Below are positions 1-64,000 of a DNA stretch of 64,000 nucleotides, in pieces. Position 1 is the stretch's first letter, and every line of letters begins with the position of its first letter. The position numbers and the translations under genes were made by a program. Origin of the DNA: Acidobacteriota bacterium (GTDB taxonomy: Bacteria > Acidobacteriota > Terriglobia > Bryobacterales > Bryobacteraceae); the NCBI GenBank assembly GCA_016213775.1, contig JACQZR010000075.1, forward strand, positions 1 to 64,000. Reading direction: 5' to 3'. Under the pieces are notes generated by a model. It did not search any database. It had not been told where the DNA came from and saw only the letters and a list, made by a program, of their open reading frames with translations.

Positions 1-48
1 GCCCGTGCAACTGACTGTGCATGCCTGCGATGAGATTGGCTTTCAGGA

Positions 49-134
49 GAGCCGGATGCCGGGAAATCCGCTTGTCCGGTTCGACGAGGGGAGAGTGGGT
101 CGCACTCCAGTGTCGCCCGCTCTCCTACTCTACC
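49..134 (+). mobile_element. 3' end of a group II intron (domains V and VI)
   Basis: Positions 49-83 read as a canonical group II intron domain V: an outer stem GAGCCGGA pairing with GTCCGGTTC around an inner stem closed by a GAAA-type loop. It is followed by GAGGGGAGAG...CTCTCCT, a long stem matching domain VI, with an unpaired A near 127, seven or so bases from a likely intron end ACTCTAC at about 133. The intron reads on the plus strand, so its body and any reverse transcriptase/maturase gene would lie to the left, outside the window. It sits downstream of purN in the opposite orientation. Structure class and exact 3' splice site are inferred by eye. Confidence 0.72.
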
Positions 135-210
135 GTGAAACGAGCCACGCCCCAAGCCGGCTCTGCATTCGACCCGGGTGATCGGTTCCCAACGGGCCGG
201 TCATGAGGGG

Positions 211-232
211 TTCATCAGTGTTAATCAGTGGC
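211..232. repeat. Intergenic TTCATCAGTG-type repeat
   Basis: TTCATCAGTG is followed directly by TTAATCAGTGGC. The same phrase recurs between 44389 and 44492 in this window. This style of short repeated ATCxGTG phrase lies only between genes here. Its function is unknown; it lies between the group II intron end and the 3' end of purN. Confidence 0.4.
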
Positions 233-254
233 GGGTCGAGGCAACGCCGCCGCC

Positions 255-854
255 TCACGACGTGACTATCCGCCGCCCATCCAGCCGGAATTTACCCGCT
301 AAAACGATGGACACCGCCTCGGAATAAATGCGGTGTTCCTCAGCCAGAATCCGCGCAGACAAAGTGTCCGGCGTATCCGCATCCAGCACCGGCACCACAG
401 CCTGCAGAATGATCGGCCCGGCGTCGAGCTGCTCATCGACAAAGTGCACCGTGCAGCCGGAAAACTTCACCCCGTGCGAAACCGCCTGGTGCTGCGCATC
501 CAACCCCGGAAACGCCGGCAGCAGCGACGGGTGGATGTTCAGAATCCGCAGCGGATAAGCCCGTACGAACGTCGCGCTCAGCAGCCGCATGTACCCGGCC
601 AGGCAAATCAGATCGACGTTATGTTTGGCCAGTTCCTCCAACAGCAGCCGGTCATAGGATTCACGGTCGAGCCCGCGCGACGGAATCGCCACCGCTGTCA
701 ATCCGAGTTCACGCGCCAGCGCAAGTCCCGGCGCCTCCGGCCGGTTGGAAATCACCACGCCGATCTCGGCCTCAATCCGGCCCTGTGCGACGTTCCTGGC
801 AATAGCTTGAAAGTTCGATCCCCGGCCCGACAGCAGCACCCCCAGCCGTTTCAC
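255..854 (-). CDS. purN: Phosphoribosylglycinamide formyltransferase
   Basis: Cytoplasmic enzyme of de novo purine synthesis that transfers the formyl group of 10-formyltetrahydrofolate to GAR, giving FGAR. The 199-residue product has the usual family length. The nucleotide-binding start LLSGRGSNFQA (residues 7-17) and the catalytic set are present: Asn106 and His108 in LNIHPSLLPAFPG, and Asp144 in DEQLDAGPII. Its ATG overlaps the purM stop by 4 bases, so the two are translationally coupled. No purine genes other than purM are in the window. Identification is firm. Confidence 0.97.
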   Translation of the reverse strand: MKRLGVLLSGRGSNFQAIARNVAQGRIEAEIGVVISNRPEAPGLALARELGLTAVAIPSRGLDRESYDRLLLEELAKHNVDLICLAGYMRLLSATFVRAYPLRILNIHPSLLPAFPGLDAQHQAVSHGVKFSGCTVHFVDEQLDAGPIILQAVVPVLDADTPDTLSARILAEEHRIYSEAVSIVLAGKFRLDGRRIVTS

Positions 855-1903
855 AGATAGACCACCCTCTCCGGCGACCGGCTCTTCACAATGGTGCCGA
901 TCGGGCAGACAGTCTCTTTGCGCTTCCTCAGCAGCTTATCGGCCTTGGCCGCATCCCTGGCGCCCACCACCAGGATCATCCCGATCCCCGTGTTGAACGT
1001 CCGCCGGTAGTCGTTGTCAGGCATGTTGCCGAGCCGCTTCAACATTTGGAAAACCGGTAGTTCCGGCCATGTGCCCAGCATGATCTCCGCGCGAACGCCC
1101 TTAGGCAACACGCGCGGCAGATTGTCCGTGATCCCGCCTCCCGTAATGTGAGCCGCCGCCTTCAACAGGCCCGCATCGTGCAACGCCGCGATCGGCGTCA
1201 GATAGCTGCGGTGGACCTTCAGCAACTCCTCGCCGACGCTGCAGCCGAGCTCCGCCACCGGCGTCGTCACCGAGTAGCCGCCAATCTCAAACAGCAGCTT
1301 GCGAGCCAGCGAATAGCCGTTGGTGTGCAGGCCCGTGGAAGGCAGCCCGAGGAGAACATCGCCCGGCTCCACGCCGGCGCCCGTTAGCATGCGCCGCTTC
1401 TCCACAACGCCGACAATGCACCCCGCAAGATCATACTCGCCTTCGTTGTACATACCCGGCATCTCCGCGGTTTCGCCGCCGATCAGCGCGCAGCCGTTTT
1501 GCTTGCAGGCCTTTGCCATCCCGCTGATCACATCGCGCGCCACGGTGGCATTGAGCTTGCCCACCCCGAAGTAGTCGAGGAAGAACAGAGGCCGCGCCCC
1601 CTGCACCATGATGTCGTTGACGCAGTGGTTCACCAGGTCCTGCCCAACGGTATCGTGCCGGCCTGCCAAAAACGCCACTTTCAGCTTTGTTCCGACGCCG
1701 TCAATCGAGCTCACCAGCACCGGATCCTTCCAGCCATGCAGGTGGTATCCGCCGCCAAAACTGCCAATGCCGGTAAGCACATTCTTGCCGAATGTTGCTT
1801 TCGCCAGTCCCTTGATGTAACCGACGGCACGGTCCGCTTCGTCGATGCTAACTCCGGCGTCCTGATAGCGGACCACAGGTTTGGTGGGCAGTTTCTTCTT
1901 CAT
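851..1903 (-). CDS. purM: Phosphoribosylformylglycinamidine cyclo-ligase (AIR synthetase)
   Basis: Fifth step of purine synthesis: ATP-dependent closure of the imidazole ring from FGAM to AIR. The 350-residue protein carries the family signatures: the glycine-rich N-terminal segment IGSFGGGYHL, SSIDGVGTKLKVA, the GGETAEMPGMY motif, KVHRSYLTPI and GGGITDNLPRVLP. It is the first gene of a purM-purN operon (ATGA overlap). The start ATG lies 34 bp from the divergent amidohydrolase gene, and an AT-rich element in that gap could serve both directions. Note that purN and purM normally catalyse non-adjacent steps but are commonly paired. Confidence 0.97.
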   Translation of the reverse strand: MKKKLPTKPVVRYQDAGVSIDEADRAVGYIKGLAKATFGKNVLTGIGSFGGGYHLHGWKDPVLVSSIDGVGTKLKVAFLAGRHDTVGQDLVNHCVNDIMVQGARPLFFLDYFGVGKLNATVARDVISGMAKACKQNGCALIGGETAEMPGMYNEGEYDLAGCIVGVVEKRRMLTGAGVEPGDVLLGLPSTGLHTNGYSLARKLLFEIGGYSVTTPVAELGCSVGEELLKVHRSYLTPIAALHDAGLLKAAAHITGGGITDNLPRVLPKGVRAEIMLGTWPELPVFQMLKRLGNMPDNDYRRTFNTGIGMILVVGARDAAKADKLLRKRKETVCPIGTIVKSRSPERVVYL

Positions 1904-1917
1904 CCTGGCAGAACTTC

Positions 1918-1924
1918 TATAATA
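1918..1924. promoter_or_regulatory. Possible shared -10 element between purM and the amidohydrolase operon
   Basis: The only AT-rich stretch in the 34-bp divergent gap reads TATAATA on the plus strand and TATTATA on the minus strand, so it resembles a -10 box both ways. No good -35 hexamer is visible for either direction. The leader for the plus-strand gene would be very short. Confidence 0.35.
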
Positions 1925-1937
1925 CAGGGATCACCTT

Positions 1938-3299
1938 ATGAAATACCGCATTCGGTTTGCGAGTGTGTTCGCACTCTTGGCCGTCGCCATTTGTGCAAAG
2001 GCCGAGACGCCTTCCGTCATTGCAATCAAGGATGCCCGCATCGTTCCCGTGAGCGGTCCGGTCATCCCCAAGGGAACCGTCGTCGTTCGCAACGGGCTGA
2101 TCGAAGCAGCAGGAGCTTCGGTCCCGACGCCCTCGGACGCGTGGGTTGTCGACGGCCAGGGCCTCACCGTCTACCCCGGATTGATCGACGCGTTGAGCAC
2201 TTGGGGAATCCCCAACGCCAGTGCGATTGAGTCCAGTTCTCCCAGTCGCCGGGGCGGCTTCACCCCTCCTGATTTCCCGCCCGCGCCTTCCACACCGGCC
2301 GCTGCGCCAGGGCCCATCGCACGCGGTCCGGAAGACCGGCCTTCCAACACCAGCTATCTCCTCGCCGCCGATCAGGTCTCGCCCGCTGACCGTCGCGTGG
2401 AAACGGCGCGCGCCGCCGGATTCACAGGCGCCGCAACGTTTCCTACTCGCGGCATCTTCGCGGGCCAGGGAGTCTTCCTCAACCTTGCCGGGCAGCGGGC
2501 TGGGAACATGGTCGTCCAATCGCCGGCCGGCCTTTTCCTCACTGTTCGGACTGCGGCCTTCGGCGGGGGCTTTCCCAATTCGTTGATGGGCGCGATCGCT
2601 TATATCCGTCAGATCTACCTGGACGCCGATCAGTACAAGACCGCGAAAGAAATCTACGCCGCGCATCCACTCGGCAACAAGCGGCCCGATTACGACAAGA
2701 CGCTGGAAGGCGTTCTGGCAGCGCCGCGCGTGATGATGCCCGCCACGAATCCGAAAGAGATCGAGCGCATGCTCAAACTGGGCCACGAGTTGAAACTCAA
2801 GACCGTGCTCTACGGGGTGGAGGAAGGCTACCGGGCCGTCGATCTGCTCAAAAAACACAATGCCAGCGTGCTCGTGAACCTCAAGTGGCCGGCGCCTTCG
2901 CGTGAAGCGGACTCCGAGGCCACCGACAGCCTTCGCGTGCTGGAGATGCGCGACAAAGCGCCGTCCACTCCGGCCGCGCTCGCCAAAGCCGGAATCAAGT
3001 TTGCCCTTTATGCAGGCGCGCTCGACCGCCCGCAGGATGCCGCCCGCGCCGTCAAACGCGCCATGGATGCCGGCCTCTCCGCGGAAGATGCCATCCGCGC
3101 GCTCACGCTCAGCGCGGCGGAGATCTACGGTGTCGCCGATCGGCTCGGCAGCATCGACAAAGGCAAGATCGCGAACCTCGTCGTCACCAAAGGCGACCTG
3201 TTCCAGAGCGGCACCGAAATCAAATTCGTCCTCGTCGATGGCGTGAAATACGAGCCGGCCCCGGAAGCGCCGCCGGCATCCCCGGAGGCAACCCAATGA
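1938..3299 (+). CDS. Exported amidohydrolase-fold protein lacking the metal ligands (first of three)
   Basis: 453-residue protein with a signal peptide (ATG at 1938, hydrophobic stretch ending CAKA) and the overall plan of imidazolonepropionase-like amidohydrolases: an N-terminal beta-sandwich half (IKDARIVPVSG...GTVVVRNGLI), the barrel lead-in YPGLIDAL, and the C-terminal AAEIYGVADRLGSIDKGKIANLVV segment that rebuilds the sandwich. The HxH metal motif that should follow PGLID is absent (ALSTWG), and the late Asp region is FALYAGAL, so classical metal-dependent hydrolysis is unlikely. A Pro/Ala-rich insert lies at residues 105-135. The stop overlaps the next start (ATGA), pointing to a role alongside the intact paralogue. 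Confidence 0.85.
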   Translation: MKYRIRFASVFALLAVAICAKAETPSVIAIKDARIVPVSGPVIPKGTVVVRNGLIEAAGASVPTPSDAWVVDGQGLTVYPGLIDALSTWGIPNASAIESSSPSRRGGFTPPDFPPAPSTPAAAPGPIARGPEDRPSNTSYLLAADQVSPADRRVETARAAGFTGAATFPTRGIFAGQGVFLNLAGQRAGNMVVQSPAGLFLTVRTAAFGGGFPNSLMGAIAYIRQIYLDADQYKTAKEIYAAHPLGNKRPDYDKTLEGVLAAPRVMMPATNPKEIERMLKLGHELKLKTVLYGVEEGYRAVDLLKKHNASVLVNLKWPAPSREADSEATDSLRVLEMRDKAPSTPAALAKAGIKFALYAGALDRPQDAARAVKRAMDAGLSAEDAIRALTLSAAEIYGVADRLGSIDKGKIANLVVTKGDLFQSGTEIKFVLVDGVKYEPAPEAPPASPEATQ

Positions 3300-4663
3300 A
3301 ATCCATCTTCCTCGCATTGCTGGCAGGCGTCCTTTCCATCGCCTCCGCGCAGACCATCGTGATTCAAAACGCCACCGTGCTTACCATCACGAAAGGCACC
3401 CTCAAAGGCTCCGTAGTGATAAAGGACGGCAAGATCCTCGAAGTGGGCGAGAAAGTCCTGGTGCCTCCAGGAGCGCAGGTCATCGACGCCGGCGGCCAGT
3501 ATCTGATGCCCGGCATCATCGACGCCCACTCGCACATCGCGGCGGACTCCATCAATGAAGGCTCCATGTCGGTCTCGTCGATGGTGGGCATTGAAGATGT
3601 GCTCGATCCCGAGGCCATCGCGATCTTTCGCGCTCTTGCCGGCGGCGTCACCACCGCCAACATCCTGCACGGCTCGGCGAATGCCATCGGCGGCAAGTGC
3701 CTGGTGATCAAGACTCGCTGGGGCAAGGACACCGAGGGAATCAAGTTTGAAGGCGCCAAGCCGGGCATCAAGTTCGCCCTCGGCGAGAATCCCAAACGCC
3801 AGGGTATGGCCACCACGCAAGGCACCGGACGGCGCGGCGCCGCCGATACATCGAACCTCCGTTATCCCGGCACGCGCATGGGCGTGGAAGACGTCATTCG
3901 CCAGGCATTCACAGAAGCCAAACAGTATCAGGCGACCTGGAAGGATTACGAAGCCCGCAAGGCCAAGGGGGAAACGGTGATCCCGCCGAAGCGCGACCTC
4001 AAGCTCGAACCGCTCGTCGAGATCCTCGAAGGCAAGCGCCTTGTTCACGCGCACTGCTATCGGGCCGACGAAATCCTCATGCTGCTCCGCGTCGCCGATG
4101 ACTTCGGCTTCAAGATCAAAACGCTGCAGCACGTGCTCGAAGGCTACAAGGTGGCCAAGGAGATCGCCGCGCATGGAGCCGGAGCCTCCACGTTCAGTGA
4201 CTGGTGGGCCTACAAAGTGGAAGCCTACGACGCGATCCCCTACAACGCTGCGGTCATGGTGAAGAAGGGTGTTCTGGTCTCGCTCAACTCCGACGACGCC
4301 GAACTGATGCGCCGCCTCAACACCGAGGCGGGCAAGACCGTCAAGTACGGCGGGCTCACGGAAACGGAAGCGCTCTCGCTCATCACCATCAATCCTGCCA
4401 AACAGCTCGACATCGACAACCGCGTAGGCTCCATTGAAGTCGGCAAGGATGCCGACCTCGTGCTCTACGACAAGCATCCACTGTCCACCTTCGCCAAAGT
4501 GCAGAAGGTGATGATCGACGGCACCGTTTACTTCGACCGCGACAAAGACGTGAGCGACCGTGATCAGAAACAGCTCCGCAAGAAGCAGTTGATCGAGAAG
4601 GAAAAGCAGAATCAGCCGCAGCAGAAAAAGGGCTTCGCTGGCGGTGCACGGAGGCCTGCATGA
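3296..4663 (+). CDS. Exported metal-dependent amidohydrolase (catalytic member of the trio)
   Basis: 455-residue imidazolonepropionase/amidohydrolase-family enzyme with a signal peptide (MKSIFLALLAGVLSIASAQ). It keeps the full metal-binding set seen in the family: His78 and His80 in IIDAHSHIA, the HAH pair at 251/253, His279 in LQHVLEGYK and Asp333 in LNSDDAE. The likely substrate is a cyclic amide, dipeptide or related C-N bond, but it cannot be named from sequence. It is the middle gene of three paralogues joined by ATGA overlaps at both ends and is the only one with a complete active site. A lysine-rich tail follows residue 425. Confidence 0.9.
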   Translation: MKSIFLALLAGVLSIASAQTIVIQNATVLTITKGTLKGSVVIKDGKILEVGEKVLVPPGAQVIDAGGQYLMPGIIDAHSHIAADSINEGSMSVSSMVGIEDVLDPEAIAIFRALAGGVTTANILHGSANAIGGKCLVIKTRWGKDTEGIKFEGAKPGIKFALGENPKRQGMATTQGTGRRGAADTSNLRYPGTRMGVEDVIRQAFTEAKQYQATWKDYEARKAKGETVIPPKRDLKLEPLVEILEGKRLVHAHCYRADEILMLLRVADDFGFKIKTLQHVLEGYKVAKEIAAHGAGASTFSDWWAYKVEAYDAIPYNAAVMVKKGVLVSLNSDDAELMRRLNTEAGKTVKYGGLTETEALSLITINPAKQLDIDNRVGSIEVGKDADLVLYDKHPLSTFAKVQKVMIDGTVYFDRDKDVSDRDQKQLRKKQLIEKEKQNQPQQKKGFAGGARRPA

Positions 4664-5928
4664 GATTCCTTCTGACCCTGTTGTTCGCCTCCGGCTTGGC
4701 GTTGGCCGGAACCAATGATTCGTTCCTCATCCGCGGCGCCACCGTCTTTCCCGTCACCGGACCCAAGGTGGAAGGAGCATCGCTGCTGGTGATCGATGGC
4801 AAGATCGCCGAGCTCGGCACTAAGGTCACGCCGCCCAAGGGCATCAAGATCATCGAGGGCAAGGGACTTTCCGTCTATCCCGGCATGATCGACTCGGCCA
4901 CCGAAGCGGGCTTGAGCGAGATCTCGTCGGTGCGCGAAACCTCCGACGTGAGCGAATTGGGCGACTTCAAACCGCAACTGCGCGCGGCGGTCGCTGTCAA
5001 CCCAGCGAGCGAGCACATCCCCGTCATCCGCGCCAACGGGATCACTTCCGTGATGGTCATGCCCGGCGGCGGCATCATTGCCGGTCAGGCCGGTCTGATG
5101 CACACCGACGGTTGGACCTGGGAAGAGATGCTCATCCGTCGCGGCGCCGCCATGGTGATGCTGTTCCCGACGTTGACACCCGGTTTCGGAGGTGGTGCCG
5201 GTGGATTCGGCCGCGCAGTGGGTGGCACGGATGCGCGCCGTACCTACGAACGCCGCATCAGGCTGCTCAAGGACTACATGGAATCGGCCCGCCGTTATCA
5301 GAAGGCCAAAGCCGCCGCTGCCGCGGGCTTCAAAACCGACCTCGCCCTCGAAGCCATGCTCCCGGTGCTCGATCGCAAGGTCCCGCTCATGATCACCGCG
5401 CAGCGCGAAGCCGCCATCAAGGACGCCGTCAAGTGGGCCGACCAGGAGCGAGTGCGCATCGTCATCGCCGGCATCCGCAAGCCGGGCGCCACGCTGGCGG
5501 ACCTCAAGGCCAAGAACATCCCCGTGATTCTTCCTCCGACGCAAGCGCTGCCGCTCGAAGAGGACGACCCGTATGACCAGGCGTTCACGTTGCCGAACGA
5601 AGTCTACAAAGCGGGCGTCAAGTTCGCCTTCGGAACCTTCGCCAACCAGTTCTCCCGCAACATCCCTTACCAGGCTGGTACCGCGGTGGGCTATGGGCTT
5701 CCGTATGAAGAAGCACTCAAGGCCGTTACCATCAACCCTGCCGAGATCTGGGGCGTCGGTGATTCCATCGGATCCATCGAAAAAGGCAAATGGGCCGACA
5801 TTGTTGTCACCAACGGCGACCTTCTGGAAGTCCGCACCGAAGTGAAGAAGATGTTCGTCAAGGGCAAAGAAGTAGACGTCGAGAGCAAGCACACAAGGCT
5901 CTACAAAAAGTACCTCGCGCGTCCCTGA
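4660..5928 (+). CDS. Exported amidohydrolase-fold protein lacking the metal ligands (third of three)
   Basis: 422-residue paralogue of the two upstream proteins, with a signal peptide (MRFLLTLLFASGLALAG). The fold markers are present (IRGATVFPVTGPKVEGASLLVIDGKI; YPGMIDSATEAG; NPAEIWGVGDSIGSIEKGKWADIVV), but the HxH after PGMID is replaced by SATEAG and the late Asp by a FAFGTFANQF segment. The loss is parallel to that in the first gene, so the pair of degenerate paralogues flanks an active one. They may be structural partners in a hetero-oligomer or have a non-hydrolytic binding role; this is inference. The stop lies 9 bp from the convergent end of serS. Confidence 0.85.
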   Translation: MRFLLTLLFASGLALAGTNDSFLIRGATVFPVTGPKVEGASLLVIDGKIAELGTKVTPPKGIKIIEGKGLSVYPGMIDSATEAGLSEISSVRETSDVSELGDFKPQLRAAVAVNPASEHIPVIRANGITSVMVMPGGGIIAGQAGLMHTDGWTWEEMLIRRGAAMVMLFPTLTPGFGGGAGGFGRAVGGTDARRTYERRIRLLKDYMESARRYQKAKAAAAAGFKTDLALEAMLPVLDRKVPLMITAQREAAIKDAVKWADQERVRIVIAGIRKPGATLADLKAKNIPVILPPTQALPLEEDDPYDQAFTLPNEVYKAGVKFAFGTFANQFSRNIPYQAGTAVGYGLPYEEALKAVTINPAEIWGVGDSIGSIEKGKWADIVVTNGDLLEVRTEVKKMFVKGKEVDVESKHTRLYKKYLARP

Positions 5929-5937
5929 GTCCGCCGC

Positions 5938-7218
5938 TTACTTCAGCTCGGCCTGTGGTGTGATCCGTTCGGCGTTCAGATAAGGACGCAGCACCTCGGG
6001 GACGACCACGCTCCCATCTTTTTGCTGGTAGTTTTCGACGATGGCAACCCAGGTGCGGCCGACCGCGAGCCCACTTCCGTTCAGGGTGTGTGCGGGGTCT
6101 GTCTTCTTGCCGCTCTTGCAGCGGATGCCGGCGCGGCGAGCCTGGAACGCTTCGAAATGGGAGCAGGAGGAGATTTCGCGGAAGTCGTTCTGACCCGGCA
6201 GCCAGACTTCGATGTCGTAAGTCTTGGCGGAGGCAAAGCCCATATCGCCAGTACAGAGGACAATCGTGCGGAAGGCGAGACCGAGGCGTTTGAGGATGTC
6301 CTCGGCGTCGGCGGTAAGCTTCTCCAATTCATCGAAACTCTGTTCCGGCCGGGTGAACTTGACGAGTTCCACTTTCTGGAACTGATGCTGTCGAATGATG
6401 CCGCGAACGTCTTTGCCATAGGATCCGGCCTCGCTGCGGAAACACGGAGTATAGGCGCAGAGGCAAATGGGGAGCTTCTCGGCATCGAGCGTCTCGTCGC
6501 GGAAGAGATTGGTGACCGGGACTTCCGCGGTGGGGGCAAGCCAGAAATCGAAGTTCTCGCACTTGAACGAATCAGCGGCGAACTTGGGGAGCTGGCCGGT
6601 GCCGTACATGCTGGCGGAGTTGATCAGGAACGGCGGCAGCACCTCCGTGTAACCGTGCTCGCGCGTGTGCACGTCGAGCATGAAGTTGATGAGCGCTCGT
6701 TCCAGGCGCGCGCCCACGCCCCAGTAAACCGCGAAGCGGGCGCCGGTGACTTTGGCGGCGCGTTCAAAATCGAGTATGCCGAGCTCCGGACCGAGATCCC
6801 AATGCGCCTTGGGAGCGAAATCGAAAACCGGAGCAGTGCCGTGGCGGCGCACTTCGACGTTGTCTTCTGCGCTCTTACCCACAGGAACGGATTCGTGCGG
6901 CAGGTTGGGGATGCCGGCCATCAGAGAGCGAAACTCTTCATCGAGTAATTTGACCTGCTCTTCGAGCTGTGAGATGCTGTCGCCGATGCCGCGGACTTTG
7001 GCTTGCTGCCCGGCAGTATCAGCGCCGGCCTTTTTGAGCTTGCTGATCTCCATGCTTTCGGAGTTGCGCTGGGCGCGGAGGGATTCGGTTTCGGTGAGCG
7101 CCGAGCGGCGGCGCGAATCGAGGTCGCGAAACTGCGTCAAGTCGAGCGTCAACCCTCGAGTGGCCAGGCGTTCCGCGATGGCGTCGAGGTTATTGCGGAA
7201 GTAAGAAAAATCGTGCAT
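5938..7218 (-). CDS. serS: Seryl-tRNA synthetase
   Basis: Class II aminoacyl-tRNA synthetase charging tRNA-Ser (and tRNA-Sec where present). The 426 residues match the family length. The N-terminal antiparallel coiled-coil arm that holds the tRNA variable loop spans about residues 30-105 ([18 protein letters not shown]...[13 protein letters not shown]). Class II motif 2 is [21 protein letters not shown]-like (about 255-275) and motif 3 is [19 protein letters not shown] (about 385-403). The start is 6 bp downstream of the Fic-family gene, so serS is probably read from the same transcript or has an internal promoter inside that gene. No clear Shine-Dalgarno precedes the ATG. Confidence 0.97.
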
Positions 7219-7224
7219 GGGGAC

Positions 7225-8304
7225 TTATTTATTGTAGCGGGCGGCGGCCCGAGGGCTCGCAGTGCGCGTGCGAATCCAGCGTGCGCCGCGGCCACGGCCC
7301 GTGAGGCGCACCTTGCCGCCATCCTTGAGTTCGGTGAGCACGCGCTTGGCGAGTTGCGGACTGACGGAAGGGTGTTGCGCGCATACATCGGCCAGCGTGA
7401 ACTCGCCGATTTGATCGAGGATGCCGCGGCGTAGCAGATCGGTCTTGGCGGGGCGAGCGGCGGCCTCAACGACGTGGCGGTCCCATTCCTGGTAGGCCTC
7501 GCGGAGAACGGCGAGGAACAGGTTCCACCAGGGGAGGATTTCGTTCTTGCCCTGGTGCCAGCGCGAGGAGCACTGGTGGAGAATCAGGTAGTAGTCGCTC
7601 TTACGTTCTTCCACTACGCGCTCCAGGCTGACGTAGCGGGCCACCTGAAACCCATGAGTCTCCAGCAGCAGTGTGGTGAGGAGGCGCGAGACGCGGCCAT
7701 TGCCGTCCCGAAACGGGTGGATGCAGAGCATGTCGAAAACGAAAGTGGCGATGATGAGCAGGGGCGGGATCTGCTGGTCGCGGCAGGCCTGCTGGTAGTT
7801 GCGGCAGAGGCGCTCGATTTCCGATGGCGTTTCCTTGGCGGCGGTGGGCGTGAAGCGGATCTTCCTGTCGCCGCCTGGAAGAATCTCAATGATTTCGTTG
7901 TTGTGGGCCTTGAACTGACCCGCATCGCCGCACATGCCACCCTGCGTGTAGGCATGGAGGCGAAGCAGCGTAGCGGGTTCGATGGGGACGGGGTGTTTGC
8001 GGCTGAAGATCCAGTCGAGCGCGCGGCGGTATCCGGCAAGCTCTTCCTCGGAACGGTCGCGAGGCTTGGAACGCTGCAAGACAACGGGGCGCAGGCGCTC
8101 CCGTTCCACGGTGACACCTTCAATCCGGTTGGAGGATTCGACGCTATGGATGATGGCGCGCTCGCGGAGGACTTCCAGGACTTCGGGTTTTTGTGCCACC
8201 CAAAGATCCTGTTTGCCGCGGAGTTCCATGCAGGAGCCGAGGAGCCAGCTTGTAGAGAGCGGGACGTTGAGAGTGGCGATTTTAGCGGGGTCAAGTGTGA
8301 GCAT
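7225..8304 (-). CDS. Fic-domain AMP-transferase with N-terminal inhibitory motif
   Basis: Fic proteins transfer AMP (or a related nucleotide moiety) to target hydroxyls. The core motif HPFRDGNGR is at residues 196-204, intact for catalysis (His base, Asp for metal, NGR for phosphates). An inhibitory motif of the form SxxxEG (Ser58-Glu62-Gly63, in SSNRIEG) lies N-terminal to the core, so the enzyme is expected to be held inactive by its own glutamate (class II Fic). A C-terminal winged-helix-like tail (residues ~300-359, basic) could bind DNA. Start chosen at the ATG 8304; an in-frame TTG at 8364 lies inside an upstream repeat and has no ribosome site. It ends 6 bp before serS. Confidence 0.9.
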   Translation of the reverse strand: MLTLDPAKIATLNVPLSTSWLLGSCMELRGKQDLWVAQKPEVLEVLRERAIIHSVESSNRIEGVTVERERLRPVVLQRSKPRDRSEEELAGYRRALDWIFSRKHPVPIEPATLLRLHAYTQGGMCGDAGQFKAHNNEIIEILPGGDRKIRFTPTAAKETPSEIERLCRNYQQACRDQQIPPLLIIATFVFDMLCIHPFRDGNGRVSRLLTTLLLETHGFQVARYVSLERVVEERKSDYYLILHQCSSRWHQGKNEILPWWNLFLAVLREAYQEWDRHVVEAAARPAKTDLLRRGILDQIGEFTLADVCAQHPSVSPQLAKRVLTELKDGGKVRLTGRGRGARWIRTRTASPRAAARYNK

Positions 8305-8324
8305 GGGAGAACTTCCAACTTCAG

Positions 8325-8438
8325 TGTAGCCTAAAAATAGCCAATTCGCATCAGCAGTAGCCAATTGCGGCCGGGCGAGGAATACCTGAGACTGTAGCCT
8401 ATTAATAGCTTATTCCGTGCGGGAGTAGCCAATTCGCC
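8325..8438. promoter_or_regulatory. Duplicated operator-like repeat upstream of the Fic gene
   Basis: Two imperfect 46-bp units, 8325-8370 and 8393-8438, are repeated with a 68-bp period. Each begins TGTAGCCTA, has an inner A/T-rich TAGC segment and ends AGTAGCCAATT. The nine-base phrase TAGCCAATT occurs three times, with a diverged fourth copy. The array fills the gap between the Fic gene (minus) and the lactonase gene (plus) and overlaps the spurious upstream extension of the Fic frame. Multiple spaced copies suggest binding sites for a regulator, possibly the Fic protein's own C-terminal winged-helix-like tail. Function is inferred. Confidence 0.5.
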
Positions 8439-8489
8439 GCGGCGTGCGGACTTGCACTGGTGATCGCCTTTGCGATTACTATAGTCGCG

Positions 8490-9629
8490 ATGTCCCTATC
8501 ACGACGATCCTTCCTTCTGAGCGCCGCCGCGGTGCCGCTTTCCGCCGCCAAAGCTTCGCGCAACTACATTGTCTATTTCGGTACGTACACGCGAAAAAAC
8601 TCCAAGGGAATCTACATGTCGCGCTTCGATGCGGCGACGGGAAAACTGTCCGACCCCGAACTGGCGGCTGAAGTCGCGAATCCATCGTTCCTCGCCATTC
8701 ATCCGAACCGCAGGAACGTGTACGCAGTGAGTGAAATGGCTGCCCCCGGCGGCGGGACTGGCGGCGCATTGACCGCATTCACAATGGAGACCGGAGGGAA
8801 GCTGAAGAGGCTGAACACCGTGTCCACCAAGGGAACAGGGCCATGCCATATCAATGTGGACAAGACGGGTAAGGCGATCGTGGTAGCCAATTACAATAGC
8901 GGCAGCGCGGCGGCGATGGCCGTGAATGCCGACGGCAGCCTGCGGGAATCCACATCCTTTGTGCAGCACCAGGGTAAGAGCGTGAACGCGCAACGTCAGA
9001 GCGGACCGCACGCGCACTCCGTGAACATCTCCGCCGACAACCGCTATGTGGTGGTGGCGGACTTGGGACTCGATCAAGTGCTGGTCTACAAGTTCGACGC
9101 GCCGAAGGCCACAATTGCGCCGAACACGCCGCCGTTCGCGACGGTGAAGCCGGGCTCGGGTCCACGCCATTTCTCCTTTCACCCCAAGGGCAAGTATGCC
9201 TATGTGATTAACGAAATGGTCGCCACCGTGACGGCGTTCGCCTACAATGCCAAACTCGGGACGCTGAAGGAGATCCAGACCATCTCCACGGTACCCGCCG
9301 GCTATACCACCCCCGGCAATTCGACGGCGGAAATACGCGTGCACCCAAACGGCAAATTCCTCTATGGATCGAACCGCGGGCACAACAGCCTGGCCGTGTT
9401 TGCGATCAACGGCGACGGAACCCTACGCTACATCAAGAATGTGTCGACGGAAGGACAAATCCCTCGCAACTTCAACCTCGACCCCACCGGCAGATGGCTG
9501 CTGGCGGCGAATCAGAATAGTGACAATGTAGTCGCGTTCGCGGTGGATCCATCCACTGGCGATCTTAAGCCGACAGGACAGCAGTTGAAGGTCGACCTGC
9601 CGGTGTGCGTGCGATTCGTGGCAGTGTAG
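8490..9629 (+). CDS. Exported lactonase-family seven-bladed beta-propeller (6-phosphogluconolactonase-like)
   Basis: 379-residue member of the YbhE/3-carboxymuconate-cyclase-like lactonase family. It starts with a Tat leader, MSLSRRSFLLSAAAVPL, closely like that of the aldo/keto reductase at 44.5-45.5 kb, which supports the ATG at 8490 over the in-frame GTG at 8460. Family phrases are present: YFGTYTRKNSKGIY, GTGPCHINVDKTGKAIVVANYNSGS, QRQSGPHAHSVN, GPRHFSFHPKGKYAYVINE, STAEIRVHPNGKFLYGSNRGHNS and a terminal VDLPVCVRFV. Tat export argues against cytosolic pentose-phosphate duty; an extracellular sugar lactone is more likely. Confidence 0.88.
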   Translation: MSLSRRSFLLSAAAVPLSAAKASRNYIVYFGTYTRKNSKGIYMSRFDAATGKLSDPELAAEVANPSFLAIHPNRRNVYAVSEMAAPGGGTGGALTAFTMETGGKLKRLNTVSTKGTGPCHINVDKTGKAIVVANYNSGSAAAMAVNADGSLRESTSFVQHQGKSVNAQRQSGPHAHSVNISADNRYVVVADLGLDQVLVYKFDAPKATIAPNTPPFATVKPGSGPRHFSFHPKGKYAYVINEMVATVTAFAYNAKLGTLKEIQTISTVPAGYTTPGNSTAEIRVHPNGKFLYGSNRGHNSLAVFAINGDGTLRYIKNVSTEGQIPRNFNLDPTGRWLLAANQNSDNVVAFAVDPSTGDLKPTGQQLKVDLPVCVRFVAV

Positions 9630-9632
9630 CGG

Positions 9633-10541
9633 CTACCCAAACAGCCGCGTGAAATTACCGCCAAGAATTGCCGCCGCCGCTTCCGCATCCACTCCGGCGG
9701 CTTGCATTGCCTCGCACTGCGCCTGAAAAACCGCTTGATTCCAACCGCGGGGGAAGAACGAAGAATCCGTCCCAAACAGCAGCCGTTGCGGGCCCGCGGC
9801 TTTGAGTGCGCGTTCAAAGACCTGCGCCAGAGACAGTCCCTCATAGCGCATCCAACTGTTGCTGCTCGAGGTGTCGAGGTAGACGTTGGGGCACAGATCC
9901 GCAAGCATCAGTGCTTCGCGAAAATAACCGGCGCCAAAGTGGGGAACGATGAACCGGATGGACGGGAACCGCAGCGCGAGCGCATGAAGATCGATGGGAT
10001 TGGAGTAGCGCATGTCAAACAGCGAGGGCAGGCCAAGCTTGCCGCGTACACCCACGCTCAACACGCCGCAGTGAACGAACACTGTGGAAGCAGGACGCCC
10101 GGCGCAAACGGCAAGTAGCTCGATGACACGCGGGTCGTGCAGCGAATACTGATGCATGGCCGGAAAAAGGCAGGGGACATGCAGTCTGCCGGAGGAGATG
10201 TGGCCGCTGGCATTCAACACCGCATCCGGGGCCGAGGGGTTCGCCATAAAGAACCCGCGGAATCGCGAAGGATGAGCGGCCACCGCCGCCGCGACACTCT
10301 CCTCATCGCCCGGCAAACTGGCGATCAGTGCCGCCGCGGTTACGCCCGCGCGGTCCAGTTCCCTGACCCAGTCGTTGGCAAGTTCCTTCGGATCCGGAGG
10401 CGGCATCACCCACCGCAGAGTGGTCTCCAGTTGGCTGAAGGTCAAGCCGGGCTTCTGCGCAGCCAGCAACTGGAAGAAGCGCTGCGAGAAGAAATGAATG
10501 TGCGCATCACAGACGGATATATCGCCCCAGGGTGTTTGCAT
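9633..10541 (-). CDS. Amidohydrolase-2 family metal-dependent hydrolase, last gene of the CarF operon
   Basis: 302-residue TIM-barrel protein of the amidohydrolase-2 (ACMS decarboxylase-like) group: N-terminal CDAHIHFFS (HxH), VHCGVLSVG, IVPHFGAGYFREA and GTDSSFFPRGWN with the late Asp, ending ILGGNFTRLFG as in the family. Start set at ATG 10541, preceded by AAGGAGAA; the frame stays open far upstream but only as a shadow of the neighbouring gene. It begins 8 bp after the membrane hydroxylase gene, so it is the fifth gene of a minus-strand operon starting at 13781. Substrate unknown; the setting suggests a product of lipid or aldehyde metabolism (inference). Confidence 0.88.
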   Translation of the reverse strand: MQTPWGDISVCDAHIHFFSQRFFQLLAAQKPGLTFSQLETTLRWVMPPPDPKELANDWVRELDRAGVTAAALIASLPGDEESVAAAVAAHPSRFRGFFMANPSAPDAVLNASGHISSGRLHVPCLFPAMHQYSLHDPRVIELLAVCAGRPASTVFVHCGVLSVGVRGKLGLPSLFDMRYSNPIDLHALALRFPSIRFIVPHFGAGYFREALMLADLCPNVYLDTSSSNSWMRYEGLSLAQVFERALKAAGPQRLLFGTDSSFFPRGWNQAVFQAQCEAMQAAGVDAEAAAAILGGNFTRLFG

Positions 10542-10549
10542 CAGTCTTT

Positions 10550-11680
10550 CTATTCTCCTTGAAATGGGTAGACGTGTTGACGCACCCAGCCACGGGGCAT
10601 TGGCGCGGCTCCACTCAAGCCATACGACGCGGGCCATTCTCGAGGGAGGTGGTAGGTTCCAAACAGCAGATCCCACACTGGTGTGTGGACCGCGAAGTTC
10701 CTGTCGATGGCATCGCGCGAATCGCTGTGATGCCAATGGTGGAAGGCCGGAGTGGCGATCCAGCGTTGCAGTGGGCGGAAGTTCCAGCGCACATTGGCGT
10801 GGATGAACGTGGCCTGCGCGGCGACGATCACTACGTAGATCATGATTGCCGTTTCTGAGAAGCCCAGCACATAAAGCGGAATGTAGGCGAGACTGCGGGT
10901 GACGATCGCATCGATCAGGTGAAGGCGTGAACCGGCGAGCCAGTCCATCACCTCGACGGAATGGTGGATTGCGTGGAAGCGCCACAAGGCGGGAATCCGG
11001 TGGAAGGCTCGATGTACCCAATATTGCGCAAGGTCGGCCACAAGGAGAATGGCCAGGATCTGGACGGGAAGTGGGCAGGCAGAGACGAATGCAACAATGG
11101 CGTGGTGCCGGGCCCAATCGAACAGGACCACCGCCGGCCGCAACGTAAGCAGGCTTGTGGCTTGCACCAGAAGATTGCTCACGAAGAAATATACGAGGTC
11201 AGTGCGCCAGTCCGTGCGAAACAAGCGCTGCTCGCGGCGAAGAGCGAACAACTGCTCCAGGGGCACAAACACCAGCGAGTAAACGATCAGGTTGAGGAGG
11301 AACCAATCGAGACCGAGGTATGGTCCGGGATTGGACGCGGTGCCCACCGGAGCTTGTGATCCGCCGAGAAGCGCGGCGATGCCGACGCTGGTCATACCGG
11401 CGATGCCGAGAGCTTTGTTGCGGCGGAGGTAGACACTGAGGATACCCAGCAGGAACGCGGCAATCAAAAGGATGTGGAGAAGGGCACGGACGGCGGGCAG
11501 AGGGTAGATTGCGCGCAATTCCGCGACGGTGAACCATTGCGGAAACTGAATGCAGATGACCGTGCCGCACGCCGTGAGTCCAAGAGCGAGGGAGAGGACA
11601 CCGGAAATCCAACCGTGGCCGAACGCCGTTGGTTCGGTGGTTTTGAGTGAGACGTGGGGAGGCCGCGGCTTGCTCATCAT
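10550..11680 (-). CDS. Sterol desaturase / fatty acid hydroxylase superfamily membrane enzyme (alkylglycerol-monooxygenase-like)
   Basis: 376-residue integral membrane di-iron enzyme with at least seven hydrophobic segments. The three histidine clusters of the superfamily are intact: HRAFH (~220), HAIHHS (~234) and HHWHH (~316), followed by the typical WDLLFGTYHLP. Members hydroxylate or desaturate lipids; one branch, alkylglycerol monooxygenase, cleaves ether lipids. The start ATGATG at 11680 has GAGGAG in front and overlaps the stop of the CarF-like desaturase by 4 bases. Tight coupling to that plasmalogen enzyme makes an ether-lipid substrate the leading idea (inference). The N-terminal 150 residues are an extra multi-helix region not needed for the family core. 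Confidence 0.87.
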   Translation of the reverse strand: MMSKPRPPHVSLKTTEPTAFGHGWISGVLSLALGLTACGTVICIQFPQWFTVAELRAIYPLPAVRALLHILLIAAFLLGILSVYLRRNKALGIAGMTSVGIAALLGGSQAPVGTASNPGPYLGLDWFLLNLIVYSLVFVPLEQLFALRREQRLFRTDWRTDLVYFFVSNLLVQATSLLTLRPAVVLFDWARHHAIVAFVSACPLPVQILAILLVADLAQYWVHRAFHRIPALWRFHAIHHSVEVMDWLAGSRLHLIDAIVTRSLAYIPLYVLGFSETAIMIYVVIVAAQATFIHANVRWNFRPLQRWIATPAFHHWHHSDSRDAIDRNFAVHTPVWDLLFGTYHLPREWPASYGLSGAAPMPRGWVRQHVYPFQGE

Positions 11681-12381
11681 ACGCTCCTCGCAGTTGAGAA
11701 GGAACGATCATCGTGACGGGGTTGTTGTCCGGTGAGTGTGGTGATGAGGTGTTCCAGGCGGACGAAGAAACCCAACTTCTCCAGCACCGGATTGCACCAG
11801 CCGGTGGTGATGCAATAGTGGCTGTCGTAAGGGGCGTTGTGATGCGAACAGTGCATTTGCGGCCGCAGGATAAGTCGGCAAGTCTGGAGAAAGCGAACCA
11901 GCCGGGGTGGAGTTGGAGAATGGGCCCACTGGTGAATCTGATTGGTGAACAGGCCGGCGGTGCAGATGCTCATGAGGTATTGCCAGGCTGCGGCGCCCCA
12001 GTCCGCGTCGAAAGGAATCCACAACGTGGTTGCGAGAACCGGTGCGGTGACGAGGGCGACGTCTCCGTTGAGATCCACGAAACCGCGATCAAGGATGTCG
12101 GCTGGATTTGCGTGATGCACGCGGAAAGGATGCAGCACGCGCCGTCCGAGGAGAGGCATGGCTGCTGAGCCCCACGTGTCGGCAAACCAGTGGAGAAGGC
12201 CGGACAGAAAATCCGCCGTGGCTACGCCGCACACGAACAGGACCGGGGTTTGCCATGATGGCCCTAACGCGGCGCACCACCAGCGGCTCAGACTGAGGCA
12301 CAGCCCCGCGCCTGCGAGACAGAGACTAACGTACTCGCCGGTTCTGCGGATCCACCCGGATGTGTCATGTCGCGGCAGCAT
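11677..12381 (-). CDS. carF: CarF/TMEM189-type plasmanylethanolamine desaturase
   Basis: 234-residue membrane protein of the lipid-desaturase family that includes Myxococcus CarF and animal PEDS1/TMEM189, which introduce the vinyl-ether double bond of plasmalogens. The conserved histidine landmarks are all visible: HWFADTWG (64-71), HPFRVHH then NPADI (84-95), a GDVAL segment, HQWAH (150-154), HCSHH (177-181) and HYCITTGW then NPVLEKLGF (188-205), with the terminal LTGQQPRHDD. In Myxococcus, CarF is needed for the light/singlet-oxygen response. Here it follows a response regulator by 21 bp and overlaps a hydroxylase-family gene, forming a regulated lipid operon. No clear Shine-Dalgarno is seen. 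Confidence 0.9.
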   Translation of the reverse strand: MLPRHDTSGWIRRTGEYVSLCLAGAGLCLSLSRWWCAALGPSWQTPVLFVCGVATADFLSGLLHWFADTWGSAAMPLLGRRVLHPFRVHHANPADILDRGFVDLNGDVALVTAPVLATTLWIPFDADWGAAAWQYLMSICTAGLFTNQIHQWAHSPTPPRLVRFLQTCRLILRPQMHCSHHNAPYDSHYCITTGWCNPVLEKLGFFVRLEHLITTLTGQQPRHDDRSFSTARSV

Positions 12382-12402
12382 CGTGGGCGAGGTGCAGGGC
12401 GG

Positions 12403-13083
12403 TTATGAGGTCTCTTCAACCTCGGGGTTGGTGAATCGTGTCAAACCCGCCGATAGAGCCAGTTGGGTCAGTCCCGCAACGTTCGACACCCCAAGTTTCT
12501 TCATCATTGTTTTGCGATAGCTGCGGACAGTCTGCAAACCGAGATCGAGCAGCACGGCGATTTCCTTGCTCGTCTTCCCTTCGGCAACGAGGCGCAGCAC
12601 CTGCACTTCACGAGGCGCCAGGCCGTCCAGGGCTTGCGGCGTCTTCTTCTCGTCGAGGTCCCCGCGCTTGATGCGATTCAGCAGACGGTCGGAAACCTGA
12701 GGGCTCAAGTAAGAACCGCCCTTGGCCACCGTACGCAAGGCATCCAGCAAATCCGCGTCGGATGCCCGCTTCAAAACAAACGCCCGCGCACCCGATCGGA
12801 TGGCGCTGACGACGCTGCTTTCGTCGTCGTACATAGAAAGGATGATCACTTTGGTTTCGGGACAGTGCCGCACAATCTCTGTGGTGGCCTCAATCCCGTT
12901 CATTTTGGGAAGGTGGATGTCAATCAGGACGATGTGTGGTTTCAGCCTTTTGGAAGATTGCACTGCTTCAGCGCCATCTTCCGCCTCGCCAACTACACGA
13001 AATTCGTCGCAACTTTTCAGGATGGCTTTGATGCCATCTCTCATAATTTTGTGATCGTCCACCAGCAAGATCTCGAATGGCAT
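12403..13083 (-). CDS. NarL/FixJ-type response regulator
   Basis: 226-residue transcription factor with a receiver domain (residues 1-120) and a LuxR-type HTH (about 150-215). The phosphoryl pocket is complete: acidic pair VDD at 8-10, phospho-acceptor Asp55 in VLIDIHLP, Ser83 and Lys105 in FVLKRAS. The HTH shows LAPREVQVLRLVAEGKTSKEIA and a recognition helix near QTVRSYRKTMMKKLGV. It follows the sensor kinase by 5 bp and precedes carF by 21 bp in the same orientation, so it is likely both expressed with and controlling the lipid genes. Confidence 0.95.
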   Translation of the reverse strand: MPFEILLVDDHKIMRDGIKAILKSCDEFRVVGEAEDGAEAVQSSKRLKPHIVLIDIHLPKMNGIEATTEIVRHCPETKVIILSMYDDESSVVSAIRSGARAFVLKRASDADLLDALRTVAKGGSYLSPQVSDRLLNRIKRGDLDEKKTPQALDGLAPREVQVLRLVAEGKTSKEIAVLLDLGLQTVRSYRKTMMKKLGVSNVAGLTQLALSAGLTRFTNPEVEETS

Positions 13084-13088
13084 TTCGT

Positions 13089-13781
13089 TTATCCCCCCAC
13101 GGGACCGTTATCCGGCATCTTGTAACCGGCGTGGACAGTTGTCGGACCATCGGCACGGCTGTTGATTCTTAAATCCAGACCGTGCTCGCGCGCAAGGTGG
13201 CGCATCCAGAGTAGCCCGCTACCTCGCGGGTTCTTTTCCGCATCCTCTACGCAAAATCCCTTTCCGTTATCCTTGATTTCCAATCGAACCTCGCGGCCGG
13301 CTGGTTGAATCATTATCTCAATCTGTTGCGCCCCGGAATGGCGCACAGCATTTTCCAATGCACACTCTGTAATTTTATAAAAAGCTATGCCGACTGGGAG
13401 GGGCAGGTGGACATGCGAATCCATCAGGAACCGGATGCCGCAAGTCTCGCTCTCCCGCGCTTCGCCGATGAGCATGTCCAGGGCGTAGCGCAGACCCGAT
13501 CGTTGCACGCGATCGGGATTGATGGTGTAGGTGAGTTGGCGAACGGTGTCGATGGCTTTCTCCAGCAACTGCTGGATCTCGGCGGTGCGCTCACCGAGCT
13601 CGGGAACGCGGTCACGGAAATCCTGCTTGAGGAGATCGAGATGCAGGCCCACTACAGTGAGGATCTGCCCGGTGTCCTCATGGAGAACGCGGGCGACACG
13701 CTGCAACTCCGACTGGTGCTGACGGATTTCCGCGATCAGCCGTTCAGGCAGAGCAGCCGGAGATGCGACAATTTCAGCCAT
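13089..13781 (-). CDS. Short cytoplasmic sensor histidine kinase (HisKA_3 type)
   Basis: 230-residue kinase of the NarX/DesK class with only the dimerisation and ATPase modules. Phospho-acceptor His34 is in RVLHEDTGQ; the N box is ECALENAVRHSGA (Asn144); G boxes are DNGKGF (171-176) and GSGLLWMRHLA (187-197). There is no membrane segment and no recognisable sensor domain before the His-containing helix, so the input must come from another protein, from redox or ligand binding in the short N-terminus, or from membrane association. It is the first gene of the operon that ends at 9633. The cognate regulator is adjacent (5 bp). Confidence 0.93.
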   Translation of the reverse strand: MAEIVASPAALPERLIAEIRQHQSELQRVARVLHEDTGQILTVVGLHLDLLKQDFRDRVPELGERTAEIQQLLEKAIDTVRQLTYTINPDRVQRSGLRYALDMLIGEARESETCGIRFLMDSHVHLPLPVGIAFYKITECALENAVRHSGAQQIEIMIQPAGREVRLEIKDNGKGFCVEDAEKNPRGSGLLWMRHLAREHGLDLRINSRADGPTTVHAGYKMPDNGPVGG

Positions 13782-13803
13782 TCCTGTTTTAACGGCTTAT
13801 CAT

Positions 13804-13819
13804 GCAACATTTTCGTTGC
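13804..13819. promoter_or_regulatory. Inverted repeat in the sensor kinase / PmoA-like divergent region
   Basis: GCAAC-N6-GTTGC lies 23 bp upstream of the kinase ATG, within the ~117-bp divergent region. The size and place suit a regulator half-site pair, possibly for the adjacent response regulator. It is short and could be chance. Confidence 0.25.
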
Positions 13820-13898
13820 TGGAGGCAAGGGTCAGCGTGAGGAAAGCTGTCATGAAAGCGTTTGCCCAACCGAGCCGAGCTGTGATTAACTTGGGTTG

Positions 13899-14846
13899 AT
13901 GCTTCCCCGACTCACTCGCTTCGTTCCCGCCTTGCTGGCGCTGCCCCTGTTGGCTCAGGTCAATATCAAACAGGCAGGTGACAAGATCTCCATCGAAATC
14001 GACGGCAAGCCGTTCAGCGATCTCTACGTTGGTGGCGAAGGCGTGCGGAAACCCTTCCTGCATCCGCTGCGATCCGCCACCGGGAAAGTGGTCTCGCGCC
14101 ATTACCCGATGGCACAGGTGGATGGCGAAACCAAGGATCACCCGCATCACACGGGCCTTTGGTTCAATCATGGCGACGTTAACGGGATCGATTTCTGGGG
14201 CAGCTCTCCGATGGGCCGCAACGATAAGGGCGCCAAGATCGTGATGAAGAAAATCTCGCAGGTGAAGAGCGGCAAGCAGCAGGGCACGATCAGCGGCGAC
14301 TTTGAATGGCAGGCAGGGGATGGCACGGCCGTCTTGAAGGAAGCCCGGACAATGACGTTCTACTCCGGCAAGGACCGGCGCGTGTTTGATATCGATGTGA
14401 AGCTCACTGCCGTGAAGGATGCCAAGTTCGGCGACACGAAAGAGGGCAGCTTCGCGATCCGTATCGCCGACGCACTCAAGGAACAGAAGGGTCGCGGCAA
14501 GATGGTGAATGCCGGGGGCGCCGCCGGGGAGAAGCAGGTTTGGGGCAAGCCGTCGCCTTGGGTGGATTATGCGGGGACGCTGGAAGGCGAGGCTGTGGGG
14601 ATTGCGATTCTGGATCATCCGTCGAATCCGGGCCATCCCACTCACTGGCACTCGCGGGCGTACGGGCTGTTTGCGGCGAACATTTTCGGGCTGCATGATT
14701 TCTACAACGACAAGAGCAAAGACGGCAGCAGGACACTGAAGGCGGGCGAGTCGTTGCGGTTCCGGTGGCGCATCGTGATTCACCCCGGCGATGCAGCGGC
14801 GGCCAATATTGCCGGCGAGTTCCAGAAGTTCTCAGCGATGAAGTAG
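13899..14846 (+). CDS. Exported PmoA-like (DUF6807) protein
   Basis: 315-residue protein with a signal peptide (MLPRLTRFVPALLALPLLAQ) matching the PmoA-family domain common in Acidobacteriota and Planctomycetota. Typical phrases are the HPLRSATGKVVSRHYPM segment, DHPHHTGLWFNHGDVNGIDFWG with its His cluster, and a C-terminal HSRAYGLFAANIFGLHDFYN. Despite the name it is not a methane monooxygenase subunit; family function is unresolved, with frequent placement near sugar catabolism. Start chosen at ATG 13899 rather than the TTG three bases earlier. Its stop overlaps the next start. Confidence 0.85.
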   Translation: MLPRLTRFVPALLALPLLAQVNIKQAGDKISIEIDGKPFSDLYVGGEGVRKPFLHPLRSATGKVVSRHYPMAQVDGETKDHPHHTGLWFNHGDVNGIDFWGSSPMGRNDKGAKIVMKKISQVKSGKQQGTISGDFEWQAGDGTAVLKEARTMTFYSGKDRRVFDIDVKLTAVKDAKFGDTKEGSFAIRIADALKEQKGRGKMVNAGGAAGEKQVWGKPSPWVDYAGTLEGEAVGIAILDHPSNPGHPTHWHSRAYGLFAANIFGLHDFYNDKSKDGSRTLKAGESLRFRWRIVIHPGDAAAANIAGEFQKFSAMK

Positions 14847-15304
14847 TGTTCTACCCGGTCTTTCTTGATCTGCGAGGGAAGCCTGTACTCGTGGTGGGCG
14901 CGGGTCCAGTGGCGTTGCGCAAGGTGAAGGGTTTGTTGGAGTGCGGAGCCGTTGTGACTGTGGTCAGCCCAGAGGTGGCAGAAGGGTTTGCAGGGCTCAC
15001 CTTCGCACTGCGGCGGCGTCGTTTTCGTGCCTCCGACATTGCGGATCAGGTGCTTGTCTTCGCGGCAACGAATGACCGCGCAACCAACCACCGCGTCGCG
15101 ATTCTGGCTACCCAACACGGTGTCGCAGTGAACGTGGCGGATGCTCCGGAGGAATGTTCGTTCCTCGTGCCTGCACGTGTGCGGCGCGGTGATCTGCAGG
15201 TTGCGATATCCACCAGCGGGCGGAGTCCACGTGTGGCGAAGGCGCTTCGAGAACGGATGGAAGCTTTGCTCGATGAGCAACTGGATCAGGGGTTGTCGCG
15301 GTAG
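14846..15304 (+). CDS. Precorrin-2 dehydrogenase / sirohydrochlorin ferrochelatase domain (CysG-N/Met8-like)
   Basis: 152-residue NAD-dependent enzyme of siroheme synthesis that oxidises precorrin-2. FYPVFLDLRGKPVLVVGAGPVALRKV is the hallmark N-terminus (nucleotide-binding GAGPVA), and VFAATNDRATNHRV and ISTSGRSPRVAKALRE are also typical. The length fits the single-domain form without the methyltransferase part. The start is set at GTG 14846, exactly where family members begin and sharing one base with the preceding stop; the frame is open further upstream but that part shows no family match. The gene ends inside the convergent peptidase gene (19-bp overlap). No sulfite or nitrite reductase is nearby. 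Confidence 0.88.
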   Translation: MFYPVFLDLRGKPVLVVGAGPVALRKVKGLLECGAVVTVVSPEVAEGFAGLTFALRRRRFRASDIADQVLVFAATNDRATNHRVAILATQHGVAVNVADAPEECSFLVPARVRRGDLQVAISTSGRSPRVAKALRERMEALLDEQLDQGLSR

Positions 15305-16722
15305 TTCAGCGGAGGTTTTGAACCAGCGGGCATGCGTGACTGGTAAACGTGGCTTCCCTTGCGCTTCTCGAAATCCTTCTTTGCTTCTTCGATCCGGGCC
15401 GGTGTCGTAAGCAAATCCGCTGCGCTGAGGGCGAGTACTTTCGCGGCCACCACCATGCCTTTGCGTCCGATGCTCATACCGGAACAGGCGGTAGATTGCC
15501 AGCTATGGCCTGGAGTGCCGGGTACGTAAGTGGCGGCGGTGAACTGCTGCGTCGGCAGAACCCAACTGACGTCGGCGACATCGGTGGAGCCGCCGAGTCC
15601 ACCACCGCCGGTTTCAAAAGGCGCGATCGCCGCTTCGCTGCCAAGTACGGCGTTGGATTCCATGCCAACACTCTGGCGGAGTTTCTCAGCGAAGACGCGC
15701 TCTTCCGGAGAGTACTTGACACCGCCGACGGTACGGAGATGGCGGTCCATCATACGCGCGAGAGGCTCATTGGGCAGCACGTTGTAGACGCTGTTCACCA
15801 CCTGCATTTCCATGCGCGTTTCGGTCCCCAGCGCGCCGGCCTGGGCACATTTGATGATGCGGTCCCAAACGTTGTCGAGCGTCAGCATGCTGGGGCTGCG
15901 AGCGTAGATGTAGCCTTCGGCGAAGTCGGGCACGACATTCGGGGCGGCCCCGCCTTTGGTGATGATGTAGTGGATGCGGGTGGAATCCGGCACGTGCTCG
16001 CGCAGTAGCTCGACCGCATGATTCATCAAAAGCAGACCATCGAGCCCGGAGCGCCCCTTGTCCGGAGCGGCGGCCGCATGGGATGCCCGGCCGTAAAAAC
16101 GGAATTTGGCGTTAATGTTTGCGAGACTGCTGCCGAGCCCGGTGCGGTTGGCGCTACCGGGATGCCACGTAATGGCGACATCAGCGTCCTGGAACGCCCC
16201 CGCGCGGATCATGTAGATCTTGCCGCCGCCGCCTTCTTCGGCGGGTGTGCCGTAGAAGCGGATGGTGCCGGCGATCCTCTTCTCCTCCATCCATTGCTTG
16301 ACTGTGATGGCGGCAAAGGCCGCCGCGACGCCGAAGAGATTGTGGCCGCAGCCGTGACCGGGCGCGCCTTCGACCAGGGGCTTGCGATCGGGCGTGGTCT
16401 CCTGCGAGAGGCCAGGAAGCGCGTCGTATTCGCCCATGATCGCGATCACCGGCTTGCCTTTGCCCCACTCGGCAGTGAATGCGGTGGGCATGCCGCCGAT
16501 GTTGTCCTGAATGGCGAAACCCGCTTTGCGAAGTTCGTTCCGCAAGAGTGCCGCGCTACGATGCTCCTTGTGTCCCACCTCGGCGTACTCCCAGATTTGC
16601 CGCGATAGTTCGCCATACTGCGCCGCATGGATGTCCATGTTGGAGAGCATGACGCTACGGTCGGCGGCGGGGATCTCGGCGTGCAGTGACACCAGTAGAG
16701 AGGAGAGAATCACCAGGAACAT
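15286..16722 (-). CDS. Exported M20-family amidohydrolase (AbgB-like)
   Basis: 478-residue zinc peptidase/amidohydrolase of the M20 family, closest in motifs to AbgB, which splits p-aminobenzoyl-glutamate. Metal-binding and catalytic landmarks: GEYDALPGLSQ, GHGCGHNLFG, GTPAEEGGGGK and WHPGS, with a dimerisation insert (FYGRASHAAAAPDKGRSGLDG) and a final GTPGHSWQ. Start placed at ATG 16722, giving the signal peptide MFLVILSSLLVSLHA; an upstream in-frame start would overlap the divergent dehydrogenase gene. Export points to scavenging of amides or dipeptide-like compounds outside the cytoplasm. The 3' end overlaps the siroheme gene by 19 bp. Confidence 0.9.
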   Translation of the reverse strand: MFLVILSSLLVSLHAEIPAADRSVMLSNMDIHAAQYGELSRQIWEYAEVGHKEHRSAALLRNELRKAGFAIQDNIGGMPTAFTAEWGKGKPVIAIMGEYDALPGLSQETTPDRKPLVEGAPGHGCGHNLFGVAAAFAAITVKQWMEEKRIAGTIRFYGTPAEEGGGGKIYMIRAGAFQDADVAITWHPGSANRTGLGSSLANINAKFRFYGRASHAAAAPDKGRSGLDGLLLMNHAVELLREHVPDSTRIHYIITKGGAAPNVVPDFAEGYIYARSPSMLTLDNVWDRIIKCAQAGALGTETRMEMQVVNSVYNVLPNEPLARMMDRHLRTVGGVKYSPEERVFAEKLRQSVGMESNAVLGSEAAIAPFETGGGGLGGSTDVADVSWVLPTQQFTAATYVPGTPGHSWQSTACSGMSIGRKGMVVAAKVLALSAADLLTTPARIEEAKKDFEKRKGSHVYQSRMPAGSKPPLNYRDNP

Positions 16723-16744
16723 GAGGTTATGATAACGTGACGTA

Positions 16745-17860
16745 ATGCCTGAGAATCCGCTCTCCCGACGCAACTTTGTGGCCGCCGCCGGAGCCGCGGC
16801 GCCCGCAGCCGCAGCCGCGCCGCAATCGCGCCAGCCCGTAGTGACCGCACCCTATGCGCAGGCCGCTCTCAAGCCGCAATCGGATCCGATTCGCATCGTG
16901 ACGATGTATTCCTTCGCGCCTGACGAAGTGAAGAAGATCCAGAACACCGTGAAGGCGGCGAAGGTGGAGATCGTCATGTGCAAGACGCGCGACGAATTCC
17001 GCCAGAAGCTGCGCGACGCGGAAGTGGTGTACGGCGATATCCGCAGCGCGGAGTTGGATTACGCGCCCAAGTTGAAGTGGATCCACGTGGGCGGGGCGGG
17101 CATGGAAGGCACCCTCGATGACGGGCATCGGAAGAGTCCCGTGGTGATGACGAACTATGCGCGCACGTTCGCCCACGGCATCACGGAAACGGGTATGGGT
17201 ATGCTGCTGTGTCTTGCGCACGGGCTGGCGAAGTATTACATGCCGCAGTTCTACAGGAACAAGACGATGAAGCCGGTAGGGACGGTGAAGTCCGATCACC
17301 ATGTGGAAGTTGTGGGTAGGACAATGGGCATTGTCGGCATGGGCGGCATCGGCAGCATGATGGCGCGGCGCGCTTATTACGGGTTCGATATGAAGATCAT
17401 CGGGACTGATGCGAAGCCGATTCCGAAGCCGGAGTACGTGGCCGAGTTGCACGATCCCGGCTACTTCATGGAGATGGTGCCGCGCGTGGATGTGCTCGTT
17501 TGCGCGGCGCCGCATACGAAGGTGACGGAGCGCATGTTCAACGAGGACGTATTTCGACGGATGAAGAAGACGGCCTATTTTATTGCGTTGTCGCGCGGGA
17601 AGTTGTTCGATGAGAATGCGTTGGTGAAGGCGCTGAAAGGCGGCTGGATCGCCGGCGCGGGGTTGGATGTGTTTCCCACCGAACCTGTGCCTCCGGGTCA
17701 CCCGATTTTTGATTGTGAGAACGTGCTGATGTCCGCGCATACTTCGGGATGGAGCCCGGACCGCCAGATCCGGTTGATTGATGTCTTTGCGGAAAACGTA
17801 CGGCGCTATTCGGAAGGTCATGCGCTGGTGAATGTTGTGGATAAGGGGGCCGGGTATTGA
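16745..17860 (+). CDS. D-2-hydroxyacid dehydrogenase with a Tat-type leader
   Basis: 371 residues. The NAD-binding fold is clear: GIVGMGGIGSMMARRA (Gly198-Gly203), the catalytic Arg in ALSRGKLFDENALVKAL, Glu in FPTEPVPPGHPIF and His in SAHTSGWSPDRQ. The first 30 residues are a twin-arginine leader (SRRNFVAAAGAAAPAAAAA), unusual for an NAD-linked dehydrogenase because free NAD is scarce outside the cytoplasm; a tightly bound cofactor could explain it. The stop overlaps the next gene's TTG start (TTGA), linking it to a nitrilase-type hydrolase. Divergent from the M20 gene with only 22 bp between starts. Confidence 0.88.
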   Translation: MPENPLSRRNFVAAAGAAAPAAAAAPQSRQPVVTAPYAQAALKPQSDPIRIVTMYSFAPDEVKKIQNTVKAAKVEIVMCKTRDEFRQKLRDAEVVYGDIRSAELDYAPKLKWIHVGGAGMEGTLDDGHRKSPVVMTNYARTFAHGITETGMGMLLCLAHGLAKYYMPQFYRNKTMKPVGTVKSDHHVEVVGRTMGIVGMGGIGSMMARRAYYGFDMKIIGTDAKPIPKPEYVAELHDPGYFMEMVPRVDVLVCAAPHTKVTERMFNEDVFRRMKKTAYFIALSRGKLFDENALVKALKGGWIAGAGLDVFPTEPVPPGHPIFDCENVLMSAHTSGWSPDRQIRLIDVFAENVRRYSEGHALVNVVDKGAGY

Positions 17861-18822
17861 AGCGCGATCTTCGCGTCGCCACGGCGCAGTTTGAAGCGCG
17901 GGACGGTGATAAACGCTACAACTTGTCGCGCATAGACAAGCTGGCCGCGCAGGCTGTGTCCGCGGGCGCTGAGTTGGTATTGTTCCACGAGTGCTCCATC
18001 AGCGGGTACACCTTTCTGGAGACCCTCAGCCGCGAGCAATTGGCGGCGGTGGCTGAACCGGTGCCGGACGGCCCATCAGTCCAGCAGTTGATCGCCATGG
18101 CGCGGACTCATCGAGCGGTAATTTCCGCCGGGCTGGTGGAGATCGACGATGGACGCCTGTACAACTGCCAGGTGGTGGTGAGCGCGGATGGTTTGCTCGC
18201 CAGGCACCGCAAGATCCACGAATTCATCAGCGAGCATGTCGATTGCGGCGACAGCTACACGGTGTTTGATGCGCTGGAGACGCGCATCGGCGTGCTCACC
18301 TGCTATGACAACAACCTGCCTGAGAATCCACGCATGACGGCGATGCTCGGCGCGGAGGTGATTCTCATGCCGCACGTGACGGGCTGTCTTCCCTCGCCGA
18401 TGCCGGGGCGCGGTGTTGTCGATCCTGAGCTGTGGGCCAACCGGGATCGCGATCCGGTGCCGTGCCGCAAGGAGTTCGATGGACCGAAGGGGCGCGGGTG
18501 GATCATGCGCTGGCTGCCGGCGCGCGCCTGGGAGAACGGTGTCTATGCGCTCTACGCAAATCCGATTGGACTGGACGGAGGAACCATCAAACCGGGTGGC
18601 TCGCTGATCCTCGATCCCTATGGAGAGGTGTTGGCGGAGTGCCGCGCCTTGAACGATGAGGTGGTCGTGGCGACGTTGACTCCGGAGAAACTGCGCCTTG
18701 CGTCGGGCGGTTCCTACATTCGGGCGCGGCGGCCGGAGTTGTACGCTAAGTTTACCGAGCCGAATCCACACCTCAGCGAGTCGAAACGGCCGAACGTGTA
18801 CTGGAAGATGATTCGGAAGTGA
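17857..18822 (+). CDS. Carbon-nitrogen hydrolase (nitrilase superfamily amidase)
   Basis: 321-residue cytoplasmic hydrolase with the Glu-Lys-Cys triad at Glu45 (LFHECSISGY), Lys119 (RHRKIHEF) and Cys149 (LTCYDNNLPE). The order and spacing fit the nitrilase superfamily, probably an omega-amidase or N-carbamoyl-type amidase rather than a true nitrilase. The TTG start at 17857 overlaps the preceding stop by 4 bases, so translation is coupled to the 2-hydroxyacid dehydrogenase; together they may process a hydroxyacid/keto-acid amide, which is inference. Substrate unknown. Confidence 0.88.
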   Translation: MKRDLRVATAQFEARDGDKRYNLSRIDKLAAQAVSAGAELVLFHECSISGYTFLETLSREQLAAVAEPVPDGPSVQQLIAMARTHRAVISAGLVEIDDGRLYNCQVVVSADGLLARHRKIHEFISEHVDCGDSYTVFDALETRIGVLTCYDNNLPENPRMTAMLGAEVILMPHVTGCLPSPMPGRGVVDPELWANRDRDPVPCRKEFDGPKGRGWIMRWLPARAWENGVYALYANPIGLDGGTIKPGGSLILDPYGEVLAECRALNDEVVVATLTPEKLRLASGGSYIRARRPELYAKFTEPNPHLSESKRPNVYWKMIRK

Positions 18823-18887
18823 GGCTGGCACTGCCGGGCGGTGGCGCACGCACTCATGCGCGCCCCTTCGTGCGGCAATCTACGCGA

Positions 18888-18904
18888 TTCGAGTGCACCG
18901 TTCG
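18888..18904 (+). repeat. 17-bp direct repeat, left copy
   Basis: TTCGAGTGCACCGTTCG, identical to the copy at 19820-19836. The two copies enclose about 930 bp containing an oxidoreductase pseudogene and a pilin-like gene. They could mark the ends of an inserted or rearranged block. No integrase is present. Confidence 0.55.
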
Positions 18905-19024
18905 TCAGTCTCGGCCGGGAGATCGCCCAGAGCAACGAAATCCTCTGACATCGACAGCGCTATCCTGCGTTCGATACTCTAATCTGCTCAAACACCCGCG
19001 GCGTTGTCATTCTGGTAAATCCGA

Positions 19025-19270
19025 GCCCGCCTACCCAATCTTTCCCGCGCTCTCCTTCGCCACAATACACCGCATCTCTGCGTCGATCACTTCCGTGCGG
19101 TACCCCGTCCCGATGCGTCACCGCGAACGGTTCTCCTGCCACGCACCGCCGCACAAATTCTTCCACTTCAGCCTTGTACGCCGCCCCGAAGCGATCCACG
19201 AACTCCGTCAGCGGCTGGCCGTAATCCTGCGCCGAAAACACCCGCTTCTCGATCGGCGTCACCATCAAAG
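19025..19270 (-). pseudogene. C-terminal fragment of a Gfo/Idh/MocA oxidoreductase
   Basis: The minus strand reads PIEKRVFSAQDYGQPLTEF, then an uninterrupted stretch ending in CVAGEPFAVTHRDGV, which matches the last ~75 residues of the intact oxidoreductase at 21056-22144 almost residue for residue, before losing the frame (PHGSDRRRDAVYCGEG where the intact gene has RAMEVIDAGMRCVITKE). Nothing recognisable of the N-terminal domain remains upstream. The nucleotide match runs roughly 19028-19265 against 21058-21283. This is a decayed duplicate of the neighbouring gene. Confidence 0.8.
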
Positions 19271-19374
19271 TCGGCAAAATGACCGTCGGCGGCACCGCGT
19301 GTTTTGTGGGCGGCCCCACCTGACCGGCTTCCGGCGTCACTGCACGCTCAGCGCCCCGCCTGCGTCGATCTCGT

Positions 19375-19761
19375 ATGGGATTCAAGATCGCAGGCGCAGT
19401 TCTGCTGGCTCTCACCATTTTGGCCCTAACCATTCCGATCCATACGGGCCACCGCATGTATCCCCACGAAATGGCGGCTATCCGATCCATCACGCACATC
19501 AACACCGCCCAAAGCGAATACCTGGCCGCCCACGGCCGCTACGCGGATAACCTCGCAGCACTGGGCTTCGCTGAACTCATCACCGGCAACAGGGCCGGCT
19601 ACCAATTCAGATTCGAGACCACTCCCGCCGGATACACCATCTCCGCCAGCCCGGCGTCCGCAAAGACAGGACGCCGCACATTCTTCTCCGACCAGTCATT
19701 CGTGCTCCGCGAAAACTGGGGCCCTGAACCCGCCACTCCCCAAAGCAAGGTGCTCAAATGA
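19375..19761 (+). CDS. Small membrane-anchored pilin-like protein
   Basis: 128 residues with one N-terminal transmembrane helix (residues 4-24) and a soluble part of the pseudopilin kind: AAIRSITHINTAQSEYLAAHGRYADNLAALG, then YQFRFETTPAGYTISASP. That layout matches the globular part of type II/IV pilin-like proteins found in Acidobacteriota, but there is no prepilin peptidase site (no GFTLIE), so it is probably just anchored in the inner membrane. No Shine-Dalgarno is visible before the ATG. It lies between the two 17-bp direct repeats and next to a pseudogene, so it may be part of a transferred block. Confidence 0.6.
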   Translation: MGFKIAGAVLLALTILALTIPIHTGHRMYPHEMAAIRSITHINTAQSEYLAAHGRYADNLAALGFAELITGNRAGYQFRFETTPAGYTISASPASAKTGRRTFFSDQSFVLRENWGPEPATPQSKVLK

Positions 19762-20092
19762 TACGCAATCAGGGCTGTGGCGCCTCCGGTGGCCAACCGG
19801 AGAGCCTCTCTCTCTCGCCTTCGAGTGCACCGTTCGCAAAGCAAACCCGGTGGCCGTGAGCACCTCATCCGGCAACTGACTCTTCTCGATGGAACCATGG
19901 CCGAATTCGCCGATGCCGCTTTTACGAGACTCGCGGAGAATCGGCCGGGGAAAGAGATTTCGCTGGTTCCCACTACAATCAACTTTTACATGCTTCTAAC
20001 AACCTTCGCCGTTTTCCAAATCTTCCTTTAACAGTCGTGGCTTCTAATCAAGTTATGACGCAAAGCGACTTTGCGCAATGAAAGGACAGATA
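19762..20092. other. Non-coding stretch with repeat copy and a short hairpin
   Basis: No convincing gene: frames open on both strands show no family resemblance. It contains the right copy of the 17-bp repeat (19820-19836) and, just upstream of the next gene, a perfect 7-bp hairpin CGCAAAG-CGA-CTTTGCG at 20059-20075. Confidence 0.45.
19820..19836 (+). repeat. 17-bp direct repeat, right copy
   Basis: Identical to 18888-18904; see that entry for the enclosed block. Confidence 0.55.
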
Positions 20093-20689
20093 ATGTCTTC
20101 TACACTGAACAGTGCGAAAATACGAACCCTTGCACGCTTCGTGAGACAAGGGCAGCGCTCCGCCGTACTCTCCTGTGTCGGCAACGTCGACGGCATAGGA
20201 CCTGGCCATACCGCGATTGTGGTGGACGACAATGTTTACACGTTCGAAGTTGTGGTGGGTGCTTGGTTCGTTCGAGCTAAGAGTGGTTGGCGAATGCTAA
20301 AAGCACGGACCTACTTCGATGAGAACAAATCTCGCCCCGTCGTTGTGCAGGAACTGAATCCGAGCATTACGAAAGAATCCGATATCCTGGCGTACATCTA
20401 CGGATCGGATATGAAGGATGAGGACTATCTGAGCAGTGGACATTGTTCCTATCAGGCATCGAGGGCTGTCTCAGCAGGGATCGGATTGGATCCCGGAGCC
20501 AATTGTCTACTTCCAAACGCTTACTACCGATGGTTGAACATGACAGGCTACGTTTCCTCGTGCTACACGGCCTATCCTGCACTCAAACCAGATAATGCGG
20601 AATTCAAAAGACAGATGGAAAATGACTATCCCAAGGCAAACCAGACCTGGATCTACCCGGCGAGGGCCGCTTCATGGCCTCCAGTCTAA
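20093..20689 (+). CDS. Unrecognised protein with a possible permuted papain-like (NlpC/LRAT-type) fold
   Basis: 198 residues from ATG 20093, which has AAAGGA at a good distance; the in-frame ATG at 20078 has none. No signal peptide or membrane segment. Two segments stand out: GPGHTAIVVDDNVYTFEV (residues ~41-58) and SSGHCSYQASRAVSAG (~123-138). A His in a GHxAIVV strand followed later by Cys at a helix start is the order seen in circularly permuted papain-like enzymes, but this is pattern-matching by eye. Base composition is visibly lower in GC than the neighbours, suggesting recent transfer. Not assigned to a known family with confidence. Confidence 0.6.
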   Translation: MSSTLNSAKIRTLARFVRQGQRSAVLSCVGNVDGIGPGHTAIVVDDNVYTFEVVVGAWFVRAKSGWRMLKARTYFDENKSRPVVVQELNPSITKESDILAYIYGSDMKDEDYLSSGHCSYQASRAVSAGIGLDPGANCLLPNAYYRWLNMTGYVSSCYTAYPALKPDNAEFKRQMENDYPKANQTWIYPARAASWPPV

Positions 20690-21055
20690 AACGTCAGCTA
20701 CAGTCAATCCACACGCACTTCGGCTGCGCCCCCCTTATGCCCGCCAGACGGATCTGTTGATCGCCGTGGGCCGCGCTTGGCCGCTGTCGCGTTGAAGCTG
20801 AATGCGCGTTCGTGGACGTGTACGAGGCCCCGGAGCGCACGCTGTCGGACGGGGCCAATGCGCTGCATCTCACGGAACTCGCCGGAAATGGGTGATCCTG
20901 GCGCACCCGCGTCAATGGCTCGTCCGGCACGAGTAGTGAAGTATTCGCCGGGCGAGGCGTTGATCCGCGTTGACGGCCTTTTTGGAGCACAGCGCTGGGC
21001 CGGCGACCAGGCTGAACGGCCTGGCCATTTCTATTTTGGGAAGTGTCTCCACCGC
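20690..21055. other. Gene-free stretch, probably decayed sequence
   Basis: 366 bp without a supportable gene. Short open stretches on either strand end quickly and match nothing I recognise. The GC-rich, codon-like texture and the nearby pseudogene suggest degraded coding sequence. It separates the 20.1-kb gene from the convergent end of the oxidoreductase gene. Confidence 0.4.
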
Positions 21056-22144
21056 CTATCCCACCTGGCCGCTGCTTTCTTTCGTGATCACGCACCGCAT
21101 CCCCGCGTCGATCACTTCCATCGCCCGCACCCCGTCCCGATGCGTCACCGCGAACGGTTCCCCTGCCACGCACCGCCGCACAAACTCCTCCACCTCCGCC
21201 TTGTACGCCGCCCCGAAGCGGTCCACAAACTCCGGCAGCGGCTGACCGTAATCCCGCGCGGAAAACACCCGCTTTTCGATCGGCGTCTTCCGGTCGCGCC
21301 GCCCGTACACCTCCACCATCACCTCCAGATGACGGTGTTCAAACCGCCCGATATGGATCTGTCCCTCCTCGCCGAACAGCCAAGTCTCGACGCGATAGCC
21401 GGACACGTGATTGCGCGTCACCGACACCTGCGCCGACAACTCGCCGGGGAACCACAAGTACAGGAACGCATCGTCGAAATCCTCAACAGCCGTGCTGAGC
21501 TTGCGCGAATAGAGGCAATTCCCGACAACCGCCGCCCGTTCCGGCATCACGCCATCCAACATCCACAGAATCTCATCCACGTTGTGAACGGACATGTCCG
21601 GGAGTATGCCGCCGCTTACATAGCCATCGGGTGCCGGGTTAGAGTCTTCAAGAATCGATACAACTTTGAACACCCGCCCGATGGCACCCTCCTTCATCAA
21701 CTGCTTCCCATACGCCAGGGGCGCATCGAACCGCCTTTGAAACGCCAGCATGACCGCGGTGGGATGCTTGGCATCGAGCTGGGCCGCAAATTCCCGGTCA
21801 TCCGCCAGAGTGCCAGTCAAGGGCTTTTCGAGTAACATTCGCTGGCCGCCCTCGGCCAACTGCCACGCGTGCGCCCGGTGCAAGTCCGTCGGTGTCGATA
21901 CGATACAAGCGTCGCTGACCCCGCTCGCCAACAACTGATCGATACTCTCGAACACGTGCAGCTCGCTGCTCTGCCGACCACGCATAGCCGCCGCCGCGCG
22001 CTCCCGCCGGCCGGGCTCGGGTTCCACCATCGCCGTCACCACGCAGGCGCCACCGCTCGCCGCAGCCACCTCCTGTGCGTGCAACGCGTGCATCACACCA
22101 ATACGTCCAAGTCCAATATTGGCGATTCGAAGTGGGGTAGGCAT
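21056..22144 (-). CDS. Gfo/Idh/MocA-family oxidoreductase (inositol-2-dehydrogenase-like)
   Basis: 362-residue NAD(P)-dependent sugar or polyol dehydrogenase. Rossmann start IANIGLGRIGVMHA (residues 7-20), STPTDLHRAHA, EKPLTGTLADD (the EKP signature, Lys ~106) and the catalytic region GGILPDMSVHNVDEILWML with the conserved Asp-x3-His. The C-terminal ~75 residues are duplicated as a fragment at 19025-19270. Exact substrate cannot be set; myo-inositol is typical for the closest branch. It is divergent from the efflux operon, with a ~225-bp gap. Confidence 0.9.
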   Translation of the reverse strand: MPTPLRIANIGLGRIGVMHALHAQEVAAASGGACVVTAMVEPEPGRRERAAAAMRGRQSSELHVFESIDQLLASGVSDACIVSTPTDLHRAHAWQLAEGGQRMLLEKPLTGTLADDREFAAQLDAKHPTAVMLAFQRRFDAPLAYGKQLMKEGAIGRVFKVVSILEDSNPAPDGYVSGGILPDMSVHNVDEILWMLDGVMPERAAVVGNCLYSRKLSTAVEDFDDAFLYLWFPGELSAQVSVTRNHVSGYRVETWLFGEEGQIHIGRFEHRHLEVMVEVYGRRDRKTPIEKRVFSARDYGQPLPEFVDRFGAAYKAEVEEFVRRCVAGEPFAVTHRDGVRAMEVIDAGMRCVITKESSGQVG

Positions 22145-22290
22145 CCTTTAGAAGTTCGCACACCTCCCGCCCGTCCTGTCAACATCCCGCGCTGCTTAAG
22201 GAATCTTTACCATTGTCCTGGTACAAACCGGTGCCGTAAAGCCTCTCCTGTGAATAACCTTTTCCGCTCGCGCATCGTCATTCCAGATGG

Positions 22291-22331
22291 TATAAAGTAA
22301 ATCGATGGCCGGACGGCTACGTTTCCGTCCG
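22291..22331 (+). promoter_or_regulatory. Possible promoter and leader hairpin of the efflux operon
   Basis: TATAAA at 22291-22296 could be a -10 box (no clear -35). About 15 bases on, CGGACGG-N8-CCGTCCG (22310-22331) forms a 7-bp stem in the expected leader, ~40 nt before the start codon. No known riboswitch is recognised. Confidence 0.3.
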
Positions 22332-22369
22332 TTAGGCCGCCAATAGCTTTGTGTCCCGAAGGTGAGCCG

Positions 22370-24202
22370 ATGCAACAAAGTAGTGCTCCACTACCACAGA
22401 CACCGACAGCGCTTCCCGCGCCCCCGCAGAAGCACCGCCAGACTCTCGTCGAGCCTCCCAAGCGGTCCAGAGCCAAACCCTACATTTGGTTAGGGATACT
22501 CGCCGGGATTTGCGGGGGACTTTACTGGTTGTATCAACGCAATCTCGCCGAAGCGGCGCTTGCCAGCAAGCGAGCTGCCCAAACCACTGTGAGAACTACG
22601 ACTGTAGCAGGTGGCAAAATCCTCTCCACTCTCCGTTTAACTGGTACTACCGGTCCCGAAAAGTACTTCAACGTGCTTGGGCCGCAGATGCGCGGTAGCC
22701 GTAGCTTTATGGGCGGCGGTGGCGGCGGACCCATGGGGCGTAGCCGCGGTGGTGGTGGGTCCTCATCGGGCGGCGGTGGCGGTAGCAGCGCCGGTGGTTC
22801 TGTTCAGTCCAATTCCAGTTCTGGCGGGTCCTCTTCCTCTTTCTCCGCCGGTTCTCTTGGCGGCTCCGTCGCGAGCACTTCCGGTTCCTCAGGTGGTGGC
22901 TCCAGCTCCGGTGGGTCCAGTGCCGCGATGGGTGCCGGTGCTTCTGTTGGTGGCGTACGCAGTGCTTCCTCTGCCTTGCGCGCTTCCACCTCCCGCTCCT
23001 CTGGCGGTGGATCGGCCCGCAGCTCCATGTCCTCTGGCGCGCCGGCTGAGGCTGCCAGTGGGAGCATGGGTACCGGCATGGGGTCCACATCAGGCCAGTT
23101 AATGGGCGGTGGCGGTCCCGGTGGCGGTGGTGGTGGCCCCAGCGGTGGCGGAGATTTCGGTGCCATCATACAGGAACTTGTTAAGCCGGGAGCACGCGTC
23201 AAGAAAGGCGACAAGCTCGTCGAGTTCGACCGTCAATTCATGCTCCAGCGTCTCGAAGACTACCGCTCCGGCGTTCTTCAGCAGGAGTTGAACATCACCC
23301 GCCAGATGGCCGACATCGATGTCCGCCATAAGGCCCACGACCAGCAGGTGCGCGCCGCTAAAGCCGACCGGGACAAGGCTCAACTCGATCTCAAGACCAT
23401 CCCCGTTCGCTCCGCAATCGATTCTGAGCGCTTCAAACTTGCTATCGAAGAAGCCGAAGCCAAGTATCAGCAGGTCCTGACGGAAGAACCCTTCGTCGTA
23501 GCCGGCGATGTGGCTCAGGTCAAGATTTCTCAAATGGACTTCCAGCAGTCCAAACTCGAACTGCGCCGCTCGGAGCAGAACGCCGAGCGGATGGTGGTTC
23601 GATCGGCAATGGACGGCATGGTAGTCATGATGCAAATGTTCCGCGGCGCCGATTTCGGGCAGGTCCAGCAGGGTGATCCCGTCCAACCCGGTCAGCCCTT
23701 CATGCAGGTGGTTGACCCGGACTCCATGATCGTCAACGCCCTGATGAATCAGGTTGACGTCGAACGCATCCGTGTCGGCGCCAAAGCCAACATTCATTTC
23801 GACGCGTTTCCTGATCTCGTGCTGCCGGGCCATGTTTTCTCCGTCGCCGCCATGCCCAGGGCATCCAACAGCTCCCGCGCCAACTTCCTTAAGGAAATCC
23901 CCGTTCGCATCAAGCTCGACAAGCTCGATCCGCGTGTCATCCCCGACCTCTCCGTCAGTGTCGATGTCATCGTTCAGGAAGAGGAAGCCGCAACGATGGT
24001 TCCGCTCAGCTCCATCCATCGTGATGCCTCTCAATCCAACCCGTACGTTTGGGTGAAGAACGCCACCGGCTGGGAACGCCGCGATGTGAAACTCGGTCTC
24101 GCCAGCCATCTCGACGTCAGCGTCCTCGGTGGGTTGAAGTTGGGCGATGTCGTTGCCGAGGAGAAGCCTCCGCAACCCGTTGACGGCACAGCTTCCTCCT
24201 AG
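22370..24202 (+). CDS. Membrane-fusion (HlyD-type) adaptor with a long Gly/Ser-rich insertion
   Basis: 610-residue periplasmic adaptor anchored by one N-terminal helix (residues ~37-58). The lipoyl/barrel-sandwich start TTTVAGGKILSTLRLTG is followed at residues ~110-262 by about 150 residues made almost only of Gly, Ser and Ala, then by QELVKPGARVKKGDKLVEFD, a coiled-coil hairpin (~290-400), and the beta-barrel/membrane-proximal part (MFRGADFGQVQQGDPVQPGQPFMQVVDPDSMIV). The low-complexity block thus sits inside the lipoyl domain, which is very unusual. Start ATG 22370 has GAAGGTGA before it. First gene of a five-gene operon; 34 bp to the next. Confidence 0.88.
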   Translation: MQQSSAPLPQTPTALPAPPQKHRQTLVEPPKRSRAKPYIWLGILAGICGGLYWLYQRNLAEAALASKRAAQTTVRTTTVAGGKILSTLRLTGTTGPEKYFNVLGPQMRGSRSFMGGGGGGPMGRSRGGGGSSSGGGGGSSAGGSVQSNSSSGGSSSSFSAGSLGGSVASTSGSSGGGSSSGGSSAAMGAGASVGGVRSASSALRASTSRSSGGGSARSSMSSGAPAEAASGSMGTGMGSTSGQLMGGGGPGGGGGGPSGGGDFGAIIQELVKPGARVKKGDKLVEFDRQFMLQRLEDYRSGVLQQELNITRQMADIDVRHKAHDQQVRAAKADRDKAQLDLKTIPVRSAIDSERFKLAIEEAEAKYQQVLTEEPFVVAGDVAQVKISQMDFQQSKLELRRSEQNAERMVVRSAMDGMVVMMQMFRGADFGQVQQGDPVQPGQPFMQVVDPDSMIVNALMNQVDVERIRVGAKANIHFDAFPDLVLPGHVFSVAAMPRASNSSRANFLKEIPVRIKLDKLDPRVIPDLSVSVDVIVQEEEAATMVPLSSIHRDASQSNPYVWVKNATGWERRDVKLGLASHLDVSVLGGLKLGDVVAEEKPPQPVDGTASS

Positions 24203-24236
24203 TCAAATTCTTATCCTGTCAAAAGGTCTGATCAGA

Positions 24237-25544
24237 ATGTCTAAAGATGTAAAACCAAAGCAGCGCCTCGGACAAGCCGGGTCCAGAAAAAAGAAGATCA
24301 TTGCCTGGACAGTGGCTCTCGCTGTCCTCGGCGGTGGCGGCTACACTGCCTATGCCCGTTACAACGCCGCCGCGGCCAAAGTGGAGGTCCCGGTACAGAA
24401 GGTCCGCAAAGGCGAGTTCATTATCAGTGTGAAAACACGTGGCGAAATCCGTAGTGTAAAATCGGAGATTCTCGCCGCTCCTCAGGTTCCGGAAGTTCGC
24501 ATCACCAAGCTCGCCGAATCCGGCAGGCCCATACGCCGCGGGGAAGTTGTCGTCGAATTCGACGCTGCTTCCCAGGAACAGAACCTTCTCGAGCGCGAAA
24601 CGACAATCCGCACCGTCGATAGCGAGGTCGTTCAAACCAAGGCGTCCCATCGCATGGTGGACGAAATGGACGGGATGAATCTCATGACCGCCCAGTACAA
24701 CCTCGAACGCTCCAAGCTGGAAGCGAGCAAAGCCGAGGTTGTCAGCGAAATCGAAGGCGCCAAGAACCGTATCGATGTCACCATCTCCGAAGGTGATTTA
24801 GGACAGGTCAAAACCACCATCAACGCCCATGACGTCGGCCAGAAAGCGGATATCGAACGCCTCAATCAGAAAAAGGATAAGGCAGTCCGCGACATGGAAC
24901 GAACCAAGAGCTACCTCTCCAAGATGGTACTCCGCGCGCCCAACGATGGCATAGTCAATATCCTTCCGAATTTCCGCAGCCAGGGTTCCTTCGGCTCCTC
25001 CCCTCCGGCGTTCAAGGAAGGTGATCGCGCCTGGACTGGCGCATCCATTGCGGAAATCCCCAACCTCTCGGAAATGCGCGTCGAACTGAAGCTCGACGAA
25101 GTAGATCGCGGACGCCTCGTGCTCGGCCAGAAGATTCGCGTCGACGTCGATGCCATCCCCGAGAAAGACTTTGACGCCGACCTCGATTGGATCAGCCCTA
25201 TCGCCTCAGTGATCTACCGCGGTATGGGCACGACGGAAAAAACCTTCCCGGCCCGCGCCACCATGAAGAACCTCGACCCTCGTTTGCGTCCCGGCATGAG
25301 CGCCACCGCTCAAGTGATCATCGAGAGCAGGCCCGATTGTATTCTCATTCCAATCCGCGCCAGCTTCATGTTCAACGGCAAGCCCGCCGTCTACGTCCAG
25401 AAGGGTCAGCAGTTTGAGATCCGTCAGATCGAAGTCGGCAAGCGTAACGATTCCGACATGATCGTCACCAAAGGTCTGCGGGAAGGCGAAATGGTCGCGC
25501 TTGAAAACCCGGTCGAAGCCGCCAAGCGTGCCAAAAAGCTCTAG
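24237..25544 (+). CDS. Membrane-fusion (HlyD-type) adaptor, second of three
   Basis: 435-residue adaptor with a standard layout: basic N-terminus and one membrane helix (KKKIIAWTVALAVLGGGGYTAYA), lipoyl half GEFIISVKTRGEIRSVKSEIL, then REGEVVVEFD-like RRGEVVVEFDAASQEQN, a long coiled-coil hairpin (~120-225), LRAPNDGIVNILPNFR, and beta-barrel IAEIPNLSEMRVELKLDEVDRGRL. It has no low-complexity insertion. Start ATG 24237 sits ~10 nt after AAAAGG. It links the inner-membrane permease to the outer-membrane channel in a tripartite pump. Neighbours are paralogous adaptors on both sides. Confidence 0.92.
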   Translation: MSKDVKPKQRLGQAGSRKKKIIAWTVALAVLGGGGYTAYARYNAAAAKVEVPVQKVRKGEFIISVKTRGEIRSVKSEILAAPQVPEVRITKLAESGRPIRRGEVVVEFDAASQEQNLLERETTIRTVDSEVVQTKASHRMVDEMDGMNLMTAQYNLERSKLEASKAEVVSEIEGAKNRIDVTISEGDLGQVKTTINAHDVGQKADIERLNQKKDKAVRDMERTKSYLSKMVLRAPNDGIVNILPNFRSQGSFGSSPPAFKEGDRAWTGASIAEIPNLSEMRVELKLDEVDRGRLVLGQKIRVDVDAIPEKDFDADLDWISPIASVIYRGMGTTEKTFPARATMKNLDPRLRPGMSATAQVIIESRPDCILIPIRASFMFNGKPAVYVQKGQQFEIRQIEVGKRNDSDMIVTKGLREGEMVALENPVEAAKRAKKL

Positions 25545-25566
25545 TAGTGTTCAGTAAGGAAATAAG

Positions 25567-27549
25567 ATGAAAAAGTGGTTGTTCCGTTTGTTCATGCTCG
25601 GCCTCCTCGGCTATGGAGCCTGGTATGGGTACGCTTACTTCAACTCGATGCCGCAGCGTCAGGCGCAGATCCCTTCCACTAAGGTGCGCCAGGGCGACGT
25701 CGTGGTCCGCACCTTTTCCCGCGGCGAACTGCGGGCTGTCCGTTCCGTCACCCTAACCGCCCCCAACCTCTTCGGCACCGTCCAGGTCACCCGCATGGCT
25801 TCCCTCGGGTCCCTTGCTCGCGAAAAGGATCTAGTCCTCGAATTCGACGATTCCGAACTCCTCTCGCGTATCGAGGAAAAGCAGCTCGAGCTGGATCAGA
25901 TCGACGAGCAAATGAAGAAGTCGAAAGCCGATCTCGCCATTCGTAACAACCAGGATCAGGTGGAACTGCTCCGCACCCGCTACTCCGTCCGCCGCGCCGA
26001 ACTGGAAGTCAAGCGCAACGAACTGCTCTCCGCAATCGATCAGAAAAAGAACCTTCTGAACCTCGAGGAATCCCGCCGCCGCTTGAAGCAGTTGGAAAGC
26101 GACATCAAATCCCGGCTGGAACAGGCGGAAGCGGAAATCGCTGTCCTCAACGAACGGCGCAACAAATCCGTCCTCGATCTGAATCGCGAGCGGCAGCGCC
26201 TGATGCAGGTGAAGTTGCTCTCCCCGATTACCGGCCTTGTCGCCGTCCGCCAAAACCGCGCCTCATCGTTCTTCGTGCCCGGCATGCAGATCCCTGACAT
26301 CCGCGAGGGCGATCAGGTGCAGCCCGGTATGCCCGTTGCCGACATCCTCGACCTTTCCGAACTCGAAGTCATCAGCCGCGTGGGCGAACTGGACCGCGCC
26401 AATCTGCGCGAAGGTCAGGATGTTCTCATCAGCCTCGATGCCGTCGCCGACACCAAACTGAACGGCAGGATCAAATCCATGAGCGGGACGGCGAGCGCGA
26501 GCGTTTTCGCCAACGACCCGGCAAAGAAATTCGACGTCATCTTTTCCATTGATATGCGCCAGTTGCTCTCCGCCCTCGGCGCTGATAACGCCCAGATCGC
26601 CAAGATCCTCGCCACAGCCGAGGCCAACCGCAAGAAGCCCGTTGCCGCCAACCCCTTCACTCTCGGTGGCGGCGGCGCGATGGCCCAGATGGCCCAGGCC
26701 GGCGGACCCGCTGGTATGATGGCCGCTCCCGGTGGTGCCCCCATGGCCCCATTCGCCGGTGGTCAGGGCGCGCAGGTCCAGGGAGGACAGGGCGGCCAAG
26801 GTCGCGGTGGCCAGGGCGGCGAAGCTGGTGGACGTGGTGGAGCACGTGCTGGAGGCGCTGGACGCCAGGGCGGCGCAGGTTCCGCCATGTCTGCTCTCTC
26901 TGACGAACAGCGCACCAAAGCCCGCGAAATCATCACCAAGCTCGCGGCTGGGAAATCGGTTGCCGACATGAAAGACAACGAGCGCGCCGACCTCCAGAAA
27001 AAGATCGTTGCTGAACTTGCCAAGGCCGGTATCAAGCTCCCCGAAACCTTCAATCCGCTGATGATGATGGGCCGCGGTGGACGCGGTCAGGGTGGCCCCG
27101 GCGGCCCCGGAGGCATGGGCGGCGGAATAATGGTCGGCATCGGCGGCGGTACAGCCGGCCAGTTCACCCCCAAGGATCTCGAAGTGGCCAAGCTGCCCCC
27201 GCCTCCCGAAGAGGATTCCCAATTGGATGTTCTCCTTCGCCCGGGAATGCTGGCCGATGTCGAAATCATCGTCGACAAAATCACCAACGCTCTCAACGTT
27301 CCCGCACAAGCCGTCTTCGAGCGCGAGAACAAGTACTTCGTCTATGTCCGCAAGCAGGACAAGTGGGAGGAGCAGCCCGTCGTTATCTCGCGCCGTACCG
27401 AATCCACGGTCGTTCTTTCCACCGGTGTTCAGAACGGCGACACGGTTGCCATGGCCGATCCCAACGCCAAGCCCGGCTCGAAGAAGAAATCCGATTCCAA
27501 GGGTGGTGGCGGCCCGATGGGTTCGCTGCCTGCCAGCGGGGCAAAGTAA
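25567..27549 (+). CDS. Membrane-fusion (HlyD-type) adaptor with Gly-rich and helical insertions, third of three
   Basis: 660 residues, far above the ~400 usual. N-terminal helix (LFRLFMLGLLGYGAWYGYAYF), lipoyl part (VVVRTFSRGELRAVRSVTL), coiled-coil hairpin (~95-215) and barrel start (VADILDLSELEVISRVGELDRANL) are normal. Residues ~366-525 are an insertion in the later domain: a Gly/Gln/Ala-rich run, a helical segment SALSDEQRTKAREIITKLAAG (its LSDEQ recalls the LTxxQ motif of Spy/CpxP chaperones), and a second Gly-rich run. The family resumes at VLLRPGMLADVEIIVDKI and ends in a Lys/Gly-rich tail. AAGGAAATAAG precedes the ATG. Confidence 0.9.
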   Translation: MKKWLFRLFMLGLLGYGAWYGYAYFNSMPQRQAQIPSTKVRQGDVVVRTFSRGELRAVRSVTLTAPNLFGTVQVTRMASLGSLAREKDLVLEFDDSELLSRIEEKQLELDQIDEQMKKSKADLAIRNNQDQVELLRTRYSVRRAELEVKRNELLSAIDQKKNLLNLEESRRRLKQLESDIKSRLEQAEAEIAVLNERRNKSVLDLNRERQRLMQVKLLSPITGLVAVRQNRASSFFVPGMQIPDIREGDQVQPGMPVADILDLSELEVISRVGELDRANLREGQDVLISLDAVADTKLNGRIKSMSGTASASVFANDPAKKFDVIFSIDMRQLLSALGADNAQIAKILATAEANRKKPVAANPFTLGGGGAMAQMAQAGGPAGMMAAPGGAPMAPFAGGQGAQVQGGQGGQGRGGQGGEAGGRGGARAGGAGRQGGAGSAMSALSDEQRTKAREIITKLAAGKSVADMKDNERADLQKKIVAELAKAGIKLPETFNPLMMMGRGGRGQGGPGGPGGMGGGIMVGIGGGTAGQFTPKDLEVAKLPPPPEEDSQLDVLLRPGMLADVEIIVDKITNALNVPAQAVFERENKYFVYVRKQDKWEEQPVVISRRTESTVVLSTGVQNGDTVAMADPNAKPGSKKKSDSKGGGGPMGSLPASGAK

Positions 27550-27569
27550 AAAGGGGCCAAGTCACTACC

Positions 27570-28820
27570 ATGCTGCAAAGTTACCTACCTGAAATCTACA
27601 TGGGATTGGCCAGCTTGCTGGTCCACAAACTCCGTAGCGGCCTCACCATGCTCGGCATGATCTTCGGCGTCGGCGCAGTCGTGGCCATGTTGGCCATCAC
27701 CGCCGGTGTCGAAAAGGAAATGATCAGCTACATCGACCTCCTCGGCGTCAACAACATCATCATTGAGGCCAAGGAAGCCGTCGACCGCAACGAGCTCCAG
27801 AGCCGCCGTCAGACCTCGCCCGGTCTTACCTTCCGCGACTTCCGCGCCATCTCTGAAAACACCCAGGGCATTGAAGCCCTGACGCCGCGCAAGCGCTTCA
27901 AGCCCACTAAGATCCTTCCCAAGACTGCGCAGGAACCCCCACTACTCATTGGTGTCGAGCCGAACTACCTCCAGATCAACTCGCTCCGCATCACCGAAGG
28001 CCGTTTCTTCAGCGAAGAGGACAACGCCAAGTCGGCAACTGTCTGCGTGCTCGGCGAATCCGCCAAAGTCAACTTGCTGGGATACGATCCGGCGGTGGGC
28101 AAGTACGTCAAAGTGAACGACGTTTGGATGCAGGTGATTGGTGTGCTCGCCCAGCAGGCCACAGCCGATAGCGAAGTCGAGGGTCTCGAGGTGGTCAACC
28201 GCAACAACCTCGTCATTGCCCCGCTCAACACCGTCATGCGCCGCTTTGAGGACAACAACAGCTACCTCAAGGATGAAATCGATGGCATCTACATCAAGGT
28301 CAAATCCGACGTCGACTCCGTGGAAACCGCTAACGTCGTCAGCGCCATCCTCGCCGCTACTCATAAGGACGCCGGCGATTTTACGGTCACCGTTCCCGCC
28401 GGCCTGCTCGAACAACGGCGCAGAACCCAAGCCATCTTCTCCATCGTCATGATTTGTATCGCCGGTATCTCGCTGCTCGTCGGCGGCATCGGCATTATGA
28501 ACATCATGCTCGCCACCGTGCTCGAGCGTACTCGCGAAATCGGCATCCGCCGCGCCATCGGTGCACGCCAGGCCGATATCGTGCGTCAATTTCTCACAGA
28601 AGCTGTGCTGATTTCCATACTCGGCGGTTTGATCGGCATTGCCTTCGGCTTTACACTGAGCCGCATCATCGCCGCCGCCGCCGGCTGGTCCACCGTGGTC
28701 ACTACTTCGTCCATCGCCGTTGCCTTCGGCGTCTCCGTCGGCATCGGCCTCTTGTTTGGAATTTATCCGGCCGTCCAGGCGGCCAAGCTGGATCCGATCG
28801 AAGCGATCCGCTACGAATGA
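27570..28820 (+). CDS. MacB/LolE-like ABC transporter permease without ATPase domain
   Basis: 416-residue inner-membrane permease: first helix LLVHKLRSGLTMLGMIFGVGAVVAMLAI, a large periplasmic (MacB_PCD) domain ~60-280, then three helices in the FtsX domain with IFSIVMICIAGISLLVGGIGIMNIML, ERTREIGIRRAIGARQADI and the ending IYPAVQAAKLDPIEAIRYE. It lacks the nucleotide-binding domain that MacB carries, and no ATPase gene is in this operon, so the ATPase must be encoded elsewhere. Start at ATG 27570 (AAGGGG 14 nt before), 20 bp after the third adaptor. Probably exports peptides, siderophores or small toxic molecules. Confidence 0.92.
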   Translation: MLQSYLPEIYMGLASLLVHKLRSGLTMLGMIFGVGAVVAMLAITAGVEKEMISYIDLLGVNNIIIEAKEAVDRNELQSRRQTSPGLTFRDFRAISENTQGIEALTPRKRFKPTKILPKTAQEPPLLIGVEPNYLQINSLRITEGRFFSEEDNAKSATVCVLGESAKVNLLGYDPAVGKYVKVNDVWMQVIGVLAQQATADSEVEGLEVVNRNNLVIAPLNTVMRRFEDNNSYLKDEIDGIYIKVKSDVDSVETANVVSAILAATHKDAGDFTVTVPAGLLEQRRRTQAIFSIVMICIAGISLLVGGIGIMNIMLATVLERTREIGIRRAIGARQADIVRQFLTEAVLISILGGLIGIAFGFTLSRIIAAAAGWSTVVTTSSIAVAFGVSVGIGLLFGIYPAVQAAKLDPIEAIRYE

Positions 28821-28842
28821 TTATTTGAAGGAACTCGTAGAA

Positions 28843-30594
28843 ATGCGTCTGTTGCTGTTAGCCGCCTTCGCGGCGCTCTCTTTGTCCGCCCAGTCTCCGG
28901 CCGCTCCATCGGCTGCACCATCGCAAGCCGGCGGACCCGCTGCCCAGGCTACTTCACAACCCGCCCCCCAGGCAGACTACTTCGATGAGAAGAAGCTTCC
29001 CGCTTCCGACGTCATCGACGTGCCTTGGTTCCCATCCAGGAGCTGGCTCAACCGCGTGTGGAAGCCCGAGATCCCCCGCTATGAGCTGAAAGCCCCCGCC
29101 CGCCTGCAGGATCACGTGGTGAACGGCAAGCTCGAGCTCACCCTCAAGAATTACATGGACCTCGTCCTTGCCAACAATACGGACATCGAGATTACACGCC
29201 TGAACGTGCAGACGCCGCGCAACGCCATCACGCGTGCCTCGGGTATCTTCGACCCGACGTTCCTCACGCGCTTCTCCGCCACGCGCGCCAACAATCCGGC
29301 CTCCGACATCCTCGCCGGCGCCTCAACCGTCAGTTCGCTCAACCAGCCCTGGACCATGCAGTACCAGCAGCTCCTCTCCACTGGCACGACTGTCACTGGC
29401 AATTTCAACGGCGCGCGTAATTCCACCAATAGCCAGTTCCAGACCTTCAACCCCTCCTATCAGACCGGCATGAATCTCAACTTCTCGCAGCCGCTGTTGC
29501 GTGGCCGCGGACGCGACATCGTGAAATTGCCCATTTCGGTCGCCCGCAGCCGCCTGCGCGCTTCGTATTTCACTACGGCCGACGCGATCCTCGATCTGGT
29601 ACAGGGCGCCGAAACCGCCTACTGGAACGTGATCGAAGCGCGCGAAAGCCTGCGCGTCCAGGAGAAGGCCTTCGAGCTTGCCGACATTTCGCTGAAACGC
29701 GCCCAGCGCGAATTTGAGCTTGGCGCCACCAGCGAGTTGGACATCTTTCAACCCAAAGCGCAGTACGCCAACGCTGAGATCTTCGTTACCCAGGCCCGTT
29801 ACCGTCTCGCACAGGCAGAAGACATCCTTCGCCGCCAGATGGGCGTGGACCTCGACCCGAATGTCCGCAATCTTCCTATCTCGTTGACGGAAGCGATCAC
29901 CATCCCTGAGGAAAACCAGACCTTCGATCGCGAGAGTCTCGTGGAGGTCGCGCTCCGCGTCCGTCCCGATCTGCGTGCCGTACGGCAGAATCTCGATATC
30001 GACGAGTTGAACATCAGGAGTTCCCGCAACGCCCTTCTGCCGAACGTTGCTCTCGGCGGCGGCTACACCACTTCCGGCCGCGGCGGTACCTTTTATCCCC
30101 GCCAGCTCGTCGGCGGCGGGACAGTGGTCCCGGTCCCTGGCGGCATCGGAGACGCCTTCGATCAGATGTTCGGCTTCGGCTTCCCGACTTACAATTTCAG
30201 CCTGACGTTCCAGTTCCCGGTCCGCGACCGCCGTGCCGCCGCCGACCTCGCCGACGCCGCCGTACAACGCAAGCGTGACACTCTACAGCTCCGCACCACC
30301 ATGCAGACTGCTCGTCTGGAAGTGCTCCAGGCCATCAACAATGTGGAGAACAGCCGCGCCAGCCTCAAGCTTGCTGTCATCGCCCGCGACCTCGCCCAGA
30401 AGCGTCAGGACGCCGAACAAAAAAAGTACGACCTCGGCACATCGACCATCTTCTTCGTGCTCGCCGCCCAAACCGACCTGACGCAGGCCGAATCGAACCT
30501 CGTCACCCAGACGGTTAACTACCGCCGCAACCTGATCGTCCTCCGCCACCGCACGGGCGAACTCCTCACCGACCGCGGCATCGTCGTCCAGTAG
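28843..30594 (+). CDS. TolC-family outer-membrane efflux channel
   Basis: 583-residue exported protein (signal MRLLLLAAFAALSLSAQ, GAAGGA 11 nt before the ATG) with the two outer-membrane-efflux repeats of TolC proteins: LTLKNYMDLVLANNTDIEITRLNV opens the first and the long coiled-coil helices run at ~265-345 and ~480-560 (e.g. QRKRDTLQLRTTMQTARLEV). LRGRGRDIVKLPISVARSRL and YDLGTSTIFFVLAAQTDLTQAESNL are typical. A Pro/Ala-rich linker follows the signal. It completes the tripartite pump as the last gene of the operon. Confidence 0.93.
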   Translation: MRLLLLAAFAALSLSAQSPAAPSAAPSQAGGPAAQATSQPAPQADYFDEKKLPASDVIDVPWFPSRSWLNRVWKPEIPRYELKAPARLQDHVVNGKLELTLKNYMDLVLANNTDIEITRLNVQTPRNAITRASGIFDPTFLTRFSATRANNPASDILAGASTVSSLNQPWTMQYQQLLSTGTTVTGNFNGARNSTNSQFQTFNPSYQTGMNLNFSQPLLRGRGRDIVKLPISVARSRLRASYFTTADAILDLVQGAETAYWNVIEARESLRVQEKAFELADISLKRAQREFELGATSELDIFQPKAQYANAEIFVTQARYRLAQAEDILRRQMGVDLDPNVRNLPISLTEAITIPEENQTFDRESLVEVALRVRPDLRAVRQNLDIDELNIRSSRNALLPNVALGGGYTTSGRGGTFYPRQLVGGGTVVPVPGGIGDAFDQMFGFGFPTYNFSLTFQFPVRDRRAAADLADAAVQRKRDTLQLRTTMQTARLEVLQAINNVENSRASLKLAVIARDLAQKRQDAEQKKYDLGTSTIFFVLAAQTDLTQAESNLVTQTVNYRRNLIVLRHRTGELLTDRGIVVQ

Positions 30595-30608
30595 CAACAG
30601 GCCGATAA

Positions 30609-30885
30609 TCACAGAAGCGCCAGAAATTCCTCTTCCAACAGGCCGGCTTGATCAATGATCGACGCAAGTGTCCGGCGCTTGAATCTTCTTGTCTTCCGGG
30701 ATGGACTCGCCGTCTTTTAGCAGGCTCTCCAGGTAGCCCTCGATCGCCTCCATCACCCGCTCTCGTGCTTCTTCGTAGGTATCGCCTTCGGTCGCCATAT
30801 ACCCTACGCGCCCAAATAGCGTCTTCGCCGTCCATCGATCCGACCGCTTATCCGACGAAGAGAAGTACCCCGCCTCCCCCTGCAC
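30609..30885 (-). pseudogene. Chimeric remnant: outer-membrane barrel fragment fused to HicB and HicA fragments
   Basis: Read on the minus strand. The frame opens with GEAGYFSSSDKRSDR then TAKTLFGRVGY, two pieces of the barrel protein at 34023-35246 (GEAGYFTSSDRRSDE and TAKTLLGRVGY there) joined across a ~110-bp deletion at an ATCCG microhomology. It continues without a break into the C-terminal part of a HicB antitoxin (MATEGDTYEEARERVMEAIE, then YLESLLKDGESIPED). Immediately after, in another frame, comes the tail of a HicA toxin (RRTLASIIDQAGLLEEEF, then LALL, stop at 30609-30611). GTG start, no ribosome site. This is a scar of a hicBA module recombined with barrel-gene sequence, unlikely to be functional. 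Confidence 0.7.
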
Positions 30886-30893
30886 AATAGCTG

Positions 30894-32309
30894 TTAGTGC
30901 CCGTACGAGTTGCGGTCCCGAGCACTCGGCGAGCCATTCTCGAAGCGTTTCGCGGCGCTGTCATCCCCACCGTTCCATGCGCTGCATGCGCCCGCCGATC
31001 CATAGGGACACCCCGAACCGCTGCCGCTGCTGGATCGATCCGATGCAATCGCCGCCATGATGTCCGCCATCCGCCGCTGGAAAGCCATGTATGCATCGGC
31101 CCATTTTTCCTGACCCTCGTACCACGAGCGCTCCAGCGGATCGAGGGCATAACACCGCTCGTACCATTGATGCGCCTGAGCCCGGTTCTGATCGGCGACA
31201 ATCACCCCCATGTTGCAGTACAGCCGCGCTGCCCGCGGGTTCAATGCGATCGCCGCCTTCAAATCAGCCATGGCCGCTCCTGGATTCCCAAGGCGGTACT
31301 GGACCATCGCCCGGTCCGCCAACCCCGCGCCTGACTTCGGTTCCAGTTGCAACTGCATGTTCAAATCGGCAAGCGCAGCGTTGTAATTCTTCGCGGCCAC
31401 CAGCGCCAGCGCCCGATTGTAATAGGGTGTGCCCCACCTCGGCTGCAACCGGATAGCTGTCGTGTAGTGTCGAATAGCGCCTTCGCGATCGCCAAACGAC
31501 CACGTGGCCATCCCCATATAACTGGCCGCCCCAGCGTGATTCGGATCCAGCCGCAACACTTTCTGCATATCGTCAGCGGCACGCGCATACTGCCGCAAGC
31601 GGTAGTACGCCATGCCGCGGAAGAAGTACGATTCCACTCGCTCCGGACCCGTCCGCAGCGCCGCATCGAAATGCGCAATCGCCGTCCGGTTCTGGCCCGC
31701 ATCCAGGGCCCTCAAGCCATCCGCGTGACCTGCTCCTGCACGCGGCCGCCACGCCGCCGAGCGCGGCACCGCGCGATATCGTGCGATGTGCTGGTTGGTC
31801 TGCTCGATCGCATTGTTCAAGCCGTGCCTGTGCAGATTGGCCTCGTATTTCCCGTACGCGTACTCCTGCTCCGCCTCGCGCTCCAATCCCATTGCCTGAA
31901 ACACACTACCGCGCAGGGGGAAGGCCAGCGGATTCACAACCTCCAGCTTCGGCATGATGATCAGCATATTGTCAGCCTCCAGCAGCGCTCTATCCAAATC
32001 GCCCGTTTCCCGGAAAATCTCAACCTTCTCGGCGATGTAGACGTTGTAGAAAGGCCGCAGTTGCAGCGCCCGGTCGAGATCCGCAATGGCCGCCGGATAT
32101 TGGCGTAAGTACTTATACGCCTGCGCCCGGAAATAGTACGCCCGGTCGTACTTCGGATTTCGCGCAATCGCGGCGCTGAACGACTGCGCCGCGCCGGCGA
32201 AATCGCGCTGTTCGCCTTGTTGCATCCCACGCTGCAGCAACGCCTCCGGCGTTTGCCCGAAGCCAAACGCTGCTACAAGAACAAGCAGGGAAGACAAGTT
32301 CCTCGTCAT
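30894..32309 (-). CDS. Exported TPR-repeat protein
   Basis: 471 residues from ATG 32309 with a signal peptide (MTRNLSSLLVLVAAFGFGQ). About eight tetratricopeptide repeats fill residues 25-400, e.g. PKYDRAYYFRAQAYKYLRQY, PERVESYFFRGMAYYRLRQY, PRWGTPYYNRALALVAAKNY and PRAARLYCNMGVIVADQN, with an Arg-rich break at ~185-205 between two TPR groups. The Ser/Gly-rich C-terminus has no recognised domain. The start overlaps the stop of the kinase-like gene (ATGA), so the two proteins are made together; TPRs usually hold protein partners, and the kinase-like protein is the obvious candidate. Confidence 0.87.
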   Translation of the reverse strand: MTRNLSSLLVLVAAFGFGQTPEALLQRGMQQGEQRDFAGAAQSFSAAIARNPKYDRAYYFRAQAYKYLRQYPAAIADLDRALQLRPFYNVYIAEKVEIFRETGDLDRALLEADNMLIIMPKLEVVNPLAFPLRGSVFQAMGLEREAEQEYAYGKYEANLHRHGLNNAIEQTNQHIARYRAVPRSAAWRPRAGAGHADGLRALDAGQNRTAIAHFDAALRTGPERVESYFFRGMAYYRLRQYARAADDMQKVLRLDPNHAGAASYMGMATWSFGDREGAIRHYTTAIRLQPRWGTPYYNRALALVAAKNYNAALADLNMQLQLEPKSGAGLADRAMVQYRLGNPGAAMADLKAAIALNPRAARLYCNMGVIVADQNRAQAHQWYERCYALDPLERSWYEGQEKWADAYMAFQRRMADIMAAIASDRSSSGSGSGCPYGSAGACSAWNGGDDSAAKRFENGSPSARDRNSYGH

Positions 32310-33916
32310 GGTCGCACCCCCGCATTCGTGTAATGAAGCTTGTACAAAGTGTCCATCCATCCACCGGCCGGCGTGCCCGCGTTCGGCACCGTAAGCCCGC
32401 GAATCTGAGCCATCGCCTCGACGTGTTCCAGCTTCTTTTGAAACAGCGCCCGTTGCGGAAAGCTCTCCCGGCTCAGGCGCATCGCCGACTTGTTGATCAT
32501 GTCCGTGTCCAGCACCCCGGCCCGCAGATTCCCGGCCGCATCCTTCATGAGAAAGACGTTCATCTCATGCAGGTCCGGAGCCAGCAAATCCGCCCGTCCC
32601 AAGTCCCAATGCAACTCGCGGATGGCGTGCTTCTCCGCCGCATTGTACATTCCAGGAGGAGCATAATGAACCCGGAACGCCTTGTTCACATCGTCCACCA
32701 TCACGTGCGCGGGAACTTGCCCGCTACCGGCATGGTATTGCCGCAGCTCTGGCGTTGGAACTTGAGGCGCGTAGGACTTCAGGTTGCGGAACCCCTCCAC
32801 CTGGCCGCGTAACGCTTCCTCCCCACCCTCCCTGGCGAACTTGATTACCTGCCCGCCTTTTCCGGCGCCTTCGGCTACCTGATAGACCGTGGCAAAGTCG
32901 CCGCCTCCCAACTGTTTCCCCAACCGCATGGGTCCGTTGCCCATGTCCACCCATTGATTCTCAAGTTCGGCAATCGTCGCTCCGTTCGGCCGGTTTCCTA
33001 CACTTCCCAGCCGCGTTCGAACGTCGTTCCCGGTAAACGGTTGGAAGGGTGTCGCGCCGCGCCCTTTGGCGGCCTTGGGCACCCCCTTGGCCCCCTTGGC
33101 AAACTGCGGAACAACGCCGTAGAGGCACAGCCGGCGCGCCATGATGCGGCCCTGTTCAAACGGCGTGATACGGATCCGATTCGGATTCAACTCCTGTTGG
33201 ATTGCTTGCGGCCACTGCCCCATCCCCAATTGATATGCCGCGCCGTCGAGGTCGCCCTCGCCGAACGACGCTGCCGCACCAAAGGCGTTATATCCAAACT
33301 GGAGTATCGCTCCCGGTGTGGCCAACAACTCCTGAATACAGTCCTGTAGTCCTTTCTTGAAGCCCTCCGTGCGTTCCGCGCGCTCGCGGAAGTAATCCCC
33401 CGGTTGAGGCGTCTGCGCCGGAAACGATTGCGGCGGATTCTGATCCGGTACATCCGGCCGCGATCCGGGTGGCTGTTGTCCGGGCCCCTGACGCCGCTCC
33501 GCGCACCCCGCCGGCGGCCTCGGATTCTGACAGGGGTCATATCCGCCCGGCACATATACAGGCAGGCGGTTGGGTGGGCTGTCCTCAGGCAAATCCGGGT
33601 ACGGAGCGGGGCAGAACTGACATCTCCCGCCGCCACCCCTTCCATCTTTGGTGATCGGCGGCAACCTCTCCCCACGGGCGGGCCACGCATGCCAGTACCG
33701 GCAGTCGCCCTCCGCTGAGTAAACGAGCACCCAGCCGTTTGTGGCCTCCGGGCATCCTCCGTTCTCCGGCTTCATGCTCGACCCGCCGCCGCCCTCCATG
33801 CGGCGATGGTTCTCCTGCACCCCGCCTTTGAGCACCACCCTTGGCCGGTTACTCTGCTGCTGTGCTCCCAGTAATGCGGCCATCGCCAGCATCACGGTCC
33901 ATTTCAGCGTTCCCAT
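32306..33916 (-). CDS. Exported protein with a C-terminal kinase-like domain
   Basis: 536 residues from ATG 33916 (GAGGGGGG upstream), beginning with a signal peptide ending near LLGAQQQ. Residues ~55-140 are rich in Cys, Pro and Gly, with at least six cysteines that could form disulfides; ~140-175 is Pro/Gln-rich; ~180-290 is helical. Residues ~330-480 carry a full protein-kinase-like set: Gly-rich loop LGGGDFATVYQV (~336-347), Lys359 in VIKFA, the catalytic-loop pattern PDLHEMN (Asp448, Asn453) and a metal-binding LDTDM (Asp470). A kinase fold outside the cytoplasm lacks obvious ATP, so it may be an effector/toxin or use another donor. Followed by a coupled TPR gene. Family not recognised beyond the fold. 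Confidence 0.78.
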   Translation of the reverse strand: MGTLKWTVMLAMAALLGAQQQSNRPRVVLKGGVQENHRRMEGGGGSSMKPENGGCPEATNGWVLVYSAEGDCRYWHAWPARGERLPPITKDGRGGGGRCQFCPAPYPDLPEDSPPNRLPVYVPGGYDPCQNPRPPAGCAERRQGPGQQPPGSRPDVPDQNPPQSFPAQTPQPGDYFRERAERTEGFKKGLQDCIQELLATPGAILQFGYNAFGAAASFGEGDLDGAAYQLGMGQWPQAIQQELNPNRIRITPFEQGRIMARRLCLYGVVPQFAKGAKGVPKAAKGRGATPFQPFTGNDVRTRLGSVGNRPNGATIAELENQWVDMGNGPMRLGKQLGGGDFATVYQVAEGAGKGGQVIKFAREGGEEALRGQVEGFRNLKSYAPQVPTPELRQYHAGSGQVPAHVMVDDVNKAFRVHYAPPGMYNAAEKHAIRELHWDLGRADLLAPDLHEMNVFLMKDAAGNLRAGVLDTDMINKSAMRLSRESFPQRALFQKKLEHVEAMAQIRGLTVPNAGTPAGGWMDTLYKLHYTNAGVRP

Positions 33917-34022
33917 GAAAGCCCCCCTCACTACACTATCCAACTACCTTCAGATGTCAAGATGCCACCACAGCCGCATCCCTTTCATCTCACACCGCCG
34001 AACTGCTCGCCCCCGCCGACGG

Positions 34023-35246
34023 CTAGAAGCTGTACCGCACCGTCACCAGCGCATGCGAATTCCGCCGGTACTGCCCAAGAAAATCGCCCTCTTCCCCTCG
34101 CAGCCAGACAAACCCCATAGTCGCCCGCCAATGCGCCCCGAATGCCTGCGAATACTCGCCCTTCACGTACGACCCCTTCCCCGTCTGCCGCACCGCTGTC
34201 TCCACCGATACGTTGCGGTTGGCGTCGATCGTATACCCCACGCGCCCCAGCAACGTCTTCGCCGTCCCTCGATCCGGCGAGAAGTAGAACGAGTTCCGCG
34301 CCTCGGTCACATACTCGCCCGCATACCCGCCGACAAACGACCATTCCCCCTGCTGCCGCTCCAACTGGATCACGTACAGAACAAACTCATCCGACCGCCT
34401 ATCCGATGACGTGAAATACCCAGCCTCCCCCTTCACCGTGAACCATCGCAACGGTACCGCCGCGTCCGCTCCATACATCCGCAGCCGCGGAAAGAATCGC
34501 GCCACATCCACCGCAAACAACTGCGTTCTGCTCAACGCCACATCCAGCGACGGCAGATGCTGAAACCCCTCAAAAAAGCTCACCGACACTTCATACCCAC
34601 GCCCCACATGATTCCACCGCGCGCCCACCTGCCCCGCGCCAGGATACTGCACCCCCTTGTCCAACAGCGTCAGCCCCGCCGCATCCGCCGGCACGATCAC
34701 CCATCGCTGATTCGCCAGCGGACTCCGGCTCGGCGTCATGCGCGGCGTGTACACCAGATCGAACGTGTTGCTGCCCTTCTCATAGGTGGCTCGCGCGGCC
34801 AGCACACCAAGGAAATCGAAGTTCACCACTTCCAGAAAATCGCGCGGCGCAAACCGGTCCGTCGGATTCAGAATATCGGCCTTGCCCCAACGGATAAACT
34901 GCTTCCCCGCCTCAAAGGTCAGCCCTCCGCGATGGTAGGTCGCGCTGAACCGCCGCAGCGAAATCGCCGGACGCTGTGCGCTTCGGTCCTGCCAGTCGAG
35001 CCGCAACTCCCGCTCATCCTGACGGTGCGTATCGGTGCGCGCATCCAACTCCCCCGCCAGCTTCCAGCGGTCGCCCAGCTTCAACGCCGCATTCCATCGC
35101 AACACCGTTTCCCCAATCGCACGCCCGCTGTCGCCTTGCGCCGTCTGCGGAAAAAACAGCCCGCGCGTTTCGATGTAACCACGCTGCGTGAAGTTCTGCG
35201 CAGCCAGCAGCGCCGGCGATAGCAGCAATAAGCACGCGAGTCTCAT
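34023..35246 (-). CDS. Outer-membrane beta-barrel protein of the Lol-like export operon
   Basis: 407 residues with a signal peptide (MRLACLLLLSPALLAAQ) and alternating amphipathic strands throughout, closing with VTVRYSF, the C-terminal Phe signal for barrel insertion. Phrases such as FEAGKQFIRWGKADILNPTDRF and LDVALSRTQLFAVDVARFFP recall DUF1302-like barrels that accompany lipid or lipoprotein exporters. It is the last gene of an operon ATPase-permease-LolA-like-barrel and overlaps the LolA-like gene by ATGA. A rearranged fragment of this gene, or of a close paralogue, lies at 30.8 kb. Substrate not known. Confidence 0.85.
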   Translation of the reverse strand: MRLACLLLLSPALLAAQNFTQRGYIETRGLFFPQTAQGDSGRAIGETVLRWNAALKLGDRWKLAGELDARTDTHRQDERELRLDWQDRSAQRPAISLRRFSATYHRGGLTFEAGKQFIRWGKADILNPTDRFAPRDFLEVVNFDFLGVLAARATYEKGSNTFDLVYTPRMTPSRSPLANQRWVIVPADAAGLTLLDKGVQYPGAGQVGARWNHVGRGYEVSVSFFEGFQHLPSLDVALSRTQLFAVDVARFFPRLRMYGADAAVPLRWFTVKGEAGYFTSSDRRSDEFVLYVIQLERQQGEWSFVGGYAGEYVTEARNSFYFSPDRGTAKTLLGRVGYTIDANRNVSVETAVRQTGKGSYVKGEYSQAFGAHWRATMGFVWLRGEEGDFLGQYRRNSHALVTVRYSF

Positions 35247-35977
35247 TCGCGTCGCAGCGCCTGCAACGTGAACATCTCATCCTTCAGCGCCACGTTATAT
35301 TCCAGTTTTTCCGTCTTCAACACAGTCTTGCTTTTCCGGCCGGCGTCCTCCACCTCGATCGCCATAGGCGTCCAGATCGCCTGCACCTGCCGGTAATCCT
35401 GATACGCAATCCGCCGGACCAGCCTCGCGTCCTTGTAGCTCTCAATGCGCAGGATGACGAGCCTCTGTTTGTCCACCCACAACTGAGCATGTGAATACTG
35501 CGAAGACTTGGTCTGCTTCGGTTTCGATTCGATCTTCCACACGGCCCCTTCCTCGCCGAGCAGCCTGTAATCGTACTGGCTCACATCGCGCTCCTCCAGG
35601 TCTTCGAAGCTGAAGTCCGTTCCAAAGAACCGTGTCGACCGGTCCTGAAACGCAATCCGCCGGTCACGCTGCAAGCTCGGCGTCCACATCCACTGATCAG
35701 AGGCGCGCTCCGGATGATTCACCACCAGCAGCGCCACGCCCTTCACCTCCGCCGGAGCCGTGAAGCGCAACACCACTTTGCTCTCCCCCGCCGATCCGAT
35801 GCGCACATACGACCAGCGCTTCTCCGCGATCTTGCTCCTCGCGTCAATTACCTTCAGTGTGCCTTCGTATCGCTGCGACTTGGACTTCTGCGCATCCTGC
35901 ACGCGCTGCATGATGGCCCGCACATCCTCCCCCTGCGCCGCCACGCACCACGCCGCCAGCCACATCAGCCTATTCAT
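35243..35977 (-). CDS. Outer-membrane lipoprotein-sorting (LolA-like) periplasmic protein
   Basis: 244 residues from ATG 35977, which has GGAGG 9 nt upstream inside the end of the permease gene (8-bp overlap). The signal peptide is short (MNRLMWLAAWCVAAQG). The rest fits the LolA-like half-barrel that shuttles lipids or lipoproteins: RYEGTLKVIDARSKIAEKRW, VVLRFTAPAEVKGVALLVV, DQWMWTPSLQRDRRI, TDFSFEDLEERDVSQYDYRL and LWVDKQRLVILRIESYKDA. Its stop overlaps the start of the outer-membrane barrel gene. Probably carries cargo from the FtsX-type permease to the barrel. Confidence 0.9.
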   Translation of the reverse strand: MNRLMWLAAWCVAAQGEDVRAIMQRVQDAQKSKSQRYEGTLKVIDARSKIAEKRWSYVRIGSAGESKVVLRFTAPAEVKGVALLVVNHPERASDQWMWTPSLQRDRRIAFQDRSTRFFGTDFSFEDLEERDVSQYDYRLLGEEGAVWKIESKPKQTKSSQYSHAQLWVDKQRLVILRIESYKDARLVRRIAYQDYRQVQAIWTPMAIEVEDAGRKSKTVLKTEKLEYNVALKDEMFTLQALRRE

Positions 35978-38261
35978 ATTCCAATGCCTCCACCAGCGAC
36001 GCGCGCACCGCCGATTCCGCCGGCCCCAGCGCCGACAGCAGCGCCACTCCAAGCATCACCGGAATCAGCGTCAACGCCATCTTCACCGGATACACATACT
36101 CCAGCCGGATCCCCGCAATCTCCTCGCGAATGATGCCGAGGTAGTAGTACAGAAAAACTCCACCCAGCGCCAGCCCCAGCATAAGGCTCACCGCACCGAT
36201 GCCCGCCGCCTCCATCCAGATCGCCTGCCGCACCTGCCGCCGCAATCCGCCCACCGCCCGCACCACAGCCAACTCGCGCCGCCGGTCCGTGATCGACACG
36301 GTGAGGCTATTCACGATTCCGAGAATCGCCACCAGCACCGCCACAAACACCTGCATGTACGTCAGGCCGAACCACTGGTCCGTCACCTTGATGATGTAGT
36401 TGCGCAACTGCTGGTTGGTCATGACGAACAGCTTCGTCTGCGTGCCGAAGCGCTCCAGAATGCGCCGCTTCCCTTCCTCCGGCGTCACGCCCTTCTTCAA
36501 ATAGACGCGAAACAGATTCGCCGAGTCGTCTTTCCAGTTTGCGACAAACAGCCCGCGGTCCATCATCACCGCGCCCTTCTGATCGGAGTAATCCACCGTG
36601 ATGCCAAGCACCTTCAGTTTCAGAATCCCGCTTGGCGAAGGGATCTCCATGATGTCGCCCAGCTTCAGCCGCTGTTGCAGCGCCAGATTATCGGCAAGAA
36701 TGACGCCGCGCCCCGCCGCTGCTTGCGCGTACATCGTTGCCAGATCGCCCGCAATCACCTTGGGCTTCACACGCCGCGACAGGCTCTCAATCGAGGTGGC
36801 CACAAGCATAATCGGATCGCCTCTGTAATCGAAGCGAATGGTGCGCACGGTCTGCAGCTCATCCACAACGTCCATCTTCCCGATCTCCTCACCCAGCGCC
36901 GCCGGGAACCGGAAGCTGCGTTCCGCAATCTGATCGGACGTCCCCACGAACAGATCAGGGTTGATCACGGCCGTCGTCCAATCCAGAATCGACGTGTAGC
37001 TCGCATCAGCAACGCCGCCCAGTCCCACAACCAGCGACAGCGATAGCATCACCGCCGCCACCGTCGCCGACGTGCGACGCGGTGACTGCATCAGACTATC
37101 CGCGGCCAACGCCCCCTCCACCGGAAGCAACTCGCGGAACAACGGTCGTAGCAGCATTACCAGCCAGCGCACAAACGACGGAGTCAGCAACACTGCGGCC
37201 AGCACCATCGACAGGTACCCTGCATACAGCCGTGGCCCGCGCACTCCGCCGCTCAGAAAACACACCAGTGAAACAGCCGCGAACCCCAGCGCTGCGATCA
37301 GCCGCGTGCGGTTCTCCTGCTCGCTGAACACCTCATACGCGCCCTTGTGCAGCGCCTTCACCGGATCCACTTGCGAGGCGTCGCGCGCCGGAATCCACGC
37401 CGCCAGCATGCTGGTCACCACGCCCAGCAGCAGCGCCAGTCCAATGGTCAGCGGACTCGCCGATATCTCCTGCGTACGCTCCGCCAGCCCGTAGATCTCG
37501 CCGATGTAGCCCCCGATGTAACTCGCCATGCCGCGCGCCAGCAGCAGCCCAAACGCGATCCCGATGATGCTGCCGGTAAGCCCGAGCAGGAAACTCTCCA
37601 AAAGGAAGAGCCCGCGAATCTGCCCGCGCGACGCGCCCAGCGATCGCAGAATCCCGATCTCGCTTCGCCGTTGCGCCACCGCGATGCTGAACGTGTTGTA
37701 AATGATGAACAGCCCGATCAGCATCGCGAACAGACTGTTCAACGTCGCGCCCACCGAGAAAATCTGAATGATTGACTCGAACTGCTTGCCGCGCTGCGAC
37801 GGCGACCCAACCGTGTACCCCGGCCCGACAACCTTCATGATCCCCGCCGTTCCTTGATCCAGCGTGACGTTCGGCTTCAGCGTCAGATCGATGCGATCGA
37901 ACATGCGCCCGCGCCCGAACACATGCTGCGCCGCGTAGATGTCCATGATCGCCAGGTTGCCGCCAAATGCGCTCGCCAGCCCGCCAGCCTTCATGATCCC
38001 GCGCACTGTGAAATCCTTGCGTCCCTGCATCGTCTCGAACGTAATCTTGCCGCCGCTCACAATGCCGTTCTGCGAAGCGTAGTCCCGCGTCACGATGATG
38101 GAATCCGGCTGCGCGAGAAACACCAGCGGATCGTCCACCACCGCTTCCTCGCCCTCTTCAATGTCATACTCGCGGAGGCTCCGATCGCCCGTCATGTCCA
38201 CCGCGAGAATCAGGATGTTTCCCTGCTTGCCGGCATTCACCTGCGCCTCAATTACCGGCAC
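35970..38261 (-). CDS. FtsX/LolE-type ABC permease, main part downstream of an in-frame stop
   Basis: 763-residue frame with two permease repeats: a first FtsX domain near residues 170-300 (FSVGATLNSLFAMLIGLFIIYNTFSIAV...RRSEIGILRSLGASRGQIRGLF) and a second near 630-760 (RRRELAVVRAVGGLRRQVRQAIWM...ESAVRASLVEALEYE), with periplasmic domains before each. The apparent GTG start at 38261 lies inside what should be the first periplasmic domain. The same reading frame continues upstream to 38600 but is cut by one TAA at 38268-38270, where the sequence reads QAVAEV-stop-IAVPVIEAQV; a single A-to-T change of an AAA codon would explain it. The two pieces together make a normal ~876-residue permease. 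Confidence 0.82.
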   Translation of the reverse strand: MPVIEAQVNAGKQGNILILAVDMTGDRSLREYDIEEGEEAVVDDPLVFLAQPDSIIVTRDYASQNGIVSGGKITFETMQGRKDFTVRGIMKAGGLASAFGGNLAIMDIYAAQHVFGRGRMFDRIDLTLKPNVTLDQGTAGIMKVVGPGYTVGSPSQRGKQFESIIQIFSVGATLNSLFAMLIGLFIIYNTFSIAVAQRRSEIGILRSLGASRGQIRGLFLLESFLLGLTGSIIGIAFGLLLARGMASYIGGYIGEIYGLAERTQEISASPLTIGLALLLGVVTSMLAAWIPARDASQVDPVKALHKGAYEVFSEQENRTRLIAALGFAAVSLVCFLSGGVRGPRLYAGYLSMVLAAVLLTPSFVRWLVMLLRPLFRELLPVEGALAADSLMQSPRRTSATVAAVMLSLSLVVGLGGVADASYTSILDWTTAVINPDLFVGTSDQIAERSFRFPAALGEEIGKMDVVDELQTVRTIRFDYRGDPIMLVATSIESLSRRVKPKVIAGDLATMYAQAAAGRGVILADNLALQQRLKLGDIMEIPSPSGILKLKVLGITVDYSDQKGAVMMDRGLFVANWKDDSANLFRVYLKKGVTPEEGKRRILERFGTQTKLFVMTNQQLRNYIIKVTDQWFGLTYMQVFVAVLVAILGIVNSLTVSITDRRRELAVVRAVGGLRRQVRQAIWMEAAGIGAVSLMLGLALGGVFLYYYLGIIREEIAGIRLEYVYPVKMALTLIPVMLGVALLSALGPAESAVRASLVEALEYE

Positions 38262-38267
38262 CGCGAT

Positions 38268-38600
38268 TTAAACTTCCGCCACCGCCTGCACCTTCTCCAG
38301 CGTCTCTTCCGGAAAGCCCGTGTCCCCCGCGGTCACCTGCAATTGCGCCTTGCCCGCAATGCGATCCACCGTCTTCTGGAACCCGTACAGCACGCTGTCA
38401 TTGGCGGTGCGCATGCCGACAAAGATGATCACGCCGAGCGAAATGCCCGCGATCGTCAATGCCGTCCGCAGCCGGTGCTTCCGCACGTACGGCCATGTGA
38501 GCAGTTGCACAAGCGCACAGGGCGCGGCGCGCACCACCAGAAGCCCAGAAACATCGCTCGCGCCGCGCCTCGTTGTGCGCGTATTCCTCAAATGGCTCAC
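38268..38600 (-). pseudogene. N-terminal part of the FtsX/LolE-type permease, cut by an in-frame stop
   Basis: 110 residues. After a short tail it shows the family's first helix, LLTWPYVRKHRLRTALTIAGISLGVIIF, and the start of the periplasmic domain, then ends at TAA 38268. It is in the same frame as the 763-residue frame that follows 6 bp later. The start at 38600 overlaps the stop of the ATPase gene by 4 bases, as expected for the start of the complete permease. It may be a genuine nonsense mutation, a sequencing error, or a stop that is read through. Confidence 0.8.
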
Positions 38601-39271
38601 CGGAGCGTGTCCTCCACAATGCGGCCGTCGCGCAGCCGGATCGTCCTTTCGCAGCTCTCCGCCACGTTCCTGTCATGCGTGACGATCACCACCGTTGCGT
38701 TCAATCTCTGATGCAGGTCGCGAATCAGCCGCAGGATCTCCTCGCCCGTCGATGAGTCCAGGTTCCCCGTCGGCTCATCGGCCAGCAGCACCGGCGGATA
38801 CACCGATAACGCCCGCGCAATCGCCACCCGTTGCCGCTCGCCTCCCGACAATTCCTCCGGCAAATGTTCCAGCCGCTTGCCCAACTGCACCAGGTCAAGC
38901 AACTCCCGCGCCCGTGCTTCGCACTTCTTCCGCGTCCACCCGCGCAGATGTAGCGGTAGCGAAACGTTCTCCAGACACGACAGCGTCGGCAGCAGATTGA
39001 AGAACTGAAAAATGAATCCGATCTTGTCGCGCCGTACCCGCGTCAGATCGTCATCGGAAACTTCGTTTAGCTTCTCGCCGTCCAGCGCAATCGTCCCGCG
39101 CGTCGGCTTGTCCAAACCTCCCACCAGATTCAGCAGTGTAGACTTCCCTGACCCCGACGCCCCAATGATGGATACCATCTGCCCCTTGGGAATGTGCAGG
39201 CTGACATGGTCTAAAGCAGTCACCTGACGCTTTCCGTCAAACTGCTTGGTCACTTCTACTAATTGGATCAT
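38597..39271 (-). CDS. LolD/MacB-type ABC transporter ATPase
   Basis: 224 residues from ATG 39271; an in-frame GTG at 39304 would add 11 residues. All ATPase motifs are present: Walker A GASGSGKST, Q-loop FQFFNLLP, signature LSGGERQRVAIARAL, Walker B VLLADEPTGNLD and the switch His in VIVTHDRNVA. FFNLLPTLS with the later SLPLHLRG is typical of the LolD/MacB group that drives mechanotransmission through FtsX-type permeases. First gene of a minus-strand operon with the permease, LolA-like and barrel genes; it could also serve the ATPase-less permease at 27.6-28.8 kb, which is inference. Confidence 0.95.
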   Translation of the reverse strand: MIQLVEVTKQFDGKRQVTALDHVSLHIPKGQMVSIIGASGSGKSTLLNLVGGLDKPTRGTIALDGEKLNEVSDDDLTRVRRDKIGFIFQFFNLLPTLSCLENVSLPLHLRGWTRKKCEARARELLDLVQLGKRLEHLPEELSGGERQRVAIARALSVYPPVLLADEPTGNLDSSTGEEILRLIRDLHQRLNATVVIVTHDRNVAESCERTIRLRDGRIVEDTLR

Positions 39272-39346
39272 TCGGAGTGGATTCTTTGCGGTGAGACCTA
39301 TCACTCTATTCTAGGATGCCCATGAGACAATGGGATTTCCGCGCGC

Positions 39347-40378
39347 ATGTCTTTCGCACTCCTGCAAACACCCCCGAACCTGATCAACTGGGCGCAGTCC
39401 GCCGCCGTCTTCGGCATCGTGTTCGGAATCTTCTTTCTTCTCCGCCACCTGATGCTGCGGTCCCTCTCGCGCTGGGACTCCGCGCCTGACTCCGTATCGA
39501 AAATCCTCCACGACACGCTCCGCATCCCTTCGTTCCTCTGGACCATCGCCGGCTCCCTTTCCGTCACTCTCGAAACGAGTGATCTGCCCACCTCCGCCAT
39601 CCGCTGGGTGGCCGGCGGAAGCATGACGTTCCTCGTCCTCTCCATCTGCGTCGTCGCCTCCAATCTGATCGTTCGCCTCGCCAACCTCAATGCCCGCAAG
39701 CGTGGGCTCACCTTCGGCCTCAGCGGCGTCTCCCACGCGCTCGTCCATGTTTTCGTATTGCTCCTCGGCGCAACGGTTCTGCTGCGCTATTTCAACTTCG
39801 ACGTCAAGCCCCTGCTCACCGCTCTCGGCGTTGGCGGTTTGGCCGTTGCTCTTGCCCTGCGCGACACGCTCGCCAATTTCTTCGCCGGCATTCACATCCT
39901 TGCCGAAGCGCCACTGAGCGTTGGTGACTTCATCCGTCTCTCCAGCGGCGAAGAGGGCACCGTCACGGACATCGGATGGCGCACCACGCGTGTTCTCACT
40001 TCCAACAACAATGTGATCGTGATCCCCAACGAAAAGATCACATCGAGCATCCTCACCAACTACGCGCTCCCCGACGCCCGCGTCGTCATCGAAGTGCACA
40101 TTTACGCGGCCCACCACGCCGACTTCGAAAAGATTCGCCAGGTTGCTATCGAAGAAGCCGTCCAGGTGCAGGATGTACTTCCCGACTTCACGCCGCTCGT
40201 CGTTCTCGATCCCGGCATCCTGCCCACGCACCTGCACTGCAAGCTGATCGTGCAAGTACCGCACCGGCTCAAGCAGGGTCCCGTGCAATCCGATCTCCGC
40301 ATACGCTTGCTCGACCGCTTCCGCAAGGAAGGCATCCCACTTCCGGCCATCGAACAGGTGGCCACCTTCAAACCCTGA
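39347..40378 (+). CDS. MscS-family mechanosensitive channel
   Basis: 343-residue inner-membrane protein with four to five helices before the conserved pore: LLTALGVGGLAVALALRDTL (the Gly/Ala-rich TM3 helix, ~155-176), then NFFAGIHILAEAPLSVGDFI and the beta-domain motif GTVTDIGWRTTRVLTSNNNVIVIPNEKI. The C-terminal alpha/beta vestibule domain follows. It opens under membrane tension to release solutes at hypo-osmotic shock. The stop codon shares one base with the start of the following hydantoinase gene (TGATG), an unusual pairing. Confidence 0.94.
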   Translation: MSFALLQTPPNLINWAQSAAVFGIVFGIFFLLRHLMLRSLSRWDSAPDSVSKILHDTLRIPSFLWTIAGSLSVTLETSDLPTSAIRWVAGGSMTFLVLSICVVASNLIVRLANLNARKRGLTFGLSGVSHALVHVFVLLLGATVLLRYFNFDVKPLLTALGVGGLAVALALRDTLANFFAGIHILAEAPLSVGDFIRLSSGEEGTVTDIGWRTTRVLTSNNNVIVIPNEKITSSILTNYALPDARVVIEVHIYAAHHADFEKIRQVAIEEAVQVQDVLPDFTPLVVLDPGILPTHLHCKLIVQVPHRLKQGPVQSDLRIRLLDRFRKEGIPLPAIEQVATFKP

Positions 40379-42294
40379 TGCGAATTGGAATCGACGCCGG
40401 CGGTACATTCACTGACTTCGTGGTGCTCCATGACGATGGCAGTCTGGAGTCATTCAAACTCCGTTCCAACCCGCGCGATCCCTCCGCGGTGATCCTCGCC
40501 GGAATCGCCCGTGCCGTCTCCGCTGCAACCAACGTCGAAGTCATCCACGGGTCCACCGTCGCCACCAACGCGCTGCTCGAGCGCAAGGGCGCGCGTACCG
40601 CGTTCGTCACTACTGAAGGCTTCGAGGATATCCTTCACATCGGCCGTCAAAACCGCGCCGCGCTCTACGACCTCACACCGCCCCCCAAGCGCTTTCTCAC
40701 CACGCGCGAGCTCTGCTTCGGTGTGCCCGAGCGCACCCATGTCGACGGCGTCATCGCCGCTCGTCCCAAGCCCGCCGATTGGAAGCGGCTGCGGGCAAAG
40801 CTCAAAGCCGCGCAAGTCGAATCCATCGCCGTCTGCTTCCTGCATTCCTATCAAACGCCCGATAACGAGCAGGCTGCCGCGGAAGCGCTGCAAGGCCTCG
40901 GCTATCTCAGTGTGTCGAGCGATGTCTGTCCCGAGTTTCGCGAATTCGAACGCGGTTCCACCACGCTGCTCAATGCGTACGTGGGCCCTTTGATGGACCG
41001 CTACCTTCGCCGCCTCGAGGAAGGTTCGCCGTTCTCCATCGTGATCATGCAATCGAACGGTGGACTGCTGTCTACTCGCGAGGCCCGGCGTCACACTGTG
41101 CGAACCGTGCTCTCCGGGCCCGCGGGCGGCGTCGTCGGCGCATTCGCCATCGCCCGCCACAACCAGTTCCGACAAGCGATGGGCTTCGATATGGGCGGCA
41201 CATCCACCGATGTCAGCCTCTGTGATGGCGCGCCGCGCGAGACCGTGGAGTCAATTGTGGATGGAGTGCCCATCCGTGTCCCCATGCTCGACATTCACAC
41301 GGTGGGCGCGGGCGGCGGGTCCATTGCTCGCGTCGATGAAGGCGGTCTGCTGCGCGTCGGCCCGGAAAGCGCCGGCGCTGATCCCGGGCCTGCCTGCTAC
41401 GGTACCGGCGAACTGCCTACCGTCACCGATGCCCACGTGGTCCTCGGCCGTATTGCCGCCGATCAGTTCCTCGGCGGCGCAATGCACATCGATGTGGACC
41501 GTGCCCGCAACGCCATTGCCGCCATCGCCGCGCAACTCAGTCTCTCCATCGAACAGGCCGCGGAAGGCATACTCCGCGTCGCCAACGCCAACATGGAGCG
41601 TGCCATCCGCGCCGTCTCGATTGAGCGCGGCTACGACCCGCGTCGCTTCGCCCTCGTCTCCTTCGGTGGATGCGGCGGTCTGCATGCTTGCGAGATCGCC
41701 CGCGAGCTCGGCATCCGAACCGTGCTCGCTCCCACGCAAGCGGGCGTCCTCTCCGCACTCGGTATGCTGCTCGCTCCGCACGTTCGCGACTATGCCGCGG
41801 GTGTCCTTGGCCGCCACGACGTCGAACAGCGCTTCCATCAACTGGAAGCCACAGCGCGCCGCGACAATCCCAACGCCACCATCGAGCGCTTCGCCGATGT
41901 CCGCTACGCCGGACAGAGCTACGAGCTCACCATCCCCTGGTCCGGCCCCGCCACCGCCGCGGCGTTCCACCGCGAGCACGCCCGCACCTATAGCTATCAC
42001 GACGCTTCACGCCAAATTGAAATCGTCACCATCCGCGTCCGCGCCACCACCGCTGTTGCCAAACCAAAACTCGAAACCCCGCGCCAACTCGTGCCCAACG
42101 CCACACCCCGCACCCGCCGGGTCTTCACCGATGGCCGCATGCGCACCATTCCCCTTCTGCACACCGCCGATGTCCGCAAGCCCATCCAAGGTCCCGCCCT
42201 CATCCTCGACTACGGCTCCACCACGCTCGTCCCTCCAGGATGGACCATCCGACCGGGCATGGCCTCCACGCTCGTCCTCACAGCAAACCAATAA
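40378..42294 (+). CDS. Hydantoinase A / 5-oxoprolinase-type ATP-dependent subunit
   Basis: 638 residues from ATG 40378. N-terminus MRIGIDAGGTFTDFVV is the actin-fold ATP-binding signature of HyuA; other landmarks are HGSTVATNALLERKGARTAFVTTEGFEDIL, QSNGGLLS, VLSGPAGGVVGA, GFDMGGTSTDVSLCDG and the HTVGAGGGSIA loop, with SFGGCGGLHACEIARELG in the last third. It works with a HyuB subunit to open hydantoin or oxoproline rings at the cost of ATP, but no hyuB lies next to it here. Translation is coupled to mscS. The 3' side is followed at once by a toxin remnant. Confidence 0.92.
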   Translation: MRIGIDAGGTFTDFVVLHDDGSLESFKLRSNPRDPSAVILAGIARAVSAATNVEVIHGSTVATNALLERKGARTAFVTTEGFEDILHIGRQNRAALYDLTPPPKRFLTTRELCFGVPERTHVDGVIAARPKPADWKRLRAKLKAAQVESIAVCFLHSYQTPDNEQAAAEALQGLGYLSVSSDVCPEFREFERGSTTLLNAYVGPLMDRYLRRLEEGSPFSIVIMQSNGGLLSTREARRHTVRTVLSGPAGGVVGAFAIARHNQFRQAMGFDMGGTSTDVSLCDGAPRETVESIVDGVPIRVPMLDIHTVGAGGGSIARVDEGGLLRVGPESAGADPGPACYGTGELPTVTDAHVVLGRIAADQFLGGAMHIDVDRARNAIAAIAAQLSLSIEQAAEGILRVANANMERAIRAVSIERGYDPRRFALVSFGGCGGLHACEIARELGIRTVLAPTQAGVLSALGMLLAPHVRDYAAGVLGRHDVEQRFHQLEATARRDNPNATIERFADVRYAGQSYELTIPWSGPATAAAFHREHARTYSYHDASRQIEIVTIRVRATTAVAKPKLETPRQLVPNATPRTRRVFTDGRMRTIPLLHTADVRKPIQGPALILDYGSTTLVPPGWTIRPGMASTLVLTANQ

Positions 42295-42448
42295 TCACCA
42301 AATAGGAGGCATCCGCGATGCGTGCCAGAAATGGAGAATCTCGACCAAACGCTTTTCTTCGTTGCGCAGGTTGGTCCTCAAGGATGTACCTGATGATTCC
42401 TTCGAGGTCGCTCAGTGATTCTTCGGTGAAGAGGATCTTGTAAGCCAC
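42295..42448 (-). pseudogene. ParE/RelE-type toxin with an internal deletion
   Basis: From a GTG at 42448, inside the end of the antitoxin gene, the minus strand reads AYKILFTEESLSDLEGIIRY, then ILEDQP, the normal N-terminus of a ParE-like toxin. After that the homology jumps frame to NEEKRLVEILHFWHASRMPP and ends IW-stop at 42295-42297, the normal C-terminus. Only ~150 bp remain of an expected ~290, so the middle is deleted and the frame is lost. The stop abuts the stop of the hydantoinase gene. Confidence 0.72.
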
Positions 42449-42594
42449 TGATGCATTCGCTCGCGAACTTCTTCCAGGGTGAAAACGCGCCCCTCATCAG
42501 CCGCGCGGATACCACGGTCGATTGCAGCCAGAGTCTCCTCATCTTCTTCGTGGAACATCGGAGCCGGTCCATGAAAGTCGTTATGCTCAGCCAT
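42412..42594 (-). CDS. Small antitoxin-like protein paired with the broken toxin
   Basis: 60 residues: GPAPMFHEEDEETLAAIDRG, then IRAADEGRVFTLEEVRERMHQW. This acidic, helical pattern with AIDxGIxxADxGR is the C-terminal toxin-wrapping segment of ParD/CopG-like antitoxins; no full DNA-binding domain is present. AGAAAG precedes the ATG. The 3' end overlaps the start of the toxin gene as in intact modules. Since the toxin is deleted, this is an orphan antitoxin that might still neutralise related toxins elsewhere. Confidence 0.72.
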   Translation of the reverse strand: MAEHNDFHGPAPMFHEEDEETLAAIDRGIRAADEGRVFTLEEVRERMHQWLTRSSSPKNH

Positions 42595-42617
42595 CTTTCT
42601 ACAATAGCGGAGTCCCG

Positions 42618-43628
42618 TCAGATCTCCGCTCCATTCTCCAGCCACCGCCCACCCCGCCACAACGACACCCCCCACAACACCCCGCATCCCGCCACCACTC
42701 CGACACTCGCGAACGCCGTTGCAGTCGCCGCGAGAATCATCAGAATCACCTGCACAATCCCCGGCCCGAACGAAGTCGCCGCCGTGAACCGCCACCGCGT
42801 CTGCGGCCTCCGCGCACGCACGGACGGTCCATGCCCCAGCGCCAATCCCATCAACGCCGCCGACAACGCAGGCAACGGCGCCAGCGGCAGACACAGCAAA
42901 ACATCCACCGCCACTACCACGGCATCCTTCGCCAGCAGCACCTGCCACCCGCGCAACGGCAACAACCGATACCGCGTCATCGCCCCTGTGCCATCCAACC
43001 CGAAAAGACTCTGCGCGTAACTCGACAGTGCCAGCACAATCAACAGCGTCAACGGCACGCGAGCCTCCACCGGCATCGCGCCGCTGAACCGGTACACCGC
43101 CGCGCCGCACGCCAACAGGAGCGCGCAGTAGAAATCGAGCGTCGCCAGCATCTGCCGCAGATTCGCCTTCACCAACACACCGAACCGCGTCGGAAACGGA
43201 GGCATTGGCCACAACCGCCCGTGTCCACCCAACCGCAGCGAAGGCATCACGAACCCGAAAGCAAACAACCCCGCAAGCGTCGCCCACAACCCCATCGACA
43301 CGGTGCGCAACAACACCAGCGACGCCAATACCCACGTAATCGGATTCAGCCAAGGCGTGATCAACCGCAGCCCGCGCAACTCCCCGCGGCGCAGCGGCCA
43401 CGCCGCTAACCGCGACGCTGGAATCTTCCGCAACGGATCGGTGCTCAACGGAAAGAACAACGTGATCAGCAGGATCACGTTCAACGAAACGAACGCCTTC
43501 GCATCAGACATGAACAGCAAAGCGACCGCGAGGTAGAACAGGTTGTTCCCGCTGAACGATCCGAGCGTCTTGCCATCCCGCGCGCCAATGCGCAGCAGCG
43601 CCTTCAGGACCGTCGCGAGCCGAGCCAC
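42618..43628 (-). CDS. Membrane permease partner of the adjacent ABC ATPase
   Basis: 336 residues with about eight hydrophobic segments (e.g. NNLFYLAVALLFM, LNVILLITLFF, ATLAGLFAFGFVM, DFYCALLLACGAAVY, VPLTLLIVLALSS, VVAVDVLLCLPLA, VILMILAATATAFASVGVVAG). It has no strong family signature, but it overlaps the ATPase gene by 25 bp on the same strand, which is the standard arrangement for an ABC-2-type exporter pair. Cargo unknown. Ends 24 bp before the antitoxin gene. Confidence 0.75.
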   Translation of the reverse strand: MARLATVLKALLRIGARDGKTLGSFSGNNLFYLAVALLFMSDAKAFVSLNVILLITLFFPLSTDPLRKIPASRLAAWPLRRGELRGLRLITPWLNPITWVLASLVLLRTVSMGLWATLAGLFAFGFVMPSLRLGGHGRLWPMPPFPTRFGVLVKANLRQMLATLDFYCALLLACGAAVYRFSGAMPVEARVPLTLLIVLALSSYAQSLFGLDGTGAMTRYRLLPLRGWQVLLAKDAVVVAVDVLLCLPLAPLPALSAALMGLALGHGPSVRARRPQTRWRFTAATSFGPGIVQVILMILAATATAFASVGVVAGCGVLWGVSLWRGGRWLENGAEI

Positions 43629-44347
43629 GGCAACTCCTCCATCACCGGCCGCTCGGCGACATCGAAATACAATTCCTCCAACGGACGGCTCAGCCCCGCC
43701 ACCTGTTCGTCGCGCACCACTTTCCCCTGCCGCACAATGATGACTTGCGAAGCCACGCGCTCCACCAGCGACAGAATGTGCGAAGTGAGAAACACCGTGA
43801 TGCCGCGTCCGGCAATGCGCATCAGCAGATCGCGAATGGTCTGCGCCGTCACCGGATCAATCGCCTCAAACGGCTCGTCCAAAAACAGGACCTCGGGATT
43901 ATGTAGCAGCGCCATTGCCAGCGACGTCTTCTTGCGCATGCCATGCGAGCAATGTGAAGCGCCGGTGTCCCGCCCATGCGCCAATGAAAACGCCCGCAGC
44001 AATTGCCCTGCGCGCTCGCGTGTCACCGCGCCGCTCAACCCGTAGATGTCACCGCTAAGTTGCAGGTGCTCCCAAACCGTCAGATCATCAAACAGTCCGA
44101 GATCCTCCGGCAGCACGCCGATCCGCTGCTTCACCGCTTCCGGCTGCCGCGCGACGTCCACTCCGCACACCTGCACCTCGCCGGAAGTAGGTGCCAGCAG
44201 CCCGGTCATCATCTTCACCGTCGTCGATTTCCCCGCGCCATTCGGCCCGAGAAACGCACAAACGGTCCCCGCCGGAACATCCAGGTCCAGCCCATCAACA
44301 GCAGTGAATTCACCAAACCGGCGCGTCAGCCCGCGGCACGCAATCAT
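43604..44347 (-). CDS. ABC transporter ATPase with an altered signature motif
   Basis: 247 residues: Walker A GPNGAGKST, Q-loop ~VLPEDLGLF, Walker B VLFLDEPFEAIDP and the switch His in FLTSHILS. The LSGGQ signature is replaced by CSHGMRKKTSLAMAL, a variant seen in a branch of CcmA/NatA-like exporters. A C-terminal acidic tail overlaps the permease gene by 25 bp. The pair probably exports a lipid, peptide or antibiotic. Upstream 160 bp hold a short intergenic repeat. Confidence 0.92.
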   Translation of the reverse strand: MIACRGLTRRFGEFTAVDGLDLDVPAGTVCAFLGPNGAGKSTTVKMMTGLLAPTSGEVQVCGVDVARQPEAVKQRIGVLPEDLGLFDDLTVWEHLQLSGDIYGLSGAVTRERAGQLLRAFSLAHGRDTGASHCSHGMRKKTSLAMALLHNPEVLFLDEPFEAIDPVTAQTIRDLLMRIAGRGITVFLTSHILSLVERVASQVIIVRQGKVVRDEQVAGLSRPLEELYFDVAERPVMEELPWLGSRRS

Positions 44348-44388
44348 AGCGACCGCTCACGCAGACCCGTAGTTCCCCTGATCGTCTT

Positions 44389-44492
44389 ATCTGTGTCCAT
44401 CGGTGTTCATCAGTGGCCATTAGGCCCAAAATCACACTGCCCGGACCCACACACATTTTCCCTAAAGGTGATGTGTGGTTCATCGGTGGCTG
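44389..44492. repeat. Intergenic ATC-GTG repeat cluster
   Basis: Two clusters of the same phrase: TCTGTGTCCATCGGTG with TTCATCAGTGGC (44389-44417) and TGTGGTTCATCGGTGGC (44473-44489). It is similar to 211-232. It lies between the ABC ATPase start and the 3' end of the aldo/keto reductase gene. Function unknown. Confidence 0.4.
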
Positions 44493-44507
44493 CTGTGCGA
44501 TCGAGCC

Positions 44508-45479
44508 TTACGCGTCCACGTGATTGGCAAAGAACCGGTCCAACTCCGCCTTCATCGGCAACAGATCCTTCACCAGCGCGTCCTTGTCCTTCTTCGGCAG
44601 CGGCTGGAACGCCTTCGCAATGCGGATGTCTTCCTCGATGTGCTCCACCTTGGGCATGCCGAGCACCGCGCTCGCCACCGGCAGCGACAGCGAGTAGCGG
44701 ATCAGCTTGTCGATGGGAGCCTTCCCCACCAGGCCTTCCTGCCCGAAAATCTTCATCGCCGTCACGCCCATCTTCTTCTTCAGCGCCACCGGTAGCGCGG
44801 TCAGCTCGAAGCTGTCCTTCATGTCCGGATTGATCACCATGCCACCTTTGCCATTGCGCATACCTACGTGCGCCGCGTTCAACGCCATCTGCGTGCAATC
44901 GAGATCGTGCCGCTCCAGCGCCGTCTTCAACACTAACGGATCTGTGTGCGAAGTGACGCCGATAAACCGCGTCATCTTCTGTTCCTTCGCCTTGTAGAGC
45001 GCCTTCAGCAGTCCGTTCTCCGCCGCCTTCAGATCATCCATATTCGTGAGGCTGTGAATGTGGATCAAATCCACCTGATCCGTCTGCAGCCGCTTCAGGC
45101 TGCCCTCAATCAGCGCCATCGACTCGTCGTAGCCACGCTTGTTGATCTTCGTGGCCACCCACACTTCCTTGCGCCGCGTCTTCAGAACCTTGCCGATGCG
45201 CGTTTCACTCACACCGTTGCCGTACCCGAACGCCGTATCGAGATACGTTACCCCCAAGTCAATCGCCTTGTTTACGGCCTCCAGCGCCTTGTACTCTTCC
45301 TTATAGGAGAGGAAGCGGCTGCCACAGCCGAACGCCACGCACGATACCGTCGCGCCGGTCTTTCCCAGCGTGCGCGTAGGCATGCCGGTCTTCTTATCAA
45401 CGGCCATGCCGGCCGCGAACTCCGCAAAAAAAGGCGCAAGCGCCGTCGATTCGAGAAAACTACGCCGGGATAGGGACAT
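44508..45479 (-). CDS. Tat-exported aldo/keto reductase
   Basis: 323 residues with a Tat leader (MSLSRRSFLESTALAPFFAEF). The aldo/keto reductase tetrad is present: Asp81, Tyr86 (DTAFGYGNG), Lys111 (ATKINK) and a His at 140/142 (LIHIHS). Other landmarks: FGCGSRFLS, ETRIGKVLKTRRKEV, FIGVTSHTDP and VLGMPKVEHIEEDI. These enzymes reduce aldehydes or ketones with NAD(P)H; a Tat leader implies folding with cofactor before export. GAAGGAG lies 10 nt before the ATG. Divergent from the S9 peptidase. Confidence 0.92.
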   Translation of the reverse strand: MSLSRRSFLESTALAPFFAEFAAGMAVDKKTGMPTRTLGKTGATVSCVAFGCGSRFLSYKEEYKALEAVNKAIDLGVTYLDTAFGYGNGVSETRIGKVLKTRRKEVWVATKINKRGYDESMALIEGSLKRLQTDQVDLIHIHSLTNMDDLKAAENGLLKALYKAKEQKMTRFIGVTSHTDPLVLKTALERHDLDCTQMALNAAHVGMRNGKGGMVINPDMKDSFELTALPVALKKKMGVTAMKIFGQEGLVGKAPIDKLIRYSLSLPVASAVLGMPKVEHIEEDIRIAKAFQPLPKKDKDALVKDLLPMKAELDRFFANHVDA

Positions 45480-45485
45480 GTTGGG

Positions 45486-45514
45486 TTGACTCCTTCGCTC
45501 TTCATCCGTATGGT
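45486..45514 (+). promoter_or_regulatory. Sigma-70-like promoter of the protease island
   Basis: TTGACT (45486-45491), a 17-bp spacer and TATGGT (45509-45514), ~50 bp upstream of the S9 peptidase start, which has GAGGAGAG as its ribosome site. The spacing is ideal; the -10 is only a fair match. Confidence 0.5.
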
Positions 45515-45561
45515 ATCACTGGTAACTTCAGTACATTTTTTCAGACGAGGAGAGTATCTGC

Positions 45562-47553
45562 ATGCTTCGACTGCTGGGTCTGCTCTGCACCGCTGCCGTC
45601 TTCACGGCCTCGGCCGCGCGCTTCGACGTCAACACCCCAGGGCGCATCGTCCGTTTGGCCGACCCGCAAATCTCGCCCGACGGCAAGACCATCGCCGTCG
45701 TCGTCTCCCGCGCCAACTTTGAAGACAACCGCTCCGATACACAACTCGTCTCCGTTGACATCGCATCCAGGCGCCAAACCATTCTCACTCGTGACCGCCG
45801 TTCCGTCGCCCAGCCACGCTGGTCTCCCGCCGGTGACCGCCTCGCTTTCCTTGCCGCCATTGATGGCAAGCCACAGGTTCACGTTCTCCATGTAAGCGGC
45901 GGCGAAGCGCTCATCCTCACCAAAGCGCCGCAAGGCGTGCAGCAGTATTCCTGGAGCCCCGATGGCCGCCAGATCGCCTATATCACCTCCGACGAAGCTC
46001 CCAAGAAGGAAGGCGAAGAGCGCCACAACAAATCCTTCGAAGTTCAGTACAACGACTTCCTCATCACGTCGCAGCCGCTTCCCGCGCACCTGTGGATCGT
46101 GGCCAGTGACGGTACCAACAAAGCACGCCGCATCACCTCCGGCACATGGACGATGCCCATCAGCTTCCCCCCGAGCCCGCCCGCCGCGCCCCTCTCATGG
46201 ACCCCCGACGGCAAGTCCGTCTCCATCGTCAAAGTGGCCTCGCCCTACTCCGGCGACTTCAACCAATCGAGCGTGCAGATCCTGGATATCGAAACCGGCC
46301 GCATGCGTCCGCTCACCGGCCGCTCCAAGGACGAAGCGCAGCCGCAGCTCTCTCCTGATGGCCGCTACGTCTCGTTCTGGTTTCCTCGTGACGGCAACTC
46401 GAAAAACGTGAACGAGATCCTCATCGCGCCGTTCGATGGCGGCGAGGGCCGCAGCGTCACACGCGCCATCGACCGTAACGTGCAACGCTCCATCTGGATG
46501 CCGGACAGCAAATCGATGCTTGTCAGCGCGAACGATGGCACCGGCGTTGCCATGTGGGTGCAACCCGTCGACGGCCCCGCGCGTCGGATCAACACAGGTA
46601 AGGTTGTGCCCACCGCCGCATTCTGGCTGGATGCTTCCGTCAATCCGCAAGGCAAGATTGCCTTCACTGGCAGTGAACCCGCGTGGCCCATCGAACTCTA
46701 CTATCTCGAATCGGCCAACGCATCACCGGTGAAGCTCACCGAGTTCAACAGAGCGATCGCGGGGCTCGAGATCGGCCGTGTCGAAACGATTCGCTGGGAT
46801 GGACCTGACAACTACAAGCTGGACGGCATCGTCACCTACCCGCCCGATTACCAGAACGGCCGCAAGTACCCGCTCGTGCTCTACATTCACGGTGGCCCGC
46901 GCTCGGCCTCCAAGGAAGCGTTCTCCAACTTCGCGCAGCTCTTCGCGGCCCAGGGCTGGGTGGTGTTTGAGCCCAACTACCGCGGCAGTGACAATCTCGG
47001 CAACACCTTCCAGTCGGCCATTTGGAACGACGCCGGCGCAGGTCCGGGACGCGATGTCATGTCCGGTCTGGAAGTCCTCAAGAAGCGGGGGATCGTCGAC
47101 GAGTCGCGCATCGGCGTCTCCGGCTGGTCGTACGGCGGCTACATGACCACATGGCTGCTCGGCCATTACCCCAATGTGTGGAAAGCAGCGGTTGCCGGCG
47201 CGGCCGTCACGGACTGGTTCGATCAATACAACCTCGGCGACGCTAATGTACGCCGCGGCTCCGCCTTCGGTGGTTCGCCCTACACGGACACAGGCCGCAT
47301 GCAATCCTATCGCGAACAATCGCCAATGACCGAAGCCGTGAAGATCAAAACCCCGACTCTCATCCTGGCCACCACCGGCGACTATCGCGTGCCTATCACA
47401 CAGTCCTACCGCCTGTATCACGCTCTGCGAGACAACGGCGTCAAGGTGAAGTTCTTCGCCTATCCCGTCCACGGCCACAGCCCCACTGACCCGGTCCACA
47501 CGCGCGACGTGATGCGCCGCTATGTCGAGTGGCTCCGCGAAAACCTCGGGTAA
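45562..47553 (+). CDS. Exported S9-family prolyl-oligopeptidase / dipeptidyl-peptidase-like enzyme
   Basis: 663 residues with a signal peptide (MLRLLGLLCTAAVFTASAA). An N-terminal beta-propeller with repeated SPDG phrases (LADPQISPDGKTIAVV, WSPDGRQIAYI, LSPDGRYVSFW) is followed from ~residue 420 by the alpha/beta hydrolase domain. The triad is Ser523 (GWSYGGY), Asp607 (TTGDYRVP) and His639 (VHGHSP). It cleaves small peptides at the periplasm or cell surface. Two nucleotides separate its stop from the tricorn-like gene, beginning a run of three exported peptidases. Confidence 0.94.
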   Translation: MLRLLGLLCTAAVFTASAARFDVNTPGRIVRLADPQISPDGKTIAVVVSRANFEDNRSDTQLVSVDIASRRQTILTRDRRSVAQPRWSPAGDRLAFLAAIDGKPQVHVLHVSGGEALILTKAPQGVQQYSWSPDGRQIAYITSDEAPKKEGEERHNKSFEVQYNDFLITSQPLPAHLWIVASDGTNKARRITSGTWTMPISFPPSPPAAPLSWTPDGKSVSIVKVASPYSGDFNQSSVQILDIETGRMRPLTGRSKDEAQPQLSPDGRYVSFWFPRDGNSKNVNEILIAPFDGGEGRSVTRAIDRNVQRSIWMPDSKSMLVSANDGTGVAMWVQPVDGPARRINTGKVVPTAAFWLDASVNPQGKIAFTGSEPAWPIELYYLESANASPVKLTEFNRAIAGLEIGRVETIRWDGPDNYKLDGIVTYPPDYQNGRKYPLVLYIHGGPRSASKEAFSNFAQLFAAQGWVVFEPNYRGSDNLGNTFQSAIWNDAGAGPGRDVMSGLEVLKKRGIVDESRIGVSGWSYGGYMTTWLLGHYPNVWKAAVAGAAVTDWFDQYNLGDANVRRGSAFGGSPYTDTGRMQSYREQSPMTEAVKIKTPTLILATTGDYRVPITQSYRLYHALRDNGVKVKFFAYPVHGHSPTDPVHTRDVMRRYVEWLRENLG

Positions 47554-47555
47554 CG

Positions 47556-50500
47556 ATGATGCTGCTGCACCTGATTCTCTACTCCACCCTGTTTGCCCAA
47601 CCCACCCCGCGGCCCGCGTACTCGGAACCGCACATGGCCACGGAGCGAGGTGAGATCGTCTTCGTGTCCGGCGGCGACATCTGGCGCGTGCCTGCCAACG
47701 GCGGCGAAGCCACCCTCCTCGTCTCCCACCCTGCGGAAGAATCGCGCCCGCTGCTCTCGCCCGATGGCGCCAGACTCGCGTTCGTCTCCACGCGCACAGG
47801 CGGAGGCGACATCTACGTGTTGACCATCGCCTCCGGAGCGCTGCATCGCATCACCTTCGAAGACGGTGCGGAAGACCTGGATGCCTGGAGCCGCGACGGA
47901 CAGTGGCTCTACTACCATTCCTCAACCTCCGACATCGGCAACACGAACGATGTCTTCAAAGTCCGCTCTACCGGAGGCACGCCCATCGCAGTGGCTGCCG
48001 ACCGCTACGCCAACGAGTTCTTCGCCGCACCCTCACCCGATGGCAAGATGCTCGCCATCAATGGCCGGGGCATCGCCTCGCGCCAATGGTGGCGTCACGG
48101 TCACAGCCACATCGACATCAGCGAGATTCTCCTTGTGAAGCCCGGCGCGCCGCCCTCCTATGAGCGTGTCACTGACGGAGGCGCAAAGGAGATCTGGCCC
48201 ATGTGGGCCGCCGACAGCAAGGCTCTCTTCTTTGTTTCCGACCGCGCCAACTCCGAGAACATCTGGCGTCAGCCCCTCGGCGGGACATCACGCCAGATCA
48301 CCAGCTTCAAAGATGGCCGCGTCCTCTGGCCCTCTATCTCCTACGATGGCCGCGTCATCGTCTTCGAGCGCGACTTGTCCATCTGGAAGCTCGAGACCAA
48401 GGATGCCGGCAAAGAGGGCAAGGAACTCAAAGCCGCGATGCTTCCGATTCAACTGCGCGGATCATCAGCCGGCGTCTTGTCGCAACACCTCACCCTGCGC
48501 GATTCGTGGGAAGAACTCGCGCTATCGCCCGACGGAAAGAAGATCGTTGTTCTCGATCGCGGCGACCTCTTCGCAGCCGCCAAAGACGGCGGCGATGCGC
48601 GCCAGGTCACCCGAACCCCGGCAGTAGAGATGCACGCCACGTGGGCGCCGGACAGTCGCCGCCTCGCCTATGTGTCCAACCGCAACGGATCGTTTCAGGT
48701 CTTCCTCTACGACTTCAGCACGAGCACCGAAACACAGCTCACCTCCAGCGGCGAATCCGACGCCGCGCCGCGCTTTTCACCCGACGGCAAGAGCCTGGCG
48801 TTCTTTCGTGGCGGCAAAGGGCTCTGGCGATACGACATCGAGAAGAAACAGGAGCTCCAACTCTCGCCCGCCGAAGTGGGCCGTATCCCGCTCGGCTCCG
48901 CAAGGGCCTTCGCCTGGTCGCCCGACAGCCAGTGGATTGCCTTCGCCAGCCGCGGCGTCAGAAGCTTCACCAACGTCATGGTGGTTCCTGTCACCGGAGG
49001 CCCGGCCGCACCGGTGTCCTTCCTCGCTAACTCCTACACGCGGACTGTCGAATGGACTCCCGACGGGCGCAGCATCCTCTTTGATACCGGCCAGCGTACC
49101 GAGCAGGCGCGCGTAGCCCGCATCGATCTCACTCCACGCACTCCCCGTTTTCGTGAGGATCGTTTCCGCGACCTGTTCCGCACTCCCGAAAGCCCGTCTG
49201 ATCCCAAAACAAAGAAAGTCGAAATTGTTTTTGACGGAATCCGCGAGCGCCTTACTCTGCTGCGCCTGGGTATCGACGTGAACGACTTCACCGTCAGCCC
49301 CGATGGGCGCTCCCTGCTCGTTACAGCGGAAGGCGCGGGCCAGGAGAACCTGTACACTTATCCGTTGGAGGATACGCCCGGTCAGGAGGCTGTCGCCCGC
49401 CAGATCACTTCTACCGCCGGCGCGAAGAAAGCCGCGCAATGGGTGTCCGGCGGCAAAGAGGCCGTCTACCTGGAACGAGGCAAGCCGCACTCCATAACGC
49501 TCGAAACGCGCGTTGCCAAGGCTGTCAGCGTGAGCGCCGAAATCGACATCAACCAGCAACAGGAACGGCTCGCTGTGTTTCAGGAAGCGTGGGCTTACCT
49601 GCGAGACCATTTCTTCGATGAGCGCTTCAACGGCGCGGATTGGAATGCCCTCCGCAAGCAGTACGAGTCCTACGTCGCGGCGGCAAAGAGCACTCCCGAG
49701 ATGTACCGCCTGGTCAACCTGATGCTCGGCGAGCTCAACGCCTCGCACCTCGGCATCTCCGCCGGACGCGAGGAAGGCCGTGAAGATGCCGCCGAGCGCG
49801 TTACCGGCTTCATCGGTGTCCGCTGGGATCCCGCCGCTCTGGAGAAAGGATTGTTCGTCATCAGCGAAGTGATTCCCCAAGGCCCAGCCGATATAGCCGG
49901 GTTGAAACCTGGCGACACGATTACCGCAGTCCAGGGCCGTAAGCTCGACGCCGCCACCAACCTCTACGAGCTTCTGAATCACACCGTCGGCAAGCGCCTG
50001 GAGCTCACGCTCGACTCGCGCACCGTTGCTGTCCGCCCCATCACTCGCACAGCCGAGAAGAACCTGCTCTATCGGGCCTGGGTGGCCGGCCGCCGCGCCT
50101 ACGTCGAGAAGGCCAGCAACGGCCGGCTTGGCTACGTCCACATGAACGACATGAGCGACCGCTCTCTCGCGCAACTCTACGTCGATCTCGATGCCGGCAA
50201 CCACGCACGCGAAGGCGTCGTCATCGACATTCGCAACAACAACGGCGGGTTTGTCAACGCCTACGCCCTCGATGTGTTCGCCCGGAAGCCTTACCTCACG
50301 TTTCTGGAACGCGGACGCAGTGCCGTGTCCGCGCGCAGTTCCCTCGGCCAACGTTCGCTGGAACTGCCGACGATCCTGGTGATCAACCAGCATTCGCTCT
50401 CCGATGCCGAGGACTTCACCGAGGGCTATCGCCGCCTGAAGCTCGGCAAAGTAGTAGGCGAACCGACTGCGGGTTGGATCGTCTACACCTGGTCGCAGCG

Positions 50501-50726
50501 CCTGATGGACGGCAGCTCGTTCCGACTCCCGCGCACCAAAGTGTTTGACAACGACGGCGTCCTGATGGAGATGCACCCGCGCCCCGTCGATATCCCCGTC
50601 GACCGGCCAGTTGGCGAAAGCTACTCGGGCAAGGACTCGCAACTCGACACCGCCGTCCGCGAACTGCTCAGCCAGATCGATGCGTCGAGGAAGCCACCGG
50701 CATCACCGAGTTCCGAGAACCGCTAA
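47556..50726 (+). CDS. Exported tricorn-like S41 peptidase
   Basis: 1,056 residues from the first ATG of an ATGATG at 47556, with a signal peptide (MLLHLILYSTLFAQ). Residues ~25-630 are PD40/WD40-type propeller repeats (LLSPDGARLAFVS, ISYDGRVIVFE, WTPDGRSILFD). A PDZ domain follows at ~750-830 (EKGLFVISEVIPQGPADIAGLKPGD) and the S41 core at ~850-1030 with IDIRNNNGG and the nucleophile Ser949 in NQHSLSDAEDF. Tricorn proteases trim long peptides from other proteases into short ones, fitting the S9 and M14 enzymes on either side. Confidence 0.93.
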   Translation: MMLLHLILYSTLFAQPTPRPAYSEPHMATERGEIVFVSGGDIWRVPANGGEATLLVSHPAEESRPLLSPDGARLAFVSTRTGGGDIYVLTIASGALHRITFEDGAEDLDAWSRDGQWLYYHSSTSDIGNTNDVFKVRSTGGTPIAVAADRYANEFFAAPSPDGKMLAINGRGIASRQWWRHGHSHIDISEILLVKPGAPPSYERVTDGGAKEIWPMWAADSKALFFVSDRANSENIWRQPLGGTSRQITSFKDGRVLWPSISYDGRVIVFERDLSIWKLETKDAGKEGKELKAAMLPIQLRGSSAGVLSQHLTLRDSWEELALSPDGKKIVVLDRGDLFAAAKDGGDARQVTRTPAVEMHATWAPDSRRLAYVSNRNGSFQVFLYDFSTSTETQLTSSGESDAAPRFSPDGKSLAFFRGGKGLWRYDIEKKQELQLSPAEVGRIPLGSARAFAWSPDSQWIAFASRGVRSFTNVMVVPVTGGPAAPVSFLANSYTRTVEWTPDGRSILFDTGQRTEQARVARIDLTPRTPRFREDRFRDLFRTPESPSDPKTKKVEIVFDGIRERLTLLRLGIDVNDFTVSPDGRSLLVTAEGAGQENLYTYPLEDTPGQEAVARQITSTAGAKKAAQWVSGGKEAVYLERGKPHSITLETRVAKAVSVSAEIDINQQQERLAVFQEAWAYLRDHFFDERFNGADWNALRKQYESYVAAAKSTPEMYRLVNLMLGELNASHLGISAGREEGREDAAERVTGFIGVRWDPAALEKGLFVISEVIPQGPADIAGLKPGDTITAVQGRKLDAATNLYELLNHTVGKRLELTLDSRTVAVRPITRTAEKNLLYRAWVAGRRAYVEKASNGRLGYVHMNDMSDRSLAQLYVDLDAGNHAREGVVIDIRNNNGGFVNAYALDVFARKPYLTFLERGRSAVSARSSLGQRSLELPTILVINQHSLSDAEDFTEGYRRLKLGKVVGEPTAGWIVYTWSQRLMDGSSFRLPRTKVFDNDGVLMEMHPRPVDIPVDRPVGESYSGKDSQLDTAVRELLSQIDASRKPPASPSSENR

Positions 50727-50744
50727 CGCGCGATAATCCTAAAC

Positions 50745-53411
50745 ATGCGATTGATCTTGGGCGCCCTGCTCTCGTTGGGCCTGTCTGCGCAAACTCCCGA
50801 ATTCTGGCCTGGTACACAATACGATCCGGCCATCCCGACATTCAAGAAAGTGCTTGGTTACGACACCGGCACTCGCATCAGCTCACATGCGAACCTGATG
50901 CGATACATGGAGGCTCTGGCCGCTTCGGCTCCCACGCGTATGAAGATCTTCGAATACGCCAAGTCATGGGAAGGCCGCAAGCTCATCTACGCGGCAATCG
51001 GCTCGGAGGCAAACATCCGCCGCCTGAACGACGTCAAGTCCGCGATGCAGAAGATCGCCGATCCGCGCAAGACTCCCGATGCGGAAGCCGCCAAGCTCAT
51101 GGCCAATCTCCCCGCGGTGGTGTGGCTCGGCTACGGAGTGCATGGCAACGAGATCTCCTCGCCCGATGCCGCGCTCCAGACCGCTTATCATCTGCTGGCC
51201 GCGCGCAATGACAAGATCGTGCAGGACATCCTCGCCAACGTGCTTGTCCTGATTGACCCGACGCAGAATCCCGATGGCCGCGACCGCTTCGTGCACAACT
51301 TCGAGATCGCCGAAGGCCTCGAACCCGATGCCAGCCCGCAGGCCGCCGAGCACAACGAGCCCTGGCCAGGGGGGCGCACCAATCACTACTACTTCGACAT
51401 GAACCGCGATTGGTTCGCCCTCACGCAGCCCGAAACGAAAGGCCGCATTCGCTCGCTGCTCGAATGGTTCCCGGTCATCTTCGTCGACCTGCACGAAATG
51501 GGCTCCGACTCCACCTACTACTTCGCACCCGAGGCCGATCCATTCAATCCGCACCTGGCCAAGGACATCATGGAAAGCCTCAACTGGGTGGGCAAGAACA
51601 ACGCCAAATGGTTCGACCATTTCGGCTTCAGCTACTTCACCCGCGAGGTCTACGACAACTTCTATCCCGGCTATGGCGCTAGCTGGCCCTGCTACTACGG
51701 CGGGGTTGCGATGACCTATGAACAGTCGTCCTCGCGCGGCCTGCTCATGCGCAAATCCGATGAGACCGTGTTCTCGTTCCGCGATACCGTGCGGCAGCAC
51801 TTCGTTGCCTCGGTCTCCACGCTCGAGACCGCGGCCCGCTACCGTGCGCGGCTGATCGAGAAGTTCCATGGCTTCCGCAAGCAGGCGATTCAGGAGGGCA
51901 GCACGGAGCCGGTACGCGAGTACATCTTTCCGCGTACGGGCAACATCACAGGCGTGGACAAACTGGCGGCGAACCTCGCCGAACAGGGCATCGAAGTCAA
52001 ACGCGCCGGCGCAGCCTTCAAAGTAGAGGGCAAGGAAGTGCCCGCGGGCAGCTACATCGTGTCGCTGGCGCAGCCCTCCAAGCGGATGATCCGTGTGCTG
52101 CTGGACAAGCAGGTTCCGATGGAAGCGAAGTTCCTCAAGGAGCAGGAGCGGCGTCGCGAGCGCAAGCTGCCGGACGAGATCTACGATGTCACTGGATGGT
52201 CGCTGCCGCTGCTCTACAACGTCGAGATGCTGTCGAGCGCCACGGCAACTCAAGTGCCGGGCGAGATCGTGAAGCCCGGCCAACTGCCGAAAGGCAGCGT
52301 TACTGGAAGCGGAACGACAGTGGCGTACCTCGTCCCGTGGGGAACATCCGGCGCGGGCCGGCTGTTGGTGGCCGCCTTGAAGCAAGGCTATCGCGGCTGG
52401 AGTTCAGACAAGGCCTTCACCCAGGGTACTCGCAAGTATCCTGCCGGCACGCTGATCTTCAAAGTGAAAGAGAACCCCGATTCGCTCGGCGCGTCCATTC
52501 GCAAACTGGCCGAGGCCGAGGGCATCGAAGTGACTGCCACTGACACAAGCTGGGTGGAGGACGGTGTCAATTTCGGCAGCCGGCATGTTTGGCCGTTACG
52601 GAAACCCGTCGTCGCACTCGCGTGGGACCGTCCCACTGGCGCATCCGCCGCCGGCCATGCGCGGTTCGTTCTCGAGCGGCAGTTCGGCATGCCGGTGACG
52701 GTGGTCCGCACCCAGCAGTTGGCGTCCGCTGACCTCGCCCGCTTCCATGTGATCATCCTTCCGGACTCCGGTTTCGGCGAAGGCTACGCTGCGTTGCTGG
52801 GGCCTAATGGCGCCCGCAAGCTGAAGGACTGGGTCTCGGCCGGCGGCACCTTGATCGCCATCCGAGGAGCGGTGTCGTTCCTGGCCGATCCGAAGGTAGC
52901 CCTGCTCGCGGTGTCTCAGGAGAACCGTTTCAAGGCCGGCGATCCGCCCAAGAAGAAAGACGACGCCGAGACCCGGGTGCCGGGCAAGCTCATCACCTCG
53001 CAAGCCGAATACGACAAGGCCATTCAGGCCGACTCCGAACTGCCCGACGATGTCGCCGGCGTGCTCGCCAAAGCTACCATCGACCCGGAGCACTGGATGG
53101 GCGCCGGCGTCGGTGCATCGGTCTACGCCATGGTGGACGGCCGAGCCATCTTTACTCCGATCAAGCTGGATAAGGGCGTGAACGCGGCGGTGTTCGCCAA
53201 GCCGGATGAGGTCGTCGCGTCGGGTTACATGTGGGAGGACAACCGCAAGCAGATCGCGCTGAAGCCGCTTGTCATTGTGCAGCGGGAAGGCCGCGGAAAC
53301 ATCATCGCCTTCACGTCGGACCCGAACTTCCGCGCCTTTACCGATGGCCTGAACGTCCTTTTCCTCAACGCGGTATTGCGAGGACCGGCCCGCTCCCGCG
53401 TGGCACCGTAG
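50745..53411 (+). CDS. Exported M14-family zinc carboxypeptidase
   Basis: 888 residues with a signal peptide (MRLILGALLSLGLSAQ). The N-terminal half is the carboxypeptidase domain: His133 and Glu136 in GVHGNEISS and His250 in VDLHEMGSD bind zinc, DPTQNPDGRDRF and YYFDMNRDW are substrate-side motifs, and Glu326 in MTYEQSS is the general base. The C-terminal ~450 residues include a glutamine-amidotransferase-like Rossmann region (VIILPDSGFGEGYAALLG; LKDWVSAGGTLIAIRG), which is a common extension in these large bacterial forms. Starts 18 bp after the tricorn-like gene. Confidence 0.93.
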   Translation: MRLILGALLSLGLSAQTPEFWPGTQYDPAIPTFKKVLGYDTGTRISSHANLMRYMEALAASAPTRMKIFEYAKSWEGRKLIYAAIGSEANIRRLNDVKSAMQKIADPRKTPDAEAAKLMANLPAVVWLGYGVHGNEISSPDAALQTAYHLLAARNDKIVQDILANVLVLIDPTQNPDGRDRFVHNFEIAEGLEPDASPQAAEHNEPWPGGRTNHYYFDMNRDWFALTQPETKGRIRSLLEWFPVIFVDLHEMGSDSTYYFAPEADPFNPHLAKDIMESLNWVGKNNAKWFDHFGFSYFTREVYDNFYPGYGASWPCYYGGVAMTYEQSSSRGLLMRKSDETVFSFRDTVRQHFVASVSTLETAARYRARLIEKFHGFRKQAIQEGSTEPVREYIFPRTGNITGVDKLAANLAEQGIEVKRAGAAFKVEGKEVPAGSYIVSLAQPSKRMIRVLLDKQVPMEAKFLKEQERRRERKLPDEIYDVTGWSLPLLYNVEMLSSATATQVPGEIVKPGQLPKGSVTGSGTTVAYLVPWGTSGAGRLLVAALKQGYRGWSSDKAFTQGTRKYPAGTLIFKVKENPDSLGASIRKLAEAEGIEVTATDTSWVEDGVNFGSRHVWPLRKPVVALAWDRPTGASAAGHARFVLERQFGMPVTVVRTQQLASADLARFHVIILPDSGFGEGYAALLGPNGARKLKDWVSAGGTLIAIRGAVSFLADPKVALLAVSQENRFKAGDPPKKKDDAETRVPGKLITSQAEYDKAIQADSELPDDVAGVLAKATIDPEHWMGAGVGASVYAMVDGRAIFTPIKLDKGVNAAVFAKPDEVVASGYMWEDNRKQIALKPLVIVQREGRGNIIAFTSDPNFRAFTDGLNVLFLNAVLRGPARSRVAP

Positions 53412-53452
53412 ATGTAGTACATTGGCCCCGGTGTTGTAACATCAACTTAGTG

Positions 53453-53752
53453 ATGCCTCATCTTGATGAGACGTCCCGGCTGATCGTGACCAACGCCGCG
53501 CATCACCTTCTTCTGGTGGCGGCCGAGATTGCCTTCTCAGGTCTGGTCCGCAGCGGAGTGGAACTGAACCTTCTTTCCCGTCATTTGCTGGAACCTGTTG
53601 AGCAAGTGACTTTCTGGTTCGTCGTGCTGACGCTGTCATGCCTTTGTTTGACGAGCCTCTTACGGATACTGATTCGGTCCTATGCCGAGGTGCGGCATGA
53701 CGTGGCCAGCGTTGCTGGTGTGTCAGAGGCCAAGGAGCTGTCTGATGTTTGA
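53453..53752 (+). CDS. Small hydrophobic protein of unknown function
   Basis: 99 residues. A helical segment at ~17-33 (HHLLLVAAEIAFSGLVR) and a clear membrane helix at ~52-72 (VTFWFVVLTLSCLCLTSLLRI) are separated by a polar loop; the C-terminus is charged. No family recognised and no strong ribosome site. Its last eight bases overlap the next small membrane protein, so the two are coupled. Lies just downstream of the M14 gene, perhaps as a separate unit. Confidence 0.55.
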   Translation: MPHLDETSRLIVTNAAHHLLLVAAEIAFSGLVRSGVELNLLSRHLLEPVEQVTFWFVVLTLSCLCLTSLLRILIRSYAEVRHDVASVAGVSEAKELSDV

Positions 53753-54023
53753 TCAGTTGAGATCGGTTGTTGTCGGCTGGGGCTACAGCCCGCCGTCTTT
53801 TGTGCAGACGGCAGCTAGCGTCCTTGTGTTAGGTATGCTGGCCCTTGGAATGGAGTCTGTGGGAATGCCACGTCGAGTGGTCCTTGGCATGGGGGTGCTG
53901 CTGATTGCACCCGTTGCCGTTGCGGTTTACGCAATCTCGTCTCGATCGGCGACGCCGAAAGGGCCGCCGGTCGCCACGCACGCCGTGCCGAAGTCGAAGG
54001 CGGCCGGACAGGGTGGATCCTAA
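53745..54023 (+). CDS. Small membrane protein of unknown function
   Basis: 92 residues with two predicted membrane helices (~19-36, FVQTAASVLVLGMLALGM, and ~46-63, VVLGMGVLLIAPVAVAVYA) joined by a short basic loop (PRR), and a Lys/Pro-rich tail. AAGGAG lies 8 nt before the ATG. Overlaps the preceding small gene by 8 bp. No family recognised. The pair resembles a holin-like or regulatory two-protein unit, but nothing in the sequence proves this. Confidence 0.55.
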   Translation: MFDQLRSVVVGWGYSPPSFVQTAASVLVLGMLALGMESVGMPRRVVLGMGVLLIAPVAVAVYAISSRSATPKGPPVATHAVPKSKAAGQGGS

Positions 54024-54208
54024 CTGCGATTGACACCTGCACGAACAAAGGCCAACAGCATTACGGCCTGAAGCGCGATCGCTATACCGATGGCGGCGGC
54101 CAGCGGCACGCCGAGGCGCTGCATGGTGAACCCTGCCAGGGCTGGGGCGGCGATTGCTGCGAAGCAATAAGTGGTCACAATTGTCGTTTCGACTGGAAGT
54201 GGCCCCAA
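54020..54208 (-). pseudogene. C-terminal fragment of a membrane transporter (MFS-like)
   Basis: A 62-residue frame with a TTG start and no ribosome site: two hydrophobic helices, TYCFAAIAAPALAGFTMQRL and PLAAAIGIAIALQAVMLLAF, ending in a short basic tail. This is the texture of the last two helices of an MFS-type transporter; nothing of the rest is present upstream, where the GH2 gene ends. Likely a remnant. Confidence 0.4.
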
Positions 54209-54215
54209 CTTTAGG

Positions 54216-56006
54216 CTATCTCAATAGGTCGTTCATCTCGCGTAGGGCTTTGGAATCGAACTTCGGTTTGCGGTCGTAGGTGAGCAGACCGTTGATCTCC
54301 TGCTCGACGTCGGTGAGCTGCGTGTAGCAGATGCCGGTGATCTGGGGCAGTTTGGCGAGCGCTTCATAGAGACCTCGCAGCCGGACTATGGCCGAGGTCT
54401 GACTCGGCTCGACTCCGGAGTAGCCCCACGCATCCTTGGGAACGTTGGAGCCCGGCGCAATGTAGGCGATGCCGCCGAACTCCGACAGGAACATCGGCGA
54501 GCCGTTGTACTGATACGGAGGGACCACCGCCGCGCGCCCGTTGGCCGGAAAAGGCGCTCCCGCCTTGCCCACGTCCTTGTACTTCTGATAGAGCATGTCG
54601 CCGGTGCGGGCATAATCATGGAAACCGAACAGGTCGGTGGTATCCACGTGCTCCCAGCCGTCGTTCTCGATCACCAGGCGCGTTGGGTCGAGCGACTTGA
54701 TGAGCCAATAATTGGCCCGCAGGTGATACTGCTGCTGGACGTCGCGCGCGTTCGGTACTCCCCAGATTTCGTTGATCGGCACCCACATGATGACGCTCGG
54801 ATGGTTGTAGTCCCGCTCGACGATCTCGATCCATTCGCGCGTGAACTTGCCGGCGTAATCCTCATCGAACAGGTAGGAATTAGCGGTTTCGCCGGAGACG
54901 AGGAAGCCCATTCTGTCAGCCCAGTAGTGATAGCGCGGGTCCTCCACCTTCTGGTGTTTGCGAGCGCCGTTGAAGCCCATCTCACGCATCGCCTTGATGT
55001 CGAATTGGATGGCCTCATCGGTGGGCGGTGTGATTGTGGACTCGGGCCAGTAACCCTGATCGAGCACCATCTTCAAGTAGGTGGGCCGGCCGTTGATGAA
55101 GACGCGGCCGTTCTCGGTGGTCACCTGCCGGTAGCCGTAGTAGGAGGCCACCTTGTCCAATACCTGGCTGCCATCGCGCAGCTCAAAGGTGACGTCGTAA
55201 AGGTTCGGCTGATTGACGTTCCACAGCCGCGGATCGCTCACGTTCAGGGAAAAGGCCACGCGCGGGCCTTTAGCGACACCCTGGCCACTCGCCACGACAC
55301 TGTTGCCGGAACGCACGGTGGCATGCAGCGAGAGGCCGGGCTTATCGCGGTGAATGCGGCCGTCAAACCGCACATCACCATTCAATGACGTAGTGATGCG
55401 GACACGTTCCAGGTAGCTGGAGCCCGTCGCTTCGAGCCAGACCGATTGCCAGATGCCGGTGGTGCGGGTGTAGAAGATGCCGCGCGAGTCCTTCTCCCAA
55501 TACTGCTTGCCGCGCGGCTGGAAACGATCGGTAGGCGGGTCCTCGGCGCGGACGGTGATGACGTTGGCGCCCTGCTTCAGTTGTTCGGTGACGTCGAACT
55601 TGAACGAGACGCTGCCGCCTTCGTGATTGCCGGCCAGCTTGCCGTTGACCCACACCGCGGCGCGGTAGTCCACGGCTCCAAAGTGAAGCAGGACACGCTT
55701 GCCCTGCCACGCGGTGGGGAGCGTGACGTTGCGGCGATACCAGACATAAGGATGGAACGTCGTGTCTCCGATGCCGCTGAGCTTCGTTTCGAAGGCGAAC
55801 GGAACGGTGATCTGACGGGAGAATTTCTTGTCAGACGTGGGCCAGTTCTGTTCGAGGCCCACGTTCGAGTCGTCGAATTCGAAGTCCCACCGACCGTTGA
55901 GTGTTTGCCACTGATCCCTTTGGAATTGCGGTTGTGGATACTCCGGACGGGGGATCGACTGGGCCGCGGCGAACGTGGCTGTCAAAAGGAGGAGGAGATA
56001 TATCAT
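54216..56006 (-). CDS. Exported glycoside hydrolase family 2 enzyme
   Basis: 596 residues with a signal peptide ([16 protein letters not shown]). The family layout is a sugar-binding jelly roll (~25-200, with LLHFGAVDYRAAVWVNGKLAGNHEGG), an Ig-like domain (~200-300) and a TIM barrel (~300-590, from FINGRPTYLKMVLDQGYWPES). The acid/base is Glu413 in WVPINEIWG and the nucleophile Glu509 in FLSEFGG. It removes a terminal beta-linked sugar (galactose, glucuronate or mannose; not resolvable here). ATGA overlap with the preceding methyltransferase gene. Last gene of a three-gene operon. Confidence 0.92.
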   Translation of the reverse strand: MIYLLLLLTATFAAAQSIPRPEYPQPQFQRDQWQTLNGRWDFEFDDSNVGLEQNWPTSDKKFSRQITVPFAFETKLSGIGDTTFHPYVWYRRNVTLPTAWQGKRVLLHFGAVDYRAAVWVNGKLAGNHEGGSVSFKFDVTEQLKQGANVITVRAEDPPTDRFQPRGKQYWEKDSRGIFYTRTTGIWQSVWLEATGSSYLERVRITTSLNGDVRFDGRIHRDKPGLSLHATVRSGNSVVASGQGVAKGPRVAFSLNVSDPRLWNVNQPNLYDVTFELRDGSQVLDKVASYYGYRQVTTENGRVFINGRPTYLKMVLDQGYWPESTITPPTDEAIQFDIKAMREMGFNGARKHQKVEDPRYHYWADRMGFLVSGETANSYLFDEDYAGKFTREWIEIVERDYNHPSVIMWVPINEIWGVPNARDVQQQYHLRANYWLIKSLDPTRLVIENDGWEHVDTTDLFGFHDYARTGDMLYQKYKDVGKAGAPFPANGRAAVVPPYQYNGSPMFLSEFGGIAYIAPGSNVPKDAWGYSGVEPSQTSAIVRLRGLYEALAKLPQITGICYTQLTDVEQEINGLLTYDRKPKFDSKALREMNDLLR

Positions 56007-56797
56007 AAGAGGCCTTTGTATCCAGTGGCAATGAGATGCATGCTGCTTCCGAGCATGGGCTCCTCGCATTCTACTTGACGCACTAATGTCAGGATCCGCT
56101 CGCGGCGGGATGCGTCCTGCCAGCGGTTGTCGAAGTCCTTGGCGAGCCAGCCTGGACCTTCGACTGCGATCACCTGGATGTTGCTGAATCCAGCTTCGGC
56201 GAGCTCTTCGCGCAACTCCTGCGGCCGGTGGAACACTGCGGTCGTGAAGTAGAGCAGGTTACCCGTGTCGTTGCGGTGCTGGCCTTCCAGCAAGTCGCGC
56301 TGGAGGACCGGCCAGAAGGCATCATCATCGACGAAGCCGTCCACCAGCGAGTGCAGCAGCGAGGCCCACCTGGAGATGGCCGCGGTGCAGAGGACTCCTC
56401 CGGGACGCAATGCGCGGTGTGCTTCGCGCAGGGCCTGGATGCGATCCGCGCGTTCGGGCAGATGATAGAGCGGGCCGAGCAGGAGAGTCGCGTCCACGCA
56501 CTGATCCTCACATGGGAGCGCGCGGGCGTCTCCTTGCTGAATGCCTGCAAGCGGGAAGCGGGCCGCCTGTTCGAGGTGCTTGGCCACCGGGTCGAGCAAG
56601 TGGACTTCGTAGCCTTGCGCGGCGAGCCAGCCGGCATGATCGCCGGGGCCTCCTCCGATATCGAGCACTTTGGCGGGAGGCGGCGGCAGGTATCGTTGCA
56701 GGATGTCCTGGGTGCGGATCCGCTCGAGCAGACCGCTGCCGCTGTGCAGACGCGCGGACTCATTGGATTGCTCATAGTACTGGAGTATCTCGTTCAT
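56003..56797 (-). CDS. SAM-dependent class I methyltransferase
   Basis: 264 residues from ATG 56797. Motif I is [20 protein letters not shown] (44-63), with LLDP as the following acidic residue (motif II), [15 protein letters not shown] and [13 protein letters not shown] (post-I/III motifs) as in the UbiE/methyltransferase-11 group. The long open frame upstream of the ATG is a shadow of the dehydratase gene. Small-molecule acceptor unknown. Overlaps neighbours on both sides by ATGA, so it is coupled to the dehydratase and GH2 genes. Confidence 0.9.
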
Positions 56798-58725
56798 GGC
56801 TTGGCTAATGCTTTCTTGCCTGCATCGATTACTCGCAGGATGGCATCGGTGTCGAAGACGCAGCCGCCCCAGGTTCCGCCGCTCACATCCTGGAGGGCGG
56901 CCCAGAGGCGCGAATCTCCGGGGAGTTGCGGGTCGGGCGCGAGGTCGGCGCGCGGTTCCCGCATGGACAGGTCCACGTCGCAAAGGTTGATGGAACCTTC
57001 GAGCGTGTTGCGGTCGATGAGGATCTCGATGATGTCGCCGTCGCGCACCTTGCCGATGGGGCCTCCGGCGAGCGCTTCCGGTGAGACGTGGCCAATGCAG
57101 GCTCCGGTAGATACGCCGCTGAAGCGGGCATCGGTGACCAGCGCGACATGCTTGCCAAATGGCAGGTGCTTCAACGCCGAGGTGAGCTGGTAGGTCTCTT
57201 CCATACCAGAGCCCATGGGGCCGCGGCATATCAGAACGAGTATGTCGCCGGACTGGATAGCGCCGTTCTTGATGGCTGCGATTGCTGCCGGTTCAGTGGT
57301 GAAGACACGTGCCGGCCCGCGCTTGCGATAGATGTTATCGGCGCCCACCACCGATGGGTCAATCGACGTGCTCTTAATCACCGAGCCCTCCGGCGCGAGG
57401 TTGCCGGTAGGGAAGCAGACCGTTGAGGTGAGGCCCGCTTTGTGCGCTGCATCGATGGAATGGATGACGTTGGCCGGGTCAACTCCATCGCGCTCCTTGA
57501 GGATGCGCTTCAAGGTCTGACGCCGTTCTGACTGCTCCCACCAATCGAGGGACTGGCCGAGCGTTTCTCCGGTGGCGGTGAGCACAGAGAGATCGAGAAG
57601 GCCGGCGGCGCGTAGGTGCAGCATCACTTCCGGTACAGCACCAGCCAGGAAGACCTGCACCGTGGGATGATTGCGCGGACCGTTGGGTAGAGCGTCTACC
57701 AGGCGTGGGACGAGCTTGTTGACGGAGTTCCAATCGGCGACGGTGGGCCGGGGCAGGCCCGCTGCATGGGCCACTGCGGTAAGGTGCAGAATGAGATTCG
57801 TCGATCCGCCGAAGGCCGCATGAACGATCATGGCATTGCGCAGTGCGGCCGAAGTGAGCACGTCACTCATGCGGAGGCCGCGGGATTCCATGTGCATCAC
57901 GGCGCGGGCGGAGCGTCGCGCCATGTCGAGCCAGATGGGATGGCCGCTGGGCGCCAACGCCGCATGAGGCAGCGTCATGCCTAGCGCTTCGGCGGCGACT
58001 TGTGAACTGGCCGCGGTGCCGAGGAACTGGCATCCTCCACCTGGAGAAGCGCAGGCGCGGCAGCCAACGTCGGCGGCGTAATCGAGAGTGATTTCGCCGT
58101 GCGCGAAACGGGCTCCGATCGTCTGCACTTTGGCGGCGTCCTCACCGGTTTCCGGCAGCAGCGTCACGCCACCCGGCACGAGCACGCACGGCATGCCCGG
58201 CGTACCGGCAAGAGCCATCATCATGGCTGGGAGTCCCTTGTCGCAGGTGGCGACGCCGATGACTCCGCGGCGTGTCGGCAGTGAGCGGATCAGGCGGCGA
58301 AAAATCACCGCGGCGTCGTTGCGATAGGGCAGGCTGTCGAACATGCCGGGCGTGCCCTGACTGCGCCCATCACAGGGGTCGGTGCAGGAGCCGGCAAAGG
58401 GGACCGCGCCTGCCGCCTTGAGTTCATGCGCAGCCGCTTCCATTAGCAGGCCGACTTCCCAGTGGCCGCTGTGATAGCCGAGTGCGATGGGCGTTCCGTC
58501 GGGCGCGCGAAGTCCGCCGTGAGTGCTGAGGATGAGGTATTCTTTGCCGCCGAGTTTGGACGGGTCCCAGCCCATGCCTGCGTTTTGCGTCCATCCGAAG
58601 AGGTCGCCCGAGGGTCGCTCGCGCAGCATCTCGGGGGTGAGCGGCAATACTCCGGAGGGTCCGGGCACCCGGGTGCGTATGTCAAGCAGGGACGGGTCTC
58701 CGGAATCAAAGATAGGGTTCAGCAT
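56794..58725 (-). CDS. IlvD/Edd-family dehydratase, YjhG/YagF (D-xylonate dehydratase) type
   Basis: 643 residues. The sequence follows the YjhG/YagF branch from its first residues ([40 protein letters not shown]). Iron-sulfur ligands are the Cys in [13 protein letters not shown] (114), [11 protein letters not shown] (161) and [12 protein letters not shown] (232). These enzymes remove water from C5/C6 sugar acids such as D-xylonate to give 2-keto-3-deoxy acids. First gene of the operon that continues with the methyltransferase and GH2 enzyme, consistent with hemicellulose sugar use. Its start lies 28 bp from a divergent oxidoreductase gene. Confidence 0.92.
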
Positions 58726-58753
58726 GTCTGCCTTTCATGATAGAATCCCCGCC

Positions 58754-60097
58754 ATGTCCACGACACGACGAACTGCTCTCGCCGCCATGACAGCGGCCTC
58801 GTATCAACGCATTCTGGGTGCGAATGATCGGGTGCAAGTCGGGTTTATTGGCTACGGGCTGATCGGCCGGCAACACGTCTACGACTTCAAGAATCAGAAG
58901 TACGTTGACATGGCGGCGATGTGCGAGGCGCACCAGCCGCGGCTGGAAGAAGGGTTGAAGGAATGCGGCCCGAACGCGAAGGGGTATCGCGACTTCCGCA
59001 AGATGTACGAGAACAAGGATCTGCAGGCGATCGTGGTCTCGACCCCGGACCACTGGCACGCGATGATGACCATTCTTGCGTGCGCCGCGGGCAAAGACGT
59101 GTACGTCGAAAAGCCGATGACGCTGTTCATCGACGAAGGTAAGTGGATGATCGCGGCGGCGCGGAGGTACAAGCGGGTAGTCCAGGTGGGTACACAACAG
59201 CGCAGCGGGCTGCATTATCAGAAGGGCACGAAGCTGATCCGCGAAGGCTACCTGGGCAAGGTGATCGATGTGCGGATGAACTCGACGCGTAACATCACGC
59301 CGGGATTTGGCAGCTTTGCCGAGGGCACCGCACCGAGCGAGCTCGATTATGAAGCATGGCTCGGGCCTGCGCCAAAGCGGCCGTATCATCAGATGCGCGG
59401 GCTGTATCATTTTCGCTGGTTCTGGGATTACTCGGGCGGCCAGATGACGAACCTCGGCGCACATCATATAGATATCGTGCAGTGGGCGATGGGTGTGAAG
59501 GCTCCGAACCTGGTGACGAGTGTGGGCGGCAGGCTGGTGTTGCGGAGCGACGGCGACGTTCCCGATACGCAGGAGACTGTGTTCCAGTATCCGGGGTTTG
59601 TGGCCAGCTACTCGATGCGCGAGGCGGCAACGGGGCGGCGCGGCGCAGGGCTGGAGTTTATCGGCAACAAGGCGAGCATGGTGATTGACCGCGGCGGATT
59701 CGAGATTCTGCCGGAGCTGAAGATCGACCCGAACAACGCGGTGCCGCAGTTCAAAGGGCACTCGTCCGGCGGGGTGCAGCGTAGCGACACGAAGCCCACT
59801 CCCTATACGCAGGCGATGAAGGAGCCAGGGTCCAGTGAGCAGCAGTTCGATTTGCATGTGCGAAACTTCCTCGATTGCATGAAGAGCAGACAGAGACCGA
59901 TTGCCGACGTCGAGGACGGACATCAAGTGGCGACGGCGTGCCACCTGGCGAACATCTCGCTGCGGCTCGGCGGGCGCAGCGTGCGCTGGGACTCGGACAA
60001 AGAACAGGTCGTCGGCGACCGGGAGGCTGCGGCTATGATGCGGCGTCCGTACCGGGCACCGTGGGACAAGGTTCTGGCGGAACTGAAGTTGGGGTGA
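58754..60097 (+). CDS. Exported Gfo/Idh/MocA-family oxidoreductase
   Basis: 447 residues from ATG 58754 with a twin-arginine-like leader (STTRRTALAAMTAAS). Rossmann start VGFIGYGLIGRQHVYDF, STPDHWHAMMT and VEKPMTLFIDEG are family signatures; the catalytic region is GGQMTNLGAHHIDIVQWAMG. Acidobacteriota and Planctomycetota encode many such exported members with unknown sugar substrates. Divergent from the dehydratase operon with only 28 bp between start codons, so its promoter must reach into the neighbouring gene. Confidence 0.9.
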   Translation: MSTTRRTALAAMTAASYQRILGANDRVQVGFIGYGLIGRQHVYDFKNQKYVDMAAMCEAHQPRLEEGLKECGPNAKGYRDFRKMYENKDLQAIVVSTPDHWHAMMTILACAAGKDVYVEKPMTLFIDEGKWMIAAARRYKRVVQVGTQQRSGLHYQKGTKLIREGYLGKVIDVRMNSTRNITPGFGSFAEGTAPSELDYEAWLGPAPKRPYHQMRGLYHFRWFWDYSGGQMTNLGAHHIDIVQWAMGVKAPNLVTSVGGRLVLRSDGDVPDTQETVFQYPGFVASYSMREAATGRRGAGLEFIGNKASMVIDRGGFEILPELKIDPNNAVPQFKGHSSGGVQRSDTKPTPYTQAMKEPGSSEQQFDLHVRNFLDCMKSRQRPIADVEDGHQVATACHLANISLRLGGRSVRWDSDKEQVVGDREAAAMMRRPYRAPWDKVLAELKLG

Positions 60098-60541
60098 TCT
60101 CTTCGCCGTTCCACAGGGAGCGGATGAGGGACATGATTTCGGCCTCTTCGTGGGAGATTGGCTTCGTTCTGGAAACGGGAATGGCGGTTGACCATGTCGA
60201 CTACTTTTTGAAAGCGGCAAAGGTCGCGCCGTGGAGAGCAGCATTTGAACGGGTCCTTGCGGGTTGAGCTTCAGAGACGAGGAAGCCTTGCAGCGGCGAG
60301 TCCGTGGCAAAGGCGGTTGCGGCTCTCCTCAGGAAATGAAGGTGGGGCGATACGGCGCGATTTGAAAGGAGTCCCATGACCGAACGTTCGCGCCGGGGAT
60401 CGCCCCGGTTGATTCCGTTCTAACACGGCGCCAAGCGGTCTGAAGGGATAGGTGGGAGAGCAGGTGTTTGTTTTGTTTGGTTTGCGGGGAAATATTTATT
60501 TTTTTTGGCTGTGATCGGTTTACCGCCAATCCAATGGGGGC
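60098..60541. other. Non-coding stretch between convergent genes
   Basis: 444 bp. A 46-codon plus-strand frame (60127-60267) has no recognised match and no ribosome site. The last part (60470-60515) is strikingly AT-rich with T-runs, in contrast to the surrounding DNA, as might be expected near transcript ends. No confident terminator hairpin was found. Confidence 0.4.
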
Positions 60542-61255
60542 TTAGCGAAGCGGCGTAGTGGTGGATTCGAGGGTGTCCTCTTCGGCATCGGGGAGGGCAG
60601 AGAAGAAGTCGAGGGCAGCGCGGGTTTCGATTTCACGGATGGAGACGGTTTGTCGAGTGGCGGCGGGCTGGTTGGGGAGGATGACGGCGTAGGCTGACTT
60701 CGATTCGCCGCTGAGGGCGATTGCGATTTTGAAGGTGGCGCAGGGAACGGCGACCTGGTTGGGGCCGATGTGCTGGATGTTCTCGCAATCGAAGAGGGTG
60801 CCGGTGACGATGATGAGGGAGTCGCTTTGGGCGGCGAGTTTGCGGATGTCGTTTTCGATTTTGCGCCAAGCGGACATATTCAACTCGGGGAGCTGAGGGA
60901 CGGCGTTGGAGAGGTGGTAGGATTCGCGGAGGGCGTCGGGGGATGAGGCCAGGTCACGGGCTGGTACGAGGTGGCTTCTGTGGAAGCCGCTGCCTTTGTA
61001 GTCGGCCTCAGTAGCGGCTGAGGAGAGCTCTGGGTCGCGGCGGAAGTGTTGACGTGGGGCGGATGGGGCTTCGAGCATCTCGGGGGTGAGCTGGTAGGCG
61101 GTCCAGACGGGGACTCGGTGAGAGTTGCTGTGGCAGAGGGTGAAGGCGGTGCGGACGGCGAGCTGCTGATCGGGGGCGTCGCAGGCGGGGAGACCGAAGC
61201 GGTTGGGCTGGGCGCTGAGGGTTTGGATTGCGAGGAGGAGGAGCGCGGTTACCAT
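60542..61255 (-). CDS. Exported DNA/RNA non-specific endonuclease (beta-beta-alpha-Me, NucA type)
   Basis: 237 residues with a signal peptide (MVTALLLLAIQTLSAQ). The active-site motif, DRGH in most members, reads HRSH here (residues 92-95 in GSGFHRSHLVPA), keeping the general-base His95; Asn126 and the NMSAWRKIEN segment provide the magnesium ligand and the helix. The substitution of Asp and Gly occurs in a minority branch and its effect on activity is uncertain. Probably digests extracellular nucleic acid for nutrients. Not overlapping its neighbours. Confidence 0.88.
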   Translation of the reverse strand: MVTALLLLAIQTLSAQPNRFGLPACDAPDQQLAVRTAFTLCHSNSHRVPVWTAYQLTPEMLEAPSAPRQHFRRDPELSSAATEADYKGSGFHRSHLVPARDLASSPDALRESYHLSNAVPQLPELNMSAWRKIENDIRKLAAQSDSLIIVTGTLFDCENIQHIGPNQVAVPCATFKIAIALSGESKSAYAVILPNQPAATRQTVSIREIETRAALDFFSALPDAEEDTLESTTTPLR

Positions 61256-61353
61256 ACATTATATAGATCGGCTGTTTCAAACATTTCTATAGTATGACTG
61301 AGTCAAAAATATCCAGTTGACCAAGGCGGGCGATACCGCGAAGCGGTTTCTGT

Positions 61354-62406
61354 TCAGACCGCCACAACCAAGCCTTCGCGACCCAGTTTCGGATAACGGG
61401 CCTGATAGCTCCATTCCTCGCAAAGGTCCGTGTTATCCCAGACCTCGTTCTCCGGCGACCTGTAGTTGAAATACAGTTCGCTCTGCCTACCCCCGCGTGA
61501 AGCGAGTATTCGCGCGATCGTCTGCCCATCCGGATGGTGGAACTTCTTCCCATTGGTCGAGAACAGCCACTTCGGACAATCCAGCGCCGCAATCAACTCG
61601 GGACTGTTATTGAACTTGCTCCCATGGTGAGGAACCTTGCAAGCGTCGAGTTTCAACTTGCGGTGGTCGCGTTTCCGCAACAGCCGTTGGATGGAGGCCA
61701 GCAACACCTCCGAGTAAGCATCGGCGCCAAACAGGACAGCTTTCCCCTCATACTCAGCGAGGAAGGAAATGCTCGAACCGTTCGCTTCGGCCCCATCCGG
61801 CGAGTAAGCCTCCGCTGCCAGCCCCGCCACATCCACATGATCGCCAAGCCGCAGACGGCGGTCGCGCTCCAAGGCGGCGACCCCATCCTCGACATCGCCC
61901 GGCTGGATTCCGGCTTTCCTGCATTCCTTTTCCCAAACCGGCTTCAGGCAGTCCAACTGCTTCTGGTAGGGAGACAGCATCGTCAGGCGAAGACCGCCTG
62001 GCAATAGAAAAACCGGCAACTCCCCCTCATCCGGCACAACCGCCGCCTCGCCATTGAACGTGACATTCCAGGGCAGTTTGGCGATCTCCTGTATTGCCGC
62101 GCCCAACTCCTCACCCTGCTTGGCGCCTAGCCTCGTCTTCGGACTCAAGTGATCATACCCGTTGAACCACACCTCAGCGATCTCCAGCGATCGAGGCAGG
62201 TGCGCCAACAACTTCACCGCCCCATGGATATGATCCTCATCGATGTGCGTCACGCAGAACAACTCGAGCCGGCGTCCCGCGCCAACCCGCTCCACTATGT
62301 GGTCATACGTGGACGCCACCCCTCCATCAATCAGGATGGCGTGATCCCCATATGTCACCGCGATGCTATCGCCGTACTGTGCCGGCAGCATCTCGATGCT
62401 CAACAT
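61354..62406 (-). CDS. ComEC/Rec2-type metallo-beta-lactamase-fold hydrolase
   Basis: 350 residues from ATG 62406, without signal peptide or membrane part. The MBL metal motif THIDEDHIHG (His54, Asp56, Asp58, His59), the NGSSISFLAEYEGKAVLFGADA segment (residues 209-230, with Asp229 as bridging ligand) and PHHGS (259-263) match the competence-type ComEC MBL domain, thought to be a nuclease. A helical insert lies between ~100 and 200. Its start overlaps the end of the CHAT-like gene by seven bases, so the two act together. In such pairs the protease may activate or release the hydrolase (inference). Confidence 0.88.
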   Translation of the reverse strand: MLSIEMLPAQYGDSIAVTYGDHAILIDGGVASTYDHIVERVGAGRRLELFCVTHIDEDHIHGAVKLLAHLPRSLEIAEVWFNGYDHLSPKTRLGAKQGEELGAAIQEIAKLPWNVTFNGEAAVVPDEGELPVFLLPGGLRLTMLSPYQKQLDCLKPVWEKECRKAGIQPGDVEDGVAALERDRRLRLGDHVDVAGLAAEAYSPDGAEANGSSISFLAEYEGKAVLFGADAYSEVLLASIQRLLRKRDHRKLKLDACKVPHHGSKFNNSPELIAALDCPKWLFSTNGKKFHHPDGQTIARILASRGGRQSELYFNYRSPENEVWDNTDLCEEWSYQARYPKLGREGLVVAV

Positions 62407-64000
62407 GCGGACACCCGCCAATCGGCGTCGCCAAAGGAAAGCAGCAACAACCCGGAGAGTAAGCCGCTCGCCACCGCGGCCCGTTTGCACGCCAGAATCG
62501 TCTCCCCGAGCGGCGTGTCATCCGCCGTTCCGAATCCACTCACGAATGTAGCGCCCAGTTGAGGCGCGTCGCTTGCGAGAATCTCGGCCATCGGCGCGAT
62601 CACAACGGCCGCTCTGCGCCGCCGGAACTGGCTCGGCAGACTCTGAAAATCAATGGTGAATGTCGCGGCGCCGCAGCCCAGGATGAGAACCACCGGCGAC
62701 TCGCCTTCGCCGTTGACGACGTCTTTATCCTTCACTCCGGGAGGATCCTTAACCTGGCCCCCAATCTCCATCTCGGGCGGGGCTTTCTGCCGATCCACGT
62801 GCGGCATCAGGATCAACAACGATGGCGATTTCTGTTTGACCGCCGCTGCCCATTCTTTCCACGATCGAACACCGGTGGCGGGCACATACTGTTGTTCGAG
62901 CGCCAGTTTCAGCCGGCCGACGGCCTCGACACGTTTCGAATGCGCGTACAGTACTTCCCTAAGAGGGGCCAAACTCTGACGGTCGTGCGTGGGCGCCACC
63001 GGAGCACTTTCGTTTGCAGCATCCGCTTCGCGTCCGCGCCACTCAATGGCGCGCTGCATGCCCCAGAATCCCATCGGGCAGACGTGATGCTCCGGGTCCT
63101 TGCTTCCGGCACAGGTCTCGATACATCGCCCTTTGCTCACCGCGCGCAGCGAATCGGGACAGAGCACGGCATCGCTCGACGGCTCCTCAAAGGAGTAGCA
63201 AAGCTCCAGTGGCACACGAGTGGACGTATCCGCTGCCAGAACCGTGAGGATACCTGGCGATGCCAGGATATCCTTCATCAACCGTTCACTCGTCAGCGCA
63301 TCGTGCAGATGGTAACCCTGTCGTGCCAGCTCTACCACTAGCCTCGCGGCGGGATCACTTGTCATCACGTGGGAGGCATCAATATCCTCCAGCGCCACGC
63401 TGTTGATCGCCTTTTCCATGCGGGCTAGTGCTTGCTTGATGCCACCCAACGAAACACGTGTTTTCCGCAGTCCCCTTACGATGTGGACATCTTCCCCTTC
63501 CACGCGAAGCGTGCCGGCGGCGGGCTGGTGAATGTCCAGGCCTCCATCGAAGCGTCGCGTTCGCATCAGCGTCTCCAACCCGGGACACGTCAGCGCCGGA
63601 ATGGCCGCGCCTCCCATCACTGGCACGCGATACGCGCATTCCATCAACGGGCGGTTGTTGTGATAGATGGTGATGCGGCCATCCAGCACGGCGGACCCGG
63701 TGTTGGCGCGCACTGGAAACTCCGCCGTCGAACTCGGCCCCGACCTTGGCAGTTCGATGGTTCGCAGCAACCCGTCCGGGCACGAGTGCGGCTCATGAAA
63801 CAAAACCGTCAATATCACCGAGGTTTCCTGAGGCTTCAAGGGAGGCTCGGGAAGCGGGTCATGTGACGTGGTCCACCCTTGTCCGGTCCCGATTCTCACT
63901 TGCAGCACATAGTCCTTGCCGGCTTCGATCGTGTCCAGCGCCGCCTCATCCACCTTGACTGAAACGCGTGCCTGCACAAAGCGCTCCGCCGTTGCGGCTG
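62400..64000 (-). CDS. CHAT/caspase-like protein, 5' part beyond the window edge
   Basis: The frame is open to the right edge of the window with no stop, so the N-terminus is missing; a GTG at 63977 is in frame but has no ribosome site. The visible ~530 residues hold a beta-rich N-terminal region (Ig-like, e.g. YVLQVRIGTGQGWTTSHDP and ITIYHNNRPLMECAYRVPV), a helical middle with LRKTRVSLGGIKQALARMEK, and a C-terminal CHAT-like peptidase: VPLELCYSFEEP, the His in LLILMPHVD (codon 62799-62801) and the Cys in VVLILGCGAA (codon 62673-62675), then RRAAVVIAPMAEI. The Cys/His dyad in this order is that of CHAT proteases. Followed by a coupled MBL-fold gene. Confidence 0.8.
   Translation of the reverse strand, partial: AATAERFVQARVSVKVDEAALDTIEAGKDYVLQVRIGTGQGWTTSHDPLPEPPLKPQETSVILTVLFHEPHSCPDGLLRTIELPRSGPSSTAEFPVRANTGSAVLDGRITIYHNNRPLMECAYRVPVMGGAAIPALTCPGLETLMRTRRFDGGLDIHQPAAGTLRVEGEDVHIVRGLRKTRVSLGGIKQALARMEKAINSVALEDIDASHVMTSDPAARLVVELARQGYHLHDALTSERLMKDILASPGILTVLAADTSTRVPLELCYSFEEPSSDAVLCPDSLRAVSKGRCIETCAGSKDPEHHVCPMGFWGMQRAIEWRGREADAANESAPVAPTHDRQSLAPLREVLYAHSKRVEAVGRLKLALEQQYVPATGVRSWKEWAAAVKQKSPSLLILMPHVDRQKAPPEMEIGGQVKDPPGVKDKDVVNGEGESPVVLILGCGAATFTIDFQSLPSQFRRRRAAVVIAPMAEILASDAPQLGATFVSGFGTADDTPLGETILACKRAAVASGLLSGLLLLSFGDADWRVSAC

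Follow-up and report, generated by a model that had tools for sequence, protein, structure and literature searches.

In the DNA analysed here (the window, a 64,000-nucleotide stretch of an Acidobacteriota bacterium of the family Bryobacteraceae), the genes of two membrane enzymes, a desaturase of the CarF/FAD4 superfamily and a hydroxylase of the fatty acid hydroxylase superfamily, form an insert between the response regulator and the amidohydrolase of an older resident operon. Judging from the sequences, this pair is rather likely to constitute a two-enzyme lipid-oxidation cassette. The five genes lie on the minus strand with successive gaps of 5, 21, -4, and 8 bp from the kinase to the amidohydrolase:

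13089..13781, minus strand: histidine kinase with HisKA_3 and HATPase_c domains (Pfam), 230 aa, gene of the resident operon
12403..13083, minus strand: NarL-type response regulator with Response_reg and GerE domains, gene of the resident operon upstream of the insert
11677..12381, minus strand: CarF/FAD4-superfamily (Lipid_desat) membrane desaturase of the Arg type (R99), PF10520 at 184 bits, 234 aa
10550..11680, minus strand: partner membrane oxidase of the FA_hydroxylase superfamily, PF04116 at 107 bits, 376 aa
9633..10541, minus strand: Amidohydro_2 hydrolase, start ATG at 10541, PF04909 at 97 bits, 302 aa, resident gene downstream of the pair

The coordinates, strands, and gaps in a preliminary description of the sequence proved exact, and Pfam domains match all five kinds of gene named there. 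Of the 11 other genus genomes, 8 have the kinase, regulator, and amidohydrolase genes contiguous, with no pair between them. It follows that the pair was inserted and that the two-component system does not belong to the cassette. The amidohydrolase is present in all 12 genus genomes (own included), and in 11 the alignment begins at its first residue. PF10520 is absent genome-wide from the four other genus genomes searched for it (G042, G098, G125, and G143), and for the remaining ones the absence of the pair was judged from the operon region alone. The pair may have reached the operon by horizontal transfer or by relocation. Its GC content (0.60-0.61) against that of the window (0.61) gives no base-composition signal of recent transfer, and no homologue of the desaturase was found on plasmids at E 1e-5. 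An Arg-type pair also occurs in a different gene setting at locus L028, in an apparently closely related genome, and transfer from another phylum is therefore not proven.

The preliminary description had taken the five genes as one unit with a dedicated sensor, that is, a two-component system devoted to the sensing and control of ether lipids. The tight spacing on a single strand agrees with this, but the operon without the pair in related genomes does not, and neither does the survey of the 92 other CarF-like loci (L015-L106, some clipped by contig ends), none of which has a kinase or regulator adjacent; a single regulator-like match (49 bits) lies 7.9 kb from the CarF-like gene of L016. In addition, Pfam matches in the kinase are confined to HisKA_3 and HATPase-type domains, with no recognised sensor domain, which leaves the dedicated sensor unsupported. 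The five-gene sensing unit is thus very improbable and already largely refuted; the two-component link is local, and a conserved two-component-controlled CarF operon was rejected. Because the pair now sits inside the resident operon, it is probably co-transcribed with the two-component system and perhaps under its control.

Like CarF and TMEM189/PEDS1, the window desaturase belongs to the Lipid_desat family and keeps all eight universal catalytic histidines (H64, H89, H90, H150, H154, H177, H180, and H181). Also present, and invariant in the alignment, are D68 and F86, which were equated by their spacing from numbered histidines with D100 and F118, an Asp and a Phe required for the activity of mouse PEDS1 (PMC8960569). 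The ninth, PEDS1-specific histidine (CarF H113, mouse H131) occurs in complementing homologues and is missing from the plant and alphaproteobacterial homologues that fail to complement (PMC9131029). In the window this position is taken by R99, so that the claim of every histidine landmark of CarF/TMEM189 holds for the eight universal histidines and fails at the ninth. Relatives were collected by a contig scan of which the best 80 of 304 were examined, and clade sizes are therefore lower bounds. In the resulting tree, the window desaturase falls within a separate Arg/Cys clade of at least 19 members (support 100/99) from Planctomycetota, Verrucomicrobiota, and Acidobacteriota, with Arg at the ninth position in 15 and Cys in 4 of these; among the best 80 relatives, the position is His at 62 of the 63 loci L044-L106. 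The tree includes 22 of these 63 loci, with L023-L025 as the outgroup, and a second tree leaves out the long branch L026. The altered residue, the separate branch, and the linked hydroxylase described below distinguish the clade from CarF/TMEM189/PEDS1, and the window protein reaches 173 bits with the NCBIfam CarF equivalog model, which has a cut-off of 500. Possible CarF-like fusions in long reading frames (L044, L057, L072, L073, L092, L103, and L105) were discarded, since these frames hold no second Pfam domain and are probably upstream open-frame extensions. The AlphaFold model of the window desaturase (pLDDT 93.3) has the Scs7p hydroxylase as its best fold match (Z 7.8), stearoyl-CoA desaturase matching less well; such scores are modest, as an unrelated transporter reaches Z 5.2, and no sequence relatives were found in the PDB. 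A variant with another lipid specificity is more likely than a plain plasmalogen synthase.

Plant FAD4, a member of the same superfamily, is the trans-3 desaturase of phosphatidylglycerol. It has Arg where the ninth histidine would stand, the usual state in plants (PMC9131029), and the window desaturase might likewise act on an ester-linked phospholipid acyl chain, with that chain or its neighbour as the target of the hydroxylase. The lack of any full known ether-lipid gene in 9 of 13 clade genomes searched also agrees with such a role. However, four clade members carry Cys instead of Arg, and the Arg/Cys clade did not group with FAD4, for which an approximate sequence was used that formed a very long (4.2) branch without placement in the tree. 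We regard this FAD4-like function as possible, at rather modest odds.

The partner hydroxylase shares the FA_hydroxylase domain and the histidine clusters with AGMO, OlsE, and Scs7p; unlike these, it lies in a subfamily of its own, marked by a conserved helical region of about 125 aa at the N terminus. Its suggested place in the ether-lipid-cleaving (AGMO) branch found no support: at the sensitivity used, AGMO identity was rejected, the score against an approximate AGMO sequence being 56 bits vs 216 and 190 bits against two Myxococcus xanthus proteins. The NCBIfam OlsE model gives 115 bits against a cut-off of 475. Compared with PDB folds, the hydroxylase model gave nothing below E 0.9, and a sequence search of the PDB returned one match at E 0.15 and nothing better.

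The case for a shared function comes from the recurrence of the pair. The CarF-like and hydroxylase genes are adjacent in 18 of the 19 Arg/Cys-clade members (the window, L017, and 16 of the 17 loci L027-L043), the exception being L038, where the clade desaturase has no linked hydroxylase, and also at three loci of the His type (L015, L016, and L022). An orthologue of the hydroxylase thus stands beside a CarF-like gene at no fewer than 20 loci other than the window, several loci being clipped at contig ends, whereas within the best 80 of 304 relatives no such adjacency was found at the 63 mostly myxobacterial loci L044-L106. The two genes share a strand at most loci and lie on opposite strands in L030, L032, and L022. 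Of the linkages proposed earlier for CarF homologues, the one with the hydroxylase therefore extends well beyond the window, and the one with a HisKA_3/NarL pair was seen at none of the 92 loci. A single clade of linked hydroxylases was rejected (p-AU 8.4e-40), with at least five linkage changes (gains or losses), while forcing the desaturases of the clade together with L015, L016, and L022 gave p-AU 0.023 and at least four changes, L038 included. Because the linked hydroxylases are not one clade and the layouts differ, the pairing probably arose on more than one occasion, although one pairing followed by losses could also have produced the scattered tree. As their genes are neighbours in distantly related bacteria, the two enzymes probably share a lipid substrate.

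Co-occurrence was assessed with Fisher tests that ignore relatedness. Among 396 genomes of the phylum (window genome included), the desaturase family is found in 10, the hydroxylase in 14, and both in 6 (p 1e-7); in three of the six the genes are on different contigs, and removal of the three linked cases leaves p 5e-4. These counts require at least 400 bits for the hydroxylase and a PF10520 score over the cut-off, dropping three weaker hydroxylase matches (210-292 bits) and one sub-cut-off PF10520 match (G514); the cut-offs 1e-60, 1e-90, and 400 bits were our own choice. The three unlinked cases (G264, G480, and G494) are weaker, since their PF10520 protein belongs to a distant subfamily (L023-L025). 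In 195 Myxococcota genomes, PF10520 is present in 36 of 38 with the hydroxylase vs 69 of 157 others (p 2e-9). The profile alignment used there contained both M. xanthus proteins; the M. xanthus orthologue (L235:150-1337), which has the N-terminal region in common with the window hydroxylase, independently scores 451 bits with a profile built without it. Its gene is unlinked to carF and does not lie within 8 kb of it.

The two genes might still be neighbours merely because lipid genes gather, their lipids being unrelated. In keeping with this, 8 of the 14 phylum genomes carrying the hydroxylase have no PF10520 gene, so that the hydroxylase does not always need the desaturase, and by eye no common lipid theme emerged around nine unlinked hydroxylase loci (12 less L202, L204, and L205, where gene calling missed the hydroxylase). 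Yet the pairing occurs in several layouts and phyla, and in Myxococcota the families co-occur without linkage near carF, which makes mere neighbourhood improbable.

Whether the lipid is an ether lipid bears on a further alternative, namely that the window gene encodes a genuine PEDS1 converting a host alkyl ether lipid to plasmalogen, which the hydroxylase then modifies or turns over. The eight histidines, D68, and F86 would allow this, and the mouse H131A variant, equivalent to R99, retains about 7% activity (PMC8960569). Solibacter usitatus, an apparent relative of the window organism, makes ether lipids without ElbD and has PlsAR homologues (PMC10087280). The window organism's own genome holds a PlsA-like gene adjoining a gene of 598 aa, with no AGPS match and no full ElbD match. 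Almost all Myxococcota genomes with the hydroxylase orthologue also have PF10520, and in clade genome G551 (L034) an AGPS-like gene (272 bits, 32% identity) lies on the pair's contig about 8 kb away, with several genes between. However, R99 replaces the histidine typical of complementing homologues, the CarF model score is far below its cut-off, and ether-lipid genes are patchy across the 13 clade genomes searched of the 19 members (the 12 non-window ones being partly MAGs of unstated completeness). G551 alone has an AGPS-like gene, full-length ElbD occurs in one genome (G553), and full PF09989 in two (G000 and G546); the nine without a full gene include a PF09989 fragment in G552 and partial ElbD matches without the reductase part in G495 and G555. 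The fatty acyl reductase domain FAR (PF07993) was dropped as a marker, as it matched in all 14 control genomes; one strong planctomycete match (L139) sits, by eye, in an apparent natural-product locus. The earlier assignment as a plasmalogen desaturase is thus weakened by R99, the separate clade, and the patchy gene distribution, and retains the PlsA-like gene and the ether lipids of S. usitatus in its favour. Plasmalogen synthesis by the pair is possible and not favoured, and we consider a true PEDS1 somewhat unlikely.

As a lipid-oxidation cassette, the pair would comprise two predicted membrane oxidases whose histidine clusters are of the kind seen in oxygen-using di-iron enzymes; they most likely oxidise one lipid successively near its glycerol end. 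The desaturase, by FAD4/PEDS1 chemistry, would introduce a double bond, and the hydroxylase would then oxidise that chain further. The true-PEDS1 and FAD4-like alternatives differ from this reading only in the substrate named, and their odds therefore overlap with it. A bolder proposal, quite possible though not what we would expect, is twofold: that Arg/Cys-type pairs make a new class of lipids in Planctomycetota, Verrucomicrobiota, and Acidobacteriota, oxidised twice on a single chain close to its glycerol end, and that the M. xanthus orthologue is an enzyme, so far overlooked, that acts on plasmalogens or their precursors. The identity of CarF/TMEM189 as the plasmalogen desaturase was not established until 2019. 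A limited literature search returned nothing that ties CarF/TMEM189 to Acidobacteria, or plasmanylethanolamine desaturase to a gene cluster with a fatty acid hydroxylase. According to a review, true CarF homologues beyond myxobacteria have been reported solely in Leptospira (PMC9131029).

The graft of the pair into the resident operon shows how a seemingly regulated operon can arise by insertion. For the PEDS1/FAD4 superfamily, a separate clade in which an essential residue is altered and a hydroxylase regularly accompanies the desaturase offers a handle on substrate choice, and the M. xanthus hydroxylase orthologue, near-confined to genomes with the CarF family, can be deleted in an organism for which plasmalogen and light assays exist.

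The genome that carries the window (10.96 Mb in 314 contigs; completeness 98.5%, contamination 4.6%) appears to be that of an acidobacterium near Solibacter, since its PlsA-like protein matches that of G546 (Candidatus Solibacter usitatus, Acidobacteriota) with 87% identity over 923 aa and that of G031, from the same family as the window, with 83% identity. As the preliminary description had claimed, five minus-strand genes follow one another with gaps of 5, 21, -4, and 8 bp:

13089-13781, minus strand, kinase (Pfam HisKA_3 and HATPase_c)
12403-13083, minus strand, regulator (Response_reg and GerE)
11677-12381, minus strand, CarF-like desaturase (Lipid_desat, PF10520)
10550-11680, minus strand, hydroxylase (FA_hydroxylase)
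9633-10541, minus strand, amidohydrolase (Amidohydro_2)

The Pfam scan gave no recognised sensor domain in the kinase. Elsewhere in the window, a Fic/DOC-family protein (7225-8364) adjoins a seryl-tRNA synthetase.

The desaturase had been said to hold every histidine landmark of CarF/TMEM189, which is true of eight histidines but not of the ninth, PEDS1-specific one, where arginine is found (R99); the Asp and Phe required for PEDS1 activity are both kept. The ninth histidine is a published diagnostic: homologues from metazoans, myxobacteria, and Leptospira have it, and CarF requires it; its place is usually Arg in plants, the histidine is absent in Alphaproteobacteria, and the homologues of these groups reported as tested did not complement (PMC9131029). 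In the mouse enzyme, its loss leaves about 7% of the activity (PMC8960569). Plain PEDS1 activity of the window desaturase seems rather unlikely. In the desaturase tree, the protein belongs to a clade of 19 members from Planctomycetota, Verrucomicrobiota, and Acidobacteriota (support 100/99), with Arg at this place in 15 and Cys in four, here called the Arg/Cys clade; of the 63 mostly myxobacterial loci L044-L106, 62 keep His and the remaining one, L078, has Lys. PF10520 genes are rare near the window (3/150 genomes of the family; 11/396 of the phylum, 10 above the cut-off). Genes that keep the ninth histidine (His-type) also occur within the window's phylum, taken as Acidobacteriota (L015, L016, L018-L022), beyond the CarF taxa named in the available text of PMC9131029. 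AlphaFold modelled the protein with high confidence (pLDDT 93.3), and the closest fold found for the model is that of Scs7p, a yeast hydroxylase (Foldseek E 0.047; a middling Z of 7.8), while stearoyl-CoA desaturase (Z 4.7, middling) ranks under an unrelated transporter (Z 5.2). The enzyme is judged to be a new variant inside the CarF/FAD4 superfamily.

Linkage of CarF-like and fatty-acid-hydroxylase genes, as raised in the preliminary description, was found well beyond the window when 92 other CarF-like loci (L015-L106) were queried with its five proteins. The hydroxylase adjoins the desaturase in L015, L016, L017, and L022 and in 16 of the 17 loci L027-L043, the exception being L038, and in this search it lay beside the desaturase in 0/63 of L044-L106. 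The layout is variable, mostly on the same strand and on opposite strands in L030, L032, and L022. In a hydroxylase tree including 14 unlinked relatives, a single clade of the linked ones was rejected (p-AU 8.4e-40), with at least five changes of linkage, gains and losses being counted alike; in the desaturase tree, holding the Arg/Cys clade together with L015, L016, and L022 gave p-AU 0.023 and at least four changes. Given the differing layouts and desaturase types, several gains of the pairing are favoured. We conclude that the two genes form a real pair, with lipid oxidation as its predicted role, found together across several phyla and layouts.

Among the 396 genomes of the phylum, the desaturase family exceeds the cut-off in 10, the hydroxylase reaches at least 400 bits in 14, and six have both (Fisher p 1e-7, kinship ignored), on different contigs in three of the six. 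Without the linked cases, p is 5e-4 (kinship ignored), the desaturase there being a distant subfamily (L023-L025), and 8/14 hydroxylase-bearing genomes have no PF10520 gene. In Myxococcota (n=195), PF10520 is present in 105 genomes, the hydroxylase in 38, and both in 36 (p 2e-9, kinship ignored).

The window hydroxylase has the histidine clusters of its superfamily and a conserved N-terminal helical region. Its suggested place in the ether-lipid-cleaving branch was rejected: it scores 56 bits with a provisional human AGMO query, versus 216 and 190 for two Myxococcus xanthus proteins. The latter (L223 and L227, both on G543:C111) are strongly AGMO-like FA_hydroxylase proteins and, on these scores, candidates for bacterial ether-lipid cleavage. 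M. xanthus, the species in which CarF was characterised, also carries an unlinked orthologue of the window hydroxylase (L235:150-1337, on G543:C81; 451 bits with a profile made without it), close to a contig end and with carF on another contig; L065 holds no such orthologue less than 8 kb away from carF.

The window genome yielded no AGPS orthologue (best match 81 bits, versus 91 and 86 for other FAD-linked oxidases of M. xanthus itself) and no full ElbD. It does have a PlsA-like gene (1193 aa, BcrAD_BadFG and DUF2229) adjoining a 598-aa gene, and because Solibacter usitatus is described as making ether lipids with PlsAR homologues and without ElbD (PMC10087280), an ether-lipid substrate is plausible in this host; according to a Black Sea survey, Ger and PlsA homologues are indistinguishable by sequence alone (PMC11868695). 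Within the limits set by MAG gaps and unknown routes, the 13 Arg/Cys-clade genomes searched contained an AGPS-like gene in G551, a full ElbD in G553, and a full PF09989 protein in G000 and G546; the other nine had none, except a PF09989 fragment in G552 and partial-ElbD matches in G495 and G555. The AGPS-like FAD-linked oxidase of G551 (L246:3784-5514, on G551:C435) speaks weakly in favour of the plasmalogen reading: it shares a contig with the pair at a distance of ~8 kb, and the several intervening genes, judged by eye, resemble sulfate uptake. The ElbD-like protein of G553, the only full-length one among the 13 genomes, is on another contig than L038, the sole clade locus without a linked hydroxylase.

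The two-component system had been read as a dedicated sensor switching ether-lipid synthesis or turnover, which its distribution speaks against. The amidohydrolase is found in 12/12 genus genomes, and in 8/11 other genus genomes (L186-L193) kinase, regulator, and amidohydrolase lie next to one another without an intervening desaturase or hydroxylase. It follows that the window's lineage gained the pair by insertion at the regulator-amidohydrolase junction. L194 and L195 have the amidohydrolase without kinase and regulator in the stretch read. In L196, two other, opposite-strand genes (852 and 652 aa; 5334-9863) part regulator and amidohydrolase; the window's lineage is therefore not the only one in which this junction has been interrupted. 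The inserted pair likely arrived by horizontal transfer, relocation being possible. For transfer, the His-type genes of the window's family (L015, L016) are placed elsewhere in both trees, and the hydroxylase groups with L017 and planctomycetes (99/95), not with L028; against it, nothing unusual was detected in the base composition, and L028, of the apparent close kin G546, has an Arg-type pair as well, in a different gene setting. The two-component link is local and does not argue for ether-lipid sensing, and the regulator operon is unrelated to the pair, a graft that may now be under the control of the two-component system.
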